A stretch of 64,000 nucleotides of DNA. Origin: Thiospirochaeta perfilievii. Its GTDB lineage: Bacteria; Spirochaetota; Spirochaetia; DSM-2461. The translations under genes and the position numbers were made by a program. Below, piece by piece: positions 1 to 64,000 of the stretch. The stretch is from the NCBI RefSeq assembly GCF_008329945.1, contig NZ_CP035807.1, forward strand, positions 868,001 to 932,000, written 5' to 3'. The notes below the pieces were generated by a model. The model did no database searches. It was not told the origin of the DNA and saw only the letters and a program-made list of their open reading frames with translations. Position 1 is the first letter of the stretch, and the number at the start of each line of letters is the position of its first letter.

Positions 1-2
1 TT

Positions 3-71
3 ATAAGTGCCCTAACAGCTATAACATTCTTTATTATATTAGCTAGGAAGCAGATTAAATACGCAAAATAA
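3..71 (+). CDS. C-terminal end of a membrane protein (partial)
   Basis: An open frame enters from the left edge and stops at TAA 69-71. The visible 22 residues are a hydrophobic stretch (ISALTAITFFIILA) followed by a basic tail (RKQIKYAK), as in the last transmembrane helix and cytoplasmic tail of an integral membrane protein, for example a transporter. The family cannot be identified from so little. A good terminator follows directly, which supports this being a real gene end. Confidence 0.55.
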   Translation: MSALTAITFFIILARKQIKYAK

Positions 72-79
72 GAGATAGA

Positions 80-105
80 GGTACTTCTTAATTGAAGTAC
101 CTTTT
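80..105 (+). terminator. Rho-independent terminator
   Basis: Perfect 8-bp stem GGTACTTC / GAAGTACC (80-87 and 94-101) with a 6-nt loop and a TTTT tail, placed 9 bases after the stop of the partial membrane-protein gene. Confidence 0.8.
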
Positions 106-120
106 AAATATACTTATTTT

Positions 121-891
121 ATGGTTATATTATTTATGGATAATTTGAATTCAATAATTGATTTAAAAAGGTTAAACCTTATAAAAAAACAAATAACCCC
201 AAGGGAATCTAAAAAGTTAGAGAAGAAATTAAGTTTACTTTTTAAAGGTTTTAGTAAGGATAGTCTGAATTTTATATCTATAATTGATAGATTTAATGAT
301 CCCTCCTTTGATCAGAATAAATTAGAAAAATATAATACAGGTACTAGAGAAATAGTTATTATAAATAGAGATTATAAAATAAAAGATGCTATTTCCAATA
401 TCTTAAAAGAGGACTTTATAGGTTTTGATACAGAACAGAGACCGACATTTAAAAGGGGTGAGAAACAAAAAAACTTTGCACTAATTCAGATAGCAACAAA
501 GGACTTCTGTTACCTATTCCAGACTAAATATTTACATGATATTAAACCAATTATTAAAATTATAACTAATGAGAAAATAATTAAAGTTGGATTTGATCTT
601 AAAAATGATAATAAAGAGTTTAAAAATCAACTTAATATTGAACCAAAAAACATATTTGACCTATCTCCTTTTATGAAAAGAAATCTACTTCATAAAAATC
701 AAATAGGAGTAAAAAATAGTGTTGCACTTATTCTTTTAAAGCAAATGCAAAAGTCTAAAAAGATTGCTATGTCAAACTGGGAAAATAGGATTTTAAATGA
801 AAATCAGATAAAATATGCCTCCGAAGATGCAACAGCACCCTATGATATTTTTAGTTATCTATACAATAATTTCCCAACAATAATAAGCTAA
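121..891 (+). CDS. RNase D/WRN-type DEDDy 3'-5' exonuclease domain protein
   Basis: The 256-residue protein carries a DEDDy exonuclease fold. Exo I is FDTE (Asp103, Glu105) followed by a WRN/RNase D-like 'RPTF..G' stretch, Exo II is Asp159 in VGFDLKND, and Exo III is Tyr232-x3-Asp236 in YASEDA. These are the metal-binding residues of the family, so it is predicted to trim RNA or DNA 3' ends in the cytoplasm. There is no HRDC domain, so it is shorter than classical RNase D. The first 80 residues are family-specific and of unknown role. The start at 121 has no clear ribosome-binding site; ATG 136 is equally possible. It stands alone between two terminators. Confidence 0.85.
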   Translation: MVILFMDNLNSIIDLKRLNLIKKQITPRESKKLEKKLSLLFKGFSKDSLNFISIIDRFNDPSFDQNKLEKYNTGTREIVIINRDYKIKDAISNILKEDFIGFDTEQRPTFKRGEKQKNFALIQIATKDFCYLFQTKYLHDIKPIIKIITNEKIIKVGFDLKNDNKEFKNQLNIEPKNIFDLSPFMKRNLLHKNQIGVKNSVALILLKQMQKSKKIAMSNWENRILNENQIKYASEDATAPYDIFSYLYNNFPTIIS

Positions 892-959
892 AAAACCTCA
901 TCAAGGATGAATTATTATTGATAAGTAGAAGTACAGCCTTTTCTACGGGACTATACTCT

Positions 960-997
960 ACTCTTAATTATTACATAATTTTGAGAGTTATTTTTTT
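960..997 (+). terminator. Rho-independent terminator
   Basis: Interrupted stem ACTCT-AATTAT / ATAATT-AGAGT (960-988) followed by a run of T to 997. It lies downstream of the exonuclease gene and overlaps the last codon of the convergent XRE regulator gene. Confidence 0.6.
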
Positions 998-1965
998 GTT
1001 TCTAACAACCGGATTAATCCTGTAAAACCTACAAATGCAATTCCAGCAATTGGCCAAATAATCCATGTAATCCCCCATTCCATTGTCCATAAGCTCCAAC
1101 CTATATAACCAGCTGTAACTAAAGGCCAATAGAAACCGGCGAACTTTTCATCCCTCTCAATCTCCAGTTTTCTATCTTTACTAAAGTCCCCTTCTCCCAA
1201 TAGAAAATTATAACAATTATTCTCTGTTACTTTAGGTATCAAAATAAATAGAGATACTCCGACTATAACTAACATAAGTATTAACATAAGAAATAGGATC
1301 ATGTCAGACTCTGTATATAAACTAGAAACAAATAATGGAACTACACTAATAATAAACATAGCAGTACATAAAGATAAAGTCTTAGTATATATACCTTGAA
1401 ACCTTTGTAACTTTTCTACAATAATACCTCTAACTCCATAACTTAAATCAAAATTACTTTTTTCAAGTTCATCTATAAATAGTGATTGTGGACTCTTTCG
1501 TAAAAAAAAGATAACAGCAATTGTTATAAAAACAAATAGGGATGTCAAACCAATACCCTCGGCTAATTCTTCTGATAAATACCCTTTTTCGGCTTCTGAT
1601 AATGCTGATAAAAATAGAAATGGAACTATTGATAAAATAGATATTAATACACCGATGGATATATTTTTAGCCAGCCAAACTTTTGTTTTAATATAGTTAG
1701 TTGTATCTTCGATGGAAATACTTAATACACCAGACTCTTTGTCTTCCCCTGTATAATCTATAAGTTCCATATCATCCTTTAATAAAAAATCAGTAGTTAC
1801 TCCAAATAATTCAGATAATCGTATTATTTTATTCAAGTCGGGTATACTCGTTGTACTTTCCCATTTTGAAACTGATTGTCTCGATATTTCTAATTTTTCT
1901 GCAAGTTCTTCTTGAGATAACCCAAGTTGTTTTCTAAGTTTTGTAATTTTTTGAGCTAGTATCAT
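988..1965 (-). CDS. XRE-family transcriptional regulator with C-terminal membrane domain
   Basis: The N-terminal ~65 residues are a Cro/CI-type helix-turn-helix: LSQEELAEKLEISRQSVSKW is the classic recognition pattern. A short linker leads to several hydrophobic segments (paired helices in the middle and two or more near the C-terminus), so the DNA-binding domain appears tethered to the membrane. Such proteins are common in Firmicutes and spirochaetes and often sense envelope or small-molecule signals, but the ligand here is unknown. I placed the start at 1965 rather than the upstream ATG at 2028 because AAGGAAG lies just before it and the HTH begins at once. No obvious target gene sits beside it. 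Confidence 0.8.
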   Translation of the reverse strand: MILAQKITKLRKQLGLSQEELAEKLEISRQSVSKWESTTSIPDLNKIIRLSELFGVTTDFLLKDDMELIDYTGEDKESGVLSISIEDTTNYIKTKVWLAKNISIGVLISILSIVPFLFLSALSEAEKGYLSEELAEGIGLTSLFVFITIAVIFFLRKSPQSLFIDELEKSNFDLSYGVRGIIVEKLQRFQGIYTKTLSLCTAMFIISVVPLFVSSLYTESDMILFLMLILMLVIVGVSLFILIPKVTENNCYNFLLGEGDFSKDRKLEIERDEKFAGFYWPLVTAGYIGWSLWTMEWGITWIIWPIAGIAFVGFTGLIRLLETKK

Positions 1966-2116
1966 TTGTACTTCCTTTTTCAATTTTATAGTAGAAATAT
2001 AGTATGGATCTAAGTAGCACACTAGCAATCTAAGTTGGAAATTAGTAAACCAGTGGTTGCATTTTGTTAAATTTATTAATAATATTCATTTTAAATTAAA
2101 TTCTTTAGGATTTCTA

Positions 2117-2149
2117 GAAGATGGCACCTTACAGTAGCTTAACATCTTC
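2117..2149 (-). repeat. Inverted repeat downstream of the RRM gene
   Basis: GAAGATG (2117-2123) and CATCTTC (2143-2149) form a 7-bp stem around a 19-nt loop, between the RRM gene stop and the XRE promoter region. There is no T-tract, so it is not a clear terminator. The rest of 2029-2171 shows nothing else I recognise. Confidence 0.3.
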
Positions 2150-2171
2150 AGGTAGTTCTAAATTTGATTAT

Positions 2172-2459
2172 TTAAATTGGGAAATAGAGCCGATTACTTA
2201 AGTTAGACCTTTCTTCTTTTTGTGCAAACTTTACGCTAATTTTTCTTTGCATCCAAATTACCTTATCTAAAGCACTCATAGCTTTTTCTGCACACTTTTT
2301 ATCAGCCATTTCAATAAATGCTGAACCCTTAGATTTCATAGATTTTATATCGTTAATAATATCAATATGCATGATATCTCCGTACTTGCTAAACAAGCTT
2401 CCTAATTCGAAATATGAAATATTGTAATTAATATTTTCAATATATAGTTTTGTAGACAT
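2172..2459 (-). CDS. RRM-type RNA-binding protein
   Basis: A 95-residue single-domain RNA recognition motif protein. RNP2 is LYIENI near the N-terminus and RNP1 is KGSAFIEM near residue 45; the beta-alpha-beta spacing fits one complete RRM with a short basic tail. Bacterial RRM proteins of this size are known in cyanobacteria, spirochaetes and others, often cold-inducible, where they bind single-stranded RNA. A strong AAGGAG lies 6 nt before the ATG. The gene is solitary, with a 234-bp leader region upstream. Confidence 0.9.
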   Translation of the reverse strand: MSTKLYIENINYNISYFELGSLFSKYGDIMHIDIINDIKSMKSKGSAFIEMADKKCAEKAMSALDKVIWMQRKISVKFAQKEERSNLSNRLYFPI

Positions 2460-2645
2460 AACTACTCCTTATCCAATTAAATGGACCAAATGATTGTTAA
2501 GAAATTTATAGGATTCTCTAACTGAATATGCTGTAGTTTTAGAATTGAAAAATAATAAAAGACAAATAAGACAGGGATAACAAAATACAAAAATTTAATA
2601 AACTTATAGGCATATTAGTTTAATTAACTTTAAATTGCAAGAGGT

Positions 2646-2675
2646 TAGCCTAAATTAACAATTTCACTTAGGCTA
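2646..2675. repeat. Inverted repeat in the RRM gene upstream region
   Basis: TAGCCTAA (2646-2653) and TTAGGCTA (2668-2675) form an 8-bp stem with a 14-nt loop, followed on the plus strand by TTTTG. It lies just beyond the stop of the minus-strand flavoprotein gene, so it may end that transcript, although the T-run is on the other strand. The remainder of 2460-2693 is AT-rich leader without a recognisable gene. Confidence 0.35.
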
Positions 2676-2693
2676 TTTTGTATAAAAAATAAA

Positions 2694-3328
2694 TTATCGA
2701 ATAAAATTTGTATATACCTTTCTCTCAATTAAAGGTTTTGGATTTTTCTCTTTTCCAAAATCAATTATTTTTAAAAGCCATGCCATATTTTTTCCTAAAA
2801 CTCTAAGGATCTGTATACCCTCTTCATCTTCTAGAACTTCTCCAGGTGAAGCACCATGTATAACATTCCAGTAATTTGAAGTTGGTAATATCATTTGCGA
2901 ATAGTTAAGGTAGTTATTCAACTGATCAAAAGTTGGTAATCCTCCAGAACGCCTTACGGCAACAACTGATGCACCAACCTTGTGGGCTAACATGGATTTA
3001 TTTACCCCTGTTACTAGAAATACTCTATCCAAAAATGATTTCATTGTCCCCCCAATTGCTGAATAGTGAACAGGAGATCCTAAGATTATTCCATCTGCAA
3101 ATTTCATTTTTTGGATCACATTATTTACTGGATCACTTATTATTGAGCACTTTTCATCAAGAGTTTTTGAACACTTTCCACAGGCCATACAACCACTTAT
3201 TTTTTATTGCCTATATGGATAATTTCAACTTCTATATTCTCCTTCTCTAGCTCATCTGCAACTACCCTTAAAGCGTGAAAAGTATTACCATTACTTTTAG
3301 GACTTCCATTTATTGCTACTACTCTCAT
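2694..3328 (-). pseudogene. NADPH-dependent FMN reductase / iron-sulfur flavoprotein, frameshifted
   Basis: Two reading frames make one flavodoxin-fold protein. The 5' part (start 3328, GGAGAG before it) gives MRVVAINGSPKSNGNT, the FMN phosphate-binding loop, and stops after 'IIHIGNKK'. The next frame opens with GCMACGKC, the cysteine motif of the iron-sulfur flavoprotein branch, then GSPVHYSAIGGTMKSFLDR, the flavin-facing loop. A run of six A (3200-3205, read on the minus strand) sits at the junction. One more A would join them as NKKISGCMACGKC and give 211 residues, the normal family length. As written it is broken; it may be a sequencing deletion or slippage site. Intact homologues reduce FMN, quinones or other acceptors with NAD(P)H. 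Confidence 0.8.
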
Positions 3329-3407
3329 TATATCTCTCCACTTACTATTTATACTAATTTGTTCTTTAATATCATAATTTTCCACACCTACTTTTTTATT
3401 GGAATCT

Positions 3408-5162
3408 CTATACGAAATATTTTTCTATTGAGTCAACAATATATAACCTACCATGAAATTCCGACTCAATAATCTTTCTAGAAAGAGTCAAGCCTAAACC
3501 TGTTCCATTATTAGTACTTGTTGAAGTGTAGAATGGTTCAAAAAGAAGCTCTCTGTCTTCGATATTTATAGGTATTCCATTATCATAAATGTCACAAATA
3601 ATGTTACAATCATTAACATAAGTGCTTACTTTAATAATACCGTCTGTTCTATGCTCTTCTATTGCATGGGCACTATTAACAAGTAAATTTAAAACAACCT
3701 GATCGACTTTGTTTCCTAGGATTTTAATTTTAGGGATATTACACCCAAGGTCAAGTTTAAGTTCTGCCCTATTTCGGATAACACTTCGAGCAAGAATTAA
3801 TGTACTCTCTACTCCCTTATTTATGTCATATAGAATTTCACTATCTTCTCTATCTTCTCTTGTGTAGCTAAGCATATTTTTTATTACTTCACTTATACGT
3901 TGGATACCAAAATTTGTATCTTTTACAAGCTCTTTTATATCTTCAATATTGTTATTAAATGTATCTTCATCCAGATACCGCTGAAGAATATGACAATTAC
4001 TCTTTATATAAGTTAAAGGATTATTTATCTCGTGGGAGATTTCAGCTGAAAGTTGACCTAAAGCTGCCATTTTTTCACTTCTAACTAAGAAAGATTGCAT
4101 ATTGTCAATTTTCTTACTACTACAGTCTAGTTCATCGATTAATTTTATTTTATCAGAAATATCTGAAAAAGTTAGAACTATCCCCTTCGAATCACTTTGT
4201 TTATCATATAATCTCCTTATATTGAGATTATAACTTTTATCCATTATCTTTTTAATAAAACTAACATAATCTTTATTAAGGAAAAAAGTACTAACATTAC
4301 CAGTTATAGTACCAAGAAATCCTCTCTCAACCCTCTGTCCCAGGTCCCTCTCTGATAAGTTGAAAAGTCTTGTTGCCTTTATATTGTAATCAATTATTCT
4401 ATAGTCTAGATCCAATGTAATTATAGCATCATCCATATTCTGTAATACAAGGTTCCTAGATAGTGGGGAATAATGTAAAATACGAAACCTATAGGTTCCA
4501 ATAAAAGTACATAGACTTATAATAGCAAAAGTAACGGCTGAAAAATCCTTTGTGAAGTCAGGAAGAAGCCTAAAGATATATATGATATTAACTAAGAGGG
4601 AAACAATATAACCTATAATAATAAATTGAGCTTGGGATCTATAATATGAGCCACCTCTAATATAGGAGACTATAATAAATATTACACCTGTGATAATAAA
4701 GATATAGTTAAAAGAGCATATTATCCAGAAATAGAACCCGTATTCAGCCATTATTGTTGAGTAACCACCCTTATATAAAAAAGAGACATTGTGATAGAAT
4801 TGATGATGTAAATCATTTGTAAATACTACAAAAGTATTAAAGAGGATAAATGCAAATATTATTGTAATAAATCTTTTATTTATAATTTTCTCATACCCTG
4901 TGTAATTGAGACAAAAAATAAACCATAATACAGCATAAAACTGCATTACTACATGTCCTAGTTTAATGACAAAAACCATCTGATACTCATTGTTAAGGTA
5001 AAACTCCATATACTCTAAAATAAGAAGTATAAGAGCTGCCAATTGAAACATAAGAACTATTTTGGAAATTCTCTCTTTTAAATATCGAAATGAAATTAAT
5101 ATAGACAAAATATTAAATCCAGCGACTAGAGGTGCTAAAAACTGATACAGTACATAATCCAT
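3408..5162 (-). CDS. Sensor histidine kinase, 7TM sensor-PAS-HisKA-HATPase
   Basis: Residues 1 to ~220 hold seven hydrophobic helices of the HisKA_7TM sensor type. A PAS domain follows (DDAIITLDLDYRIIDYN), then a HisKA dimerisation helix with the phospho-accepting His in ISHEINNPLTYIKSN, and a HATPase domain with N box (NLLVNSAHAIEE), G1 (DNGIP), F box (LFEPFYTS) and G2 (GTGLGLTLSRK). It should autophosphorylate in response to a membrane or ligand signal; no response regulator is adjacent, so it is an orphan kinase. The frame ends at 3408 in EKYFV. Adding one A in a five-A run near 3421-3425 would give EKIFRIEIPIKK ending at 3388, the usual last strand of the ATPase fold, so the C-terminus is probably frameshifted. 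A 9-bp inverted repeat lies upstream. Confidence 0.88.
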   Translation of the reverse strand: MDYVLYQFLAPLVAGFNILSILISFRYLKERISKIVLMFQLAALILLILEYMEFYLNNEYQMVFVIKLGHVVMQFYAVLWFIFCLNYTGYEKIINKRFITIIFAFILFNTFVVFTNDLHHQFYHNVSFLYKGGYSTIMAEYGFYFWIICSFNYIFIITGVIFIIVSYIRGGSYYRSQAQFIIIGYIVSLLVNIIYIFRLLPDFTKDFSAVTFAIISLCTFIGTYRFRILHYSPLSRNLVLQNMDDAIITLDLDYRIIDYNIKATRLFNLSERDLGQRVERGFLGTITGNVSTFFLNKDYVSFIKKIMDKSYNLNIRRLYDKQSDSKGIVLTFSDISDKIKLIDELDCSSKKIDNMQSFLVRSEKMAALGQLSAEISHEINNPLTYIKSNCHILQRYLDEDTFNNNIEDIKELVKDTNFGIQRISEVIKNMLSYTREDREDSEILYDINKGVESTLILARSVIRNRAELKLDLGCNIPKIKILGNKVDQVVLNLLVNSAHAIEEHRTDGIIKVSTYVNDCNIICDIYDNGIPINIEDRELLFEPFYTSTSTNNGTGLGLTLSRKIIESEFHGRLYIVDSIEKYFV

Positions 5163-5177
5163 AAATAAATATTATAC

Positions 5178-5199
5178 TATGTTTATGAATATAAACATA
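5178..5199. promoter_or_regulatory. Perfect inverted repeat upstream of the 7TM kinase (possible operator)
   Basis: TATGTTTAT, a 4-nt spacer and ATAAACATA form perfect 9-bp arms 16 bases before the kinase start. With only an operon terminator on the other side, it probably belongs to the kinase promoter region. It could be a regulator site or a small hairpin; no specific regulator is recognised. Confidence 0.4.
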
Positions 5200-5216
5200 A
5201 TAATAATACTTTAATT

Positions 5217-5241
5217 AAAAGCGGGAATCTCCCGCCTTTTT
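5217..5241 (-). terminator. Terminator of the MBS-like operon
   Basis: A GC-rich 6-bp stem GCGGGA/TCCCGC with a 3-nt loop (5221-5235), flanked by AAAA and TTTTT so that it can act in either direction. It starts at the stop codon of the last operon gene (MrpE-like) and is the only strong terminator downstream of the 9-kb operon. Confidence 0.85.
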
Positions 5242-5707
5242 AACTAAGAGCTTTTTCGAAACTCTCTTTAATTATTCTCCCCTGCTCATCTTCATTATCA
5301 CTTTCAACATTTATCCAATGTACAATTAAATAGTTATCAATTATATCCACAGTAACAGTACCTGGAGTTAATGTAATAGCCTCGGCTAAAAACCATTTTT
5401 TTCTTGCACTGGTCAATTTTGTAGGTATTTTAACAAAACCAGGGTTTATATTCATTTTAGGAGATAAAACAACTTTTGCCATATATATATTAGCTTTAAC
5501 TATTTCTATTAATAAAATAGGTGCATAGAGTAGCCAATTTTTTAATGTTAACCCCTCTCCTGGGTCTTCTGGGGATATTTTTATAGAAGCCCAAGATGTA
5601 ATTATCGATACTATTAGACCAACGACTAACTCTTGTAAACTAAGGGAGGCTGTTAATAAAATCCAAAAAAGGAACATTATAACGGCTCTTATTATAACTC
5701 TATTCAT
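5240..5707 (-). CDS. mrpE: MrpE/MbhA-like antiporter subunit of the MBS-like complex
   Basis: A small membrane protein of about 155 residues with hydrophobic N-terminal helices and the family's C-terminal hallmark: LTPGTVTVDI followed by a beta-rich cytoplasmic tail ending in LIVHWINVES. This matches MrpE of Na+/H+ antiporters and MbhA/MbsA of membrane-bound ferredoxin-oxidising complexes. I chose ATG 5707 because AAGGAGAAAGATA precedes it; the longer frame to 5761 lies inside the ferredoxin gene. It overlaps that gene by 8 bases. In archaeal MBS operons the A gene is first, whereas here it is last. Confidence 0.9.
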   Translation of the reverse strand: MNRVIIRAVIMFLFWILLTASLSLQELVVGLIVSIITSWASIKISPEDPGEGLTLKNWLLYAPILLIEIVKANIYMAKVVLSPKMNINPGFVKIPTKLTSARKKWFLAEAITLTPGTVTVDIIDNYLIVHWINVESDNEDEQGRIIKESFEKALS

Positions 5708-6116
5708 TATCTTTCTCCTTATCCTCTGGGTCAGGGATATTAAATATAAAATCGTCCGCACTATCTGATACCATAGAGTAGTCTGTACCTAGTTTTAAGG
5801 ATTTTGTAGGACATACATCTATACAAAGGGAACACCAACAGCATCTACCATAATCTATCCTAGGTATAAGCTCCGAACCGTTTTTTGGATTTTTAACAAT
5901 TTCTGGTGTTATCATGTCAATTGCTTCATTCATACAGATATCCTGACATAGACCACACCCTATACACTTAGCCTGTAAATTTGTATGAAATCCTCTATAT
6001 GATTCTGGGGTCTCCCTTTTACTATACGGATACATTAACGTAGCCGGCTTTTGAAAAAGATATTTTAAAGCGGAAAATGGCTCTAATATACCTTTAAAAT
6101 CTGGTTTCCATTTCAT
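5700..6116 (-). CDS. 2x[4Fe-4S] ferredoxin-like subunit (NuoI/MbhN-like)
   Basis: About 138 residues with two complete cluster motifs, CIGCGLCQDIC and CCWCSLCIDVCP, as in NuoI of complex I and MbhN/MbsN. It should take electrons from soluble ferredoxin and pass them to the small-subunit cluster. The start at 6116 follows AGAGAGG and lies 2 nt after the large-subunit stop, so the two are probably translationally coupled. The acidic C-terminal tail (DPEDKEKDNE) could be a docking surface, but that is inference. Confidence 0.92.
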   Translation of the reverse strand: MKWKPDFKGILEPFSALKYLFQKPATLMYPYSKRETPESYRGFHTNLQAKCIGCGLCQDICMNEAIDMITPEIVKNPKNGSELIPRIDYGRCCWCSLCIDVCPTKSLKLGTDYSMVSDSADDFIFNIPDPEDKEKDNE

Positions 6117-6118
6117 AA

Positions 6119-7246
6119 TTACCTCTCTATCTCCGGTGGACAAGTTCCAAGGGAGTTCATAATCATTGCTACATCTGCTAGTTGAGCTCCTTTTAATACT
6201 TCAGGAAGAAGGGACATGGCATGAACCATTGATGGACCTTTTACCTGCATTCTTCTTAACTTTTCTGTACCATCAGAAGCCATAAAATAGGAGAACTCTC
6301 CCCTAGAGGATTCTGTTCTAACCCAAGTCTCTCCCCTAGGAATTAAAAACTGTCTATGCCCCTTTAACTTAACATTAACAGGACCATCTTTAGGCATTTT
6401 ATTTATAACCTGGCGTAAAATTCTAATACTTTGAACCATCTCTTCTCTACGAACAAGGGCTCTAGCATAAACATCACTATCTCTTTGGGTAGGAATATCA
6501 AACTCTACCTGACTATACATCTCATATGGGGCATACTTTCTAACATCATGTTTAAAACCAGCAGCCCTTAATACTGGCCCAACAACACCGTGTTTTATAG
6601 CTGTTTCAGGTTTAACAATCCCAATACCAACAGCTCTCTTTTTAAAAACAGCGTTATTAAAAAAGATTCTATCGTACTCTGGGAGTCTAGATTCATAATA
6701 GTCTAATAATCTAGATAACTTATCTAAAAATCCAACTGGAAGATCATTTCTTACACCACCTGGGTAGATATACATATGGTATACCCTTGCACCAGTTAAC
6801 TCTTCATATAGGTCTAACATAAGGTCCCTGTCTGCAACAGCCCACTGGGGATTAATATATAGACCTAGAGAACCACCCTGTCCAGCTATCCATAAAAATT
6901 GTGCAGTTAAACGCTGCATCTCTAAAACCATGGTTCTTATCCACTTAGCTTTAACTGGAACTTCTATATTTGCTAGATTCTCAATACCCCTAGCAAAGTT
7001 CTCTTCGTTTGGGTCAGGTTCTGGAACACATATTCTACATACAATAGTAAAGGCTTGGGGTATAGTTCTTCTCTCTACTAATTTTTCAAACCCCCTATGT
7101 AGGTAACCAACATGGGTCTCTGAATTTACAATAGTCTCTCCATCTAAATCTATTTCAACACTCATATTTCCTGTTATTCCAGGATGCTGAGGTCCATGAA
7201 ATATTTTTACAAGTTTATTATCTTTACCCATTTTCCCTCTCTCCAT
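6119..7246 (-). CDS. MbsL/MbxL-like large subunit (NuoD/NiFe-hydrogenase fold without NiFe site)
   Basis: The 375-residue protein has the NuoD / group 4 hydrogenase large-subunit fold: HGPQHPG at the N-terminus, then ETHVGYLHRG and the central IEVP helix region. True NiFe enzymes have RICGxC and DPCxxCxxR. Here they read RICVPE (Cys73, Glu76; an extra Cys70 precedes) and GTCPPEIER (Cys369, Glu372), so the second cysteine of each pair is Glu and nickel cannot bind as usual. The protein ends exactly at the motif arginine, without the cleavable tail of hydrogenases. This is the pattern of the MBS/Mbx sulfur-reducing branch. Start 7246 and ATG 7231 are both plausible; both lie inside the end of the K gene. 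Confidence 0.9.
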   Translation of the reverse strand: MERGKMGKDNKLVKIFHGPQHPGITGNMSVEIDLDGETIVNSETHVGYLHRGFEKLVERRTIPQAFTIVCRICVPEPDPNEENFARGIENLANIEVPVKAKWIRTMVLEMQRLTAQFLWIAGQGGSLGLYINPQWAVADRDLMLDLYEELTGARVYHMYIYPGGVRNDLPVGFLDKLSRLLDYYESRLPEYDRIFFNNAVFKKRAVGIGIVKPETAIKHGVVGPVLRAAGFKHDVRKYAPYEMYSQVEFDIPTQRDSDVYARALVRREEMVQSIRILRQVINKMPKDGPVNVKLKGHRQFLIPRGETWVRTESSRGEFSYFMASDGTEKLRRMQVKGPSMVHAMSLLPEVLKGAQLADVAMIMNSLGTCPPEIER

Positions 7247-7823
7247 TGCTCTCTTCCTTGGCTTTTAAGGCTGCTTTAACTCCTCGAACCCTCTTTCTCT
7301 CAGCTGTAACATCTTTATTGTCTTCCCGACCTGGTCTAAAATCAAACTTTTGATTTACAAAATCCAGAGTATCAAAGTCTCGCCTCATAGGGGGTAGGTT
7401 TTGCCAATCCTCTAAAAAGAACTCTTTTAGATTAGAGTGCCCAGTTACAGATATACCAAACATCTCCCATAACTCCCTTTCAAAATGGTTAGCCTGGGGC
7501 CATATTTTTTCTAAACTAGGGATAAAAACCACAGTTCTTTTTGAACCATCATCTGCTAACTCCCTTGGGATTTTAACAGCTACAAAAACTGTTTCATTAT
7601 GGGTGTAGCTATATAAAATATAGTTTAAGTGTAGAGTATTCTCCTCAATCCAATCCGTACAGGAGATAGTTTGTAGGGATTCAAAGGATAGTTCGTTATG
7701 AAGTCTTAATACTATAGTCATAAGTTCATTAACTGTAACCTCACACTTTATTAAACCAGTACTATCCCTAGTAAAATCCATATTAGGGAAAAAACTTCTT
7801 AAATTATCAATTATTAGACTCAA
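7224..7823 (-). CDS. NuoC/MbhK-like subunit
   Basis: A 199-residue protein of the 30-kDa complex I subunit family. The diagnostic core is present: WPQANHFERELWEMFGISVTGH, followed by a short acidic segment and the PMRRDFD motif. NuoC-type subunits stabilise the large subunit and help form the electron-transfer arm; they bind no cofactor. The gene overlaps the J gene by 4 bases and the L gene by up to 23, typical of tight coupling. The C-terminal ~25 residues are charged and not part of the family core. Confidence 0.9.
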   Translation of the reverse strand: MSLIIDNLRSFFPNMDFTRDSTGLIKCEVTVNELMTIVLRLHNELSFESLQTISCTDWIEENTLHLNYILYSYTHNETVFVAVKIPRELADDGSKRTVVFIPSLEKIWPQANHFERELWEMFGISVTGHSNLKEFFLEDWQNLPPMRRDFDTLDFVNQKFDFRPGREDNKDVTAERKRVRGVKAALKAKEESNGERENG

Positions 7824-8431
7824 ACCAAACCTCCATCACTATAGTACCAATCACAGGTATATGACGGTAGCATTTTGTCTCCAAAGATCTCTCTCTGATT
7901 AGCCTTATACCAATCGATATTTTGTTTATATCTATCAGCACCATCGGATTTACCCTGGGATATCTGCTTTTGGAGAGCTACAAAACCATCAATTAAAGCT
8001 TCAGGCCTTGGCATACAACCAGCTACATAGATATCAAACGGGAGGTATTTATCTAACTGCTTAGCAGTATTGTAAGAGTCCCAGTACATTCCACCATTCA
8101 TTACACATGATCCAAGACCAATAACATATTTAGGGCTTTGCATCTGCTCATAGGTTCTAATTACCCTTTTTAGTGTTTTATATGAGAGATAACCGGATAT
8201 AATTAGAACATCAGCCTGTCTTGGTGTTGCAGCTCCTCTAATTCCTAACCTTTCAGCATCGTATCTAGCAGTCATAGTAGGAGGAACCTCTATTGCTCCA
8301 CAACCTGTACCGTAGGCTAGAACCCATAGGGACTGTTTTCTAAACCAGTTTACAACCCAATCAACTATCTGTTGTTCTCCCTTTATATTTTTTAATTCCT
8401 CTAAGGGAATATCTTTTTTTATTTCATCCAT
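7820..8431 (-). CDS. NuoB/MbsJ-like small subunit with a three-cysteine cluster site
   Basis: A 203-residue NuoB-family subunit that should hold the [4Fe-4S] cluster closest to the active site. NuoB uses tandem CC plus two later cysteines, and MbhJ uses CxxC plus two. Here I see only Cys44 (GTGCGAIE), Cys109 (GLGSC) and Cys139 (AGCMPRPE), with Gly45 where NuoB has its second cysteine. A three-cysteine, site-differentiated cluster is what was reported for the archaeal MBS complex, where the open iron is proposed to reduce polysulfide. The remaining core, including TPRQADVLIISG, is intact. It overlaps the M gene by 1 base. Confidence 0.9.
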   Translation of the reverse strand: MDEIKKDIPLEELKNIKGEQQIVDWVVNWFRKQSLWVLAYGTGCGAIEVPPTMTARYDAERLGIRGAATPRQADVLIISGYLSYKTLKRVIRTYEQMQSPKYVIGLGSCVMNGGMYWDSYNTAKQLDKYLPFDIYVAGCMPRPEALIDGFVALQKQISQGKSDGADRYKQNIDWYKANQREIFGDKMLPSYTCDWYYSDGGLV

Positions 8432-9354
8432 TAAACTACACCACCATTAAAAAACATTAAGACACCTGCTAAAAGACCTAGGAGGGCTGGAATTTTCCAT
8501 AAAAAATCAACTGCTTGTTCTACCTTAAATCTAGGAAAAACTGAACCAATGGATATTTCAAATAGGAAGAGGGCAAATGTTTTACCTAACAACTCTAATA
8601 TATTTGAAGCCCCACCAAGGAAGAGATTTACCCATAATAGAAGTTTCGCAAAGGAGAACATCAATCTTTGGGACATTAGAATACCTAGATATTTAGAACC
8701 AAACTCCGCAACAGGTCCTGAATAGACCTCTGTTGGAGCACCAACAACATCAAATGGGGATGCTCCCATAAAACCTACAAAGGAGAAAAGCGAGATAATA
8801 AATATTAGGGGATGTTCCACCATATTCCAAGTTCCACTCTCAACCTGAAAAGAGATAATCTTAGTTAAAGATGTAGTCCCTGAAACTGCCATTAAAAGCC
8901 CTATAGCTATATACATACCAATTTCAAGACCAATTAACCTAGTTAGTCCTCGAACAACGCCCATTACACCAAATGGATTCCCCCCAGCCCCAACAGAAAG
9001 GGCATTACCAAGGGGACCAACTACCATTAAATAGGTTATTAAAATTAAATTTCCATACTCAGAAACACCACTAAACCACACACTATTATTAAAAAATGGT
9101 ATAAATAGTAGGGAGGTAACAGAACCTGCAGCCATTATTACAGGTCCAAGGTGGAACATTAAACCATGGGAGGCAGCTTCGACCTTGGAGTACAACTTAA
9201 TATTATCAGCAAAATTCTGGTATATAGGAGGTCCCCATCTTCTATGGATTCGTGCTGTGAACCTTCTATAAAAACCGTAATAAAACCCAGCTATAATAAA
9301 AGCTACTATAGGGGCTAATAGAACATTTAAAATTAAGATTATTGGACTACTCAC
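8431..9354 (-). CDS. NuoH/MbhM-like membrane anchor subunit
   Basis: A 307-residue, eight-helix-type membrane protein of the NuoH family. Recognisable conserved loops are the WGPP segment near residue 40 and SPFDVVGAPTEVYSGPVAEFGS, the acidic loop that in complex I lines the quinone/coupling channel. In MBH and MBS this subunit connects the peripheral redox arm to the antiporter arm. It overlaps both neighbours by a few bases in the operon. Confidence 0.92.
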   Translation of the reverse strand: MSSPIILILNVLLAPIVAFIIAGFYYGFYRRFTARIHRRWGPPIYQNFADNIKLYSKVEAASHGLMFHLGPVIMAAGSVTSLLFIPFFNNSVWFSGVSEYGNLILITYLMVVGPLGNALSVGAGGNPFGVMGVVRGLTRLIGLEIGMYIAIGLLMAVSGTTSLTKIISFQVESGTWNMVEHPLIFIISLFSFVGFMGASPFDVVGAPTEVYSGPVAEFGSKYLGILMSQRLMFSFAKLLLWVNLFLGGASNILELLGKTFALFLFEISIGSVFPRFKVEQAVDFLWKIPALLGLLAGVLMFFNGGVV

Positions 9355-11150
9355 ATTTTACCTCCTGATACAAAAATCCATAAAACCGCTGAACCTATAA
9401 AAAGGACATAGAAGAGTGTTGCAATATTCCCTGTATAAAAAAGTCTAATTAAGGATGAGAGTTGATCCATTAAAGAGTGAATATATCGATAAAAACCCTT
9501 GGTAGTCTTACTTAACCAGAAACCAATAAAAGGTATTCGGTCTATCTCCTGTCCCATTCCGTGACCATAATGTAGTGGGTAACTATCCTCTGGGGTTTCC
9601 CCAGCATAGGCGATATCTAACCGATTTACGTCCCTACTCTTTCCCTTTACTAGGGAGAATAAAAATAGAATTACCACGAAAGTTATACCAAAAGTAAGCA
9701 TTACAACAAACCCATTATATGAACCTAATAGTGAACTTAGAACCTGGGGATTATCCTGATTTATGCTACCAAATCCAATCTCCCCAAGTATAGGGTTAAT
9801 TATTTTGTAAATAAGTGATGGATACATTCCTGTTATTATTAATAAAATTAGTGGTAATATTACTGCTAATCTATAACCTAAAGGAGTCTCCTTAATATCA
9901 TTAGGGTCACACTCTGTAGGATGACCTAAAAAGATACCGTAAATAAGTTTATAGTTATATATAAAAGCTGCAGTAGAAGCTGCTATTATAATTATTAACT
10001 CTAGAATTTTACCAGAAGATAACAGAGCAGAATAGATAGCCCATTTGGAAGCAAAACCACCTAATGGAGGCATTCCAGCTAGGGAAATAATTCCAATTAA
10101 TACAGCAATAAAACTAAAGGGCATCTTGTTTATTAATCCACCTAGTTGATCAAACCTAGTTTTTCCAGTTCTATGGATAATTCCAGCTACTGTGGTAAAT
10201 AGTAGAACTTTAATAATTGTATGAATTACAGCGTGATAGATCCCAGAGGAGATCCCTTCTGCTGTGCCTAAACCAATTGCAGCAAAAATATAACCTAGTT
10301 GTGCAATTGATGACCAAGCTAACAATCTTTTAATAACCGGCTCTTTTATAGCTCTAAAAGTAGCAAATAGTGCTGTTATGGCCCCTAACCATCCAATAAT
10401 TGGTAAAAAATTAAGGGATTTATGGGGGTAGATTATATAAAGCAGAACTAAACCATAAACACCAGCCTTACTTAAAGCTCCAGATAAAAAACCTGTAAAT
10501 AGGTCGCTGGACTCATTATATACAGATGGGATCCATCTATGTAGAGGCATAATACCAGACTTTAATAAAAAACCAATAAGAAGAAATGGCAGGGCTATAT
10601 AAACTTCCTTAGTAAATAGGATATCTTGAATATTAAACCCGGAACTAACACCAATTAATAGAATCCCAGTTAATAAAAACATTGCTCCTGTTAAACCAAA
10701 AACTAAGTACTTCCTTGCAACCTTTACATTTTTAGACCTACTTAATATAGGTAGATAGGATGCCCAGGACATAATCTCCCACCCTATAAAAAATGTTATT
10801 AAATCACCTGCAAATATAGATAGACCTAAGCCACCAGCTGCAAATAAAACCCATGACTCTTCCCTATTTTTAGTACAAAGATTTGCAATAGAGTAGACAA
10901 ATAGAGAGAACCAAACCATGGCAAAAAATAGTAGTTTTGTAATAGAGAGACTAAGGGACAGGTTAATTAAACTATTACCTAGCCAGTTATAGGAGATATT
11001 ACCAGAAATAGAGAAGTTTAATATAAAAATTATTGGTAAAAATATAGAGACTATTAATAGTAAAAATTTAGATATACTCCTATTAGTAAAAATTGTAACA
11101 AGACCAGTTCCCAATAGGAAAAGTGGCATAAGTAGTACAAAATTATTCAT
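9351..11150 (-). CDS. Second MrpD/NuoL-M-like antiporter subunit (MbsH' type) with C-terminal extension
   Basis: The 599-residue protein has a 14-helix-type antiporter core of the NuoL/M/N-MrpA/D family: WEIMSWASYLPI helix, the LHRWIPSVYNESSD loop, HAVIHTIIKVLLF and the MPPLGGFASKW motif carry the conserved charged residues for ion transfer. About 130 extra C-terminal residues contain a soluble loop (YPLHYGHGMGQEIDRIPF) and terminal helices, resembling the MbhI-like tail fused to H' in MBS. A second, tandem antiporter subunit distinguishes MBS-type from MBH-type operons and implies a second ion-pumping channel. Confidence 0.88.
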   Translation of the reverse strand: MNNFVLLMPLFLLGTGLVTIFTNRSISKFLLLIVSIFLPIIFILNFSISGNISYNWLGNSLINLSLSLSITKLLFFAMVWFSLFVYSIANLCTKNREESWVLFAAGGLGLSIFAGDLITFFIGWEIMSWASYLPILSRSKNVKVARKYLVFGLTGAMFLLTGILLIGVSSGFNIQDILFTKEVYIALPFLLIGFLLKSGIMPLHRWIPSVYNESSDLFTGFLSGALSKAGVYGLVLLYIIYPHKSLNFLPIIGWLGAITALFATFRAIKEPVIKRLLAWSSIAQLGYIFAAIGLGTAEGISSGIYHAVIHTIIKVLLFTTVAGIIHRTGKTRFDQLGGLINKMPFSFIAVLIGIISLAGMPPLGGFASKWAIYSALLSSGKILELIIIIAASTAAFIYNYKLIYGIFLGHPTECDPNDIKETPLGYRLAVILPLILLIITGMYPSLIYKIINPILGEIGFGSINQDNPQVLSSLLGSYNGFVVMLTFGITFVVILFLFSLVKGKSRDVNRLDIAYAGETPEDSYPLHYGHGMGQEIDRIPFIGFWLSKTTKGFYRYIHSLMDQLSSLIRLFYTGNIATLFYVLFIGSAVLWIFVSGGKM

Positions 11151-12588
11151 TAGAACTACCTCCCTGTGTTAAAACAATGGACTGATAAAAACTTTTATTA
11201 TACAAATCATTCTCAGCCTTTGTTGAGATTTTATAGATAGTCTGGGGGATTACACCAGAAACAATAACAAAGATAACAGGGATTAATAATGGTATTGTTT
11301 TAAAAATAGAAATATCCCTAGTAGAGACATCTTTATTAAAAAGAACGGATATAAGTTTTAATAGATACCAAGCTTCTATTAGGGCAGAGAGTAGAACCAA
11401 AAGAACAGGTATAACTCCATATCCAGCCATTAGGGATTTTAAGATTAGAAATTTACCAACAAACCCTGCAAATGGAGGTAACCCTAAAAGTGATAGTGTT
11501 AAAACTACAAAGGAAAAGCCTATAATAGGATTTTTTCTACCTAGTCCTCTTAAATCTTCAATTGAACCCTTGTTCATAGCTAAGGACAAAATTAAAAACA
11601 GACCAGCTTTTACAGCGGCATGGTTAAAAAGATATAAAACCATCCCACCATTTGCTTTACTTAAATAACCTACTAACAAAAGACCACCCTGGGCCATAGA
11701 AGAGTAGGCAAACATTCTAACTAAGTTACTCTGTCTTAGTGCACCTAACTCCCCGGCTATCATTGAAATTAGACCTATAACAAGTAAAAATGTAGTTAAA
11801 GTCTCATCAATCCCAAAAACTGTAATAACTCTAAATAGAATATAGAGGGTTGCATTTAGTGTAATTGTTGAAAACATACCAGAAACTGCAGCGCCACTAC
11901 CCTCATAAACATCTGGAACCCATGTATTTAAAGGAAACATTTCCGCCTCCAATAAAAAAGCCCCTAACAAAGTCACTGTAATAATAGCTTTTGCAGTAAA
12001 CGGTATTGAAGGTGATACTATTGATAACTGGGCCAGGTTTAATGTTCCTGTATGATAATATACAACAGAAATACCTACTAATAAAAATATAGATGCAAAT
12101 GAACCTGCTAAAATATATTTAAGTGTAGCTTCAAACGCCTTTGAATCATTATGAAGTGTAGTTATAGCGTAGGCTGAAAGTGATACTATCTCTAAAAAAA
12201 CAAAGATATTAAATAGATCACCACTTAAAAGTAGTCCATTGATTCCAGCAATATGAAGCAATACAAGAACTGTAGAGGACGAACCATCTGAAAAATAGTG
12301 TCTCATTTTTGGACTACTAAGTATTACTACTCCAAAAATTGATGTAATAAGAATAATGGAAATAGGTAAGGTACCAGCAAATAGATTTATACCTAGAGGA
12401 GGAGCAATTACTATAATTTGATTAATTGGGTTATCTATAACAAGAGGTAACATAATACCTGATAAAATCCCAGTAAGAAGTAGAATTGTTGTTGGTAACC
12501 AACCCATTCTAAATATTTTAATACCCCGTAAACCTGATGCTAAAAATCCAGCTAATAGTGGAATGACTATAAATAATATAGGATACAT
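11143..12588 (-). CDS. mrpD: MrpD/MbhH-like antiporter subunit
   Basis: The 481-residue antiporter core subunit has many hydrophobic helices, a conserved Glu region in LFNIFVFLEIVSLSAYAIT, the LNTWVPDVYEGSGA loop, YSSMAQGGLLLVGY, HAAVKAGLFLI and LPPFAGFVGKF. It matches MrpD and MbhH/MbsH and should carry Na+ or H+ across the membrane during turnover. Its start overlaps the stop region of the G gene and its end overlaps H' by 8 bases. Confidence 0.92.
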   Translation of the reverse strand: MYPILFIVIPLLAGFLASGLRGIKIFRMGWLPTTILLLTGILSGIMLPLVIDNPINQIIVIAPPLGINLFAGTLPISIILITSIFGVVILSSPKMRHYFSDGSSSTVLVLLHIAGINGLLLSGDLFNIFVFLEIVSLSAYAITTLHNDSKAFEATLKYILAGSFASIFLLVGISVVYYHTGTLNLAQLSIVSPSIPFTAKAIITVTLLGAFLLEAEMFPLNTWVPDVYEGSGAAVSGMFSTITLNATLYILFRVITVFGIDETLTTFLLVIGLISMIAGELGALRQSNLVRMFAYSSMAQGGLLLVGYLSKANGGMVLYLFNHAAVKAGLFLILSLAMNKGSIEDLRGLGRKNPIIGFSFVVLTLSLLGLPPFAGFVGKFLILKSLMAGYGVIPVLLVLLSALIEAWYLLKLISVLFNKDVSTRDISIFKTIPLLIPVIFVIVSGVIPQTIYKISTKAENDLYNKSFYQSIVLTQGGSSNE

Positions 12589-12946
12589 TAGTTTTTAAGC
12601 TCCTTCATTAAAGATATATCTAGAGTTCCCTTAAATCCAAAATACCTAGCTGTAACAGTTAACCCAAGTGCTGTTACTGCAGTACCAATTACAATTGAAG
12701 TTAAAATAAGTGCATGGGGTAATGGATCTGCAAAACCAGTTACAACAGATGGATCTGAAATAATTGGGGCTTTTTTACCAGCAAAGTCTGCCATAGCTAG
12801 AAATAGGAGGTTAACCCCTGTCTCTGCAATACTTAGGGATATAAATATCTTAATTAAGTTTTTTGAGTTACAGCTCCCCATAAACCAATAAGTAGCAGAG
12901 CTATTGAGAATGCTGGCATAACTGTTGAATAATCTGTAAGTGTCAT
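12588..12946 (-). pseudogene. mrpC: MrpC/NuoK/MbhG-like subunit, frameshifted in a poly-A run
   Basis: The true start is ATG 12946, overlapping the EF stop (TAATG) and preceded by AGGAAGGAGG. It encodes MTLTDYSTVMPAFSIALLLI... up to AVTQKT and then meets TAA. The rest, NLIKIFISLSIAETGVNLLF, which is strongly MrpC-like, continues in another frame. Adding one A to the six-A run at 12859-12864 joins them as TQKNLIKIF and gives 119 residues, the normal MrpC length. The downstream frame alone would start at an unlikely ATG without a ribosome-binding site. NuoK-type subunits are essential for antiporter assembly, so a real knockout inside an otherwise intact operon would be odd; a base-calling deletion or slippage is more likely. 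Confidence 0.85.
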
Positions 12947-13659
12947 TACTCCTCCTTCCTTTGAAAATTCTGATATATTGTAATTATCTCTGTACCAACT
13001 TTTATTCCAACAAAGATATAGATAATAGGAAGAATTCCACCACTAAATAGTGTATTAAACTCACCTAATGGTAGATATTGACCTAAAAATGATCCTGCAA
13101 ACCACAGACCAGCTAGAGCTACTAGGATATAGAGAGATCCTGCTAGACCTTCTAAAAAGTGTAGAACCTTAACCTGTTTTACCCTCTCCCCTGCTAAAAG
13201 TAGAAGAAGAGCCATACCTGCAGCCATTACACCACCTTGGAACCCACCCCCTGGGGTTAGATGTCCATGTATAGTGATATATAGACCAGTTAATAAAAAG
13301 TGGGGAAGGACTAGAGTTTTGGAGTGCCTTACAATCTCATTTGGGTTACTCTCCCTTTTTATTTTACTTCTGTCCTTACTAAATATAAAACCTACAGCAG
13401 TAGAGACTAAAAAGAGTACAGAGACTTCACCAAGGGTATCTAGTCCTCTATAAAAAACAACAACAGCAGTTACAGCATTGGGAATACCTGCTCCATTCTC
13501 ACCCTCCCCTGGTGTCATAGTTAATAAAACTTCCCCAGCCCTATTACTTGCTGGAACTGTAGACTCCTTAAAAACAGAAAGTAGTGGGAAAAATATTACT
13601 ATAAATAATATCCCCCATATTAGATTAAGTGGATTATGAAATTTACGACTCACTCTCAT
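12946..13659 (-). CDS. Fused MbhE-MbhF-like (MrpA C-terminal/MrpB) subunit
   Basis: The 237-residue protein joins two small Mrp modules. Residues ~1-90 match the MbhE/MrpA-tail module (NAVTAVVVFYRGLDTLGEVSVLFL), and residues ~110-237 match MrpB/MnhB (LPHFLLTGLYITIHGHLTPGGGFQGG). In archaeal MBH/MBS operons E and F are separate genes. Its stop overlaps the MrpC start by 1 base and its start overlaps the D gene by 17 bases. Confidence 0.88.
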   Translation of the reverse strand: MRVSRKFHNPLNLIWGILFIVIFFPLLSVFKESTVPASNRAGEVLLTMTPGEGENGAGIPNAVTAVVVFYRGLDTLGEVSVLFLVSTAVGFIFSKDRSKIKRESNPNEIVRHSKTLVLPHFLLTGLYITIHGHLTPGGGFQGGVMAAGMALLLLLAGERVKQVKVLHFLEGLAGSLYILVALAGLWFAGSFLGQYLPLGEFNTLFSGGILPIIYIFVGIKVGTEIITIYQNFQRKEE

Positions 13660-13894
13660 CCTCCTTTGAAGTCTTTCTAAGGGTAGATAAGAAAATCAAT
13701 GTAACTAGTCCGGTACCAACAGCAGCCTCTGTTAATGCAACATCAGGCGCCTTCATAAGTGCAAATAGAATTGTTGCTCCTACACCAGTAAATGAGAAGT
13801 AAAATATTGAATTTATCAGTTTCTTAGCAGTTATTGCCATAAATGATGCGATAATAATTGCTCCCATAATTATATAAGCAAAAATACTAATCAT
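13643..13894 (-). CDS. MbhD-like (DUF4040) antiporter subunit
   Basis: An 83-residue protein with about three helices and the DUF4040 signature ALMKAPDVALTEAAVGTGLVTLIF, which corresponds to part of the MrpA C-terminal domain and to MbhD/MbsD. It ends in a charged tail. It overlaps both neighbours in the operon. Confidence 0.9.
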   Translation of the reverse strand: MISIFAYIIMGAIIIASFMAITAKKLINSIFYFSFTGVGATILFALMKAPDVALTEAAVGTGLVTLIFLSTLRKTSKEDESES

Positions 13895-14201
13895 TAGATT
13901 CCTCCTTATCTATCACTGGATAGAACTTTTTTTTATCATCCTCAGTTAAACCAGTTCTACCTAGAGCTGAAGCTGAAACTGGACCTGTAAACATAAAAAG
14001 AACTATTGCTACAAATAGTTTTGGAGCCCAACCAGGTTCCTTTAAACCAATTCCAATAAAAAAGAGTATAATCCCAAGGGTTGTTGATTTAGCTACTGGA
14101 TGTATTCTTGTTAAAAAAGAGGGTAGTCGAACAATACCAATTCCAGATATTAAAAGAGTTATTACTCCAGCTATTAAAAAAAAGTCACTTACTATACCCA
14201 T
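13887..14201 (-). CDS. mrpG: MrpG/MbhC-like antiporter subunit
   Basis: A 104-residue protein with three helices and MrpG features: IGIVRLPSFLTRIHPVAKSTTLGI in the first third and TGPVSASALGRTG near the C-terminus. Part of the Mrp-type membrane module; it overlaps the MrpF gene by 1 base and the D gene by 8. Confidence 0.92.
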   Translation of the reverse strand: MGIVSDFFLIAGVITLLISGIGIVRLPSFLTRIHPVAKSTTLGIILFFIGIGLKEPGWAPKLFVAIVLFMFTGPVSASALGRTGLTEDDKKKFYPVIDKEESND

Positions 14202-14455
14202 TATTTAAGCCCCTTCTCTAAGTACCTAGCAAACAAAATAGTAGATAAGAAGACTGCAGAAGCTATTACAAGAACAATATCAATATAGTAATTAACCCCC
14301 TCCATAAAAGACCAATAGATTAAAAAGGCTGAGACTTGAACTGTAATTACATCCAGAGCCAATACCCTGTCCTGGGGGGTCGGACCAATAAATAATCTAA
14401 CTAAAGAGAGGATAAGGGATAAACCTAAACCGCCTATTATAAAAAATTCTACCAT
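14201..14455 (-). CDS. mrpF: MrpF/MbhB-like antiporter subunit, first gene of the operon
   Basis: An 84-residue, three-helix protein. The short loop GPTPQDRVLALDVIT after the first helix is diagnostic for MrpF. AAGGTGGTTAT precedes the ATG. The 155-bp AT-rich gap upstream (14456-14610) presumably holds the operon promoter; I could not pick a confident -35/-10 pair or operator in it. Confidence 0.92.
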   Translation of the reverse strand: MVEFFIIGGLGLSLILSLVRLFIGPTPQDRVLALDVITVQVSAFLIYWSFMEGVNYYIDIVLVIASAVFLSTILFARYLEKGLK

Positions 14456-14610
14456 ATAACCACCTTAATAGATATTAACTTATCAATATATATTTAATTA
14501 TATATTGTAGCAAAAATATATACTATAAACTAAGGAAAATAAAGAGCTTATTCCTATAATTGGGGAATTAATTCCAGATTAGAAATAAAAATAGAGGGGT
14601 GTTATAGGTG

Positions 14611-15207
14611 TTATTTATGATTTAAATAGCTAACTTGAGTTGAATTTTCATATATATTTAGAAGGGAGACAGAACCTCTGTCCATATTAAACTTCCAGTA
14701 GAAGTCTAAATCTAGACCTAAAAAGTGCAATAAAATTAGGATAAGTGGACCTCTATGGGAAATTAGAGCTATATTCCACTCTTTAGTATCTGTAGTGTGA
14801 CTTTTGATTTTTTTTACAACTCTCTCTACTCTGTTAAGTAGGTCAATTAGACTTTCCCCATTTGGAGGGCTATTATCTATAGGGTTATCAACCCACTTAC
14901 AATATTCACCTTTGTAATTTTTTATAAGATAGTTATACTCTAGACCCTCCCAATCCCCAAAGTGAACCTCGTCTAGCTCCCTATATATTTTACTAATATA
15001 ACCTGGGAATAGAACGTCCTTTGTTTCTATGGCCCTTTTAAGGGAGGATGTGTAAATGGCATTAAAATCTACTCTTTCGAGTAGACTACTTTTAACTTTC
15101 TTTATTAATTTTATTCCCTCTAGGGTTAGGGATGGATCTGATCCTCTACCTATGTAGGATCTACCCCCATGACATTGGCCATGTCTAATTAGGTAGAGAT
15201 TTACCAA
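14611..15207 (-). CDS. cobC: Alpha-ribazole-5'-phosphate phosphatase (histidine phosphatase)
   Basis: A 198-residue histidine-phosphatase protein: LIRHGQ holds the phosphorylated His, YTSSLKRAIET the arginine, HFGDWEG the acid region and ISHRGP the second His. The family is broad, but its 7-base overlap with cobS in a cobU-cobT-cobS order makes alpha-ribazole phosphatase, the last nucleotide-loop step of cobalamin synthesis, the best call. A general phosphoglycerate-mutase-like role is the alternative. Confidence 0.85.
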   Translation of the reverse strand: MVNLYLIRHGQCHGGRSYIGRGSDPSLTLEGIKLIKKVKSSLLERVDFNAIYTSSLKRAIETKDVLFPGYISKIYRELDEVHFGDWEGLEYNYLIKNYKGEYCKWVDNPIDNSPPNGESLIDLLNRVERVVKKIKSHTTDTKEWNIALISHRGPLILILLHFLGLDLDFYWKFNMDRGSVSLLNIYENSTQVSYLNHK

Positions 15208-15935
15208 TTAAGAATTCCTAGGGCAGATAGGATCAAAAATTGTAACATTGATATTAACTCAATTATCTCATTTATTGCCCCGTAAAGGTCTCCTGTTAAA
15301 CCACCAAGTTTTTTTATGTAAAAAAGTGACAATAGGAAAGTAATTAAAGTGGATAGTAGTGTAACTAAAACTCCTAATAGTCCTGTAAAATAGAAGATAA
15401 TACCTACTGTTAATATAAGGGATAAAATTAGATCTTTTACTCTAATAAACTTTTTAAAAAATACCCCTAAACCACCCTCTTTAGCACTTTTAAAAGAGAA
15501 TATAGAAAAAACTACACACCACCTGGAGATTATTGGGATTGAAATTAAGATTGGAATAATAGAGACCCTAGAGTTTATAATTAGCTCGTTAATAGTAAGT
15601 AGTTTTAACAAAATAAAACATATTAGTGTTAATACACCAAAGACCCCAGTTCTACTATCCTTCATAATCTCTAATCTTTTTTCGACAGTTGTTCCACCAA
15701 AAAGACCATCAGAACTATCTGATAACCCGTCTAGGTGTAAGCCTCCTGTAATAAAGATCCACCAAATGGTCATAAGTCCTGAAGTAAATAAATTGGAGAA
15801 GATATTGGTAGAGAGTGTAAAAATTCCAGATATAGTTAGACCTATAACTAAACCGACTAAAGGAATAAGAGATATTGATCTTGCTACTCTATCTAGATCT
15901 TCCCCCTCTTTCCATGGTATTGGGATAACTGTCAT
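15201..15935 (-). CDS. cobS: Adenosylcobinamide-GDP ribazoletransferase (cobalamin synthase)
   Basis: The 244-residue multi-helix membrane protein joins adenosylcobinamide-GDP to alpha-ribazole. FITGGLHLDGLSDSSDGLFGG and LEIMKDSRTGVFG are the CobS active-site motifs. From ATG 15935 the protein starts directly at MTVIPIPW, which lacks the 8-12 residues usual in the family. The same frame continues upstream as IIYAFRF, good CobS-like sequence, but reaches the cobT stop with only ATA/ATT as possible starts. So either the start is shorter than usual, a rare start codon is used, or a base is missing in the eight-A run at 15956-15963. Confidence 0.9.
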   Translation of the reverse strand: MTVIPIPWKEGEDLDRVARSISLIPLVGLVIGLTISGIFTLSTNIFSNLFTSGLMTIWWIFITGGLHLDGLSDSSDGLFGGTTVEKRLEIMKDSRTGVFGVLTLICFILLKLLTINELIINSRVSIIPILISIPIISRWCVVFSIFSFKSAKEGGLGVFFKKFIRVKDLILSLILTVGIIFYFTGLLGVLVTLLSTLITFLLSLFYIKKLGGLTGDLYGAINEIIELISMLQFLILSALGILNW

Positions 15936-15961
15936 AAATCTAAAAGCGTAAATTATTTTTT

Positions 15962-17014
15962 TTATAATACTATACCTGCCTCTTCAAATGTAGAGATATC
16001 CTTTAAGGATTTAACAGCAGCATCTATTATCGAGATCCCTAAAGCAGCCCCTGTCCCCTCTCCTAATCTTAAACCAAGGTCTAATATAGGTGTAGTTTTA
16101 AAAAAATCAAAAACATGTTTATACCCTGTCTCTGCAGACTTATGGGATAAAAATAGATAGTCAGAAATTAATGGATTGTATGAGGTAGCTAATACCCCAG
16201 CGGCAGTTGATATAAAACCATCAATTACAACAGGGATTTTTTTAGCAGCACAACAGATTATTGCACCAACCATTCCCCCGATCTCAAATCCACCAATTTT
16301 TGATAATACATCAAACATATCATCCTTATTAGGGTTATTTACCTCTAATGCTCTTTTAACAATATTAACTTTTTTATCTAATACAGCACTATCGATACCT
16401 GCCCCAGGCCCTGTTATCTCTATAGGATCAAGACCTGTATATAGGGAGAATATAGCTGAAGACGGAGTTGTATTTCCTATCCCCATCTCACCTATACCAA
16501 CAATATCCAATCCATTATCAATCTCTTCTAACACTGTCTCAATTCCACCAATTACAGATTTAATGGCTTCATCTCTACTCATTGCTGGACCTTTGGATAT
16601 ATTTTTTGCCCCACTAGCGACAAACTTATTTTTTACCCCTGTTTTGCTCTTATAAGGCGTAGCAACTCCCATATCAATAACAACAACTCTAGCCCCAGCA
16701 TGTTTAGCCAAAACATTTACTGCTCCTCCGCCACGAACAAAATTATCAACCTGCATTGCAGTTACTTCCATTGGGGCACTGGCAATACCCTCTTCAAATA
16801 CAACATGATGATCACCTGCAAAGGTTAAGATGGCCTTATTATCCATATGGGGGAATACTTCCCCTTTAATACCTGCTACATTTATAGATAACTCTTCTAG
16901 TCTACCTAAACTTCCTGGTGGTTTAGTTAGTCTGTTTTGTCTAACCCTTGCACCCTCCATGGCTTTTAAATCCAAGGGCTTAATTAAACTATTTATATCT
17001 TCTATAAGTGACAT
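15962..17014 (-). CDS. cobT: Nicotinate-nucleotide-dimethylbenzimidazole phosphoribosyltransferase
   Basis: The 350-residue enzyme makes alpha-ribazole-5'-phosphate for the lower axial ligand of cobalamin. Family motifs are clear: RLTKPPGSLGRLEEL, FAGDHHVVFEEGIAS, the glycine-rich RGGGAVN, and GIGEMGIGNTTPSSA in the substrate site. Length matches CobT. It lies between cobU and cobS in a four-gene operon; no corrinoid-ring genes are in the window, which fits salvage of cobinamide, though this cannot be proven from one window. Confidence 0.95.
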   Translation of the reverse strand: MSLIEDINSLIKPLDLKAMEGARVRQNRLTKPPGSLGRLEELSINVAGIKGEVFPHMDNKAILTFAGDHHVVFEEGIASAPMEVTAMQVDNFVRGGGAVNVLAKHAGARVVVIDMGVATPYKSKTGVKNKFVASGAKNISKGPAMSRDEAIKSVIGGIETVLEEIDNGLDIVGIGEMGIGNTTPSSAIFSLYTGLDPIEITGPGAGIDSAVLDKKVNIVKRALEVNNPNKDDMFDVLSKIGGFEIGGMVGAIICCAAKKIPVVIDGFISTAAGVLATSYNPLISDYLFLSHKSAETGYKHVFDFFKTTPILDLGLRLGEGTGAALGISIIDAAVKSLKDISTFEEAGIVL

Positions 17015-17022
17015 TATCTCTC

Positions 17023-17565
17023 CTACTTTAATTTTAAGGGCAGACCAGCATTTAACATGTATACGTTTTCACAAGCTTCTGCTAACTTCTGGTGGCTCAT
17101 CCCCGCAATATCCTGGAACATTCTAGCCCATTTATGCTCAGAAACTAAACCATTTTCAACCTGGTTAGATATGATTATAAGGGAAATATCTTTATTTATG
17201 ACAGAACTAATAATATTATCAAGTTCCTTAAAAACAGCTTTTTTTGCTTCTTCTTTAGGACACTCCTCACCTAATCTAAAAATTATATTGGTCATTAATA
17301 GTGTAAGACAATCAAGTATGACAACACAGTTATCTAACCTTTCTAATTCGGCGCTAGGATTATGTGGCTCTTCAACTGTAATCCAATCCCTGCTTCTAGA
17401 CTCCCTATGTCTATTTATTCGGTCTTCCATCTCATGGTCAATTAAAAGCGCTGTTGCTAAATAATAAACAGGTAGACTTAACTCCTTAGAGATAGTATGT
17501 GCCCTTTTCTCTGCAAAACTTGTTTTCCCTGTTTTTGTCCCACCTAAAACTAATGTAATACCCAT
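17023..17565 (-). CDS. cobU: Adenosylcobinamide kinase / guanylyltransferase
   Basis: The 180-residue bifunctional enzyme phosphorylates adenosylcobinamide and transfers GMP to it. The P-loop LVLGGTKTGKTSFAE is at the N-terminus, INRHRESR holds the guanylylated-His region, and SNQVENGLVSEHKWAR matches the conserved NEVGxGIVP segment with some divergence. First gene of the cobUTSC operon. No cobalamin riboswitch is visible: only about 70 bases separate it from clpB. Confidence 0.92.
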   Translation of the reverse strand: MGITLVLGGTKTGKTSFAEKRAHTISKELSLPVYYLATALLIDHEMEDRINRHRESRSRDWITVEEPHNPSAELERLDNCVVILDCLTLLMTNIIFRLGEECPKEEAKKAVFKELDNIISSVINKDISLIIISNQVENGLVSEHKWARMFQDIAGMSHQKLAEACENVYMLNAGLPLKLK

Positions 17566-17575
17566 ATAACCCTCT

Positions 17576-17608
17576 AAAAATATTCTATAAATATAATAAA
17601 ATATTTTT
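17576..17608 (-). terminator. Weak AT-rich hairpin between clpB and cobU
   Basis: AAAAATATT (17576-17584) and AATATTTTT (17600-17608) form a 9-bp all-AT stem. It is in the right place to end the clpB transcript before the cob operon, but its stability would be low. Confidence 0.3.
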
Positions 17609-17632
17609 ACTATTTGTTATATAGGTATTTTC

Positions 17633-20179
17633 TTAATCAAAAACAATTGAGTTATCTTCTATTTTGGTTATTATTACACTACCCTCAGAATATCTATCTT
17701 TTAATAACTCCTTAGATAGAGGATTTATTAGATATTTTTGTATAGCCCTTTTAATAGGTCTTGCTCCTAATACCGGATCATACCCCCTTTCTAAAAGAAA
17801 CTTTTTAACATCATCCTCCACTTTAATTTGTAGTTTTTTATCATCTAATAAAACCTTTAATTTGTTTAACTCAATTTCAACAATTTTATAAAGTAAATTT
17901 GAGTCAAGTCTATTAAATGTAATAATTTCATCTACCCTATTAAGGAACTCAGGTTTAAAACTACTACTTAATAACTCCTCTACTCTAGTTTCAATCTCTT
18001 GGCTACTTAACTTCTCATCTAGAATATAGGAGCTACCTATATTACTTGTCATAATAATTATTGAGTTTGTAAAATCCACAATTCGTCCCTGGCCATCTGT
18101 TAATCTTCCATCATCAAAGACCTGGAGCATTGTATTAAAAACATCTGGGTGTGCCTTCTCTATCTCATCAAATAGAATAACAGAGTAGGGCCTTCGTCTA
18201 ACAGCTTCGGTTAACTGGCCTCCCTGATCATAACCAACATATCCTGGAGGGGCCCCGATTAGTCTGCTAACAGAGTGTTTCTCCATATACTCACTCATAT
18301 CGATCCTGGTTAGGGATTTTTCATCGTTAAAAAGAAACTCAGCTAAGGCCTTAGATAACTCTGTTTTACCAACCCCTGTAGGTCCTAAAAATAGAAATGT
18401 ACCTAAAGGTTTTTTACTATCAGAGAGCCCTGATTTGTTCCGTCTTATTGCATCTGATATTTTTTCTAAGGCGTGGTTTTGACCAACTACCCTCTTCTCT
18501 AAATGCTCTTCTAGAGTTAAATACTTATCCGCTTCTCCCTTTAAAAGTTTAGAGATTGGAATACCTGTCCATATAGATATAACATCTGCAATATCCTCCT
18601 CCCTTACTTCCTCTTTTAATAGGGTTGTTTCCCTAACTTCATGTGATCTTTTTTCTAATAGATCCTTAATTCTAGGAATCTCTCCATGGCGAAGTTTTGC
18701 AGCCATCTCTAAATCCCCATCCCTTTCACACTTAGCCTCTTTAATTGTTAAACTCTCTAACTCTTTTTTTAGGTTCTGAATCTCTTCTATCTCTTTTTTC
18801 TCACTTAGCCATTTCGCTTTTAACTCATTTTTCTCCAAGCTTAATGAATTAATACTCTCTTCAATTTTCTCTAATTTATCCTTAGCAGACTTCTCCTTAA
18901 GTAGAGATCTTTTCTCTATCTCCAGGGTTAGGATATCCCGTTCTAATTTATCTAGAATTTCAGGTTGACTCTCTAGCTCTATTTTAAGTCTACTTGCAGC
19001 CTCATCTACTAAGTCGATAGCCTTATCCGGTAAAAACCTTGATGTAATATACCTATTTGATAACACTGCAGCTTGGATTAATGCTTCATCATTAATTCTT
19101 ACTCCGTGATGGATCTCATACTTATCCTTAATTCCTCTTAAAATAGTTATTGTATCTTCAACCGATGGCTCCCCTGTATAGACCTGCTGAAAACGTCTCT
19201 CAAAGGCACTATCTTTCTCGATATATTTTCTATACTCATCTAATGTGGTAGCCCCAATTGTTCTTAGTTCCCCCCTAGCTAAGGCGGGTTTTAACATATT
19301 TGAGGCATCATTAGATCCCTCGGCTGCTCCTGCCCCCATTAGAGTATGTAACTCATCTATAAAAAGAATTATCTCCCCATTTGACTCTGAGATCTCCTTA
19401 ATAACACCCTTCAATCTCTCTTCAAACTCACCTCTAAATTTAGCACCTGCTAATAAAGAACTAATATCTAGGGCTAATATTTTTTTATCAAGTAACGAGT
19501 CTGGAACATCCTTATTTACAATTCTAAGGGCCAACCCCTCGGCAATAGCGGTTTTACCCACCCCTGGATCTCCAATTAATACCGGGTTATTTTTTGTTCT
19601 TCTAGATAAGACCTGTATAACTCTTCTTATCTCCTTATCCCTTCCAATAACCGGGTCTAGTTTCCCCTTTGTCGCAAGATTTGTAAGATCCCTGGTATAT
19701 TTTTTTAATATTTGGTATTTATCCTCAGGATTAGCTGATGTAACCCTACTACTTCCCCTTATCTCCTTTAGAGATGAGAGTATTAATTTTTTTGTGATCC
19801 CTTTTGTCAATAATATTTCTGATGCCCTGCATTTTATATCCATAAGGGCTAATAGAATATGCTCACCACTTAGATACTCATCCGAGAACATCTCAGCCTC
19901 TTTTTCAGCTTTTTTAAGTAGTTTAGCAGATGTTCCAGAAAGTGTTGAAGCTGTAGTATCCCCATAGGACTTTGCTAGTGTATTTATGTAGGATTCAAGA
20001 TCATCCTCTATATTTGAACTATTACCAACAATTAACTTAATTATTGAAAAGACAATAGACTCTCTATCCTGTAGGTATGCTAAAAGAATATGGGATGGTT
20101 CTATTGCAGGGTTGTTTCCACTCTCTGCAAGTTTAACTGAGTTCTCTAAAATTTCCCGTGTTTTAATTGTTAAATCCAT
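17633..20179 (-). CDS. clpB: ATP-dependent disaggregase ClpB
   Basis: About 848 residues with a Clp N-terminal repeat domain, AAA-1 (Walker A GDPGVGKTAIAEGLA, Walker B LFIDELH), a coiled-coil M domain (~residues 400-510), AAA-2 (GPTGVGKTELSKALA) and the C-terminal D2-small domain. The M domain separates it from ClpA/ClpC, and no IGF/L ClpP-binding loop is evident. It rescues aggregated proteins with DnaK. ATG 20179 is preferred over 20206 because AGGAGAAATTAT precedes it. I found no CIRCE element upstream. Confidence 0.96.
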   Translation of the reverse strand: MDLTIKTREILENSVKLAESGNNPAIEPSHILLAYLQDRESIVFSIIKLIVGNSSNIEDDLESYINTLAKSYGDTTASTLSGTSAKLLKKAEKEAEMFSDEYLSGEHILLALMDIKCRASEILLTKGITKKLILSSLKEIRGSSRVTSANPEDKYQILKKYTRDLTNLATKGKLDPVIGRDKEIRRVIQVLSRRTKNNPVLIGDPGVGKTAIAEGLALRIVNKDVPDSLLDKKILALDISSLLAGAKFRGEFEERLKGVIKEISESNGEIILFIDELHTLMGAGAAEGSNDASNMLKPALARGELRTIGATTLDEYRKYIEKDSAFERRFQQVYTGEPSVEDTITILRGIKDKYEIHHGVRINDEALIQAAVLSNRYITSRFLPDKAIDLVDEAASRLKIELESQPEILDKLERDILTLEIEKRSLLKEKSAKDKLEKIEESINSLSLEKNELKAKWLSEKKEIEEIQNLKKELESLTIKEAKCERDGDLEMAAKLRHGEIPRIKDLLEKRSHEVRETTLLKEEVREEDIADVISIWTGIPISKLLKGEADKYLTLEEHLEKRVVGQNHALEKISDAIRRNKSGLSDSKKPLGTFLFLGPTGVGKTELSKALAEFLFNDEKSLTRIDMSEYMEKHSVSRLIGAPPGYVGYDQGGQLTEAVRRRPYSVILFDEIEKAHPDVFNTMLQVFDDGRLTDGQGRIVDFTNSIIIMTSNIGSSYILDEKLSSQEIETRVEELLSSSFKPEFLNRVDEIITFNRLDSNLLYKIVEIELNKLKVLLDDKKLQIKVEDDVKKFLLERGYDPVLGARPIKRAIQKYLINPLSKELLKDRYSEGSVIITKIEDNSIVFD

Positions 20180-20301
20180 ATAATTTCTCCTATCATGTAT
20201 ACTCAAGCAAATTTTATGCCAAGCCCTCTATAGGAAATATAATACTCTTATAGGTCGAATACCAATATATGGGTCAATATAATATAATATTTAAATATAA
20301 A

Positions 20302-20336
20302 TTACCCAACTGTGTATTATTTACACAATTAGGTAA
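20302..20336 (-). terminator. Hairpin downstream of the Omp85-like gene
   Basis: A 14-bp stem that is fully paired on the minus-strand RNA if two G-U wobbles are allowed (arms at 20302-20315 and 20323-20336), followed on that strand by TTTATATTT. The plus-strand version has two mismatches, so this most likely serves the minus-strand gene ending at 20367. The rest of 20207-20366 is AT-rich and holds the clpB promoter region. Confidence 0.55.
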
Positions 20337-20366
20337 CTAAACCTTAATTTCTGGGTCAAAAAAACA

Positions 20367-21602
20367 TCAACCACCACCTGTTCCACCAACAGAAACTGCT
20401 ACTTTAAACAGACCTCTCTCTAAATCCCATGTAAAGTCTGCACCTAGCGCAGGTATAGCAACTTTATCAACATAAAACCTAAATCCAACTCCTGGACCGT
20501 GCCAAAACTCATTAACTCCTTCTAGGGAGGTAAAAATACCCGCTTCATAGTAGACAGGAAGGGTAAAACTACCCCAAGAAGGAGAGTAGATAACAGGTTC
20601 AAAGGAGACTAGAGAGTCTGCATACTTCTCTATAGCCACTTGTCCAGATGGTAGGACACGACTTCCCTCAACACCACCTATAAAGATTGGCTTATAATCT
20701 ATACTACCTTGCCATCCACTATTAATACCAGTTTTTAATAGGTAGTTATCATTAAATAGAAATGTTCTATTAATTTTTAGAAGTAAACTAGGGTTATATA
20801 AATAGTTTTTAGAACTTGATACTTTATACTCTAAGTTAATATCCCACCCATCAGTAAAGAAATTAGAAAAGTAGAGATCCTTATAAGATAGAGTTAATGA
20901 GTTATTAAAAAAGAGCTCATCTACACCACTATTACCTAGGTAACCTGTAGGATCTAAGGCTTTAAACCCCTCGATACCTGTGGATAATAGAACTCCAAAA
21001 TTCCACTTTAAATCCCTTCCTAGGGAAATTGATAAAGCTAATCTCTCCTCATTATATGAGGATAAAACATCTTTTCCAGAAATATCTAGATGATCTATAC
21101 CCCCTCTATTGAAGCTTGTAGATAGCCCAAATGAGTAGTTAGAATCTAAAAAATTAGGATTAACCCAAGCGGAAAACCCCGATATTTTTTCACTATTTAC
21201 AAAAAGTCCAGATACTAAAGTCTGGTTTAATCCAAGTAGGTTAGACTCTATAAAAACTCCACCAGCTAACCAACTATCAGAACTTACAAAACCAACAGGT
21301 ATAGGTATTAACGTCCAACGCTCCATTAGTTCAATATTTAGTTGAATAGTAGTATCTGTAATATTTACTATATTAACACCAATGTTTTTCTGAAAAATTC
21401 CTGCGGATAGGAGATCCTGCTCTATTTGGGAATCTATACTCTCATCAACAACTGAACCCTTATTTACTCCAATAATATTTAAAACCGTAGAGTATTTAGT
21501 TCTTGTTAACCCACTTATATTAATCTGATCAACCACATACTCCTTAGAGAATAAAAGTAGGGTTAAAGATGTATAAACTATTAAAAATATCTTTTTTTTC
21601 AT
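20367..21602 (-). CDS. Omp85/BamA-like outer-membrane protein with single POTRA
   Basis: A 411-residue protein with an N-terminal signal peptide (MKKKIFLIVYTSLTLLLFS). Residues ~22-95 form one POTRA-like domain (VVDQINISGLTRTKYSTVLNIIG), and the rest alternates polar and aromatic residues as in a beta-barrel. It resembles short Omp85/TamA/ShlB-like proteins rather than full BamA with five POTRAs. The sequence ends in glycine-rich SVGGTGGG, which is unusual for a barrel normally closing on an aromatic residue. It stands alone, divergent from ilvA. The exact client is unknown. Confidence 0.75.
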   Translation of the reverse strand: MKKKIFLIVYTSLTLLLFSKEYVVDQINISGLTRTKYSTVLNIIGVNKGSVVDESIDSQIEQDLLSAGIFQKNIGVNIVNITDTTIQLNIELMERWTLIPIPVGFVSSDSWLAGGVFIESNLLGLNQTLVSGLFVNSEKISGFSAWVNPNFLDSNYSFGLSTSFNRGGIDHLDISGKDVLSSYNEERLALSISLGRDLKWNFGVLLSTGIEGFKALDPTGYLGNSGVDELFFNNSLTLSYKDLYFSNFFTDGWDINLEYKVSSSKNYLYNPSLLLKINRTFLFNDNYLLKTGINSGWQGSIDYKPIFIGGVEGSRVLPSGQVAIEKYADSLVSFEPVIYSPSWGSFTLPVYYEAGIFTSLEGVNEFWHGPGVGFRFYVDKVAIPALGADFTWDLERGLFKVAVSVGGTGGG

Positions 21603-21692
21603 ATTCTGTATAATATCAGATATAAATAACTTATAGAATAGTATTGATTACTAATAGAAGCTTATGGATAATAAAAAATTATAGAGGTTAAA

Positions 21693-23210
21693 ATGAGTGA
21701 CATTTATATAAAAAAAATACTTAGTGCAAAAGTTTATGATGTTGCAATAGAGACACCAATAGACGAAGCTATTTTTCTTAGTAAAAGAATAAAAAATAGG
21801 GTTTTTATTAAAAGAGAAGATCTTCAGCCTGTTTTCTCATTTAAACTCCGGGGTGCCTATAACAAGATGTATCAATTAACAGATAAAGAGAAACTACTTG
21901 GTATTGTTGCTGCATCCGCTGGTAACCACGCCCAAGGAGTTGCCCTTGCAGCAAAAAAACTTGGTATTAAAGCAACTATTGTTATGCCAGTAACCACACC
22001 TAAAATTAAGGTTATATCAGTTAGGGAGCACGGTGCAGAAGTTATACTTTTTGGAGATAATTTTAATGAAGCCCTAGAGTACGCTAAGAAGTTAGAGTCA
22101 AAAAATAGTCTAATATTTATTCATCCCTATGATGATCCAGAAGTTATAGCTGGACAGGGTACAATTGGTATGGAGATATCAAGGCAGTTTCCCAATACAA
22201 TCGATTATATTTTTATTCCAGTGGGAGGTGGAGGCCTAGCCGCTGGAGTTGGAACATACCTTAAATATTTACGTCCTGATATAAGGGTTATTGCTGTTGA
22301 GTCTGATGAATCCGCCTGTTTGAAAGCAGCTTTAGAGTCAGATAGTAGAGTAATTTTAGACAGAGTTGGAATATTTGCCGATGGTGTTGCTGTAAAACAG
22401 ATAGGGGAGAATACATTTGATCTATGTAAGAGTTGTATTGATGAAGTTATTACAGTAAATACAGATGAGATCTGCGCTGCTATTAAGGATTTATTTGAAG
22501 ATACAAGGTCTATAGCAGAACCTGCAGGTGCCCTCTCCCTTGCAGGACTTAAAAAGTACTGCGAGGAGAATAACATAGAGGATAAAACTGTTATGGCAAT
22601 TGAGAGTGGAGCAAATGTAAACTTTGATAAACTAAGATTTATCTCCGAAGTATCAGAATTTGGGGAGAGAAGGGAGTTCCTACTCTCTGTTACAATCCCT
22701 GAAGAGAGGGGAAGTTTTAGAAAGTTCTGTATTGAGTTAGGGGAGCATAGCATAACAGAGTTTAACTATAGAACTAGTAATAAAAAACAGGCAACAATTC
22801 TAGTAGGTGTTAGAGTTAAACATAAAAAGGGAGAGCTTGAGAAACTAATTAGTCACTTAGAAAAGTGTAACTATACCGTTTCCGATTTAACAGATAGCGA
22901 TAGCGCAAAAAGACATGTTAGACACATGGTTGGTGGACACAGACTAAATGAGCAAATAAATGAAGCTGTATTTTCTATTGACTTCCCGGAGAAGCCTGGA
23001 GCTTTAACAAATCTACTTAACAAACTAGAGGATAGCTGGAATATCTCCATGTTCCACTATAGAAACGAAGGAAGTGTAGTAGGTAGAGGTTTAATTGGAT
23101 TCCAATACAAAAATGAAAATAAGGAAGATCTTCTAGAGACTTTAGATAGGGTTGGATATAACTATTTAAATATGGAAAATGATAAGGCATATAACCTATT
23201 TTTAGGTTAA
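21693..23210 (+). CDS. ilvA: Threonine ammonia-lyase, biosynthetic
   Basis: The 505-residue PLP enzyme deaminates threonine to 2-oxobutanoate for isoleucine synthesis. The PLP lysine is in FSFKLRGAYNKM, SAGNHAQG binds the cofactor phosphate side, and PVGGGGLAAG is the glycine loop. The C-terminal ~170 residues contain two ACT-like regulatory domains (from about VTIPEERGSFRKFC and FSIDFPEKPGALTNLL), the form that is feedback-controlled by isoleucine. No other ilv gene is in the window. Confidence 0.95.
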   Translation: MSDIYIKKILSAKVYDVAIETPIDEAIFLSKRIKNRVFIKREDLQPVFSFKLRGAYNKMYQLTDKEKLLGIVAASAGNHAQGVALAAKKLGIKATIVMPVTTPKIKVISVREHGAEVILFGDNFNEALEYAKKLESKNSLIFIHPYDDPEVIAGQGTIGMEISRQFPNTIDYIFIPVGGGGLAAGVGTYLKYLRPDIRVIAVESDESACLKAALESDSRVILDRVGIFADGVAVKQIGENTFDLCKSCIDEVITVNTDEICAAIKDLFEDTRSIAEPAGALSLAGLKKYCEENNIEDKTVMAIESGANVNFDKLRFISEVSEFGERREFLLSVTIPEERGSFRKFCIELGEHSITEFNYRTSNKKQATILVGVRVKHKKGELEKLISHLEKCNYTVSDLTDSDSAKRHVRHMVGGHRLNEQINEAVFSIDFPEKPGALTNLLNKLEDSWNISMFHYRNEGSVVGRGLIGFQYKNENKEDLLETLDRVGYNYLNMENDKAYNLFLG

Positions 23211-23215
23211 CAATT

Positions 23216-23256
23216 AAGCCCCCCCTGTAAAGCTGGGGGGATAATTTTTATTTAAT
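23216..23256 (+). terminator. Rho-independent terminator after ilvA
   Basis: A six- to seven-base C run (23219-23225) pairs with GGGGGG (23235-23240), closed further by AGC/GCT, and is followed by ATAATTTTTATTT. The tail overlaps the stop codon of the convergent GH13 gene. Confidence 0.85.
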
Positions 23257-24909
23257 AAAAATCAGGGACTGCCAAGGTTTTAAAACCATATTGTGACTAT
23301 AGGTTAGACTTTTGGATTTTCCTAGAAAACCGTAGTTATCCAGTTGTGTATTATTATTAAAGGAGTTCCATAACTCCTTAGGAATATTAAACTGGGTCTC
23401 ACTATCTGATCTATTTAATAGAACTAACAGTTCCTGATTTTTATAAGTTCTCTTATAGGCTATTAACTCTTCCTTATCTTCTAATACAAAGTGACAATCC
23501 CCATAAACAAAAACATCAAACTCTTTTCTTAGCCTTATTAAGTTTTTGTAATAGGATAAAATACTGTTTTCCATATTTAGCTGATCTTCAATATTTAATT
23601 CCTTATAGTTAGGGTTAACATCTAGCCAGGGTTTTGTGTCTGAAAATCCAGAAAAACTCTCACTACTCCACTGTACAGGAGTTCTTGAGTTATCCCGACT
23701 TTTTTTAGCAAAATAATCTAGAATATAATCATCACTTCTACCCTCTTTTTGAAGAATCTTAATACCATTTTTAGTCTCTATATCATTAAATTGATCAAAG
23801 GATTCAAATAACATATTTGTCATCCCTATCTCCTCCCCCTGATATATGTATGGTGTGCCAGGAAGGGTAAAGTTCATTGTTCCTAACAGTGTTGCAGACT
23901 GGGCTAGATACTCCCTATCATTTCCAAAAACAGAGACCTGTCTAGGATTATCATGATTACTTAAATAGTTACTGTTCCAACCTCCATTATTAATAACAGG
24001 CAGCCAATTTTTTAAAACTCTTTTTATCTCGCTATTATTTTTTGTACTTAAAGAAACCAGTTCAAAGTGGAATACCATATTTAGCTCTTCTCTATCCAAC
24101 CCTACATATTTAATCGCCTCATCTGGGGTGACTTCTACATTTTCACCTACAGTTAAACACTCATATTTAGAGAAAACCTCCCTATTCATCTCGGCTATAA
24201 TATCGTGGATACCTTCATTATTAGCGTAGTAGTCAGGGGCAAATATCAATCCTTCAATATCCCTCTCTCCTTTAGGATTAGAGTAGAGATCTGGTTTAGA
24301 GTAGAGATTACAAACATCCATTCTAAATCCACCTATACCCTTATCTAACCACCAACGCATCATTTTATATATCTCTTGACGAAGCTCCATATTCTCCCAG
24401 TTTAAATCTGGTTGTTTTTTAGAGAAAAGATGTAGATAATATTGATCTGTATCCCTATTAAACTCCCATACAGAGCCACTAAAAAAGGACCTCCAATCAT
24501 TTGGTCTTTTATTATCCTTAGACCATATATAATAATCATGATACTTACTATTTTTATCTTTTTTAGCTTCTTTAAACCATTCATGCTCATCGGAGGTATG
24601 GTTAACAACTAAGTCCATAAGAATTTTTATACCAAACTCCTTAGAAACAGCTATTAACTCCTCCATATCTTCCATGGAACCAAATGTAGGATCGATATTG
24701 TAATAATCTGAAATATCATAACCATTATCATCATTAGGAGAAGCGTATACTGGGGATAACCAAATAACATTAATACCTAGATCTGATAAATACGGAATTT
24801 TTGATATTATCCCCCTAATATCCCCAATACCATCACTATTTGAGTCCTTAAAACTTCTAGGATATACCTGATATACAATAGAATCTTTCCAATTATAACT
24901 ACTTGTCAT
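23248..24909 (-). CDS. GH13 alpha-glucosidase (oligo-1,6-glucosidase type)
   Basis: A 553-residue cytoplasmic glycoside hydrolase with no signal peptide. The four GH13 regions are visible: DLVVNHTS, GFRMDV (Asp nucleophile), VGENVE (acid/base Glu) and LSNHDNPR (transition-state Asp). The N-terminal YQVYPRSFKDSNSDGIGDIRGI is typical of oligo-1,6-glucosidase, sucrose-isomerase and trehalose-6-phosphate hydrolase enzymes (GH13 subfamilies 17/29/31), and the exact sugar cannot be chosen. It is divergent from a LacI regulator with a perfect operator 20 bases before its start. Confidence 0.92.
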   Translation of the reverse strand: MTSSYNWKDSIVYQVYPRSFKDSNSDGIGDIRGIISKIPYLSDLGINVIWLSPVYASPNDDNGYDISDYYNIDPTFGSMEDMEELIAVSKEFGIKILMDLVVNHTSDEHEWFKEAKKDKNSKYHDYYIWSKDNKRPNDWRSFFSGSVWEFNRDTDQYYLHLFSKKQPDLNWENMELRQEIYKMMRWWLDKGIGGFRMDVCNLYSKPDLYSNPKGERDIEGLIFAPDYYANNEGIHDIIAEMNREVFSKYECLTVGENVEVTPDEAIKYVGLDREELNMVFHFELVSLSTKNNSEIKRVLKNWLPVINNGGWNSNYLSNHDNPRQVSVFGNDREYLAQSATLLGTMNFTLPGTPYIYQGEEIGMTNMLFESFDQFNDIETKNGIKILQKEGRSDDYILDYFAKKSRDNSRTPVQWSSESFSGFSDTKPWLDVNPNYKELNIEDQLNMENSILSYYKNLIRLRKEFDVFVYGDCHFVLEDKEELIAYKRTYKNQELLVLLNRSDSETQFNIPKELWNSFNNNTQLDNYGFLGKSKSLTYSHNMVLKPWQSLIFIK

Positions 24910-24929
24910 ACTTCCTCCTAATAAATTAC

Positions 24930-24941
24930 GTAAACGTTTAC
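24930..24941. promoter_or_regulatory. LacI-family operator upstream of the GH13 gene
   Basis: GTAAACGTTTAC is a perfect 12-bp palindrome with the central CG of LacI/PurR/CcpA-type operators. It lies between the divergent glucosidase and LacI-type genes, close to the glucosidase start. Confidence 0.75.
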
Positions 24942-25053
24942 TTAAAGTTAACTTGATTTATAAAATATGTCAAATATTTATACAAAAAATATTGAATAAA
25001 TCTATATTTAATTATGAAAAATTGACTAATTAGGAGTTTTATCCTAAAATTAC

Positions 25054-25065
25054 GTAAACGATTTC
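25054..25065. promoter_or_regulatory. Second LacI-family operator, upstream of the regulator gene
   Basis: GTAAACGATTTC matches the upstream site at 9 of 12 positions, starts with the same TTACGTAAACG context, and lies 10 bases before the lacI-type ATG. This suggests autoregulation, and two sites 124 bp apart could support looping. Confidence 0.65.
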
Positions 25066-25075
25066 TAGAGGATTA

Positions 25076-26062
25076 ATGGTGAAACCAACTATAAAAGATG
25101 TAGCAAAACTGGCAAATGTCTCTATAGCTACAGTATCTAGGGTTTTAAATAACTTAGATGGTTATAGTAAAAAAACTAAGGATAAAGTAGAAAAGGCGAT
25201 AAAAGAGTTAAATTATGAACCTAATGCTATAGCTAGGGGGTTAGTATCAAAAAACAGTAGAACTATTGGTATACTACTCCCCTATATGCACGGTAGGTTT
25301 AGCGTTGACCTTTTAAGGGGTATCGATAAATATACCCATGAAAATAACTACAGCGTTGTTATTTGCAATACAGACAACAATGGTATTCGTACTATGGAGT
25401 ATATAAAACTCCTTGGGGAGAAACAGGTTGAAGGTATTATTTTTGCCAGTGCAGAGGTAAAAAAAGAGTATGAGGAAGAGTTACTAAAGTTAAACATCCC
25501 CACTATTCTAGTCTCAACTAATGGAATAAGTAACAAACTACCATCTATAAATATAGATAACTATCAGGCAGCTTACTACGCTACACTAGAGTTAATTAAA
25601 AAAGGGCATAAAGATATATGTATGATTAGTGGGCAAAAGGATAATAAGGAGAGTGGAATCCCAAGGGAAGCCGGCTTTAAACAGGCTCTACTAGATAACG
25701 GTTTAGAAGTTAGTGATCAAAAGATATATTATGGGGATTTTACATTTGAATCAGGGATATCAGGTATTACCAAGTTGAAAAAAGACAACCCTAATATGAC
25801 TGCCATATTTACAGCTAGTGATTTAATGGCCCTTGGGGTTTTACAGTATGCATATCAAAAAAGGTTGATTATTCCCCACGAACTTGCAGTTATAGGGTTT
25901 GATGACAGTGAAGATGCAAAAATGTCTGTTCCACCCCTTACAACTATTCACCAACCAATCGAAGAGATGGGTATTTTGGCAGCACAGATGTTAATTGATA
26001 AAAGTATTGTTTTTGAGGATAAAATTCTAAAACACTCAGTTACTATACGGAATACTATTTAA
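25076..26062 (+). CDS. LacI-family transcriptional regulator
   Basis: The 328-residue protein has the LacI HTH at residues 5-30 (IKDVAKLANVSIATVSRVLNN), the hinge-helix region (NYEPNAIARGLVSK) and a periplasmic-binding-protein-like effector domain (FTASDLMALGVLQYA, VIGFDDSE). It most likely represses the divergent GH13 glucosidase through the operators at 24930 and 25054, with an oligosaccharide as inducer. The start follows AGAGGATTA. Confidence 0.93.
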   Translation: MVKPTIKDVAKLANVSIATVSRVLNNLDGYSKKTKDKVEKAIKELNYEPNAIARGLVSKNSRTIGILLPYMHGRFSVDLLRGIDKYTHENNYSVVICNTDNNGIRTMEYIKLLGEKQVEGIIFASAEVKKEYEEELLKLNIPTILVSTNGISNKLPSINIDNYQAAYYATLELIKKGHKDICMISGQKDNKESGIPREAGFKQALLDNGLEVSDQKIYYGDFTFESGISGITKLKKDNPNMTAIFTASDLMALGVLQYAYQKRLIIPHELAVIGFDDSEDAKMSVPPLTTIHQPIEEMGILAAQMLIDKSIVFEDKILKHSVTIRNTI

Positions 26063-26720
26063 TAAATAGAAATTATATTTACCCCCTTCTCTAACCTGTA
26101 ATAAAAACTTACATAACTGTCTAATTTTATTATATAATTATTTAGGTTTTTATATTGTTTATTACTTGTAACTAGAACCTCACTAATAGACGTAAATGGG
26201 ATATACCTATAGTTATACTTATAACCTTTTCTACTATTCCCAGTAATTTCATCTTCTGTATTAATTATGATTAACTCTTTAAAGTTTGTTAAAAATAAAA
26301 CACTGTGTAGAGTATTACCCTTTATCTTATCAATTATATAAGTGCATATAGTTTTGTGTTTTCTACAAAGTTCAGACTCTTCCTGGTATCCAATTAACTC
26401 TAGATTTTCACCTCTTTTAATAAATTTGTTGTATTTGTTATTGAAATAATCTCAGAATAAGCTATGTAGTAACTTGAAATACTTCCATCTCTCTCCTTAA
26501 GAATCTTCATTTTATTTTTATCAAGAATTATAAGCCTATTATATAAAACCATACCTGGCTTCACATCTCTTCTATCAGCGTTAATAGGAAGCTTTATAGC
26601 AAATTCTAAATCATTTTCAAGATTGACATATTCTCTAAAGTGAGATGGAATATCCCAGATATTATCTAATTTAAATATCCATGGCCCAAACATATTATAC
26701 TCTTTTACAAAACTATCCAT
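26059..26720 (-). pseudogene. Unknown 220-residue protein, frameshifted
   Basis: The 5' part (from ATG 26720) encodes 106 residues and stops near 26400. A second frame with normal codon use runs on for another ~115 residues to TAA at 26059, overlapping the convergent lacI stop. One extra A in the AAAA run near 26419-26422 turns 'NLLKEVKI stop' into NLLKRGENLELIGYQEES and joins both halves into 220 residues. I do not recognise the family. The protein is soluble, has no signal peptide, and is rich in beta-type Ile/Val/Tyr stretches (RLIILDKNKMKIL, ELIIINTEDEI) that may be paired PH-like or beta-sandwich modules. It precedes no operon partner except possibly nearby signalling genes. Confidence 0.6.
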
Positions 26721-26745
26721 AAAAACTCCATTCTAATATAATATA

Positions 26746-28629
26746 CTAAAATGTAAAAATGCCTACACTTTCTTTTAATAGTTCAGCTTGGAATTCTAAA
26801 TCCTTTGCATGGCCTAATAAACCTTCCGATGTCCCTGCATTATCCTGGGAAACTTTATTTAACTGAGTAATAGCTATATTTATCTGCTTAATACCTATAT
26901 TCATCTCTTGGGTAGCACCACTTATTTGATGCACTAAGAGGGATGACTTTTCCATATCTGGTAAAATTACACTTAGTTGATCCCCTGCTTTAGATGATAG
27001 GTCAACACCAACCCTAGTTAACTCTTCTATATCTTGGGCGGCACTTTTACTTCTTTGTGCTAATTTTGTAACTTCTGCAGCAACAACAGCAAATCCCTTA
27101 CCAGCCTCACCAGCTCTTGCAGCTTCTATTGCTGCATTTAATGCTAAAATATTTGTCTGGTTAGCTATATCACTAATAATAATTATTTTTTCTGCAATCT
27201 CTTTCATAGAATTTACAAAGAGTTTTGTTGATCCATAACACTGGCTAATCCCAAGGGTAGCTGCTTCAGTAAGATCTTCACTTAGTCTAGAACTATTTTC
27301 ATTTTGTTGTATATTTGCTCCAAACTCTTCAAGGGTTGTAGAGATCTCTTCTACAGAGCTAGACTGAAGTATTGCCCCAGAAGAGACTTTGTCCGATTGA
27401 GAATTCAGATTTTTTGATGAGTCTAAAATAGAATCAGCTCCATCAGTTATCTCATTTATTATTGAACGTAAATTCAATTTCATCTGGTTTAAAGCCTCTA
27501 TTAATTGACCTATCTCATCCTTATTTCTAACACTTATCTCTTTTGATAGATCCCCCTTTGATATAGCAATTGAAAAATCCATAGCTTTTATTATGTTCCT
27601 AATTATAGGTTTTAAAATATTTGAAAATGTAATAAGAAACAAAAATATGGATATAATAACGCTAACAGTTATAATATACAAAAATTTATTGATATACCTA
27701 TAAAGGTCACTCTCATAAATTGAGACACAAATATAAGAGTCATAGGGGGCAAAATATTTAAAATACTGATACTTCCACCTTCCTTCCCGACTCTCTGGCC
27801 ATTTATACCTAGATTTATACTCCCCATTAGAAGCACTCACTATCTGTCTAAAAAATACACTATTCTTAAAATTATCTCCCTCTAATGATGGGTGTATAAT
27901 AAACTCTCCTGTAGAGTCTATTAAAAATGGATACCCTTCTCCATAGTAGGATTTTTTATTAAAAACATTTTTTAGAAAGCTATAATCCTTCTCTTTTATT
28001 CCCACATAGAGTATTCCCTCTATTTTTCCATTAACATATATGGGTTCATAGGCTGTTAGAAACCAATCATTAACTACATAGGCTCTTCCATAAAATGTTT
28101 TACCACTTTCAATCTCCTTTATAACACTAGAGCTATTAGGAATGTATGTACCTACCGCTCTTTTATTATCTAGAGTTGTTACATTAGTTGAAATCCTTAG
28201 ATAACCATCATCTACCTTTTGAAAAATTGTAGCGGTCTCAACAGACTTACTCTTAATTAAATCTACAATTTCATAGTTTTTATATAGGGATTTACCACTT
28301 AACATCCACCTAGAAATTTTATACTCCCTAGACTCTTTAGTTATCTGGTTAATACCTTCTACATATATCTCTTCCCCACTATCAACAATATCACCAGATT
28401 GATATAGGATGTTGTGGGCTAGGTTTAATGAGACATTAACTGTCTCCTGTTTCTGTTCAACATGGCCTTTTAACAGGGTGTGTAGATCATCTAAATGACT
28501 TAACATCTCTTGATCTGTTGTTATTATGTAGCTAGATTTTTGAGACTGATAAACAACAATTGCTAAAATGGTAAAAATAACGACTAAAAGAATAAATGTT
28601 ATTAAGTTTATCTTATTTTTTAAATTCAT
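26746..28629 (-). CDS. Methyl-accepting chemotaxis protein, Cache-HAMP-MCP
   Basis: A 627-residue receptor. One N-terminal transmembrane helix (residues ~10-27), a large periplasmic sensor of Cache type (~30-310, with [17 protein letters not shown] and [22 protein letters not shown]), a second helix (~315-340), HAMP and the cytoplasmic signalling hairpin. The tip sequence [36 protein letters not shown] is the conserved CheA/CheW-binding region. The ligand is unknown; Cache domains usually bind small molecules such as amino or organic acids. No che genes are in this window. Confidence 0.95.
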
Positions 28630-28701
28630 AATATCTCACTTTTTTTTAATTATTTAACTAAATATAGTTCATATTAAAACAGTTTACAGAGGAATTACTT
28701 A

Positions 28702-30795
28702 TTATTTTTTTAAAATATGATCTAGAAGCTTACCTAATTGATAGTTTCTGTATGGTTTATGTATAAAACCATCTAAACCATTACTCTTAAGCTCTTGAAT
28801 GTTTCCATCCTTTGTAAAGCCTGATGATATTATAATTCTACAATCCTTATCTATCTCTCTTAACTTGTAAAAGGCCTCATAACCACTCATTACTGGCATA
28901 ACCATATCCATAATTACAACATCAATACTATTTCTATTTTTTTTATATATATCTATGGCTTCTAACCCATTTGCTGCTAAAAATACGTTATACCCCATAC
29001 CCTTTAACATCTTTTCACCTGTTAATCTTAATAAATCCTCATCATCGACAAAAAGAATATTACCAGCACCATTTATAATTTTTTTTTCCTCTATTAGTAC
29101 CGACTCATCCTCTACAGTACTACAGGGTATATAGATATGAAATACGGTTCCAAAGTTCATAGCACTATAGACACTTATAATTCCATTATGCTCCTTTACA
29201 ACACCGTAAACAGTAGATAGTCCTAAACCTGTTCCTTTCCCCTGCTCTTTAGTTGTAAAAAAAGGTTCAAAAATCTTTTTAATATTCTTTGAGGAAATTC
29301 CCTGTCCATTATCCCTAAAATCAATTTTTATATAGTTCCCTGGTTCTACATCGAAGGTAGAATCTTTACAGTACTCTGCATCTAAATATATATTTTTTGT
29401 ACTAATAGTAATCTCTCCACCATTTGGCATAGCATGGGATGAGTTTATACCTAGGTTAATTATAACATTTTGTAGATTTGTTTTATCACCTAAGACCTTA
29501 TCATTTTCAGCGCTTTTATTAACTTTTATTATATTTTTTTTATCAATACTCTTATCAAGGATCCCAACAGACTCATCTATTAATTCATGTAGATATATAT
29601 TATTTAATGAGGATACGTTTTTACTTGAAAAGGTTAATAACTTATTTGTTAAATCACTTGCTCTAGATACGGCTTGGATTATTAAGTCTACATATTTTAA
29701 GCCTTTCTCATCTAACTTTAGTTTAGGAGATTTTAGTAGTTCTGCTGCACCTATAACACCTGATAACATATTGTTGAAGTCGTGGGCTACTCCCCCTGCT
29801 AACTGTCCTACAGCCTCTAATCTTTGGCTGTGGGCTAACTTCTCAACTAACTCATCCTTCTCTATCTCTCTAGCTATTTTATCACTTATATCTCTAAATA
29901 TAATAACTATAGAACTTTTATTCCCCCTATTATCATACATAGGGCCAGCGCTGTGTGAAACATAATACTTAGATTTATCTTTAGAGTGTAAAACTGTATC
30001 GCTATTTTCTTCTATATATTGACCATACTTTAAAACTCTAGATACGGGATTTTCCATTGGAGTGTTATTACTTGCTGATACGATATTAAATACTTTGTTT
30101 AGTTTCTCCCCCTTTACATCCATTAGTTTATAACCAGTTAACTTTTCCGAATATGTATTCATTTTTTCTATATTAGAGTCTAGATCTGTAATAATTATTG
30201 CATTACCAGTGGAGCTAAACATAATAAGAAGTTCTTCATCCCTACTAACTCCGTGGCCAATAAGCTCTAGAATCTGGGCTAAAAAGTTTAAAATTATCTT
30301 TACCTGTTCCTCTTTTATACTAAGAATACTATTATAAGCCTCTATGTAGCCCTCAACATCCTTTATTCCAACTTCTTCTGCCTGATTTCTAAAATACTCT
30401 TCATTAGGTTTATCCCCCTGGATAAAAAATTGACCAATGTAGAGATTTCCTAGGTGTCTTCCACTTATAATAATTGGAATAGCTGCATCGATAAGGCCAT
30501 TTTGACACTTATAGATGGTATAATTCTCACCTGATTTTATTTGTGTATTTAAAAAATTGTCACTCTCTAGACACCGTTTTAGTGTTATTGGGTTTTTACG
30601 ATGGTATTTAGTACACAAATCCTGCCAACCTGTTGCGACAAGAATGGTTCCATCTATATCAGCAATTGCTGTTGCAAGACCTGTTATTTCAGTAAAAGAC
30701 AGACATAAAGAGTTTAAAAAATCTCTATCTAGTAGATCTAGTATTCTTAATTTACTTATAGATTCAAAATGTTCACTACTTGTAATTTTTTCCAA
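28702..30795 (-). CDS. Hybrid histidine kinase, PocR-PAS-HisKA-HATPase-REC
   Basis: A 697-residue soluble sensor. Residues ~20-180 are a PocR ligand-binding domain (FTEITGLATAIADIDGTIL, then NGLIDAAIPIIISGRHLGNLYIGQF), a family known to sense small hydrocarbon derivatives. A PAS domain, HisKA with GQLAGGVAHDFNNMLS (the phospho-His), a HATPase (DNGQGIS, GTGLGLSTVYGVV) and a C-terminal receiver (ILFVDDED, VVIMDMVMP with phospho-Asp, HKP) follow. No transmembrane helices, so it senses a cytoplasmic signal. Confidence 0.95.
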   Translation of the reverse strand: MEKITSSEHFESISKLRILDLLDRDFLNSLCLSFTEITGLATAIADIDGTILVATGWQDLCTKYHRKNPITLKRCLESDNFLNTQIKSGENYTIYKCQNGLIDAAIPIIISGRHLGNLYIGQFFIQGDKPNEEYFRNQAEEVGIKDVEGYIEAYNSILSIKEEQVKIILNFLAQILELIGHGVSRDEELLIMFSSTGNAIIITDLDSNIEKMNTYSEKLTGYKLMDVKGEKLNKVFNIVSASNNTPMENPVSRVLKYGQYIEENSDTVLHSKDKSKYYVSHSAGPMYDNRGNKSSIVIIFRDISDKIAREIEKDELVEKLAHSQRLEAVGQLAGGVAHDFNNMLSGVIGAAELLKSPKLKLDEKGLKYVDLIIQAVSRASDLTNKLLTFSSKNVSSLNNIYLHELIDESVGILDKSIDKKNIIKVNKSAENDKVLGDKTNLQNVIINLGINSSHAMPNGGEITISTKNIYLDAEYCKDSTFDVEPGNYIKIDFRDNGQGISSKNIKKIFEPFFTTKEQGKGTGLGLSTVYGVVKEHNGIISVYSAMNFGTVFHIYIPCSTVEDESVLIEEKKIINGAGNILFVDDEDLLRLTGEKMLKGMGYNVFLAANGLEAIDIYKKNRNSIDVVIMDMVMPVMSGYEAFYKLREIDKDCRIIISSGFTKDGNIQELKSNGLDGFIHKPYRNYQLGKLLDHILKK

Positions 30796-30800
30796 AAGAG

Positions 30801-30844
30801 TCCCTCAAAACAATTATAGTTAAAAATAATTATATTTTGTGGGA
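30801..30844. repeat. Imperfect hairpin with T tail
   Basis: TCCC-CAAAA-rich left arm pairs imperfectly with TTTTG-GGGA at the right, closing on AATTAT/ATAATT, followed on the plus strand by eight T. Both flanking genes run on the minus strand, so the orientation does not fit a simple terminator; it may be structural only. Confidence 0.3.
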
Positions 30845-30866
30845 TTTTTTTTCCTTTGAGTAGTTT

Positions 30867-31451
30867 TTATAATATAGGTCTAAACTCACCCTCTTCTAAG
30901 GGTTTTAAATCTCGATGATATTTTGGGTCCATACTATTAAACCAGCACTCTAGAATTTGCAGAGAATCCCCATGGGATACAATTAAAATATCCATATCTT
31001 TCATCTCTAGTTCTACTCTTTTTACAAATGAAGATGTTCTATTATATACAGATTTTACAGATTCAACGTTAAAGTTCTTATGTTCGGGGTCTATTCTATC
31101 CCTATCCCAAACAATTTTATAATTTTTATTGCTTTTAAGATCAAAATCACCAAAAAACCTCTCTTTTAAGTCTGTTATATACTCAATATTTATAAGCCCT
31201 AAACTCTTTGCTACTATTAAGCTAGTCTCTATAGTACGTTTAAATGGGGATGAGTATATTAAATAGGGTTTATTAATAATTTTTTTACTTTTTAACAAGA
31301 TATCTCTTTTACCTAGATCTGTTAAACCGTATTCTGAAATTCCAATATCCAAATCACTGACAATTAACCCATCTCTATTTGCAATACTATTACCGTGTCT
31401 TAATAAATAGTACCTATTATTTAAATCTCTTATCAAAATTAACTCCAACAT
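30867..31451 (-). CDS. Histidine phosphatase family protein
   Basis: A 194-residue phosphoglycerate-mutase-like phosphatase: YYLLRHGNSIAN carries the phospho-His, YSSPFKRTIET the second Arg, and IVSHGDSLQI the second His. The substrate is unknown. It is distinct from the cobC-like paralogue in the cob operon, to which it shows only family-level similarity. It lies 23 bases after an AcuI-like reductase gene, so the two may be co-transcribed. Confidence 0.85.
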   Translation of the reverse strand: MLELILIRDLNNRYYLLRHGNSIANRDGLIVSDLDIGISEYGLTDLGKRDILLKSKKIINKPYLIYSSPFKRTIETSLIVAKSLGLINIEYITDLKERFFGDFDLKSNKNYKIVWDRDRIDPEHKNFNVESVKSVYNRTSSFVKRVELEMKDMDILIVSHGDSLQILECWFNSMDPKYHRDLKPLEEGEFRPIL

Positions 31452-31474
31452 TTGTTATCAGTTTCTTTAAGCTC

Positions 31475-32467
31475 TTAGGAGCATCTGATAATAGTCCGGC
31501 CCTTTAATTTCCCTTTAAGCATCAGCTCCACTTTTTCATTTATTTTATCGAAAGTGATCTCTTCATAACTATTTAATAAAACTTCTGACTTCCAAGGTCC
31601 TGCTAGTTTCTCCCATACAATCTCTCTAGAACTCATTGGATAATTTTGAGAATCAATACCTATAAGGGTTACACCTCTTAAGATAAATGGAAATACTGTT
31701 AGGTCTAACTTAGGAGACGCTACATTACCACAACATGTAACAACTCCTCCAGGAATTGTGGTTTTAATTATATTTTCTAAAATAGTTCCACCTACCGTAT
31801 CAATTGCCCCAATATATAGAGGTTTTAATAGAGGTCTCTTATCTGTATTCTCAAACTCACTTCTAGATATTACATTTTTAGCCCCAAGTTCTATTAACTT
31901 CTCTTTTTCTGACTCTTTTCCTGTAACAGCTGTTACAAAATAGCCTAATTTGTTAAGGATAGCGATACTAAGTGAACCTACACCACCAGTGGCTCCGGTT
32001 ACAACAATATCTCCATCATTGGGTTTTATAAGTTGAGTAAGACGTAATATAGATATTCCAGCGGTTAAACCAGCTGTACCGTAGATCATTGCTTCCTTCA
32101 TAGATAACCCTTTGGGCAGTTTAACAACCCAAGCTGAAGGTACCCTTATATACTCACCAAAGCCACCATCAGTATTCATCCCAAGGTCGTAGCTTGTAAC
32201 AATAACCTCCTCATTAATACTAAAGGTACTATCTTCTGACTCAACAATTACACCTACAGCGTCAATCCCTGGTGTATGGGGGTAATTTTTTGTCACACCT
32301 CTATTTCCACTTACGGATAAAGCGTCTTTATAGTTTAGAGATGAGTAGTGAACCTTGATTAAAAGCTCTCCATTAGGAAGATCACTCAAATTCCTTTGTG
32401 TGATCTCTCCAATAAAATTATTCTCTTTTTCTGTAACAACAAAAGCTTTAAATTGACTCTTTTCCAT
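31475..32467 (-). CDS. YhdH/AcuI-family zinc-free quinone/acrylyl-CoA reductase
   Basis: A 330-residue medium-chain dehydrogenase/reductase. YSSLNYKDALSVSGNRGV and YPHTPGIDAVGVI match the YhdH/YhfP/AcuI subgroup, and VTGATGGVGSLSIAIL is the NADPH-binding loop. No zinc ligands are apparent. Characterised members reduce acryloyl-CoA or quinones with NADPH; the substrate here is not determinable. Confidence 0.88.
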   Translation of the reverse strand: MEKSQFKAFVVTEKENNFIGEITQRNLSDLPNGELLIKVHYSSLNYKDALSVSGNRGVTKNYPHTPGIDAVGVIVESEDSTFSINEEVIVTSYDLGMNTDGGFGEYIRVPSAWVVKLPKGLSMKEAMIYGTAGLTAGISILRLTQLIKPNDGDIVVTGATGGVGSLSIAILNKLGYFVTAVTGKESEKEKLIELGAKNVISRSEFENTDKRPLLKPLYIGAIDTVGGTILENIIKTTIPGGVVTCCGNVASPKLDLTVFPFILRGVTLIGIDSQNYPMSSREIVWEKLAGPWKSEVLLNSYEEITFDKINEKVELMLKGKLKGRTIIRCS

Positions 32468-32545
32468 AATCTCTTCCTTTTAATATATAGCTATATATAA
32501 GGTAAAATAATTATTGAAAGTTTTCTATTCTAATTTAAATAAAAG

Positions 32546-32644
32546 CTATTTATTCTTTTTATCTAATTTTTTCTGTTTTTTTTCCTTAGGGGTTAAGGAT
32601 GGTTTTGTCTTTACATCTTTTTTACCCTTATCTTTTTCACCCAT
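32546..32644 (-). CDS. Lysine-rich 32-residue small protein
   Basis: A short frame with a near-ideal AGGAG ribosome-binding site 8 bases before its ATG. It encodes MGEKDKGKKDVKTKPSLTPKEKKQ and a further basic tail ending in KKNK; over 40% of residues are Lys, with no hydrophobic core. The strong translation signal in an otherwise empty 233-bp gap supports a real gene. Such small basic proteins occur in other bacteria but have no known role; nucleic-acid binding is only a guess. Confidence 0.65.
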   Translation of the reverse strand: MGEKDKGKKDVKTKPSLTPKEKKQKKLDKKNK

Positions 32645-32700
32645 TTTTAAATCTCCTAGATATATTATATCATAAAAATTAAATTAAAACCCTTATATAA

Positions 32701-34536
32701 TCAGTAAAACCTCTTTCTACTACTTAAAAGCATAAGATTTTTTAACTCTATAATACTTTCAGAACTTATCCACTTCTCCTCAAACTCTTTATATTGTACA
32801 AGGGTTGCAATGGAGGCAATAGTTTTTAAATGCAAAACCCTCTTTTCCTTTGTACCACCTAATAGAAAGATAGCTTTAACAGCATTCTCATTATCTGTAA
32901 ACTTTATTCCATCCTTACATCTTATTACTGTTAAAAATATTTTATCCATACCATCAATAATAATATGGGGTATTGCAAGAAAATCGGAAACCGCTGTATT
33001 TGAACTTTTCTCTCTTTCTAAAAACCGTGATATAACTTCATTTTTATCCATATCAACTTCTTCAGAGATACTTTTACCTACAATATTTAAGAGTTCCTCA
33101 AAATTGTGTGGCTCATTTATATCGATTATATTTGCATTCTTAATTAAGTTATCAAAGTTATCCTGCTCAATATTATCCCGATTTATTAAAACTTCCCTTA
33201 ACTCATCTTCTAAAAGGTTGTCAGTCAACTTTCCATCTGTAACTCTTTTTAATAGGTATAAAAGTGCTGATTCTCGACTTTTTATCTTTCTTCCATAAAA
33301 CATATAGAGACAAAAACTAATAAATATAAAAGAGAGACTTATCTCTATTGCCTCTTTACCTAAATCTATAATAAAAAATGTAAATAGTATAACACAGGCT
33401 ATCTGCAAAAACGGGTATAATGGTGTTTTAAAGCTTGGTTTATAGTTTGTTATCTTACTCTCCCTTAATACTATTACTGAGATATTTGTTAAAACATAGG
33501 ATGTTAGAATTACAGTTGATGCTGATTTTACAAGTATTTCTAGGGGTAGTAATAGGGACAAAAATATTAAAGTCCCTGTAATAACAATAGCGACTGTAGG
33601 TGTATTGTACTTTTTATTTACAGCCCCAATATTTCTTGGTAATAACTGGTCCCGGCTTAAAGCCATAGGGTATCTAGATGCGGACATAATTCCTGCATTT
33701 GCTGTGGTAAAAAAAGCGAGCATTGATGCTATAACAATTACTAAATATCCAATCTGTCCGGTTAGAACTTTTGCTGAATCTGCAACTGGAGTTAAAGAAG
33801 CTCTAAAAAGATCTGGGTCTAAAGTCCCTGTAATAACAAATGTAATTAATCCATAAAAAACTGTTACAACAACAATTGAGGCTATCATTCCCAATGGGAT
33901 GTTTCTTTTAGGATTTATCATCTCCTCTGATAAATTAGCAACATTTAAAAGTCCACCAAAGGATATAAATATAAATCCTGATGTTATTAATAGGTCGTTA
34001 ATCTTGACTGTTAAAAATGGGGTAAAATGTGAAGCTTTAACCTGGGGAAGTCCTACAATAATAAATAGTAACATAATTGATAGTAGTCCTGTTACCATAA
34101 TTGTTTGAAATACAGCAGCCTCTTTAACTCCCCTAATATTGATTATTACAAAAAAAAGACAAAATAAAAATGATGTTATTATCATATTAAAACCTGTGTA
34201 GATATAGATAATCTCAGAGATACCAAAAATAGCAAATGCACTTTTTAGGGATAGGGCAACCCAACCTAAAAAACCTGATATGGAACCAAACATAGGACCA
34301 AAGGTTTTGTTAATAAAGTAATAGTCTCCCCCAGCCTTTGGCATTGCAGTTGATAACTCAATAACACTTAATATCCCTAACAAACCAAGAATACCTGCAA
34401 TAGAATATGAGATAAATAGTGCAGGACCCGCTTTAGAAAAAGCTAACCCTGGTAATATAAAAATACCAGAACTTATCATAGCCCCAGAGGCTATACTAAA
34501 AACACCAAAAAATGACAATTTTTTTTCTAAATTCAT
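32701..34536 (-). CDS. APC-family amino acid permease fused to a PTS EIIA-2-like domain
   Basis: Residues ~5-420 form a 12-helix APC transporter (SGAMISSGIFILPGLAF, the GGDYYF loop, ANAGIMSASRYPMALSRDQLLP). After a charged linker, residues ~460-610 resemble a fructose/mannitol-type EIIA: FLAIPHIIIDG contains the histidine that is phosphorylated in EIIA-2 proteins, followed by FLLGGTKEKRVLHLKTIASIA. The PTS phosphorelay, or nitrogen-PTS equivalent, may thus control amino-acid uptake. ATG 34536 is preserved from the frame's TTG 34542 since GAGAGG precedes it. Confidence 0.88.
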   Translation of the reverse strand: MNLEKKLSFFGVFSIASGAMISSGIFILPGLAFSKAGPALFISYSIAGILGLLGILSVIELSTAMPKAGGDYYFINKTFGPMFGSISGFLGWVALSLKSAFAIFGISEIIYIYTGFNMIITSFLFCLFFVIINIRGVKEAAVFQTIMVTGLLSIMLLFIIVGLPQVKASHFTPFLTVKINDLLITSGFIFISFGGLLNVANLSEEMINPKRNIPLGMIASIVVVTVFYGLITFVITGTLDPDLFRASLTPVADSAKVLTGQIGYLVIVIASMLAFFTTANAGIMSASRYPMALSRDQLLPRNIGAVNKKYNTPTVAIVITGTLIFLSLLLPLEILVKSASTVILTSYVLTNISVIVLRESKITNYKPSFKTPLYPFLQIACVILFTFFIIDLGKEAIEISLSFIFISFCLYMFYGRKIKSRESALLYLLKRVTDGKLTDNLLEDELREVLINRDNIEQDNFDNLIKNANIIDINEPHNFEELLNIVGKSISEEVDMDKNEVISRFLEREKSSNTAVSDFLAIPHIIIDGMDKIFLTVIRCKDGIKFTDNENAVKAIFLLGGTKEKRVLHLKTIASIATLVQYKEFEEKWISSESIIELKNLMLLSSRKRFY

Positions 34537-34611
34537 GTACAAACCTCTCTTTATTCATATATTTAAAAGTATAAGAAAGGGTATTTATTATCGCAAGTTT
34601 TTATTAAAAAA

Positions 34612-35541
34612 TTATGAAATTATAGCCCAACTAACCCTATCACCCGATTTGGAACCTTTCCCGCTACAGTTTACCTCAACATACTTTACTGTTTTCTCTC
34701 TTTTTTTATCATCCCAATTATGCCATCCATTTGGGTGAATATGATCCCCTAAATAACAATCTATAAATGAAACTCTCCCATAAGGCCTCCAAGGTCTACC
34801 TAGATATACACTACCCTTCTTAGCATCTCCTGTTAGTTTACAATTCTTAAATATATACTCTGAGATACCACCTTTTACATGGGAGGCAGCTGTTATATAA
34901 CACTGTTTGTAATCATTATTTTTTTTGGAGTAAATTTCACAATTTTGAAAAATAGCATTTGCTGATCCAAAAATAAAATCAAAGTCTCCCATTATAAGGC
35001 AATCTTCAAAAAGTTGGTTAAATATTACCTCACTAGCCTCATTAGTATATGAAAACTCAAATTGAGGATTTATCCACTTAGGTAGTGGATCTGTAGGAAT
35101 AGGCCCCGTAAAGAGGGTATCTTGGTGACCTAATAAACAGCAATTTTTGATATGAACCTTATTAGAATCTACATATAGCGCCACAGCTTGCCCAACAATT
35201 TGTCCCCTTCCTGATGAGTTTTCTATGGTTATATTTTCCATGTAAAAATTCTCACAACCTATATACATAGTGAAAGAGTTAAAAGTCCCCATTTTACTAC
35301 TATCTTCTAATATTTTAGTTGCATGGTCATTATATGAAATTATACATTTTTCCCTACTTGTACCAATTATTGATACATTTGGGTTTAATACTCTAACCTT
35401 TTCATTATAAATACCCTCTTCTAAATAAATTACTACTTTAGAATCATCTAAACTATCTAAACTATCTAAACTATCTAAAGCCCCTTGAATTGTTATATAT
35501 TCTGAATTAGGTCCAACATTTTTTCTTATAACTATATCCAT
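34612..35541 (-). CDS. Pectinesterase family protein (CE8), apparently cytoplasmic
   Basis: A 309-residue right-handed beta-helix carbohydrate esterase. The CE8 active-site motifs are clear: GHQDTLF, GDFDFIFGSANAIF (catalytic and nucleophile Asp) and YLGRPWRPYG (Arg). It hydrolyses methyl esters of galacturonan. There is no signal peptide, so it probably acts on imported oligogalacturonides. Near residue 25 a 9-bp tandem repeat adds repeated Leu-Asp-Ser units (SLDSLDSLDD). It may be transcribed from its own promoter in the 50-bp gap before the divergent DsbA operon. Confidence 0.92.
   Translation of the reverse strand: MDIVIRKNVGPNSEYITIQGALDSLDSLDSLDDSKVVIYLEEGIYNEKVRVLNPNVSIIGTSREKCIISYNDHATKILEDSSKMGTFNSFTMYIGCENFYMENITIENSSGRGQIVGQAVALYVDSNKVHIKNCCLLGHQDTLFTGPIPTDPLPKWINPQFEFSYTNEASEVIFNQLFEDCLIMGDFDFIFGSANAIFQNCEIYSKKNNDYKQCYITAASHVKGGISEYIFKNCKLTGDAKKGSVYLGRPWRPYGRVSFIDCYLGDHIHPNGWHNWDDKKREKTVKYVEVNCSGKGSKSGDRVSWAIIS
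35447..35479. repeat. 9-bp tandem repeat inside the pectinesterase gene
   Basis: TCTAAACTA is repeated 3.7 times in a row. It is in frame (three codons per unit), so copy-number change would lengthen or shorten a Leu-Asp-Ser stretch near the N-terminus without disrupting translation. Confidence 0.85.
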
Positions 35542-35612
35542 CGTATTTTCCTTATCAATATATATTACACTTTAAAATATTTATTTTAAAAGCCTAATTG
35601 TTATATAATACA

Positions 35613-35641
35613 TTGACTATAGTAATAATTACTATTAACTT
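35613..35641 (+). promoter_or_regulatory. Promoter with operator palindrome for the dsbA-arsR-nitroreductase operon
   Basis: A -35-like TTGACT (35613-35618) is followed by exactly 17 bases, ATAGTAAT-A-ATTACTAT (35619-35635), a perfect 8-bp inverted repeat, then TAACTT as a poor -10. An alternative TATAAT lies at 35604-35609, which would put the palindrome near the start site. Either way, the ArsR-family repressor encoded in the operon is the natural candidate to bind it. Confidence 0.6.
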
Positions 35642-35669
35642 TAAGATAGATTATAATAAAGGAATTAAT

Positions 35670-36293
35670 ATGAAAATAGAAGTGTGGTCTGATTTTGCTT
35701 GCCCTTTTTGTTATATTGGGGAGACAAAACTAAACAGAGCATTAAAAGAGTTAAATTTAGATGATGAAGCTTTGATAGTTTATAAGAGTTTCCAACTAAA
35801 TCCAAATGCAACTAGCCAAAAAGGTAAGGATCTAAATCAACTAATATCTGAAAAATACGGTATCCCCTATGAGCAAGCTGTTGCTTCAAATAGAAATATA
35901 GTTAATGTAGCAAAGGAGTCTGGCCTTAATTTTAACTTTAATAAGATTCAACCTGGGAATACAGCCTTAGCCCATGAGTTACATAAATATTCAGAAACAA
36001 TTAATAAGGACCTAGAAATGGCAGAGGTCATATTTAAAGCTTATTTTGAAGATGGTATTGATATTAGTGATAAAGTGGAACTTATTAAACTAGCAAATAA
36101 GGTTGGAATTAAAGAGGAGGAAGTAGAGGATATTTTTAATAATAAAAAATTTAGTAATGCTGTGATAGAAGATCAGAATTTAGCAATTAGTAATGGAATA
36201 AACAGTGTCCCATTTTTTGTTATTGATAATAAAAAGACTATTTCAGGAGCACAGAGTATCGAGCATTTTAAAATGGTATTAGGTGAAAATTAA
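35670..36293 (+). CDS. DsbA-family (FrnE-like) oxidoreductase
   Basis: About 207 residues; a thioredoxin-fold protein without signal peptide, with the CPFC active site at residues 11-14 (MKIEVWSDFACPFCYIGE) and the helical insertion typical of FrnE/2-hydroxychromene-2-carboxylate isomerase-like proteins. The cis-Pro loop is SVPFFVIDNK. It probably reduces or isomerises disulfides in the cytoplasm. ATG 35670 is preceded by AAAGGAATTAAT. First gene of an operon with an ArsR repressor and a nitroreductase, which suggests electrophile or oxidative-stress defence. Confidence 0.9.
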   Translation: MKIEVWSDFACPFCYIGETKLNRALKELNLDDEALIVYKSFQLNPNATSQKGKDLNQLISEKYGIPYEQAVASNRNIVNVAKESGLNFNFNKIQPGNTALAHELHKYSETINKDLEMAEVIFKAYFEDGIDISDKVELIKLANKVGIKEEEVEDIFNNKKFSNAVIEDQNLAISNGINSVPFFVIDNKKTISGAQSIEHFKMVLGEN

Positions 36294-36340
36294 CATTAGC
36301 CTAAATTTTTTTTACAATATTGGTTTATAGGATTAAACGA

Positions 36341-36667
36341 ATGGACAAAGAAGCAGAGAAGTGTAGTTTGGATCTTTTTCGTAAATGTATACCATATTTT
36401 GAGGTTCTTGCTGATGAAAATCGTCAAAAACTGGTACTACTACTAGCTGAAGGTCATCAGGTTCTAAACGTGGGAGATATAACAGAGAAAGTATCCCTAT
36501 CAAGACCTGCAGTTTCACACCACTTAAAAATACTTTTAAGGGCGGGAATGGTAAACTATACAAAAAAAGGAACCCAAAACTACTATTTTTTAACTATAGG
36601 ATCCATGGTGAAAGTTTTGAAAGATTTTGTAACTACAGTGGAGAAGACATGTACAAAAAATACATAA
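36341..36667 (+). CDS. ArsR-family transcriptional regulator
   Basis: A ~108-residue winged-helix protein: FEVLADENRQKLVLLLAEG, then VGDITEKVSLSRPAVSHHLKIL (recognition helix), LRAGMVNYTKKGTQNYYFL (wing). No CxC metal site of ArsR/SmtB in the DNA-binding helix is visible, although Cys residues occur near both ends (Cys8, Cys15 and Cys105), so a redox- or electrophile-sensing mechanism is possible. It is 9 bases before the nitroreductase and 47 after the DsbA-like gene. Confidence 0.88.
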   Translation: MDKEAEKCSLDLFRKCIPYFEVLADENRQKLVLLLAEGHQVLNVGDITEKVSLSRPAVSHHLKILLRAGMVNYTKKGTQNYYFLTIGSMVKVLKDFVTTVEKTCTKNT

Positions 36668-36676
36668 GGAGTTTTT

Positions 36677-37414
36677 ATGAATAAAACAATTAATACAATT
36701 AAGGACCACAGATCAATTAGACAGTATACGGATAAGGATATTGATAATAGTGAGTTAAATGCAATTTTAGAAGCAGCCCATGCAATGCCAACGTCAATCC
36801 ATGGACAGCAGTTATCAATAATTGTGGTTAAAGATAAAGATAGAAGGGAAAAAATATCAGAACTTGCGGGAAACCAACCCTGGATAGCTAAGGGTCCTGT
36901 TTTTTTAGTATTTATTATGGATATGAATAAAACAGCAAAGGCTGGAGAAAAGGCCGGACTACCCCAGGTAATACAAGAGAGTGCAGAGGGTGTTTTAGTT
37001 TCAAGTTTTGATGCAGGCCTAGCAATGGGAGCAGCTATAATTGCAGCTGAATCTTTAGGTCTAGGTATTGTTCCAATTGGTGGAATTAGAAAAAGCCCCC
37101 AGGAGATGATTGATCTACTAGAACTACCTAAAAATACTTTCCCAGTTGCAGGCTTAGTAATAGGACACCCAGAGAATATGTCTGGGAAAAAACCAAGATT
37201 ATCCCTAGAGAGCTTTGCCCATAAAGAGAGGTATAATGATGAGATTGTAACAAAAGCTGTTGATGATTTTGATATTGAAATAGCTAAGTATTATGAGAAA
37301 AGAGGGGATAAGAGCAGTAATTGGAGTGACCAGATAGCTGGATTCTACCAGCAGGTTTATTTCCCTTTGGTTTACCCTACACTTAAGTCCCAGGGATTTA
37401 CATTAGATAAATAA
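36677..37414 (+). CDS. NfsA-like FMN nitroreductase
   Basis: A 245-residue nitroreductase-fold protein. HRSIRQYTDKDI at the N-terminus binds the FMN phosphate, and GLGIVPIGGIRKSPQEMIDLL and GLVIGHP are the other conserved segments; it is closest to oxygen-insensitive NfsA types. It should reduce nitroaromatics, quinones or related electrophiles with NAD(P)H. Third gene of the DsbA-ArsR operon, followed by a strong terminator. Confidence 0.9.
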   Translation: MNKTINTIKDHRSIRQYTDKDIDNSELNAILEAAHAMPTSIHGQQLSIIVVKDKDRREKISELAGNQPWIAKGPVFLVFIMDMNKTAKAGEKAGLPQVIQESAEGVLVSSFDAGLAMGAAIIAAESLGLGIVPIGGIRKSPQEMIDLLELPKNTFPVAGLVIGHPENMSGKKPRLSLESFAHKERYNDEIVTKAVDDFDIEIAKYYEKRGDKSSNWSDQIAGFYQQVYFPLVYPTLKSQGFTLDK

Positions 37415-37470
37415 GTAAAGTTTTTATAAAATATTTATTTAAAAAATAAACTACTAGGGTTAGTATTTAA

Positions 37471-37502
37471 AAGAGTCTGTTTTTAAAGTAGACTCTTTTT
37501 TC
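37471..37502 (+). terminator. Rho-independent terminator after the nitroreductase
   Basis: A perfect 8-bp stem AAGAGTCT / AGACTCTT (37471-37478, 37490-37497) followed by TTTT, between the nitroreductase and the beta-glucosidase gene. Confidence 0.85.
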
Positions 37503-37524
37503 ATATTAGTAGTAAGGAGTGACC

Positions 37525-38865
37525 ATGTTAAAAAGAGAGAACTTTCCAAAGAATTTTCTGTTTGGAACAGCAACATCTGCATATCAAATTGAGGGAGCCG
37601 CAAATAGTTATGGACGAGTACCCTCTATTTGGGATGATTTTAGTAAAACTCCAGGTAAAATAGCAGACTCATCCAATGGAGATATAGCATGTGATCACTA
37701 TCACCTATATGAAACGGACCTTGATTTAATTAAAAACATTGGCTTAGACTCCTATAGGTTTAGTATCTCTTGGCCAAGGGTTATATCCAATAGAAGGGGT
37801 AAAATAAACCAAGAAGGTTTAGATTTTTATGATAGGTTAGTAGATCAAATGTTAAAAAGAGATATAGATCCATTTTTAACTCTATATCATTGGGACCTAC
37901 CATCATTTCTGCAAGAGATTGGTGGGTGGACAAACAGAGATACGAATAAACACTTTAGAGATTATGCCTATACTGTATCTGAAAAATTAGGTGATAGGGT
38001 TAAAAATTGGATAACCCATAACGAGATGTGGTGTACAAGTTTTTTATCCCACCATATTGGAATGTTTGCTCCAGGGGAGCAGAACCTAAAAAATGGTTTT
38101 ACAGTTGCCCACAACCTACTATTAAGCCACGGGCTAGCTACAAAATCATTACGAGAACACTCAAACAGTTTAAAAATTGGCATCGCACCAAACTATCTAC
38201 CATGTTATCCGGCTACAGAGTCAAAGTTAGATAGAAGAGCAGCAGAGTTATACGATGGATACTTTAATAGATGGTTTTTAGATCCACTATCAGGGAAGGA
38301 TTACCCAGAAGATGTTTTAGAATTTGTAGAAGATTTTATGCCAAAGATTGAAACGGGGGATATGGAGACTATAAAACAAGAGTGCGATTTTATTGGAATA
38401 AACTACTATAATGCAAACTGGTATAAATATGATGAAAGTATTCCACTTCTTCCATGTAAAAAAGTTCAACCAGATAATTTATGGTTTACAGCTGACAGAG
38501 ATGTATATGCAAAGGGCCTTTATGACACCTTATATAGGGTTAATAAGGATTATAATTTTAAAGATATATATATAACAGAGAATGGTGCAGCCTTTGATGA
38601 TAAGTTAGAGATTGATAGTAATGGAAATAAAGTATGCCACGATCAAGGAAGAGTAAGATTTTATAAAGAGCATTTTGAACAAGCAAGCTTGGCAATAAAA
38701 GATGGAATACCATTAAAGGGTTATTTTGTATGGTCTCTACTAGATAATTTTGAGTGGGCTGCAGGTTATACTCTAAGATATGGTATGCACTATACTGATT
38801 ATAATACCCAGGAGCGAATTCCTAAGGATTCTGCAAAATGGTTAAAAGATTTTATAAATAATTAA
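37525..38865 (+). CDS. GH1 beta-glucosidase
   Basis: A 447-residue GH1 enzyme with the N-terminal signature FLFGTATSAYQIEGA. The nucleophile Glu is in YITENGAAF (~residue 350) and the acid/base Glu is Glu167. The usual TxNEP there reads THNEMW, with Met in place of the conserved Pro, which is uncommon but keeps the catalytic residue. It cleaves beta-glucosides; there is no signal for phospho-sugar specificity and no signal peptide. ATG 37525 is preceded by AAGGAG; GTG 37519 is less likely. Confidence 0.95.
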   Translation: MLKRENFPKNFLFGTATSAYQIEGAANSYGRVPSIWDDFSKTPGKIADSSNGDIACDHYHLYETDLDLIKNIGLDSYRFSISWPRVISNRRGKINQEGLDFYDRLVDQMLKRDIDPFLTLYHWDLPSFLQEIGGWTNRDTNKHFRDYAYTVSEKLGDRVKNWITHNEMWCTSFLSHHIGMFAPGEQNLKNGFTVAHNLLLSHGLATKSLREHSNSLKIGIAPNYLPCYPATESKLDRRAAELYDGYFNRWFLDPLSGKDYPEDVLEFVEDFMPKIETGDMETIKQECDFIGINYYNANWYKYDESIPLLPCKKVQPDNLWFTADRDVYAKGLYDTLYRVNKDYNFKDIYITENGAAFDDKLEIDSNGNKVCHDQGRVRFYKEHFEQASLAIKDGIPLKGYFVWSLLDNFEWAAGYTLRYGMHYTDYNTQERIPKDSAKWLKDFINN

Positions 38866-38889
38866 CATTTTCCTAATGCATCTGTAACA
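38862..38889 (+). promoter_or_regulatory. Three hexamers spaced 11 bp apart (Pho-box-like)
   Basis: TTAACA (38862), CTAATG (38873) and GTAACA (38884) start exactly 11 bp apart, resembling the direct-repeat architecture recognised by PhoB/PhoP-type response regulators. The first overlaps the beta-glucosidase stop codon. The 24-residue leader-like frame downstream is the only candidate target. Confidence 0.3.
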
Positions 38890-38936
38890 TTTATATATAT
38901 AAATAGTGTTATAAAGAGCAAAAAGGAGATCATAAA

Positions 38937-39011
38937 ATGAAAATACTTACAAAATCAGTAATATCATTAGTGCTTTTATTAATAGCTATGAATTATTATT
39001 TACTAGTATAA
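38937..39011 (+). CDS. 24-residue leader-like peptide
   Basis: AAAAGGAG sits 7 bases before an ATG that opens MKILTKSVISLVLLLIAMNY, a perfect signal-peptide or single-helix sequence, ending at TAA after LLV. It overlaps the end of the convergent NlpC/P60 gene by 26 bases. With a strong ribosome-binding site and repeated hexamers upstream it may be a small membrane peptide or the surviving 5' end of a deleted secreted-protein gene. Confidence 0.35.
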   Translation: MKILTKSVISLVLLLIAMNYYLLV

Positions 39012-39594
39012 GGCGTTTAACAGAGATAGAAAAAGATGTTTTTAATGGTAATGTCCTATACCCTACTCCATCAATATCATAAGAAGGAAGTTCATTGGCT
39101 TCAATAAAATGATAATACCCACTTTCTATTTTTTCTAAGATAGCCACATGAAAGGCGTTATCATTCTTATCCTTCCAAAAGATAAGGTCCCCCTTACCAG
39201 GATTAGAAACATTAACAGTAAAGTACTTATATAGTTCATCTGCTGTTTTATCATTTAAAATTCCATTGTTATATCCAAAAGGGAGAACATAATCTGTGTT
39301 CTCGACAGCATATTTGAAAACATTTATTATTAGTCCTGAGCAATCTATGCCTTTTATTAAGGATCTGTAGGGAGGGACATAAACTGTCTCATTACCACCA
39401 AGTTGGTAATTAAGTTCAGATTCTAGATAGTATTCAGCTGCAAAATAAGCTTTTAATCGGACTAATTCTGGGGAGATAATATAATTATCATCTACTGTTG
39501 TCTCATGAACTATACCGTAAAATTCGTCATAAGAGACCCATTTACAGCTAATAACAAGAAGTATAGTTATTGGAATTAATAATAATCTTTTCAT
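38986..39594 (-). CDS. NlpC/P60-family lipoprotein
   Basis: A 202-residue protein with signal sequence and lipobox LLVISC (Cys17). The NlpC/P60 catalytic Cys is in GIDCSGLI (~residue 95), the catalytic His in NAFHVAIL, and a polar third residue is expected in the following strand (YHFIEANE). It should cleave murein peptides (gamma-D-Glu-diamino acid bonds) at the outer surface of the inner membrane or in the periplasm. It is divergent from the small gene at 39632. Confidence 0.88.
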   Translation of the reverse strand: MKRLLLIPITILLVISCKWVSYDEFYGIVHETTVDDNYIISPELVRLKAYFAAEYYLESELNYQLGGNETVYVPPYRSLIKGIDCSGLIINVFKYAVENTDYVLPFGYNNGILNDKTADELYKYFTVNVSNPGKGDLIFWKDKNDNAFHVAILEKIESGYYHFIEANELPSYDIDGVGYRTLPLKTSFSISVKRLILVNNNS

Positions 39595-39631
39595 ACTTAT
39601 AATATAGGTATTATAGTGTTATTATTTGTTT

Positions 39632-39880
39632 ATGGAAACTACTGATATTAAAGCCGAAGAGATATTGATACTGGTTTTAGATGCAAAAAAGAAACTTTTA
39701 GATAGTCATAAAAAACCTACAAAGGTTATAATGCACTCTAAATATTATAAAAAGTTAAAACTATATAGAGCGACTCTAGGAGATTATCCAGAAGGAATGG
39801 AGGACTATCTAACCCAGGATAAAATGTTTGGACTAGATATATGTATAGATAATAACTATGGAATACAGGTAACTATTTAA
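39632..39880 (+). CDS. Small acidic/basic hypothetical protein
   Basis: An 82-residue soluble protein from ATG 39632 (a TTG six bases earlier is also possible). It starts METTDIKAEEILILVLDAKKK and ends DICIDNNYGIQVTI; no motif is recognised. It is 41 bases upstream of the XPB helicase start and likely in its operon, so a role linked to that helicase is possible but unproven. The hairpin GTGTAA/TTACAC (39896-39917) separates the two genes. Confidence 0.6.
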   Translation: METTDIKAEEILILVLDAKKKLLDSHKKPTKVIMHSKYYKKLKLYRATLGDYPEGMEDYLTQDKMFGLDICIDNNYGIQVTI

Positions 39881-39921
39881 TAGCTTGTAATATGTGGTGT
39901 AACAATGTAAAATTACACTAT

Positions 39922-41604
39922 ATGAACACAAGTGAATTTAAACCTCTTATTGTACAGGGAGACTCTTCTCTTCTTTTAGATGTACATAATCCAGATTTTG
40001 AATCTGCTCGAGGAGATATAGCTCCATTTTCGGAACTTGAAAAGTCTCCAGAGCATATGCATACATATAAAATTACTCCTCTCTCTCTGTGGAATGCAGC
40101 ATCGGCAGGAATAACCCATGATGATATAGCTGAGATTTTAGATAATTATTCAAGATTCCCTGTTCCTGAAAACGTAAAGTTTACAGTTAGGGATATTATA
40201 AGTAGATATGGGAAACTTAACTTAGATAAGACCGATGATGAGATGGTTCTTAAACTAAGTGTAGAGAGTGAGATTATCTATATGGAGTTAACAGCACAAA
40301 AATCCTTAAAACAACTTCTTATACCAAAGGGTAATTTAGAGTTTCATTTAAAACTATTAGATAGAGGTGTTGTAAAACAGGAGTTATTAAAGCTTGGTTA
40401 TCCAGTAAAGGATTTAGCTCCACTTAAAGATGGTGACCCATATGAAATAACATTTAGAGACGTTACAGAGTCGGGTAGAGCCTTTGGTATAAGGGATTAT
40501 CAAAAAGAAGCCTGTGACTCCTTTGTAGGGAACAATCTACCGGGAACAGGTTTTGGAACCCTAGTTCTTCCCTGTGGAGCTGGTAAAACTATTGTTGGAA
40601 TGACAATAATGGAAAAACTACAAACTAATACACTAATCTTAACCACTAATGTTGCTGCAGTACACCAATGGATTGATGAGATAGCAGATAAAACCAATGT
40701 TCCTAGAGAGGATATTGGAGAGTATACTGGGGATAGAAAAGTAATAAAACCAATTACAGTAGCGACCTATCAGATTCTTGTATGGAGAAAAAATAAAGAG
40801 AGTGAATTCCCCCACTTTGACCTTTTTAGAAAGAGAAATTGGGGTTTAATTGTATATGATGAGGTTCATCTACTCCCTGCTCCTGTTTTTAAAGTAACAG
40901 CAGAAATTCAGGCAGTAAGAAGGGTTGGATTAACAGCAACACTTATTAGAGAGGATGGAGCAGAAGGGGATGTTTTTACCCTAGTAGGCCCTAAAAGATA
41001 TGATGTCCCTTGGAAGCAACTAGAGGATAAGGGTTGGATTGCAACAGCCTACTGTCATGAGATACGTGTGGATTTATACGAAGATGACAAGATAAAATAT
41101 GCAGTTGCAGATAAGAGAAAGAAGTTTAGAATTGCAAGTGAAAATCCTTGGAAGGTATCAATAATTAAAAAGTTACTGGAACAACACAAGGAAGATCAAA
41201 CTTTGGTTATAGGTCAATATGTTGATCAATTAAAGGAGATAGCTAAAATAATAAATGCACCTTTAATAACAGGAAAAACACCAAACCCAGAAAGGGAAGT
41301 TATATTTGATAAGTTTAAGAGAGGTGAAGTTAAGGTTATAGTAGTATCAAAGGTTGCTAACTTCGCAATAAACTTACCAGATGCATCAATAGCAATCCAG
41401 GTTTCTGGAACATTTGGATCAAGACAGGAAGAAGCCCAAAGACTAGGTAGAATATTACGACCTAAGGAAAAGGATTCATTTTTCTACTCTGTTGTAACAA
41501 GACACACAACAGAGGAGTCCTTTGCGGCTAATAGACAGAAATTTTTAACAGAGCAGGGTTATAAATATAATATTGAAATTTGGAATACAAAGGATTTAAT
41601 GTGA
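39922..41604 (+). CDS. Bacterial XPB/Rad25-type DNA helicase
   Basis: A 560-residue superfamily 2 helicase of the XPB (ERCC3) class. An N-terminal domain (~1-180) is followed by Walker A PCGAGKT, Walker B in VYDEVHLLPA, the XPB-specific RED motif GLTATLIREDG, a thumb-like segment, and motif VI QRLGRILRP. Such proteins occur in spirochaetes, actinobacteria and archaea, and probably open DNA for repair. ATG 39922 is chosen over 39892 because family N-termini begin near PLIVQGDSSLLLDVH. A short hairpin just upstream replaces a clear ribosome-binding site. It overlaps the next gene by 4 bases. Confidence 0.92.
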   Translation: MNTSEFKPLIVQGDSSLLLDVHNPDFESARGDIAPFSELEKSPEHMHTYKITPLSLWNAASAGITHDDIAEILDNYSRFPVPENVKFTVRDIISRYGKLNLDKTDDEMVLKLSVESEIIYMELTAQKSLKQLLIPKGNLEFHLKLLDRGVVKQELLKLGYPVKDLAPLKDGDPYEITFRDVTESGRAFGIRDYQKEACDSFVGNNLPGTGFGTLVLPCGAGKTIVGMTIMEKLQTNTLILTTNVAAVHQWIDEIADKTNVPREDIGEYTGDRKVIKPITVATYQILVWRKNKESEFPHFDLFRKRNWGLIVYDEVHLLPAPVFKVTAEIQAVRRVGLTATLIREDGAEGDVFTLVGPKRYDVPWKQLEDKGWIATAYCHEIRVDLYEDDKIKYAVADKRKKFRIASENPWKVSIIKKLLEQHKEDQTLVIGQYVDQLKEIAKIINAPLITGKTPNPEREVIFDKFKRGEVKVIVVSKVANFAINLPDASIAIQVSGTFGSRQEEAQRLGRILRPKEKDSFFYSVVTRHTTEESFAANRQKFLTEQGYKYNIEIWNTKDLM

Positions 41605-43562
41605 TAAATATATCAGACCAGTGGAAACATATAATGTTAACTCTCCCGGATAACTATTTTTTTGAATTAATGAAAAATTATCTAGGAAAGATAGAGACAC
41701 CATTTAATAAGCACAAACTGGTTGATAAATTAGCTAGCTTCTTAGTTAAGAACAGTGCGGACGAGGTAGTTTTAGGTGACCTAGATGAGAAGGAAATTTT
41801 AATTCTTACTTCCATAGAGTTTATTGAAAAACCAACTGCAAAAAGTATCTATGAGTTTTTTCTTGGAGATATTGCCTTTATTGAGCTTTGTGATATTTTA
41901 AAAACATTAGAAGAGAAGTTGATAATCTATAGTGATCTATCAATTATATATATATCTCCCCTATTTTTTGATGATGTTAAAACATCGATTATAAATCCAG
42001 GACTACTATATAAAAGTGAACCAATAACACCCTCATCTGGAAGTATACTATGGCTATCAGACTCACTACTCTTAAGTTTTTTATCATTTTTATTTCATCA
42101 AAAGGATCTGCTTAAATCAAGTGGTGCATTTAAAAAAAGGGCGTATAACCAGATAGAGGAACTCTATCCAAACCTTTTTTCTGGGGATTTAGGAAGCAGA
42201 AAACTAGAACTTGTTAGAAGAATAATACACAATTTAAAACTCTTTAGAATAGATGGCAGTAGCCTAATTCCAAGGGAAGAGATTTGGCAGGAGTTATTAT
42301 CTCTTTCCAGGGCCGAACTTTGGTTATACTTGGTCTCTGCTGGGACAACAGAGAGTTCACACCAACTTGGAGATAGAATAACAACAGTTAAAAGAGTTAT
42401 TGAAACAATTCCTAAAAGTAGAAGTTTCTACCCAGAAAACATAAAAAAACTAATTAAGGCTATTAGTACAGATTCCCACTTAAGCAATCACGCTGCGGTT
42501 TCAGAATTTATTGATGATCTTATAGTTTTAAATGTATTAGAAGCTAGGGAAGATGGAACTATTACCCAGAATCCTATTCTTGACCTAAATAATCTTAACC
42601 CTGACTTCGGGGATACAAAGACAATTATTCTACAACCGAATTTTGATATTACCTATAAACCCTGGATTACCTTAAAAGACGGGTACCTTATAGCCCTATT
42701 CTCAAACCTTAAAAAGATGGATATTTATACTGAGTTAGCAATAACCAAGGAGTCTGTAATTAGAGGTTTAACTATTTCTAATCTAGATGAGTTCCAAAAA
42801 CTAATAGAGAGAATAACCGGGGTAGATATTCCTGACAATATACAACTAACACTTAAAGAGTGGGAAAAAGAGTCAACAAAGGCGAGACATTATGAGGCAT
42901 CTGTTTTAATTTTAGATGATGATAAAGAGTTTATTTTAAAAGAGACTGGTGTTATTGATGACCTTATTTTATTAAACCCAGCTAAAGGTGTATATCTAAT
43001 TAAACAAGAGGATTATAAACACGCTAAAACTCTATTAGAGAGTGTTGATATTATACCAGTAGATAAAAATCATCTAGCTCCCCTAGAGTACTCTAAACTA
43101 CCAACATTTAGTAACTCACAACCACTACACATTGACTGGGAAGAGAAAAAGATTGATTCTAAGGGTACAATTAAAGATGAACTTCTTAAAACCCTGCGAA
43201 ACATTCCCGCGTCAAAAGATGAGTTGGAAGACTTAAGAAAGAGAATCACCAGAGGAATTATTTTTACTAAGGAACAGGTACAGCCAGGTATTAGCAAAAC
43301 TGATTTCTCTGAGGCTAAGGGTATCAACTATCAGGCAAAACTAAGACTTATCGAGGTTAGTCTTAAGTCTACAAACGATAGACTTGAGATAAACTATGTA
43401 GAAGATTTTAATATTAAGAAAGAACTTATACTACCAGAGAAGGTTGAAAAAAATGGGGATGTTAAAATTCTCCATGGATTACAACTTCCCCAAGAGATGC
43501 CATTCTCCATTGATATTAGTAAAATCAGTCTTGTTAAGCGAATACAGACAACTCTATTTTAA
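41601..43562 (+). CDS. XPB-associated helicase C-terminal/DNA-binding domain protein
   Basis: A 653-residue partner protein that starts with GTG overlapping the XPB stop (ATGTGA), with AAAGGA before it, so the two are translationally coupled. The C-terminal half resembles Helicase_C_3 (XPB/Ssl2-like) proteins, which in mycobacteria also sit next to the XPB gene. I see no Walker motifs, so it is not a second helicase. Part likely forms a winged-helix/DNA-binding region (AKSIYEFFLGDIAFIELCDIL). Function beyond partnership with the helicase is inferred from this conserved pairing. Confidence 0.78.
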   Translation: MINISDQWKHIMLTLPDNYFFELMKNYLGKIETPFNKHKLVDKLASFLVKNSADEVVLGDLDEKEILILTSIEFIEKPTAKSIYEFFLGDIAFIELCDILKTLEEKLIIYSDLSIIYISPLFFDDVKTSIINPGLLYKSEPITPSSGSILWLSDSLLLSFLSFLFHQKDLLKSSGAFKKRAYNQIEELYPNLFSGDLGSRKLELVRRIIHNLKLFRIDGSSLIPREEIWQELLSLSRAELWLYLVSAGTTESSHQLGDRITTVKRVIETIPKSRSFYPENIKKLIKAISTDSHLSNHAAVSEFIDDLIVLNVLEAREDGTITQNPILDLNNLNPDFGDTKTIILQPNFDITYKPWITLKDGYLIALFSNLKKMDIYTELAITKESVIRGLTISNLDEFQKLIERITGVDIPDNIQLTLKEWEKESTKARHYEASVLILDDDKEFILKETGVIDDLILLNPAKGVYLIKQEDYKHAKTLLESVDIIPVDKNHLAPLEYSKLPTFSNSQPLHIDWEEKKIDSKGTIKDELLKTLRNIPASKDELEDLRKRITRGIIFTKEQVQPGISKTDFSEAKGINYQAKLRLIEVSLKSTNDRLEINYVEDFNIKKELILPEKVEKNGDVKILHGLQLPQEMPFSIDISKISLVKRIQTTLF

Positions 43563-43575
43563 CTAATTAAGACTA

Positions 43576-43628
43576 CATATAGGGATATGATTATCTGTTT
43601 AAATTAAAGGGTAATCATAACCTATATG
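43576..43628. repeat. Large hairpin between convergent genes
   Basis: CATATAGG + TATGATTA (43576-43583, 43586-43593) pair with TAATCATA + CCTATATG (43612-43619, 43621-43628): 16 bp with one small internal loop and an 18-nt loop. It fills the gap between the XPB partner and aroDE. There is no T tail, so it is a bidirectional structural element or a weak terminator. Confidence 0.55.
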
Positions 43629-43636
43629 AACCAGTT

Positions 43637-45082
43637 CTAAACAATTGGATAATCATACCCTGTGTATATTTTGAACTGCCTATACCCCTGCTCTAATAAC
43701 ATCTGCCAGCCATTAAGTATTTTACAACCAGAATCTACCCCCCTAGCTAAGAACTTAGTAACCTTTGGAGTATAAATAACATCATAAAGAAACTCATTAC
43801 CAGTAAAGTCGTAGAAATCTATGGGGTCAATGTCCTCTAAAGGGTGCATACCAACATTAGTATTTTGAATAATTACATCTGAATAACCCTTAATTATATC
43901 TATATTATCCCTACTTAAACCTGAGTACTCCATATTAAACTGTTTTGCTAAAACTTTAGCCTTCTCTAGTGTTCTATTTACAATTAAGACATTAGCCCCT
44001 TCCTCCCTTAGGGCAAAAAGTGATGCCTTTGCAGAACCACCTGCTCCAATAACACAGACATTCTTTCCCTTTAAAGTCCCATAGGATTTTATTAAAGGGG
44101 TGATAAAACCAATATAGTCCGTATTATCCCCTACCCACTTATTATTAATTTTAACAACAGTATTACAGGCTCCAATCTCCTTAACAGATGTTGTTAGGGA
44201 GTCCATTAAGGGAATAATTTCTGTTTTAAAAGGTACAGTAACAGAGAATCCTTTTAAACCTATAAGGTTAGCAATTTTAATAAATATAGTAGGATCATCT
44301 ATTTCAAATGGAACATATACAGCGTTTAAACCTAGAGATTTATACCCTTTATTATGAATAGCAGGGGATTTAGTGTGCATGACAGGATTCCCAATTATAC
44401 CAAAAACTTCTGTATCCCAATCAATATTATTAAAACTGTAGGTTTCCTTTAATAGGGTTGGGGTAACATGTCCTGGAGCTGCAGATGCCCCGTTGGTAGA
44501 AGTAAAGGTTAAAAAAGATCCTATTTTATGGGCTAGAACTCTAGTATTAAACCCCATATTCCCCATACCTAGAACTATTTTCTCTATGGACTTAATCTTA
44601 AGGGACTCTTTATAAAAAAGTAAAAGATCCTCTGTAGATTTAATCATAACAGCGGCCTTAGGTAGTTCATCATTAGACCTTTTAATTCTTAACAATCTAT
44701 CTGCTAGATCTTTAGGAACACCATTAAAGTCGTGGAATGATCTAATTATTTTAACATTATGAACCCTTGCTAACTCCTCTAAATTAGGGGCTATTAGGTC
44801 CTCTTCTAAATCAACGTAGGAGAAATTACCACTTTTAAGACCAAGCTCTAAAATTTTAATTCTATACTCTTCATCCCCATTATATAATCCACCATCAACA
44901 CTCTTTCTAAATGTAAGGATTGTAGGTATATCAATTTTAAAATTGTTAATTTTTAACTGTTCACTTCTCTTTAATAAATCAACTCGTAACTCAACAATCT
45001 GAATTTCACTTCCATGTTTTTCAACACTATTAATACACTTTTTTAAACTATCTTCTGTTAGTGTTAAACAAATTTTACTCAT
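43637..45082 (-). CDS. aroDE: Bifunctional 3-dehydroquinate dehydratase / shikimate dehydrogenase
   Basis: The 481-residue protein fuses type I dehydroquinase (residues ~1-210; catalytic His in IIRSFHDF, Schiff-base Lys in KAAVMIKST) to shikimate dehydrogenase (~220-481; FGIIGNPVMHTKSPAIHN, the substrate Lys in TVPFK, VIGAGGSAKASLFAL for NADP). It performs steps three and four of the shikimate pathway. Fusion in this order is known from plants and some bacteria, including chlamydiae and spirochaetes. Its start overlaps the preceding gene by 1 base. Confidence 0.95.
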   Translation of the reverse strand: MSKICLTLTEDSLKKCINSVEKHGSEIQIVELRVDLLKRSEQLKINNFKIDIPTILTFRKSVDGGLYNGDEEYRIKILELGLKSGNFSYVDLEEDLIAPNLEELARVHNVKIIRSFHDFNGVPKDLADRLLRIKRSNDELPKAAVMIKSTEDLLLFYKESLKIKSIEKIVLGMGNMGFNTRVLAHKIGSFLTFTSTNGASAAPGHVTPTLLKETYSFNNIDWDTEVFGIIGNPVMHTKSPAIHNKGYKSLGLNAVYVPFEIDDPTIFIKIANLIGLKGFSVTVPFKTEIIPLMDSLTTSVKEIGACNTVVKINNKWVGDNTDYIGFITPLIKSYGTLKGKNVCVIGAGGSAKASLFALREEGANVLIVNRTLEKAKVLAKQFNMEYSGLSRDNIDIIKGYSDVIIQNTNVGMHPLEDIDPIDFYDFTGNEFLYDVIYTPKVTKFLARGVDSGCKILNGWQMLLEQGYRQFKIYTGYDYPIV

Positions 45083-45510
45083 TAGTAGTCCCCTCGGTAT
45101 AGATAGATATCGTTTAACTTATCCCCTAAAAAATAGAGTCTTAAAATAAGAGGAAAACCTCTATCAGGTCTTCTATATATATATGAGTTATCTTTTATTT
45201 CATGTGGTTTGCCTAAAAGCTCATTAACAACACTTTTATCATCACCTAGTTTTAACTTAAGTATCGAACCCTCATATTTAGAATCGGCTCTAATCTGCCA
45301 AACTCGATTTTGATTAAAATAGAGATATACCCTATTATCATAAAAGAAGATAACATCATCCTCTTCCGTCCTCTCTCCCCTTTGGGTTAAAACATAGTTT
45401 GGAGATCCAAACTCCTTTATAACCTCTACAGGTATCATCCCTATGTAGTTATCTAAGGAGAATAAAAATATATTACTTAATAGAAATAGTATTAGAAGTA
45501 TTTTTTTCAT
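45082..45510 (-). CDS. Small secreted protein of unknown function
   Basis: A 142-residue protein with signal peptide MKKILLILFLLSNIFLFS and no lipobox. The mature part contains beta-rich repeated features (VIFFYDNRVYLYFN, LRLYFLGDKLNDIYLY) and a GxP segment (VIKEFGSPNY; NELLGKPHEI) like two SmpA/BamE-type or repeat units. No reliable family assignment. It lies between dprA and aroDE in one operon. Confidence 0.7.
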   Translation of the reverse strand: MKKILLILFLLSNIFLFSLDNYIGMIPVEVIKEFGSPNYVLTQRGERTEEDDVIFFYDNRVYLYFNQNRVWQIRADSKYEGSILKLKLGDDKSVVNELLGKPHEIKDNSYIYRRPDRGFPLILRLYFLGDKLNDIYLYRGDY

Positions 45511-45514
45511 AGAC

Positions 45515-46294
45515 TCATTCTATACAATTTTTAAGAAACAGGTCAAACTGGCTCTTATCTTCTATTTTGGTATGGCTATATCTAGTAATACCATTAAAGC
45601 CAACACCATAGGAGATGGGAATTTTACTTTCTATGGCGTATTTTAATGAGTGTTGGGTACCACTTCCCTCCTGTGCCTCTATAACAAATAACCCCTTGGA
45701 TAGACCAACAATTATTCTGTTCCTTAAAACACAACGAAATTTTTCAACTTTTGTATTTGGAGGGTATTCTGAAACAAAGACACCCCTATCTAAAATCCAT
45801 GGGGCTAGACCATCCCTATACCCCATAGGGATAACTGCAATTGTAGATCCTCCATTTGTTATGGTTACTCTATGGGCTAGTTTATCACAACCTCTAGCTA
45901 ACCCACTAACAATACACCAACCACTTTCTATAGCATTTAATACAAATCTGGATCCAATATCTACTCCAGTGGAACTTGGTTCTCTAGTACCTACAACGGC
46001 TATATTCTTTTTGTTAATAATTAGTGATTCATCACCCTTAATATATAGTAGCAGAGGCCTATACTCTACACCTAAATTAGGAGGATGGATAATTTTTACA
46101 CCAAGATTAAAACACTGCTCCTTTAACCTTGAGACATCATCAATAAACTGACTTGGTTTATAACCTGACTCTTTATAAACAAGATACTCAAAGTAGTTAA
46201 AGTCGTTAATAAGGGCCTGGTTTTTTTCTAGAAAACTCCTGATTTTAACAATTCCAAAACCGGGAATCATCTGTAATAAAAGTATATTATCCAT
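45515..46294 (-). CDS. dprA: DNA-processing protein DprA
   Basis: A 259-residue Rossmann-like protein with the DprA signatures VVGTREPSSTGVDIG, SGLARGCDKLAH, TIAVIPMG and RNRIIVGLSKGLFVIEA...GSGTQHSLKYA. It loads RecA on incoming single-stranded DNA during transformation. It has a short N-terminal helical part but lacks the C-terminal winged-helix domain, so it is at the small end of the family. Other competence genes are not in the window. Confidence 0.92.
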   Translation of the reverse strand: MDNILLLQMIPGFGIVKIRSFLEKNQALINDFNYFEYLVYKESGYKPSQFIDDVSRLKEQCFNLGVKIIHPPNLGVEYRPLLLYIKGDESLIINKKNIAVVGTREPSSTGVDIGSRFVLNAIESGWCIVSGLARGCDKLAHRVTITNGGSTIAVIPMGYRDGLAPWILDRGVFVSEYPPNTKVEKFRCVLRNRIIVGLSKGLFVIEAQEGSGTQHSLKYAIESKIPISYGVGFNGITRYSHTKIEDKSQFDLFLKNCIE

Positions 46295-46337
46295 ACTTAT
46301 CTTATAATACTATTTTAAATTCTGCTTCTATTTATAG

Positions 46338-47609
46338 CTAAAAAAGAAATACTCCGTCATCTAACTTAGTACTCTTAGACTCCTCTTCCTTAGCTATATC
46401 TAGATTCCACTCCTTAGAAAATCTTACAACTTCCTCCTCTTCACTTGCTGTAGTACTTATCTCTTTTAAAAAGTTTATTACTCTACCTCGCACTACTTTC
46501 TTTTGATTATCATCCATATACAGGTCGTAATTTCGGTCCATTAAACTACTATCTGCAATTTTTTCTAAAAATTGTAGTATGTGGTTTGTTTCCTGGCTTG
46601 CAATATCTTGAAACTGCATATTTTGAATGGAAGAGTGGAGGTTATTTTGTAGATTAACAGAAACATCATTAAAATTCTTTATTATTCCTTTTATTGAAGT
46701 TGCAGAGTAATCTAATATATTTTCAAATGGGTTAAACCTATTAAAAATATTTTTTGCAGCACTATCTACATATTTTATCTGACTTGAGAGTTCAACTCTC
46801 TGTTTTTCTATATTATTTACAGTATCTTTAATCTGTTGGTTTGTACTCTCTGCAACCTTAGCTGTTTTATCTGCAAAGTTAGAAATATCGTTACCTAAAA
46901 CCTTAAACCCACCGCTATCCTTAATTCTTGCAGCCTCGATCCTTACATTTATTGAGATAACCTTTACCTGCTCGGCAAGTTCAATAATATCCTTTGTAGT
47001 TTTACTTATATAGTTAAAACTATCCATTGATGTCTTAATAAACTCGTCAGCTAATAGGTTCATGTTATTTATAACCTCCATAAACCGAGAGAACTCCCTA
47101 TTTATCTCCTTAGAAGCATTAAGAACATAGGCTAAGTTATCACTTTTATCAGTATCAAATATTGATTCTAAAGAGTCTTCTGAACTTTTAACAATTTCAT
47201 CAGTCTCCTGGGATATTGACTCAAACCTTTGATAAAGCTCACTAATTGCTACCTCTTCGACCTTCTGTGTATTTTGAGTTAACTTTTTAATTACAGGCAG
47301 ACTATTTCTAATAAAATAGATCTCTTCTGTACAGCTATGACAAGTTTTTGGTCTATTACTACCCCTTGGGTCAACTACAACCTCTTGAATTATATCTTTA
47401 ACAAATACCGGCTCCTCTTTAACTTCTTCTATAGGAAGGGAAGGTTCAGCCTCAATTTGATTCCAAGTCTTATCTTTTTTCCGATTAATAATTATTAATA
47501 GTGTGATACCTAGGAGTATGCTAACAAAATTTGAGATTATTAGAAAACTAGGAATAAAGCTAACAAAGATAGAAATTAGCATTAGAATTATCAGTAAACT
47601 TTGTATCAT
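46338..47609 (-). CDS. MCP-signalling-domain-like membrane protein
   Basis: A 423-residue protein with two N-terminal helices (residues ~4-40) but no periplasmic sensor. The remainder is a long coiled-coil. Near residue 230 it carries VKVISINVRIEAARIKDSGGFKVLG, a diverged version of the MCP tip, where typical receptors have [20 protein letters not shown]. A SCTEEIYFIR segment near residue 90 holds one cysteine. The C-terminal MQFQDIASQETNHILQF helix is like those in cytosolic MCPs. It may be a sensor-less signal transducer or a scaffold. Confidence 0.7.
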   Translation of the reverse strand: MIQSLLIILMLISIFVSFIPSFLIISNFVSILLGITLLIIINRKKDKTWNQIEAEPSLPIEEVKEEPVFVKDIIQEVVVDPRGSNRPKTCHSCTEEIYFIRNSLPVIKKLTQNTQKVEEVAISELYQRFESISQETDEIVKSSEDSLESIFDTDKSDNLAYVLNASKEINREFSRFMEVINNMNLLADEFIKTSMDSFNYISKTTKDIIELAEQVKVISINVRIEAARIKDSGGFKVLGNDISNFADKTAKVAESTNQQIKDTVNNIEKQRVELSSQIKYVDSAAKNIFNRFNPFENILDYSATSIKGIIKNFNDVSVNLQNNLHSSIQNMQFQDIASQETNHILQFLEKIADSSLMDRNYDLYMDDNQKKVVRGRVINFLKEISTTASEEEEVVRFSKEWNLDIAKEEESKSTKLDDGVFLF

Positions 47610-47692
47610 ATAAAATCCTCTAGCCTATAATATAGACTAATTATAGCCAATTTATAATTGGTTTTTTTAATAATTTATGTTAAGGTTCCACT

Positions 47693-48328
47693 ATGTTTAA
47701 CTTAAATACTGACTTATTAGTCATTGACTTAGAAGCAACTGCTGGTGTAGACGAAAATGGAAACCAAACCAATAACTATATTATAGACCTAGGAGCAGTC
47801 CTACTCAATAAAAACTTAGAGATAGTCTCCTCTTTTGAATCCTTAGTAAAACCAGAGGAAGAGATAACTGAGTTTATTACAAATTTAACAAAAATTGATA
47901 ACGATATGGTTAAAGATGAAGATCTTTTCCCAGAGGTTTCTAATAGATTATTAAAATGGTTAGTAGATAGCCTAGAGGGAAGAAGTATTAAAAAAATTAG
48001 ACTATGCGCCTGGGGAACATACTTTGATATACCTCTTTTAAGAAGTGTATACAGTAAATACTCACTGAATTATCCATTTTCTGGAACATCATTTGATATA
48101 AAAACAATGGCTCTTATGTGGCACAGCCTTAGTGGAAAAAAGACAGACAAACTACAAGTATCCACTGTTGCAAAAGAGATGGGTATAAAAGCTGATGGGT
48201 TCTACCATAGAGCCTTAACAGATGCTTTAGTAGAAACTAAAATACTGCAAAGGGTATGGTTAGACTTACAAGGGTTCTTCTTAGAGGATAAAACAGGAGT
48301 AAAACACTACAATATTGTGGCAAACTAA
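47693..48328 (+). CDS. DEDDh 3'-5' exonuclease family protein (KapD/DnaQ-like)
   Basis: A 211-residue nuclease-fold protein. Exo I is LVIDLEATA (Asp, Glu), Exo II is the Asp in YFDIPLL, and Exo III is FYHRALTDALVE (His and Asp), the DEDDh arrangement. The sequence resembles the KapD/Eri-1-like group more than DnaQ epsilon. It is likely an RNA or DNA 3'-exonuclease. Divergent from the MCP-like gene. Confidence 0.85.
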   Translation: MFNLNTDLLVIDLEATAGVDENGNQTNNYIIDLGAVLLNKNLEIVSSFESLVKPEEEITEFITNLTKIDNDMVKDEDLFPEVSNRLLKWLVDSLEGRSIKKIRLCAWGTYFDIPLLRSVYSKYSLNYPFSGTSFDIKTMALMWHSLSGKKTDKLQVSTVAKEMGIKADGFYHRALTDALVETKILQRVWLDLQGFFLEDKTGVKHYNIVAN

Positions 48329-48329
48329 G

Positions 48330-48971
48330 TTATCTTTTTAAGTATTTTAATCTTTTATATGGTCTAACCCTTTTAGTTTTATCTGGAAAAAATAGATCTC
48401 CTCCCTTAGTCAACCAAGAGATACCAAAAAAAACAAGGGCTGTAGATTCTGCAAAAAACACAAAGTGTCCAGGACTATTCTTTGGAACTAAAAAGTATAT
48501 AAAAAGAGAGATTATTGATAAAACCATCATAATACCACAGATCCTATAAAGTATATTTCTTCTAACCTTTTGTGAATTACTTTTATCCCCCTTAGTAAAA
48601 AGAACAAGGGAAAAAACTGCTAATATAATAAATAGAAGTGTGGCACATATTATATGTATAGTCCCAATGATCTCCACTTTATCATTTTGTGAAGTAGGGA
48701 AAAATGCTACACCAAAGGCAAAAATACCAGCTATGTTACCTAAGATATCATCTGTCTTATCATATCCTGCATAGAAGAATAGAAATAGACCGACACAACA
48801 CAGAGCTCCAACAAATACATCTCCCATATTTGTATAATAATAATCGCTTATAGAGGCTTGTAACTGAACCGACTTACAAAAACCACCTATCATTAGGGTA
48901 AAGGGTAAAAATAGACCTATATACCCAACAGTTTTTCTAAGGGATTTGTACGTATGGATAATATTACTCAT
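48330..48971 (-). CDS. DUF998-like integral membrane protein
   Basis: A 213-residue protein with about six hydrophobic helices and the motif ASISDYYYTNMGDVFVGALC followed by GVAFFPT, which recurs in a family of uncharacterised membrane proteins. The C-terminal tail is strongly basic. No enzymatic residues stand out. Convergent with the exonuclease gene, leaving 1 base between them. Confidence 0.65.
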   Translation of the reverse strand: MSNIIHTYKSLRKTVGYIGLFLPFTLMIGGFCKSVQLQASISDYYYTNMGDVFVGALCCVGLFLFFYAGYDKTDDILGNIAGIFAFGVAFFPTSQNDKVEIIGTIHIICATLLFIILAVFSLVLFTKGDKSNSQKVRRNILYRICGIMMVLSIISLFIYFLVPKNSPGHFVFFAESTALVFFGISWLTKGGDLFFPDKTKRVRPYKRLKYLKR

Positions 48972-49000
48972 TTTAAAACTCCATTTTTAAATATATTTAA

Positions 49001-49045
49001 TAAAAAACTCCTATAACTACAATAATACTATGTAGTTAAAGGAGT
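49001..49045 (-). terminator. Rho-independent terminator after the surface protein gene
   Basis: On the minus strand ACTCC-TTTAACTACA pairs with TGTAGTTATA-GGAGT across a 9-nt loop and is followed by TTTTTT. It lies downstream of the beta-barrel-like protein at 49080-49568. Confidence 0.85.
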
Positions 49046-49079
49046 CTATTATGGTGCTATTTATATCTGTTATTGGAAA

Positions 49080-49568
49080 CTATAGACCAATTTTTGTCTT
49101 AAGTCCCATAGATATAACTCCACCATTAGCAATATCATAAGATCCACCATTTGATGCAAACCAATCTAAGTAGAGACCTAAAGAAGTAAATATACTTTTA
49201 GTATTGGTAAAGAAATCATAACCTAAACCAACTCCAAAACCTAACTCTGTTGCAGCAGGAACTGCACCTGCTGCTGGTGTTGTTATAGAACCAGTATACA
49301 TTGTTAAAGTAGCATTTTCTGCTGGAACAATGGAGATATTAATTGTATCAATAGATATACCATCTATCTCTGTAAAACTAAATCCACCTTTAAATGCCTC
49401 AGAAAAAGTATAGGTAAAACCCATACTATTAGATGTTACAACTTCTCCAGTATCTACATTGTATGCAGCACCAGAACCTAGTTCAAACGCAAAAAACTGT
49501 GGTGTTTCGGCAACAGCTACAACTACAGATAGAGTTGTAAGTAGTGCTAAAATAAGAACTTTCTTCAT
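49080..49568 (-). CDS. Small outer-membrane beta-barrel-like protein
   Basis: A 162-residue protein with a Sec signal peptide ending in AVAVAE (cleavage near Ala20). The mature 140 residues are poor in charge and alternate as in a short barrel (GFTYTFSEAFKGGFSF, TELGFGVGLGYDFF, ISMGLKTKIGL). It resembles 8-stranded spirochaete surface proteins. No ligand motif is apparent. It precedes icd on the same strand but is separated by only 23 bases of intergenic DNA and has its own terminator. Confidence 0.6.
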   Translation of the reverse strand: MKKVLILALLTTLSVVVAVAETPQFFAFELGSGAAYNVDTGEVVTSNSMGFTYTFSEAFKGGFSFTEIDGISIDTINISIVPAENATLTMYTGSITTPAAGAVPAATELGFGVGLGYDFFTNTKSIFTSLGLYLDWFASNGGSYDIANGGVISMGLKTKIGL

Positions 49569-49591
49569 TTTTTCTCCTTTAAAAAAAATTA

Positions 49592-50785
49592 TTACATGTT
49601 TTGAATTATGAGTTTTGCATACTCATTTGTACCTAGGGTCTCAGGATCTCCAGACATCATTGATGCTAAATCCCCTGTAACTCTTTTGGATGAAATAGTA
49701 GTACTAACTCCCTTCTCAATAAGGTTAGCAGCCTCCTGCCAGCCCATATACTCAAACATCATCTTCCCAGATAGGATTATAGATGATGGATTCGCCATAT
49801 TCTTCCCTGCAATATCAGGGGCAGTTCCATGGGTTGCCTCAAAAATAGCAACACCAGTATGATAGTTAATATTAGCACCAGGGGATATTCCAATTCCTCC
49901 TACTTGGGCAGCTAATGCATCAGAACAGTAGTCTCCATTTAAATTAAGAGTTGCTACAACATCATAGGCTTCTGGTTTTAATAATATATTCTGTAAAAAG
50001 GCATCGGCTATACAGTCATTTATTAAAAGTTTACTACTATCATTTGGGTCTTTAGTAACTTGGTTAGGAAACTCCCTTAATGCAACTTCATAACCCCAAT
50101 TCCTAAAAGCACCCTCGGTAAACTTCATAATATTACCCTTGTGAACTAATGTTACAACTTTTCTTTTGTTTTTTAAAGCGAATTTTATTGCTTCAATAAC
50201 AAGGCGTTCAGTGGACTCTTTACTCATAGGTTTGATTCCTAAACCAGTCTCACCCTTTATATCCCAATCCATCTCATCTTTTAAGAATTTTTTTAATTTA
50301 TCAACTCTTGGGTCATCAGATGCTACTTCAAACCCTGCATATACATCTTCTGTATTCTCTCTAAATACAACGATATCAACTTTTTGAGGCTCTTTTACTG
50401 GAGTCTCTATACCTGAATAGTATGAAACAGGTCTTAAACATACAAAGAGATCTAAATTCTGACGAAGCGTAACATTTAAGCTTCTAATACCTCCACCAAC
50501 AGGAGTCATTAATGGACCTTTGATTCCAATTAAATAATCCTTAAAAGAGTCTTCAGTCTCCTGGGGTAACCACTGACCAGTTTTATCAAAAGCCTTCCCA
50601 CCAGCAAGAACTTCTCTCCACTCAATCTTTTTACTATTTCCATAGGCTTTTTTTACAGCTGCATCAAAAACAGACTGAGCTGCCTGCCATATATCACAAC
50701 CAATTCCATCACCTTCTATATAAGGTATAACAGGATTATCAGGAACATTTAATACTCCATCAACCATCTTAACTCTGTTAATCAT
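49592..50785 (-). CDS. icd: NADP-dependent isocitrate dehydrogenase
   Basis: A 397-residue decarboxylating dehydrogenase of the IDH/IPMDH superfamily. PYIEGDGIG at the N-terminus, the substrate-binding loop [20 protein letters not shown] (Ser and Arg), [13 protein letters not shown], and [15 protein letters not shown] for cofactor and substrate. Length and motifs fit bacterial type I NADP-IDH. AAGGAG precedes the ATG. It makes 2-oxoglutarate, and no other TCA gene is in the window. Confidence 0.95.
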
Positions 50786-50863
50786 AATTACTCCTTGTTA
50801 TGTAATATTACTAAATTAGAACAAACTTGCAAAGGGCTAGCCCTACATGATAGAATCCCCAAT

Positions 50864-51943
50864 ATGAAAATCAAATACCTAATAATTTTTATGTTTATAC
50901 TTATAAGCCTAACCTCTTGTAATAAAACAAATTATTCCCAATATATAGATAAAGAGAGTTCATCTAAAACTGAATTAAATCAGCTATTTTCACTTATAGA
51001 GACATATACTACTTATTCCGAAAATAAATTTACAGTTATGAACGAGATAATTAACCTCCTTTTAAAGGATAAAGATGGAGGCAAATTAAATTTATTTATT
51101 ACAAGTTATATAAATGAACACCCTGATGATCCATATAATTCATACTATCTATTAAATTTAGCATCATATTATTTAAATGAACATTTAGATAATTTTGCTA
51201 TCCAGTATCTACATAGTGCAGTAACAAAATATAAAGATCTTATTATAAGGGGCGAATCAACCCATTTTAAAGCCTTAGAAGTTCTTTTAGATATTTCAAA
51301 AGAGAGTGAATATAAAATACTTTATTATAAAAAGCTTATACGAGAACACAAAGATAGAGTAAATAAAAAAGATGTATTTACCGGAGGTTTAGGTGAACTC
51401 TACTACTACCTAGGTAAAACATTAGAAGAAAATGAACAGTGGGAAGAGTCGATTGAAGCCTATAAAAAATATCTAGAGTTTGAAGATACTGTTATATCTA
51501 CTAAAAATGATGTTAGGGAAGAGATAATCAAAAAGGTAGGTTTTTATTACTCAGATAAAAAGTGGGTCGTTAATGATTTAAACAGACTAGTTGCCAATGT
51601 TAGATATGCAATTTCCATTAGAAACCCAGCTCTTTTGGATAAATACAGAGCGTTTGACTTCTTTATTATAAACTGGAATTCCGACTATGCAGATTTAAAG
51701 AGTAGCTTTCCTATGGAGTCAAATGTTTTAACAGGAATGAGTATAAAATCAGAATCAAAACTTGACCCAATGTCAACAGATAATGAAGCCTACTTAGCAG
51801 TTTACGGTAACCGTTGGAGTAGTAGTATATGGTTTGTATATCCAGTATGGTACTTTTATTTCAAAAAAGTGGACTTCCCTATGGATCCAGAGATACACGG
51901 AGGTTGGGAATGGGCAGGCATTTTCCTTGGAGAAAAAGTTTAA
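50864..51943 (+). CDS. TPR-like lipoprotein
   Basis: About 359 residues with a lipoprotein signal (MKIKYLIIFMFILISLTSC; Cys19). The middle is helical and TPR-like (YLGKTLEENEQWEESIEAYKKYLEFED), suggesting protein-protein contacts in the periplasm. The C-terminal ~130 residues are aromatic-rich (NRWSSSIWFVYPVWYFYFKK), family unknown. I start it at ATG 50864 rather than the frame's 50795 to place the signal at the N-terminus. Its end overlaps the next gene by 34 bases. Confidence 0.72.
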   Translation: MKIKYLIIFMFILISLTSCNKTNYSQYIDKESSSKTELNQLFSLIETYTTYSENKFTVMNEIINLLLKDKDGGKLNLFITSYINEHPDDPYNSYYLLNLASYYLNEHLDNFAIQYLHSAVTKYKDLIIRGESTHFKALEVLLDISKESEYKILYYKKLIREHKDRVNKKDVFTGGLGELYYYLGKTLEENEQWEESIEAYKKYLEFEDTVISTKNDVREEIIKKVGFYYSDKKWVVNDLNRLVANVRYAISIRNPALLDKYRAFDFFIINWNSDYADLKSSFPMESNVLTGMSIKSESKLDPMSTDNEAYLAVYGNRWSSSIWFVYPVWYFYFKKVDFPMDPEIHGGWEWAGIFLGEKV

Positions 51944-53208
51944 TACTTTTTTTTATTTTAAACAGACTACTTCATTTAGCAGCAGAGCCATTAGTTTCAC
52001 AAAATCATAATCCAAGATGGAAGTCGGAGATTAAATATGAGAAAAGAGATATATTTAGTAGTATAAATGACTATAAAAGAAGTCAGTTCCTAGATTTAGA
52101 TGGATATGACTCTAAGGCCATAGAGACACTATATAAGCAGGTAAAAAAGGATAATTGGGATAAGTATTTAAAAACAACCTATTCTAGACTTCTACCATAT
52201 AGAGATTTTATTGCAGCAGAGGTTGAAAAACAGGGTGTACCCTACGAGATTATCTATCTACCAATTGTAGAGTCCGCAGCATATCCTATGGCAACTAGTC
52301 ATATGGGAGCTACAGGATTATGGCAGTTTATGTCTAATAGTAGCTCAGCCTATGATATGAAAACTACAGAGTGGGTTGATGAGAGAAGGGATTTTATAAA
52401 ATCAACTAAGGGAGCAATAGCAAAGTTAAGTTATAACTACAAAGTCACTGGAGACTGGTTACTTGCCCTAGCTGCATATAATTGTGGGTTAAATAGGGTA
52501 AAAACTGTTGTAAAAAAAAGTGGTATAGATGATTTTTGGGAATTATCAAGGTTAGGACTACTTCCAAAAGAGACTATAAACTATATCCCAAAACTTTTAC
52601 TAGTTAGTTCTCTACTACAGGATAAAAACTTATATAATGTACCTATTAAATGGGATATAAACGAGTGGAGCGAGGTTGAATTGGAAAACTCTATAGACCT
52701 TAGACTCCTAGCGGAAAAGTCAGGTATACCATTTAAAGTTTTAAAAGATGGAAACAGTGAACTTTTATATAATGTTACTCCACCAATAAATAGTTCTTAT
52801 AAACTGAAAATTCCTAAAGAGTATACCGATAGTGTAAAAAACGCTTTATTAAAGCAGGATACTCTTATAGAATTCTACAAATACAGGGTGAAATCAGGAG
52901 ATACACTATCTGAAATAAGTTATCATTATGGGTTATCTACCCCTAGTCTAATAAAATACAACCCTGGGGTAAGCCCTAGAACTTTAAGGGTAGGAAGGGT
53001 TTTAATAGTTCCTGCAATAAAAAAAGTGGAGCCCTATGGTTCTAATATTGAAACAAAAATTTTTAAGAATTATTATGTTGTAAAGGATGGGGATACTCTA
53101 TGGGGTTTATCCATGAAATTTGATACAACTGTGGAAGAAATTGCATTAAACAACGGAATTAATGTTAATAACTATATAAAAAAAGGTATGAGGTTAAGGG
53201 TTCCTTAA
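51910..53208 (+). CDS. LysM-containing soluble lytic transglycosylase (MltD-like)
   Basis: A 432-residue secreted protein. The start at ATG 51910 is set by a GGAGG 10 bases upstream, inside the preceding gene, and by a clear signal peptide (RKSLILFFILNRLLHLAAEP). The SLT domain (~residues 95-220) has the catalytic Glu in IVESAAYPMATSHMGATGLWQFM and the LALAAYNCGLNRV motif. Two LysM modules follow (YRVKSGDTLSEISYHYGLS and YYVVKDGDTLWGLSMKFD). It cleaves peptidoglycan glycan strands, anchored by the LysM modules. Confidence 0.92.
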   Translation: MGRHFPWRKSLILFFILNRLLHLAAEPLVSQNHNPRWKSEIKYEKRDIFSSINDYKRSQFLDLDGYDSKAIETLYKQVKKDNWDKYLKTTYSRLLPYRDFIAAEVEKQGVPYEIIYLPIVESAAYPMATSHMGATGLWQFMSNSSSAYDMKTTEWVDERRDFIKSTKGAIAKLSYNYKVTGDWLLALAAYNCGLNRVKTVVKKSGIDDFWELSRLGLLPKETINYIPKLLLVSSLLQDKNLYNVPIKWDINEWSEVELENSIDLRLLAEKSGIPFKVLKDGNSELLYNVTPPINSSYKLKIPKEYTDSVKNALLKQDTLIEFYKYRVKSGDTLSEISYHYGLSTPSLIKYNPGVSPRTLRVGRVLIVPAIKKVEPYGSNIETKIFKNYYVVKDGDTLWGLSMKFDTTVEEIALNNGINVNNYIKKGMRLRVP

Positions 53209-53209
53209 A

Positions 53210-54043
53210 ATGAAAAAAATAGTAGTTTTGTTTTTATTTTTTAGTAGTAGTTTTTTATTCTCAGATATTTATAACGACGTAGAATGGAATAAAAAAGTAA
53301 ACTGGGAAGATAATAATATTGAAATAAGGGTAAAAACTCCTTTGGATAAATCATCTGGAACCCTAGCTGCTGCTAGAATAAAATCTGAGAATTGGGTGCA
53401 TGAAAACCAAACAAATATTTTTTTTAAAAATATCTTAGATGTACAGATAAACTCTTTAGAGGATGTATCAACTATAATAAATAGGGACCCATCAATCTAT
53501 TATAAGTTAGATGAACTAGTAGAAAAGGTTGAACCGTATCAAAAAAACCTAACTACTAATTTAGAGTACCTAGAGTCAATCTACCTACTCCCCTTATATC
53601 CAGACTTTGTCTCTGTTTTTTACAATCAGTCTCAATTTGTAAAAATTCCTAAAAAACTAGACCATATCGATTATGGGCAGTTTACAGGATTAATAATTTA
53701 TGTACCTCCAACACTACCCCTTTATGGGAAAAACAGTGATGGGAGTTTAAAAAAAGTACTCTTCCCTAGAATATTTGATGAAGATATGAATTTAATATTA
53801 GATTATACAAAGGTTGATCCAGAATATATGAAAAAATGGGGAATGGTTATATATGGTGAAAGCTTTAATGAAGAGTTATATCAAAGTAGAATAGGAATAA
53901 CTCCACTAAGAATAATTGCACGAGGTCTTTTTGGAAAGAGTAATAGTGATATAATAATTTCTAAAGAAGAAGCAAATAAACTAATTGGAACCGATGGAAA
54001 CCTAAAAATCATTACCCAATCAAGAATATTAATACTCAACTAG
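53210..54043 (+). CDS. Secreted protein of unknown function
   Basis: A 277-residue protein with signal peptide MKKIVVLFLFFSSSFLFS and no lipobox. It has a stretch KSSGTLAAARIKSENWVHENQTN that looks like the N-terminus of the mature domain and ITPLRIIARGLFGKSNSDIIIS near the end. No family is recognised with confidence. It starts 2 bases after the transglycosylase stop, so it is probably co-transcribed and may act at the cell wall or flagellar envelope. Confidence 0.65.
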   Translation: MKKIVVLFLFFSSSFLFSDIYNDVEWNKKVNWEDNNIEIRVKTPLDKSSGTLAAARIKSENWVHENQTNIFFKNILDVQINSLEDVSTIINRDPSIYYKLDELVEKVEPYQKNLTTNLEYLESIYLLPLYPDFVSVFYNQSQFVKIPKKLDHIDYGQFTGLIIYVPPTLPLYGKNSDGSLKKVLFPRIFDEDMNLILDYTKVDPEYMKKWGMVIYGESFNEELYQSRIGITPLRIIARGLFGKSNSDIIISKEEANKLIGTDGNLKIITQSRILILN

Positions 54044-54090
54044 AGTCGTGGTAACCTAAGGTTATTACTGAAATCAACTAAGGAGATAAA

Positions 54091-55365
54091 ATGAATTTTA
54101 AAAAACTTTTACTTATTTTTATAAGCATAATGGCTCTATCATCATGTGAAAAATATATAGGTTATGGGGTAATAATGTTACCTGAAGAGGATAGTAACTT
54201 AGAGACAGGATCACTAATAAAAATAACTAAGGAGTCTAGAATAAGGGAAGCCTGGGTATATAATAGTGAAGAAGAAGAGCATATCGAAATAAAAAAATGG
54301 CGTGTAGAGTTTTATAAAGAGTTAGAAGATGCTCAAAAATATATAGAAGAGTATAAAGAGTATAAAGATTATTACGTTATTGTTAATACTAATGCCCACT
54401 CTATGAGAATTAAGCCAACAGCTAAAGCTAATTTAGTATATAGACTTAAAAAGGACCAAAGAGTTAAGGTTATAGGAAGAACAGCAGAAAAAGAGAAAAT
54501 TGCTCGATTTGAGGGATATTGGTGGAAATTAATAACCGATGATGGGGTAAAAGGGTGGAGTTATGACTCCTATCTTAGTGTATATAATAACGACCAGGTT
54601 ATTCATAGTAATGTTACAGATGACGGCCCAGAGATTCATGAGTTTTTTAGAAATGTATGGAGACCTAAGTACTTCTGGGAGATGCAAAAATCCAGAAATA
54701 TTGACTTAGATAAATTTAAGGCTAAATTTAAAATGACTCCAGATCTTGATAATAAAGAGATTACCATATCCATGCCTGATCACTATGCTACATATAAATT
54801 TACTGAGTTTAAAAAAACTGGAGCTAATAACTACATATTAGAAGGCTCTCCTATTCAATTAGATTTCTCCTACAAAGGTCAGGTAATTGTAATCTACTCA
54901 GTAGACTCTAAATCCTATGAGACAGACTTTATCTATATGAAGGATAGTGTTGTAAACGAGATTATTGAGACAGAGAAAACATCAAGAAAGATTAAGTACA
55001 ATGAGTTTCTATTTGGTGGACCAGTTTTTAATAGTAGGGCTTATGGAGAGATATCTTTTTATGAAGATAATAAATTCACATGGACCAATAAACAGAACCT
55101 AATAACAAAACAACTACTTACTAGTAATGCCTCATCAGAGGGGAAGATCTCCTTTGATATATTCTTAAGTCAACAACTTAAGAGTAAGTATGATGGTGTT
55201 ATTACCTTTGACTTTGGGGAGCGGCAGGAGCTTACATTCTTATATAATTTTGAAAATAATGGAGTAACTTTTATTTATGTTCCTCCAGCAACTATTAAAG
55301 ATAAAGTTGTAGAAACTGATGATTTCTATACGCCTATTCAGCTATTTTTTACAGGAAGTCTATAG
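54091..55365 (+). CDS. SH3-domain lipoprotein
   Basis: A 424-residue protein with lipobox ALSSC (Cys19). Residues ~95-160 form a bacterial SH3b domain (YVIVNTNAHSMRIKPTAKANLVYRL ... WWKLITDDGVKGWSYDSYL). The rest is beta-rich with a C-terminal half of unknown fold. SH3b modules usually bind peptidoglycan or partner proteins. AAGGAGATAAA precedes the ATG; it ends by a 1-base overlap with the ABC-F gene. Confidence 0.82.
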   Translation: MNFKKLLLIFISIMALSSCEKYIGYGVIMLPEEDSNLETGSLIKITKESRIREAWVYNSEEEEHIEIKKWRVEFYKELEDAQKYIEEYKEYKDYYVIVNTNAHSMRIKPTAKANLVYRLKKDQRVKVIGRTAEKEKIARFEGYWWKLITDDGVKGWSYDSYLSVYNNDQVIHSNVTDDGPEIHEFFRNVWRPKYFWEMQKSRNIDLDKFKAKFKMTPDLDNKEITISMPDHYATYKFTEFKKTGANNYILEGSPIQLDFSYKGQVIVIYSVDSKSYETDFIYMKDSVVNEIIETEKTSRKIKYNEFLFGGPVFNSRAYGEISFYEDNKFTWTNKQNLITKQLLTSNASSEGKISFDIFLSQQLKSKYDGVITFDFGERQELTFLYNFENNGVTFIYVPPATIKDKVVETDDFYTPIQLFFTGSL

Positions 55366-57293
55366 TGACTACAGCAACAGGTATAGGCATAGGGATAGCC
55401 TTTGGGGATAGAGATGTTCTTAAGGATGTAAATATCACTCTAACAGATAAGAGTAGAATTGCACTCTCTGGTGGAAATGGTAGTGGAAAGTCAACACTAA
55501 TGAAGATCCTATCAGGAGTTAACCCTCCTGATAGAGGCCAGGTTTCTATACCTAAAAGTGTTAGAACATACTATCTACCCCAATCAGGTATTGTATTCAA
55601 GGACAATACCCTTTTAGAAGAGGTTGAAGGAGCTTTTGATCATATTAGAGAACTAGAAGCTGAAATGGATAAAATTGGACATGAGCTTACAACATGTAGG
55701 GAAGATAAACATGAAAAACTTCTATTTGAGCATAATGAGATCCATGAAAAAATTGTAGAGAGTGGCTACTACTCTAGGGAGGGTGAAATAACTAAAATCC
55801 TTCAGGGTCTTGGATTTGACCTTAAAGAGTTTAATAAAAAGACCTCTGAGTTCTCTGGTGGTTGGCAGATGAGAATTGCTTTAGCTAAAGCTCTTTTGCA
55901 AAGACCCCAATTAATTCTATTAGATGAACCAACAAACTACCTGGATATTGAGGCTCGAGACTGGTTAGGAAGCTTCTTGAAAGTATTTACAGGGGGAGTA
56001 TTAATTGTATCCCATGATAGATTTTTTCTAGATCAAGTTGTAGACCATGTAGCGGAGCTATTTAATGGAAGTCTAAAACTATACAAAGGAAATTATAGTA
56101 AGTATGAGAAATTAAGGGAGATCGAGTTAGAAGAGTTATTAAGACAGTATAAAAAGCAGCAGGAAGAGATAGCTAAACATGAAAATTTTATACGACGTTT
56201 TAAAGCAAAAGCTTCTAAGGCTACCCAAGCAGGTTCCCACGAGAAGGCTCTAGAAAAAATTGAGAGAATTGAAATTCCCACAAGTATGCAAAAGATGAAT
56301 ATAACTTTTCCTAAGCCACCCCACAGTGGTAAAAATGTTATAATGTTAGAGGATCTTAATAGATCCTATGGTGATAAAAAAGTTATAAACCACCTGGATC
56401 TTCATATTGAAAAGAATGAAAAACTTGTTATTGCAGGGAAAAATGGTGCTGGAAAGTCTACACTACTTAGGGTCTTAGCCGGTGTTGATAAAGATTATAC
56501 AGGTAGTTTTAAACTAGGAACAGACGTTAAGGTTGGTTATTTCTCCCAGGATCATGGAGAGAAACTAAATGAGAATAATACAATTTTAGAAGAGTTAGAA
56601 AGCGAGAGTCCAACTGATTTAATACCAAAATTAAGAGGCCTACTAGGTGCCTTTTTATTCCAAGGGGATGATGTTTTCAAGGCTATAAAAGTATTAAGTG
56701 GAGGGGAGAAAAATAGGGTATCTCTTTTAAAACTCCTTTTAAAACCATTTAACCTTTTAATACTTGATGAACCTACAAATCACCTGGATCTAGGGTCTAA
56801 GGACGTTCTTTTAAGCGCTTTAACAGAGTATGAAGGTACACTGATTTTTGTCTCCCATGACAGGTATTTTATAGAGAGATTGGCAACAAAGGTACTTCAC
56901 CTAGAAAATGGAGAACATAAACTTTACCTTGGAGATTACAACTACTATAAGGCAAAAAGAGATGAAGAGTGTCTTAATATAGAGGGTGATTACACAGAGA
57001 TTAAAGAGGTTAAACAGTCAAAACTATCAAGGGATGAGGATAAAAAACTTAAAAATCTAATACAAAAACTTGAACGGGTAGAAGCAGAACTACTTACAAA
57101 GATAGAGAAACAGGGAGAGATTACAACCTCCTACCACAATCAAATGGCCCTAGAAGAGAACTATAGTAACCCACAAAAGGCTATAGAGATACAAAATAAG
57201 ATAAAAGATAGTGAAAAGCTTGAAGAAAAGTTAACAATAGAGTGGGAAGAGACGTTAATAGAATTAGAAGAGACAAGGGAATTAAGGAGTTAG
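55365..57293 (+). CDS. ABC-F family ATPase
   Basis: A 642-residue soluble protein with two ABC ATPase domains: first Walker A GGNGSGKST, signature FSGGWQMRIALAKAL; second GKNGAGKST, signature LSGGEKNRVSLLKLL. No transmembrane helices, a linker typical of ABC-F (KHENFIRRFKAKASKATQ) and a C-terminal coiled coil (~560-640). ABC-F proteins bind ribosomes and act in translation or antibiotic protection. Start GTG 55365 follows AGGAAG and overlaps the previous stop (TAGTG). Confidence 0.94.
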   Translation: MTTATGIGIGIAFGDRDVLKDVNITLTDKSRIALSGGNGSGKSTLMKILSGVNPPDRGQVSIPKSVRTYYLPQSGIVFKDNTLLEEVEGAFDHIRELEAEMDKIGHELTTCREDKHEKLLFEHNEIHEKIVESGYYSREGEITKILQGLGFDLKEFNKKTSEFSGGWQMRIALAKALLQRPQLILLDEPTNYLDIEARDWLGSFLKVFTGGVLIVSHDRFFLDQVVDHVAELFNGSLKLYKGNYSKYEKLREIELEELLRQYKKQQEEIAKHENFIRRFKAKASKATQAGSHEKALEKIERIEIPTSMQKMNITFPKPPHSGKNVIMLEDLNRSYGDKKVINHLDLHIEKNEKLVIAGKNGAGKSTLLRVLAGVDKDYTGSFKLGTDVKVGYFSQDHGEKLNENNTILEELESESPTDLIPKLRGLLGAFLFQGDDVFKAIKVLSGGEKNRVSLLKLLLKPFNLLILDEPTNHLDLGSKDVLLSALTEYEGTLIFVSHDRYFIERLATKVLHLENGEHKLYLGDYNYYKAKRDEECLNIEGDYTEIKEVKQSKLSRDEDKKLKNLIQKLERVEAELLTKIEKQGEITTSYHNQMALEENYSNPQKAIEIQNKIKDSEKLEEKLTIEWEETLIELEETRELRS

Positions 57294-57294
57294 T

Positions 57295-57915
57295 TTGAAA
57301 ATTAGAATAAAATATAATGCACCAGTATCATTAACACTTATTATATTAAGCTCATTAGTTCTATTTTTAAATACCCATGTAAATCCATACCTAATTTCAA
57401 ACTGGTTTACAGCTGATGGATCTATAAGTTTTAAATATAGTGATCCATACTGTTATCTAAAGTTTATCTCCCATATTCTAGGACACACTGATATGGGGCA
57501 TTTTATGGGTAATGCAATCTATCTAATTCTATTAGGACCAATTTTAGAGGAGAAGTATAAATCTACAACTCTACTTGGTCTTATCCTTATTACAGCTATA
57601 ATTTCAAGTGGTATTAATGCCCTTGCCCTTGATACATATATGTTAGGCGCAAGTGGTATTGTCTACCTATTTATTGTTTTAATATCATTTACCAATATAG
57701 AAAAAGGAGAGTTTCCCCTATCCGTTGTTGTGGTTTTAGGTTTTTACATCTATAAAGAGATTTCTAGGGAAGATGCTGGAAATATCTCTGTTGTTACCCA
57801 CTTTGTAGGTGCTGCAGTTGGGCTATTGTATGGTCTAATTACTGTGATGGGTGGTTTCAAACCATCATTTAACAATAAAAAAGATATCTCAACCCAAGAT
57901 ACGGTTATTCGATAG
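57295..57915 (+). CDS. Rhomboid-family intramembrane serine protease
   Basis: A 206-residue protein with about six helices. Catalytic residues are present: Ser120 in LGASGIVY, His169 in THFVGAAVG, and the HxxxN pair (His69, Asn73) in GHFMGNAIYL. It should cleave membrane-protein helices within the bilayer. It starts at TTG 57295, 5 bases after AAGGAG and 1 base after the ABC-F stop, so the two are coupled. The substrate is unknown. Confidence 0.92.
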   Translation: MKIRIKYNAPVSLTLIILSSLVLFLNTHVNPYLISNWFTADGSISFKYSDPYCYLKFISHILGHTDMGHFMGNAIYLILLGPILEEKYKSTTLLGLILITAIISSGINALALDTYMLGASGIVYLFIVLISFTNIEKGEFPLSVVVVLGFYIYKEISREDAGNISVVTHFVGAAVGLLYGLITVMGGFKPSFNNKKDISTQDTVIR

Positions 57916-57969
57916 AATCTAACTTTTCACTAATTGATAATTACTGGTTAACCTGTTAAACTTTCCCTT

Positions 57970-59034
57970 ATGAAATTAGACGTTAAATTAGATGACATGG
58001 TAAAAAGATTCAACGAAGTTGAAAAACAGATAGCTGACCCAGATGTATTATCGGACCAAAAAAAATATAAGGATTTAATGGTTGAATACTCACATTTAAG
58101 TGAAGTGGTAACAACTTACAATAGATATAATGAACTAACACAAAACATCCTAGAAGCAAAAGAGATGTTAGAAATGGAAGAAGATGCAGAGATGAAGGAG
58201 ATGGCAAGGGAGGAGCTTAAAGAGCTTGAGTCCCAAGTTGATCCAATCCTACAAGAACTTCAGATGTTATTAGTTCCAAAAGATCCCCTTGATGGTAAAG
58301 ATATTATTATGGAGATTAGAGCTGGAACAGGTGGTGACGAAGCTGCACTTTTTGCAACAGATCTATACCGTATGTATGTAAGGTATGCAGAACAAAAAAA
58401 CTGGAAGGTTGAGATAATATCATCTAATGAGAACGAGTTAGGTGGTTTTAAAGAGGTTGTATTCTCCATCTCTGGTAAAAATGTATATGCAAACTTACGT
58501 TACGAAAGTGGTGGTCATAGGGTTCAAAGGGTTCCAGTAACCGAGTCTAATGGAAGGATTCAAACTTCTGCGGCAACTGTTGCCGTATTACCAGAAGCTG
58601 AAGAGGCTGATGTGGATATAAAACAGAATGACCTTAAGATAGATGTTTTTAGATCCCAGGGTTGTGGTGGACAGTCGGTTAATACTACTGACTCTGCAGT
58701 TAGAATTACCCACCTTCCTACAGGTGTTGTAGTTACATGTCAGGATGAGAAGTCCCAACTTAAAAATAAAAATAAAGCGATGAAGGTTTTAAGAAGTAGA
58801 ATTCTTGAGGCTGAGATTGAGAGAGTAAACTCTGAGAGATCAGAAAATAGAAAAGAACAGGTCGGTTCAGGGGATAGATCCCAAAGAATAAGAACTTATA
58901 ACTTTCCCCAGGGAAGAGTTACAGACCACAGAATAAATCTTACACTATATAAACTAGACTCTTTTATGCAGGGTAATATGGAGGAGATGTTTTCTGCACT
59001 TAAACTAAGTGCTCAAGAAGACGCTTTAAAATAA
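57970..59034 (+). CDS. prfA: Peptide chain release factor 1
   Basis: A 354-residue class I release factor. The peptidyl-hydrolysing GGQ is in [18 protein letters not shown], and the decoding domain carries the RF1 segment around [25 protein letters not shown]1 reads UAA and UAG. It heads a prfA-prmC pair, the usual order, since PrmC methylates the GGQ glutamine. Confidence 0.96.
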
Positions 59035-59036
59035 AA

Positions 59037-59873
59037 ATGACAATACGAGATCTTTTAAACTACGGGGCTGATTCTTTAAAAAATAGTTCAGAAAGCCCTA
59101 GGCTGGATTGTTCAATCCTATTGGCTAAAGTAATGGGAATTGATAGAGCCTCTTTATTTGCAAGATACTCGGATATTGTTGATGATCCCCATATAGAACA
59201 ATTTAAAAAGTTTATTACACTAAGGTCACAGGGTTATCCTGTGGCTTATATCTTAAATGAAAAAGAGTTCTACGGTTATACATTTTATTTAGAGGATGGA
59301 GTATTAACCCCTAGACCAGATACAGAGATCCTAGTTGAAACAGCGTTAGACCTTATAGAGAAAAATAGTTTAAAAACAGGGTTAGATATGTGCACAGGGA
59401 CAGGCTGTATTGCAATTACCCTAAAAAAAGAGTGCCCTAAATTAGATATAATAGCAACGGATATCTCCCCTATTTCAGAGAGGGTTTTTAAGGTAAATAA
59501 CCAGAAACTACTTAATAACTCTATAAATTTCATTCATTCTGACCTTTTTTCTAATTTAAAAGATAAAAAATTTGATATAATAGTTACTAACCCCCCATAT
59601 CTAACAAAAAAAGAGACTGAAGATAGAGTTTTAGATGGGTGGAAAGAACCAGTATTAGCCCTTGATGGAGGGTTTGATGGTTTGGATTTAATTCATACTA
59701 TTATTGATGAAGCTCCTAACTATCTAAATAACAGTGGCTGGTTATTAATTGAAGCATCTTCTAATCAGATGGAAGATATGAAGAGATCTATGGAGAGTGC
59801 TGGATACAAAAATATCCATATATTAAAAGATTTAGCATCTTTAGATAGAATTATAGTAGGGAAATATGAATAA
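59037..59873 (+). CDS. prmC: Release factor glutamine methyltransferase
   Basis: A 278-residue SAM-dependent methyltransferase with GLDMCTGTGCIAIT (SAM motif) and the NPPY active site (VTNPPYLTKKET). It methylates the glutamine of the GGQ motif in RF1/RF2. The gene starts 2 bases after prfA and its end overlaps rel by 8 bases. Confidence 0.95.
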   Translation: MTIRDLLNYGADSLKNSSESPRLDCSILLAKVMGIDRASLFARYSDIVDDPHIEQFKKFITLRSQGYPVAYILNEKEFYGYTFYLEDGVLTPRPDTEILVETALDLIEKNSLKTGLDMCTGTGCIAITLKKECPKLDIIATDISPISERVFKVNNQKLLNNSINFIHSDLFSNLKDKKFDIIVTNPPYLTKKETEDRVLDGWKEPVLALDGGFDGLDLIHTIIDEAPNYLNNSGWLLIEASSNQMEDMKRSMESAGYKNIHILKDLASLDRIIVGKYE

Positions 59874-61890
59874 CTTGATAACTGAAGATGACATTGACAG
59901 AATATTAACTGACCTAAGTAAACAATTAGGCATATATACAGAGGATGAGAAATCTAGAATTATGTCTGCTGCAAAGTGGGCTTGTGACCAGCATAGGGGT
60001 CAAAAAAGAGCCAGTGGAGAACCCTATATTATCCACCCAATATCTGTAGCGGAAACCTTAATAAAGCTTAAAATGGATGTTCCCACTGTAATAGGTGGAC
60101 TTCTTCATGATGTAATTGAGGATACTGATATTACAGAAGAGGAGTTTACAGAACTTTTTGGCGAGGAAGTAACAACCCTAGTTAATGGTGTAACTAAGAT
60201 AAGTATTGTAAATGTTCAAAGTAAAAGTATTCAAGAGTCTGAAACAATAAGAAAGATGTTTCTTGCAATGGTTAAGGATATAAGAGTTATACTTATTAAA
60301 CTAGCAGATAAAAAACATAACATGGGAACACTCCACTATCTAAGACCTGATAAACAGCAGAGAATAGCAAAAGAGTGTCTTGATATCTATGCACCCTTAG
60401 CAGGGAAATTAGGTATCTATGGTTTAAAATCTGAACTAGAGGATGCATCCCTTAAATACTTAGATAAAGAGTCATATTATAAAATTAAGAGCTTTGTCTC
60501 CGATAAAAAGAAGAAACGACAGCAGTTTCTAGCAAAAATTGAGTACAATATACTAGAGGCGACAAAAGAGCAAAACATAACTATAGATGTAAAATCTAGG
60601 GCTAAACACTTCTACTCCATATATAATAAAATGGTAGAGAAAAATAAGGACCTTGCAGATATTTATGACCTTCTTGGTTTAAGAATTTTATGTTCTACAA
60701 CCCTAGAGTGTTACAATATATTGGGTATTGTACACAGTTTATGGAGCCCTATTGCTGGTCGGTTTAAAGACTATATAGCCATGCCAAAGGAGAATAACTA
60801 TCAATCTCTCCATACTACAGTTATGGGAGAGAAGGGTAAAACTTTTGAAGTACAAATTAGAACTTTTAAAATGAACCAAACCGCAGAGTACGGTATTGCA
60901 GCCCATTGGTTATATAAAGAGGGTAAAAAAGATGGGCATGTAAAACCTTCAGATCTTGCTGTAATAAATAAGCTTAAAACATGGAGTGATGTTAATATAG
61001 ACTCTGTAGAGTATATAAATACTGTTATAGGGGATTTACTTCAAGACTCAATATATGTATATACACCTAAGGGTGATATAATCGAGCTTCCTAAGGGTGC
61101 TACAGCCCTAGATTTTGCCTATCACATACACTCACAAATTGGAGATAGATGTGTAGGAGCTAAGGCAAATAATAAGATTATTGCCCTTACTAAACCTTTA
61201 AAGAGTTCTCAAATAATATCAATTATGACTTCAGAGTCTGCCCACCCCCATGTGAACTGGTTAAAACATGTAAAAACAGCACGGGCTAAAAGTAAAATCA
61301 GAAACTGGTTAAATGCCCACCATGAAAGTGTACATGCAGAAAAGAGTGTAATTGTAAAAGCATCCCCAAGTAAGATAAAGGAAGAGAGTGAGCACTTTGA
61401 TACTTTTATAGATACAAGTGTGGAGCATCAAGAGGTTACGAACTCAGAGAATAACTCAATTATAATAGGCAATGAAAATAATATTCTAGTTAGTTTTGCT
61501 AACTGCTGTCATCCAGTAATTGGTGATAAAATTGTAGGCTTTGTATCAAGGGGTAGAGGTGTTATTGTTCATAAAAAAAACTGCCCAAATCTATCAGGAA
61601 TAAATGAGTTTGAAGAGAGACAAATTTCAATATCATGGGAAGCAGAAAAATTAAATACAGTTAGAAAATGTAGGGTAACAGCTAAAAAGACCCCTGGAAT
61701 CTTTAGTGAAATAGAGGGATCATTAAAAAAATATAAAGCCCACCTAATATCTGGAGTTTTAGATGAAAACGATAGAGGAATGTTAGAAGGAAATTTTACT
61801 ATGGAACTAACAAATGGTGAAGACTTTAAAAAAATATTGAAAAGCATAAGAACTATACCTACAATTGCTTATGTACAGGAATTAAAATAA
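59866..61890 (+). CDS. rel: Bifunctional (p)ppGpp synthetase/hydrolase
   Basis: A 674-residue Rel/SpoT enzyme. The HD hydrolase has His81-Asp82 and Glu85-Asp86 in LLHDVIEDTD; the synthetase region has RFKDYIAMPKENNYQSLHTTV and the EVQIRTFKMNQTAEYGIAAHW motif. A TGS domain (IYVYTPKGDIIELPKGATALDFAY), a Zn-type/helical region with CCHPVIGD, and a C-terminal ACT domain follow. Both active sites look intact, so it should both make and degrade the stringent alarmone. Confidence 0.95.
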   Translation: MNNLITEDDIDRILTDLSKQLGIYTEDEKSRIMSAAKWACDQHRGQKRASGEPYIIHPISVAETLIKLKMDVPTVIGGLLHDVIEDTDITEEEFTELFGEEVTTLVNGVTKISIVNVQSKSIQESETIRKMFLAMVKDIRVILIKLADKKHNMGTLHYLRPDKQQRIAKECLDIYAPLAGKLGIYGLKSELEDASLKYLDKESYYKIKSFVSDKKKKRQQFLAKIEYNILEATKEQNITIDVKSRAKHFYSIYNKMVEKNKDLADIYDLLGLRILCSTTLECYNILGIVHSLWSPIAGRFKDYIAMPKENNYQSLHTTVMGEKGKTFEVQIRTFKMNQTAEYGIAAHWLYKEGKKDGHVKPSDLAVINKLKTWSDVNIDSVEYINTVIGDLLQDSIYVYTPKGDIIELPKGATALDFAYHIHSQIGDRCVGAKANNKIIALTKPLKSSQIISIMTSESAHPHVNWLKHVKTARAKSKIRNWLNAHHESVHAEKSVIVKASPSKIKEESEHFDTFIDTSVEHQEVTNSENNSIIIGNENNILVSFANCCHPVIGDKIVGFVSRGRGVIVHKKNCPNLSGINEFEERQISISWEAEKLNTVRKCRVTAKKTPGIFSEIEGSLKKYKAHLISGVLDENDRGMLEGNFTMELTNGEDFKKILKSIRTIPTIAYVQELK

Positions 61891-62389
61891 TGGAATTAAA
61901 TGTAGTTTTACACGAACCTGAGATACCTCAAAATACAGGAAATATAGCAAGAACATGTGCTGCTGTAGGTGCATCTTTACACTTAATAGAGCCACTAGGT
62001 TTTAAAATAGATGAAAAGAGTGTGCGTAGGGCTGGCCTTGACTACTGGGATAAACTTGGAGTTAAGTTATATAAAAACCTTGATGATTTCTTCTTAAAAA
62101 ATCCAGATGGTCAATATGTTTTTGGGACAACAAAGGCTAAAAAAAATCACACAGAGATAGATTACTCAAAAAAGTGTTATATTTTTTTGGAAAAGAGTCT
62201 AAGGGGTTGCCGGAAGATCTGTTAAAAAAACACCCAGAAGGCTGTGTTAGAATTCCCATGAAAAGTGAGTTACGTTCTTTAAACCTGTCTAATAGTGTGG
62301 CTGTTATGGTATATGAAGCTTTAAGACAAAACAGTTTTGAATCCCTTAGTTCTCAAGGGGATCTGCATAATTTAAGTTGGGATGAGTAG
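61890..62389 (+). pseudogene. trmL: tRNA (cytidine(34)-2'-O)-methyltransferase, frameshifted
   Basis: The SPOUT methyltransferase N-terminus (LHEPEIPQNTGNIARTCAAVGA, then RRAGLDYWD) runs into a -1 shift. The zero frame gives [18 protein letters not shown] and stops at 62225, but another frame continues with [26 protein letters not shown] and [18 protein letters not shown], the trefoil-knot motifs. Adding one T to the seven-T run at 62182-62188 restores [17 protein letters not shown] and 166 residues, about normal length. It methylates the wobble base of some tRNA-Leu. Start overlaps rel by 1 base. Whether it is a real lesion or a base-calling error is unresolved. Confidence 0.85.
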
Positions 62390-63396
62390 TGAGAAAAATA
62401 GTTCTGTTTTTCTTAATCTCTACCTCGTATATCTTTGCAATTGACTATACAACTATACCTGATGATGAGTTAGTTGAGTTAGCTAAAGATGGGGATGTAG
62501 AAGCCCAATACAGTTTAGCAATACTATTAGATCAACTGAAATATGAAAAAAACAGTCAGAGATTAGACTATTTAGAGAGAGATAGCTTTAAATGGTATGA
62601 GTTAGCAGCCCAAAATGGGCATCCTAAGTCTATTACAAAAGTTGCCCTGGAGTATTTAAGTGAGTTTGGTCAATATAAAGTCAAGGATTATAAAAAGTGT
62701 ATAAATCTCTTAACCCAATCTGCAGCAGAGGACCGGGAAGCAGCACTCTACCTATCAATAATGTACTATTTTGGTCTCGGAGTGGAAAAAAATAGTCAAA
62801 GTTCCCTTGAATATCTTATTCAATCACAAAAAAACTTCTATAGGTTAAGACCACTAATTTATCTAGAAAAAGAGCTTATTTCTATGGTGAGGGATCTGGT
62901 TAAACAAGAGAACCCCTATGCACTTTTTATACTTGGAGACTTCTACTATTATGGAAAGACAGGGGCTTATAACCAGGATTACAAAAAAGCCTATAGGGTG
63001 TATAGAAAAGCTGCCGATTTAGGAAATGTCTCTGCAATATATATGGTAGGTTTAATGAACTATAATGGTATTGGTATACTTAAAGATCTTCATGAAGCAT
63101 ATAACTGGATAATAAAAGCCGCTGAAAATAATATAATAGATGCTATTTCTAAAGCTGGTATTATGAACTATTTTGGAGAAGGAACAGTAATAAACTACGA
63201 ATTAGCCCACTCTCTCTTTCTAAAGGCCTCTGAGGGAGGAGAATCCCTATCACAGTATTTTTTAGGCGTTATGTACTATAAGGGAGAAGGGTGCCAAAAG
63301 GATAGGGATCTATCTAGAAAGTGGATAAAGGAGGCCTATTTAAATGGCTCAACTTCTGCTAAGAAATTCTGGGAAACAAAAGAGCTGTGGAAATAA
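62389..63396 (+). CDS. Sel1-repeat secreted protein
   Basis: A 335-residue protein with signal peptide MRKIVLFFLISTSYIFA and at least six Sel1-like repeats, for example GDVEAQYSLAILLDQ, REAALYLSIMYYFGLGVEK, GNVSAIYMVGLMNYNGIG, and ESLSQYFLGVMYYKGEG. These repeats build a superhelical scaffold for protein-protein interaction. Start GTG 62389 overlaps the trmL stop (TAGTG). Its last 38 bases overlap the convergent DJ-1/PfpI gene. Confidence 0.9.
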   Translation: MRKIVLFFLISTSYIFAIDYTTIPDDELVELAKDGDVEAQYSLAILLDQLKYEKNSQRLDYLERDSFKWYELAAQNGHPKSITKVALEYLSEFGQYKVKDYKKCINLLTQSAAEDREAALYLSIMYYFGLGVEKNSQSSLEYLIQSQKNFYRLRPLIYLEKELISMVRDLVKQENPYALFILGDFYYYGKTGAYNQDYKKAYRVYRKAADLGNVSAIYMVGLMNYNGIGILKDLHEAYNWIIKAAENNIIDAISKAGIMNYFGEGTVINYELAHSLFLKASEGGESLSQYFLGVMYYKGEGCQKDRDLSRKWIKEAYLNGSTSAKKFWETKELWK

Positions 63397-63919
63397 TATC
63401 AGCTTTCTCTTTAGAAATTAGGTAACTTACAATAGCTAATGAGAACTCCATTGCAGTACCAGGACCTCTACTTGTTATAATGTTATCTGATACAACAACA
63501 CTCTGTTCTAGAAAAATACCACCTTCTACCCTATCTTCAAAACTTGGATAACATGTAAAATCTCTATTAACCAAAAGACCTAAAGAACCTAATACAACTC
63601 CTGGAGAAGCACATATAGCAGCAACAAGACAATTTTTATTATAAGTTTTCTCTACTATTTTAATAGCAGCAGTTGAATTAACAATATTTGTAGCTCCAGG
63701 CATACCACCAGGAATAACGATACCTTCTACATCATCTACATCTATATAATCATCAATTAAAAAATCGGTCTCAATAACAATATTATGGCTTCCTTTAACA
63801 CTTGTTGATCCAATACCAAGGGTAATAACTTCTAGTCCAGACCTTCTTAATATATCTATAGGTGTTATAGCCTCGATCTCTTCAAACCCAGGGGAGATTA
63901 TGATTCCAATTTTTTTCAT
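63359..63919 (-). CDS. DJ-1/PfpI/ThiJ family protein
   Basis: A 186-residue flavodoxin-like protein of the DJ-1 superfamily. The nucleophilic Cys103 is in VAAICASPGVVL, with the supporting acid in the GFEEIE segment near the N-terminus and ITSRGPGTAMEFSLAIV at the C-terminus. Most members are deglycases, chaperones or oxidative-stress proteins; the activity here is unknown. Its start overlaps the stop of a further minus-strand gene (ATGA). Confidence 0.9.
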   Translation of the reverse strand: MKKIGIIISPGFEEIEAITPIDILRRSGLEVITLGIGSTSVKGSHNIVIETDFLIDDYIDVDDVEGIVIPGGMPGATNIVNSTAAIKIVEKTYNKNCLVAAICASPGVVLGSLGLLVNRDFTCYPSFEDRVEGGIFLEQSVVVSDNIITSRGPGTAMEFSLAIVSYLISKEKADIISTALLFPRIS

Positions 63920-64000
63920 TTATCTAGCTTCCTTATTTTTTTAAATTTATTAAATGAAGGTCTTCCTCCATTCTTTGAATATCTTCTTTTTCCATTTATT
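63916..64000 (-). CDS. C-terminal end of a basic protein (partial)
   Basis: The frame enters from the right edge and ends at TGA 63918-63916 within the ATG of the DJ-1-like gene. The visible residues are INGKRRYSKNGGRP followed by a Lys-rich tail ending in KLDK. The strong basic character suggests a nucleic-acid-binding tail, but the protein is not identified. It is translationally coupled to the DJ-1 gene. Confidence 0.5.
   Translation of the reverse strand, partial: INGKRRYSKNGGRPSFNKFKKIRKLDK

Follow-up and report, generated by a model that had tools for sequence, protein, structure and literature searches.

Rodionov et al. (2004) predicted a PerR box, AwnAGnAAtngTTnCTnwT, before perR, rbr2 and ahpC in Desulfovibrio (accessible part of PMC545781), and these Desulfovibrio sites are themselves predictions. 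For B. subtilis the same excerpt gives the PerR box as TTATAATnATTATAA. Among spirochaetes, Leptospira has two PerR-type Fur proteins, PerRA and PerRB, and genome searches with canonical boxes gave no further matches (PMC8638967, as far as the available text goes). Thiol oxidoreductases of the FrnE type have been studied separately: Deinococcus radiodurans FrnE and Listeria Lmo1059 are both tied to oxidative-stress tolerance (accessible part of PMC10715225), and PerR is unmentioned in the text of that paper (0 occurrences). Thiospirochaeta perfilievii is called oxygen-tolerant in the title of its species description, as given in the reference list of PMC7380536.

The DNA analysed here, referred to as the window, is a stretch of 64,000 nucleotides of the T. 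perfilievii chromosome. It contains the perfect palindrome ATAGTAATAATTACTAT at 35619-35635, with 8-bp arms that are 100% complementary around one central base, between TTGACT (35613-35618) and TAACTT (35636-35641), as had been described in the first-pass annotation. The 15-bp core TAGTAATAATTACTA (35620-35634) is a 7-1-7 inverted repeat, TAGTAAT-A-ATTACTA, a layout of the Fur-family type, and is separated by 35 nt from the ATG of a dsbA-like gene. The gene order dsbA-like, arsR-like, nitroreductase, also taken from that annotation, agrees with the coordinates and with Pfam:

35604-35609, + strand: alternative -10 TATAAT, read as TTTATT-18-TATAAT
35670-36293, + strand: dsbA-like gene, FrnE-type cytoplasmic DsbA (PF01323, E 5.4e-38)
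36290-36318, + strand: promoter-like TTAACA-17-TACAAT (10 of 12 matches)
36320-36341, no strand assigned: candidate ArsR operator, TTGGTTTATAGGATTAAACGAA, which reaches the start codon of arsR and has a 20-mer in common with genome G022
36341-36667, + strand: arsR-like gene, ArsR/SmtB-family regulator (PF01022, HTH_5, E 1.4e-13; NF033788 above cut-off)
36677-37414, + strand: NfrA2/YcnD-type nitro/flavin reductase (PF00881; NfrA2 5hei, E 2.1e-73)
37469-37499, + strand: terminator-like hairpin at the end of the operon (14 pairs with a loop of 3 and a T-rich tail)

The dsbA product has a CPFC active site, a CxxC near the N-terminus, and no signal peptide when the sequence is read by eye; its best solved relative is FrnE (E 2e-30). 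Lmo1059 of Listeria also carries CPFC and, in the same accessible part of PMC10715225, deletion of FrnE renders D. radiodurans peroxide-sensitive, which makes an FrnE-type dsbA a plausible PerR target.

The window box shares its 7-1-7 layout and an AGnAAT core with the Desulfovibrio PerR box and, by a hand count, the 19-mer 35618-35636 agrees with it at 12 of 14 specified letters, so that the T. perfilievii box belongs to a known kind of operator. In contrast to Desulfovibrio, the box is fully AT-type with TAGTAAT half-sites, the host is a spirochaete, and the target set described below is larger, as it adds tpx, TlpA-CcdA, BFD and the dsbA-arsR-nitroreductase operon (compared with the accessible part of PMC545781). 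With the B. subtilis box it has in common the 7-1-7 repeat, the inner TAAT and the targets, i.e. peroxide genes and perR, although TAGTAAT differs at half-site positions 2 and 3 (5/7 match). As PerR boxes differ between clades, according to the excerpted PMC545781, this mismatch bars only the name B. subtilis-type PerR box.

A motif scan of the rest of the genome had been suggested in the first-pass annotation, and it is in its recurrence that the sequence stands far above chance. The core TAGTAATnATTACTA occurs exactly 8 times in the 3,700,583 bases of the T. perfilievii P genome (G000; chromosome of 3,667,739 plus a 32,844-bp plasmid, PMC7380536), against 0.12-0.21 expected from Markov models (orders 1-4) that were trained on 162 kb of the genome (P about 1e-10 to 1e-12). 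All eight boxes are found 12-73 nt 5' of an ORF, and non-coding DNA at most 100 nt ahead of an ORF that has at least 100 aa makes up only 4.1% of the sampled DNA, a length limit under which one of the ORFs behind the boxes, BFD (68 aa), falls. The distances from box to start codon were:

105-aa ORF: 28 nt (no Pfam family matched)
flavodoxin: 13 nt (Pfam)
dsbA, in operon with arsR and nitroreductase: 35 nt (Pfam)
thiol peroxidase tpx: 67 nt (Pfam)
TlpA-CcdA: 53 nt (Pfam)
BFD-like [2Fe-2S] protein: 12 nt (Pfam)
PerR-like Fur-family gene: 73 nt (Pfam)
ahpC: 20 nt (Pfam)

By Pfam these are mostly peroxide or thiol genes. The ahpC gene is followed on its 3' side by a flavodiiron-type protein, a second peroxiredoxin and desulfoferrodoxin, with class I nrdAB divergent from it, and a rubrerythrin-family gene comes after the PerR-like gene. 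When one mismatch was allowed, 17 places (8 exact and 9 others) were found in G000 as compared to 6 for a reversed control, and most of the nine one-mismatch places may thus be chance.

Conservation of the box was analyzed at 11 perR orthologues of the class, i.e. those of G000, nine other genomes of its family and G043 from another family, with the more distant Fur paralogues at L051 and L053 left out of the count. Each of the 11 carries, in the 100 nt before the gene, a sequence that fits the box at 11/14 or better; in 7 the fit is at least 12/14, the box of G043 being exact (14/14), while permuted half-sites average 0.7 of 11. Two permuted controls, TAATAGTnACTATTA and TAATGATnATCATTA, also reached 11/11, but with 6 and 4 orthologues at 12/14 or better against 7 for the true box, and they look like the true repeat read in degenerate form or with a 3-base shift. 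In a wider set from named genomes, 21 of 78 perR homologues have a box of at least 12/14, the top value among 140 half-site permutations (ahead of the 139 others; mean over the 140, 0.7). This set includes Spirochaetales, Desulfovibrionaceae and other Desulfobacterota, Lentisphaerae, Lachnospiraceae and others; 80 homologues were fetched and 2 dropped for too little upstream DNA. The congener G001 has two exact sites, before tpx and before the homologue of the 105-aa ORF, both of which are box genes in G000. No perR orthologue was found in this 81% complete genome, where the best match is 28%. The G001 dsbA box is weak (11/14), and since 5 of 36 G001 upstream stretches, drawn from loci picked for motif matches, also reach at least 11, we do not count it as support. 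At the dsbA-like genes of G002 (41%), G017, G043 and G038 no box is convincing (the top score per locus is 8-11 of 14), and these genes, the last three more distant, are probably paralogues.

The T. perfilievii genome encodes two Fur-family proteins. One is the product of the box-bearing PerR-like gene:

G000:C1:3503178-3503552: PerR-like Fur-family gene (FUR domain, PF01475)

Its best solved relative is 6dk4, annotated Fur (E 1.6e-16), with B. subtilis PerR 2fe3 marginally behind (E 2.2e-16). The ligand positions H21, D68, H74, H76 and D87 are invariant in all 11 perR orthologues, and so are the cysteines 79, 82, 120 and 123, which form two CxxC pairs. The five ligand positions align with H37, D85, H91, H93 and D104 of B. 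subtilis PerR. Three His and two Asp, with Asp rather than Glu, make up the metal-site set of peroxide sensing. In the recognition helix, VYRNL, Arg45 is likewise invariant in the 11 orthologues, at a position where B. subtilis PerR has Asn. Asn for PerR versus Arg for Fur at this position is used as a criterion in the available text of PMC8638967, and the G000 protein has the Fur-type Arg. Judged from its sequence, the regulator combines a PerR-type sensing site with a Fur-type DNA-reading residue, and for this reason it is filed here as PerR-like and not as a B. subtilis-type PerR. Leptospira PerRA and PerRB also have Asp in the sensing site, but their C-terminus lacks the CxxC and their helix has Asn, where the T. 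perfilievii protein has CxxC and Arg; and unlike the Leptospira genomes, that of T. perfilievii yielded a clear box (compared with the accessible part of PMC8638967).

Taken together, the eight genomic sites before genes, the 11/11 perR orthologues and the 21/78 perR homologues argue that the palindrome at 35619-35635 is most likely a PerR-type operator. Very probably, PerR represses the dsbA operon and hydrogen peroxide releases it, with the ArsR acting one layer below. At low peroxide a PerR-like dimer holding its regulatory metal, presumably Fe(II), would bind the 7-1-7 repeat and block the dsbA promoter. Hydrogen peroxide would oxidise PerR, the repressor would leave the DNA, and the FrnE-type dsbA, arsR and the nitro/flavin reductase could be transcribed. 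AhpC, Tpx, flavodoxin, TlpA-CcdA, the [2Fe-2S] BFD protein, the 105-aa protein and PerR itself would be co-induced. ArsR, at the internal inverted repeat 36320-36341, may then tune arsR-nitroreductase in response to another signal, probably thiol or electrophile stress.

How the box is placed relative to the promoters bears on the direction of this control. In the first-pass annotation the palindrome filled a promoter spacer, so that a bound repressor would cover the promoter. The pair TTGACT-17-TAACTT is indeed present at 35613-35641 on the + strand, with a -35 of 5/6, but TAACTT matches TATAAT in only 3/6 positions and the pair is not among the promoters listed by a promoter scan. With this weak -10 and with perfect TATAAT readings on either side of the dsbA box, the spacer-filling arrangement is possible, not established. 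A -10 at 35604-35609 would instead set the operator over the transcription start, like at ahpC, and three promoter readings are possible for dsbA. What is supported in the proposal is that the palindrome very probably serves as an operator for a repressor and overlaps or adjoins the dsbA-arsR-nitroreductase promoter. At the other genes the box lies against or over the best-scoring -10 (flavodoxin, BFD and ahpC) or can occupy the -35/-10 interval (105-aa ORFs, where TTGAC is also found 10-13 nt 5' of the box in both G000 and G001). Directly upstream of the best-scoring -35 is where it stands at tpx (G000 and G001) and at perR, and there repression fits less simply. This placement would suit PerR binding as an activator, or with a dual effect at some promoters, a variant that overlaps with our best explanation. 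Known PerR proteins mostly repress, however, and from -35 to start the box overlaps or abuts the best promoter elements at flavodoxin, BFD, ahpC and the 105-aa ORF, so we regard this variant as unlikely.

We reject as highly improbable the proposal of the first-pass annotation that the ArsR encoded in the operon reads the palindrome and thereby controls the entire unit. Repression of the operon that encodes them is common among ArsR-family proteins, and arsR does lie within this operon. The seven further exact sites, however, have no arsR among the nearby ORFs, and the box stands at perR genes of other genomes. Moreover, dsbA and nitroreductase are adjacent in G001 with arsR absent between them. 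The ArsR orthologue of G022, a genome of another genus, is 76% identical and has a locus without the box (best 10/14), in an operon of arsR, monooxygenase (named by eye) and nitroreductase that has no dsbA, and what the two arsR loci share is a candidate ArsR repeat that sits elsewhere, at 36320-36341. Within this region ATTGGTTTATAGGATTAAAC, 20 identical bases (36319-36338), is common to the window and the arsR-abm gap of G022, and the flanks differ. In G022 the exact repeat TTGGTTTGAAAGGTTAAACCAA precedes arsR and TTGGTTTATAGGATTAAACCAT precedes the gene after it; nowhere else does that genome have a place within one mismatch, and the two other one-mismatch places in G000 are both inside ORFs. 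Since a scan of G000 at 2 mismatches is at control level (40 places vs. 39) and genome-wide uninformative, the case for the ArsR site rests on the common 20-mer and on the ORF-internal position of the other places. The promoter-like TTAACA-17-TACAAT at 36290-36318 could separately drive arsR-nitroreductase; the region around it holds no more promoter-like sites than shuffles. By eye, the ArsR has no recognised metal-binding motif of the kinds compared, the helix 3 Cys pair and the helix 5 His/Asp site; LCVGDL of SmtB is aligned with LNVGDI. The nitroreductase was found at E 1e-30 or better in 3 of 26 genomes of the family (G000, G001 and G022 only), and it is reasonable to suppose that an ArsR-nitroreductase module was joined with a PerR-controlled dsbA.

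The other Fur-family protein adjoins a znuA-like gene and is presumably Zur. That this Zur-like protein binds the palindrome would agree with its presence in the genome and with the half-site, as TAGTAAT is one base off the TCGTAAT of Zur boxes, whose consensus TAAATCGTAATnATTACGATTTA is quoted in the accessible part of PMC545781. None of the 17 exact or one-mismatch places is at the zur-znuA genes, though, the target genes are redox genes, and the box precedes perR orthologues, not zur; Zur as the reader of the box was rejected for want of sites at zur-znuA, and we hold it to be highly improbable. The string GTAATnATTAC occurs in PMC545781, inside the Zur consensus, and in PMC2706843, and exact spellings of the box were not found in a regulatory paper.

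Least probable of all is a chance AT-rich palindrome with no function, which agrees with the palindromicity of the window alone (2 perfect odd palindromes whose arms are 8 or longer, vs. an average of 2.8 over 30 simulated sequences) but not with eight exact copies that all lie close upstream of genes, nor with conservation of the box at orthologous genes. Such palindromes are not unusual in a window this AT-rich, where bare ones occur at chance level, and rarity of the palindrome was rejected as evidence for function.

Our partial literature search turned up no paper in which this operon is named among the targets of PerR. Control of an FrnE-type dsbA/arsR/nfrA operon by PerR, together with the two layers, appears modestly new. 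The PerR-type reading turns an ambiguous palindrome into a regulon, with eight sites, a regulator and peroxide-defence targets in an oxygen-tolerant spirochaete. It gives a clean DNA code for a PerR clade present in many anaerobes and ties the Arg/Asn position of the recognition helix to another half-site. It also predicts a part in the peroxide response for an FrnE-type thiol oxidoreductase and a nitro/flavin reductase, and a site of action elsewhere for ArsR. We see about even chances for a broader hypothesis, in which a widespread PerR clade with peroxide-type sensing and a Fur-like Arg reads TAGTAAT, and in T. perfilievii an ArsR-controlled nitroreductase module was captured through a box-bearing FrnE-type dsbA to give a two-input operon. 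If so, TAGTAAT would be a fourth half-site beside TTATAAT (PerR), TGATAAT (Fur) and TCGTAAT (Zur). The operon would then respond to peroxide, via PerR, and also to another redox or electrophile signal, via ArsR at the internal site.

Some further observations were made. The 105-aa protein (G000:C1:31427-31744, - strand, locus L024), which has no Pfam match, is 41% identical to its G001 homologue (L063:1166-1480, - strand). An exact PerR-type box precedes the ORF start by 20-28 nt in both genomes, which makes it a candidate for a conserved, uncharacterised peroxide-response protein. Among the one-mismatch sites, only the second site at ahpC is retained as plausible. This degenerate box, TAATAATTATTACTA, is located at G000:C1:3508896-3508972 (L029) between the ahpC box and the divergent class I nrdAB, and suggests common control of the oxygen-dependent ribonucleotide reductase and the peroxiredoxin. 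The one-mismatch box TAGTAATTTTTACTA (G000:C1:2442046-2442060; L020, L031) is found about 55-75 nt before a cysteine-synthase-like gene, which is followed by a sulfhydrylase-like gene (both named by eye), and is a possible further target that would tie peroxide to cysteine supply. In the window, TAGTATTGATTACTA at 21638-21654, also with one mismatch, is followed after about 40 nt by an ORF that by eye is threonine-dehydratase-like, and may be chance. The small monooxygenase-like gene of the G022 ArsR operon (L159:1865-2152) is of the ABM/YgiN type by eye; its presence there, with no dsbA, is a hint that ArsR senses quinone-like or electrophilic compounds. Finally, a 9-bp inverted repeat, TTTAAAATA/TATTTTAAA, is present at 35571-35590 of the window, between a divergent pectinesterase-like gene and the dsbA operon.
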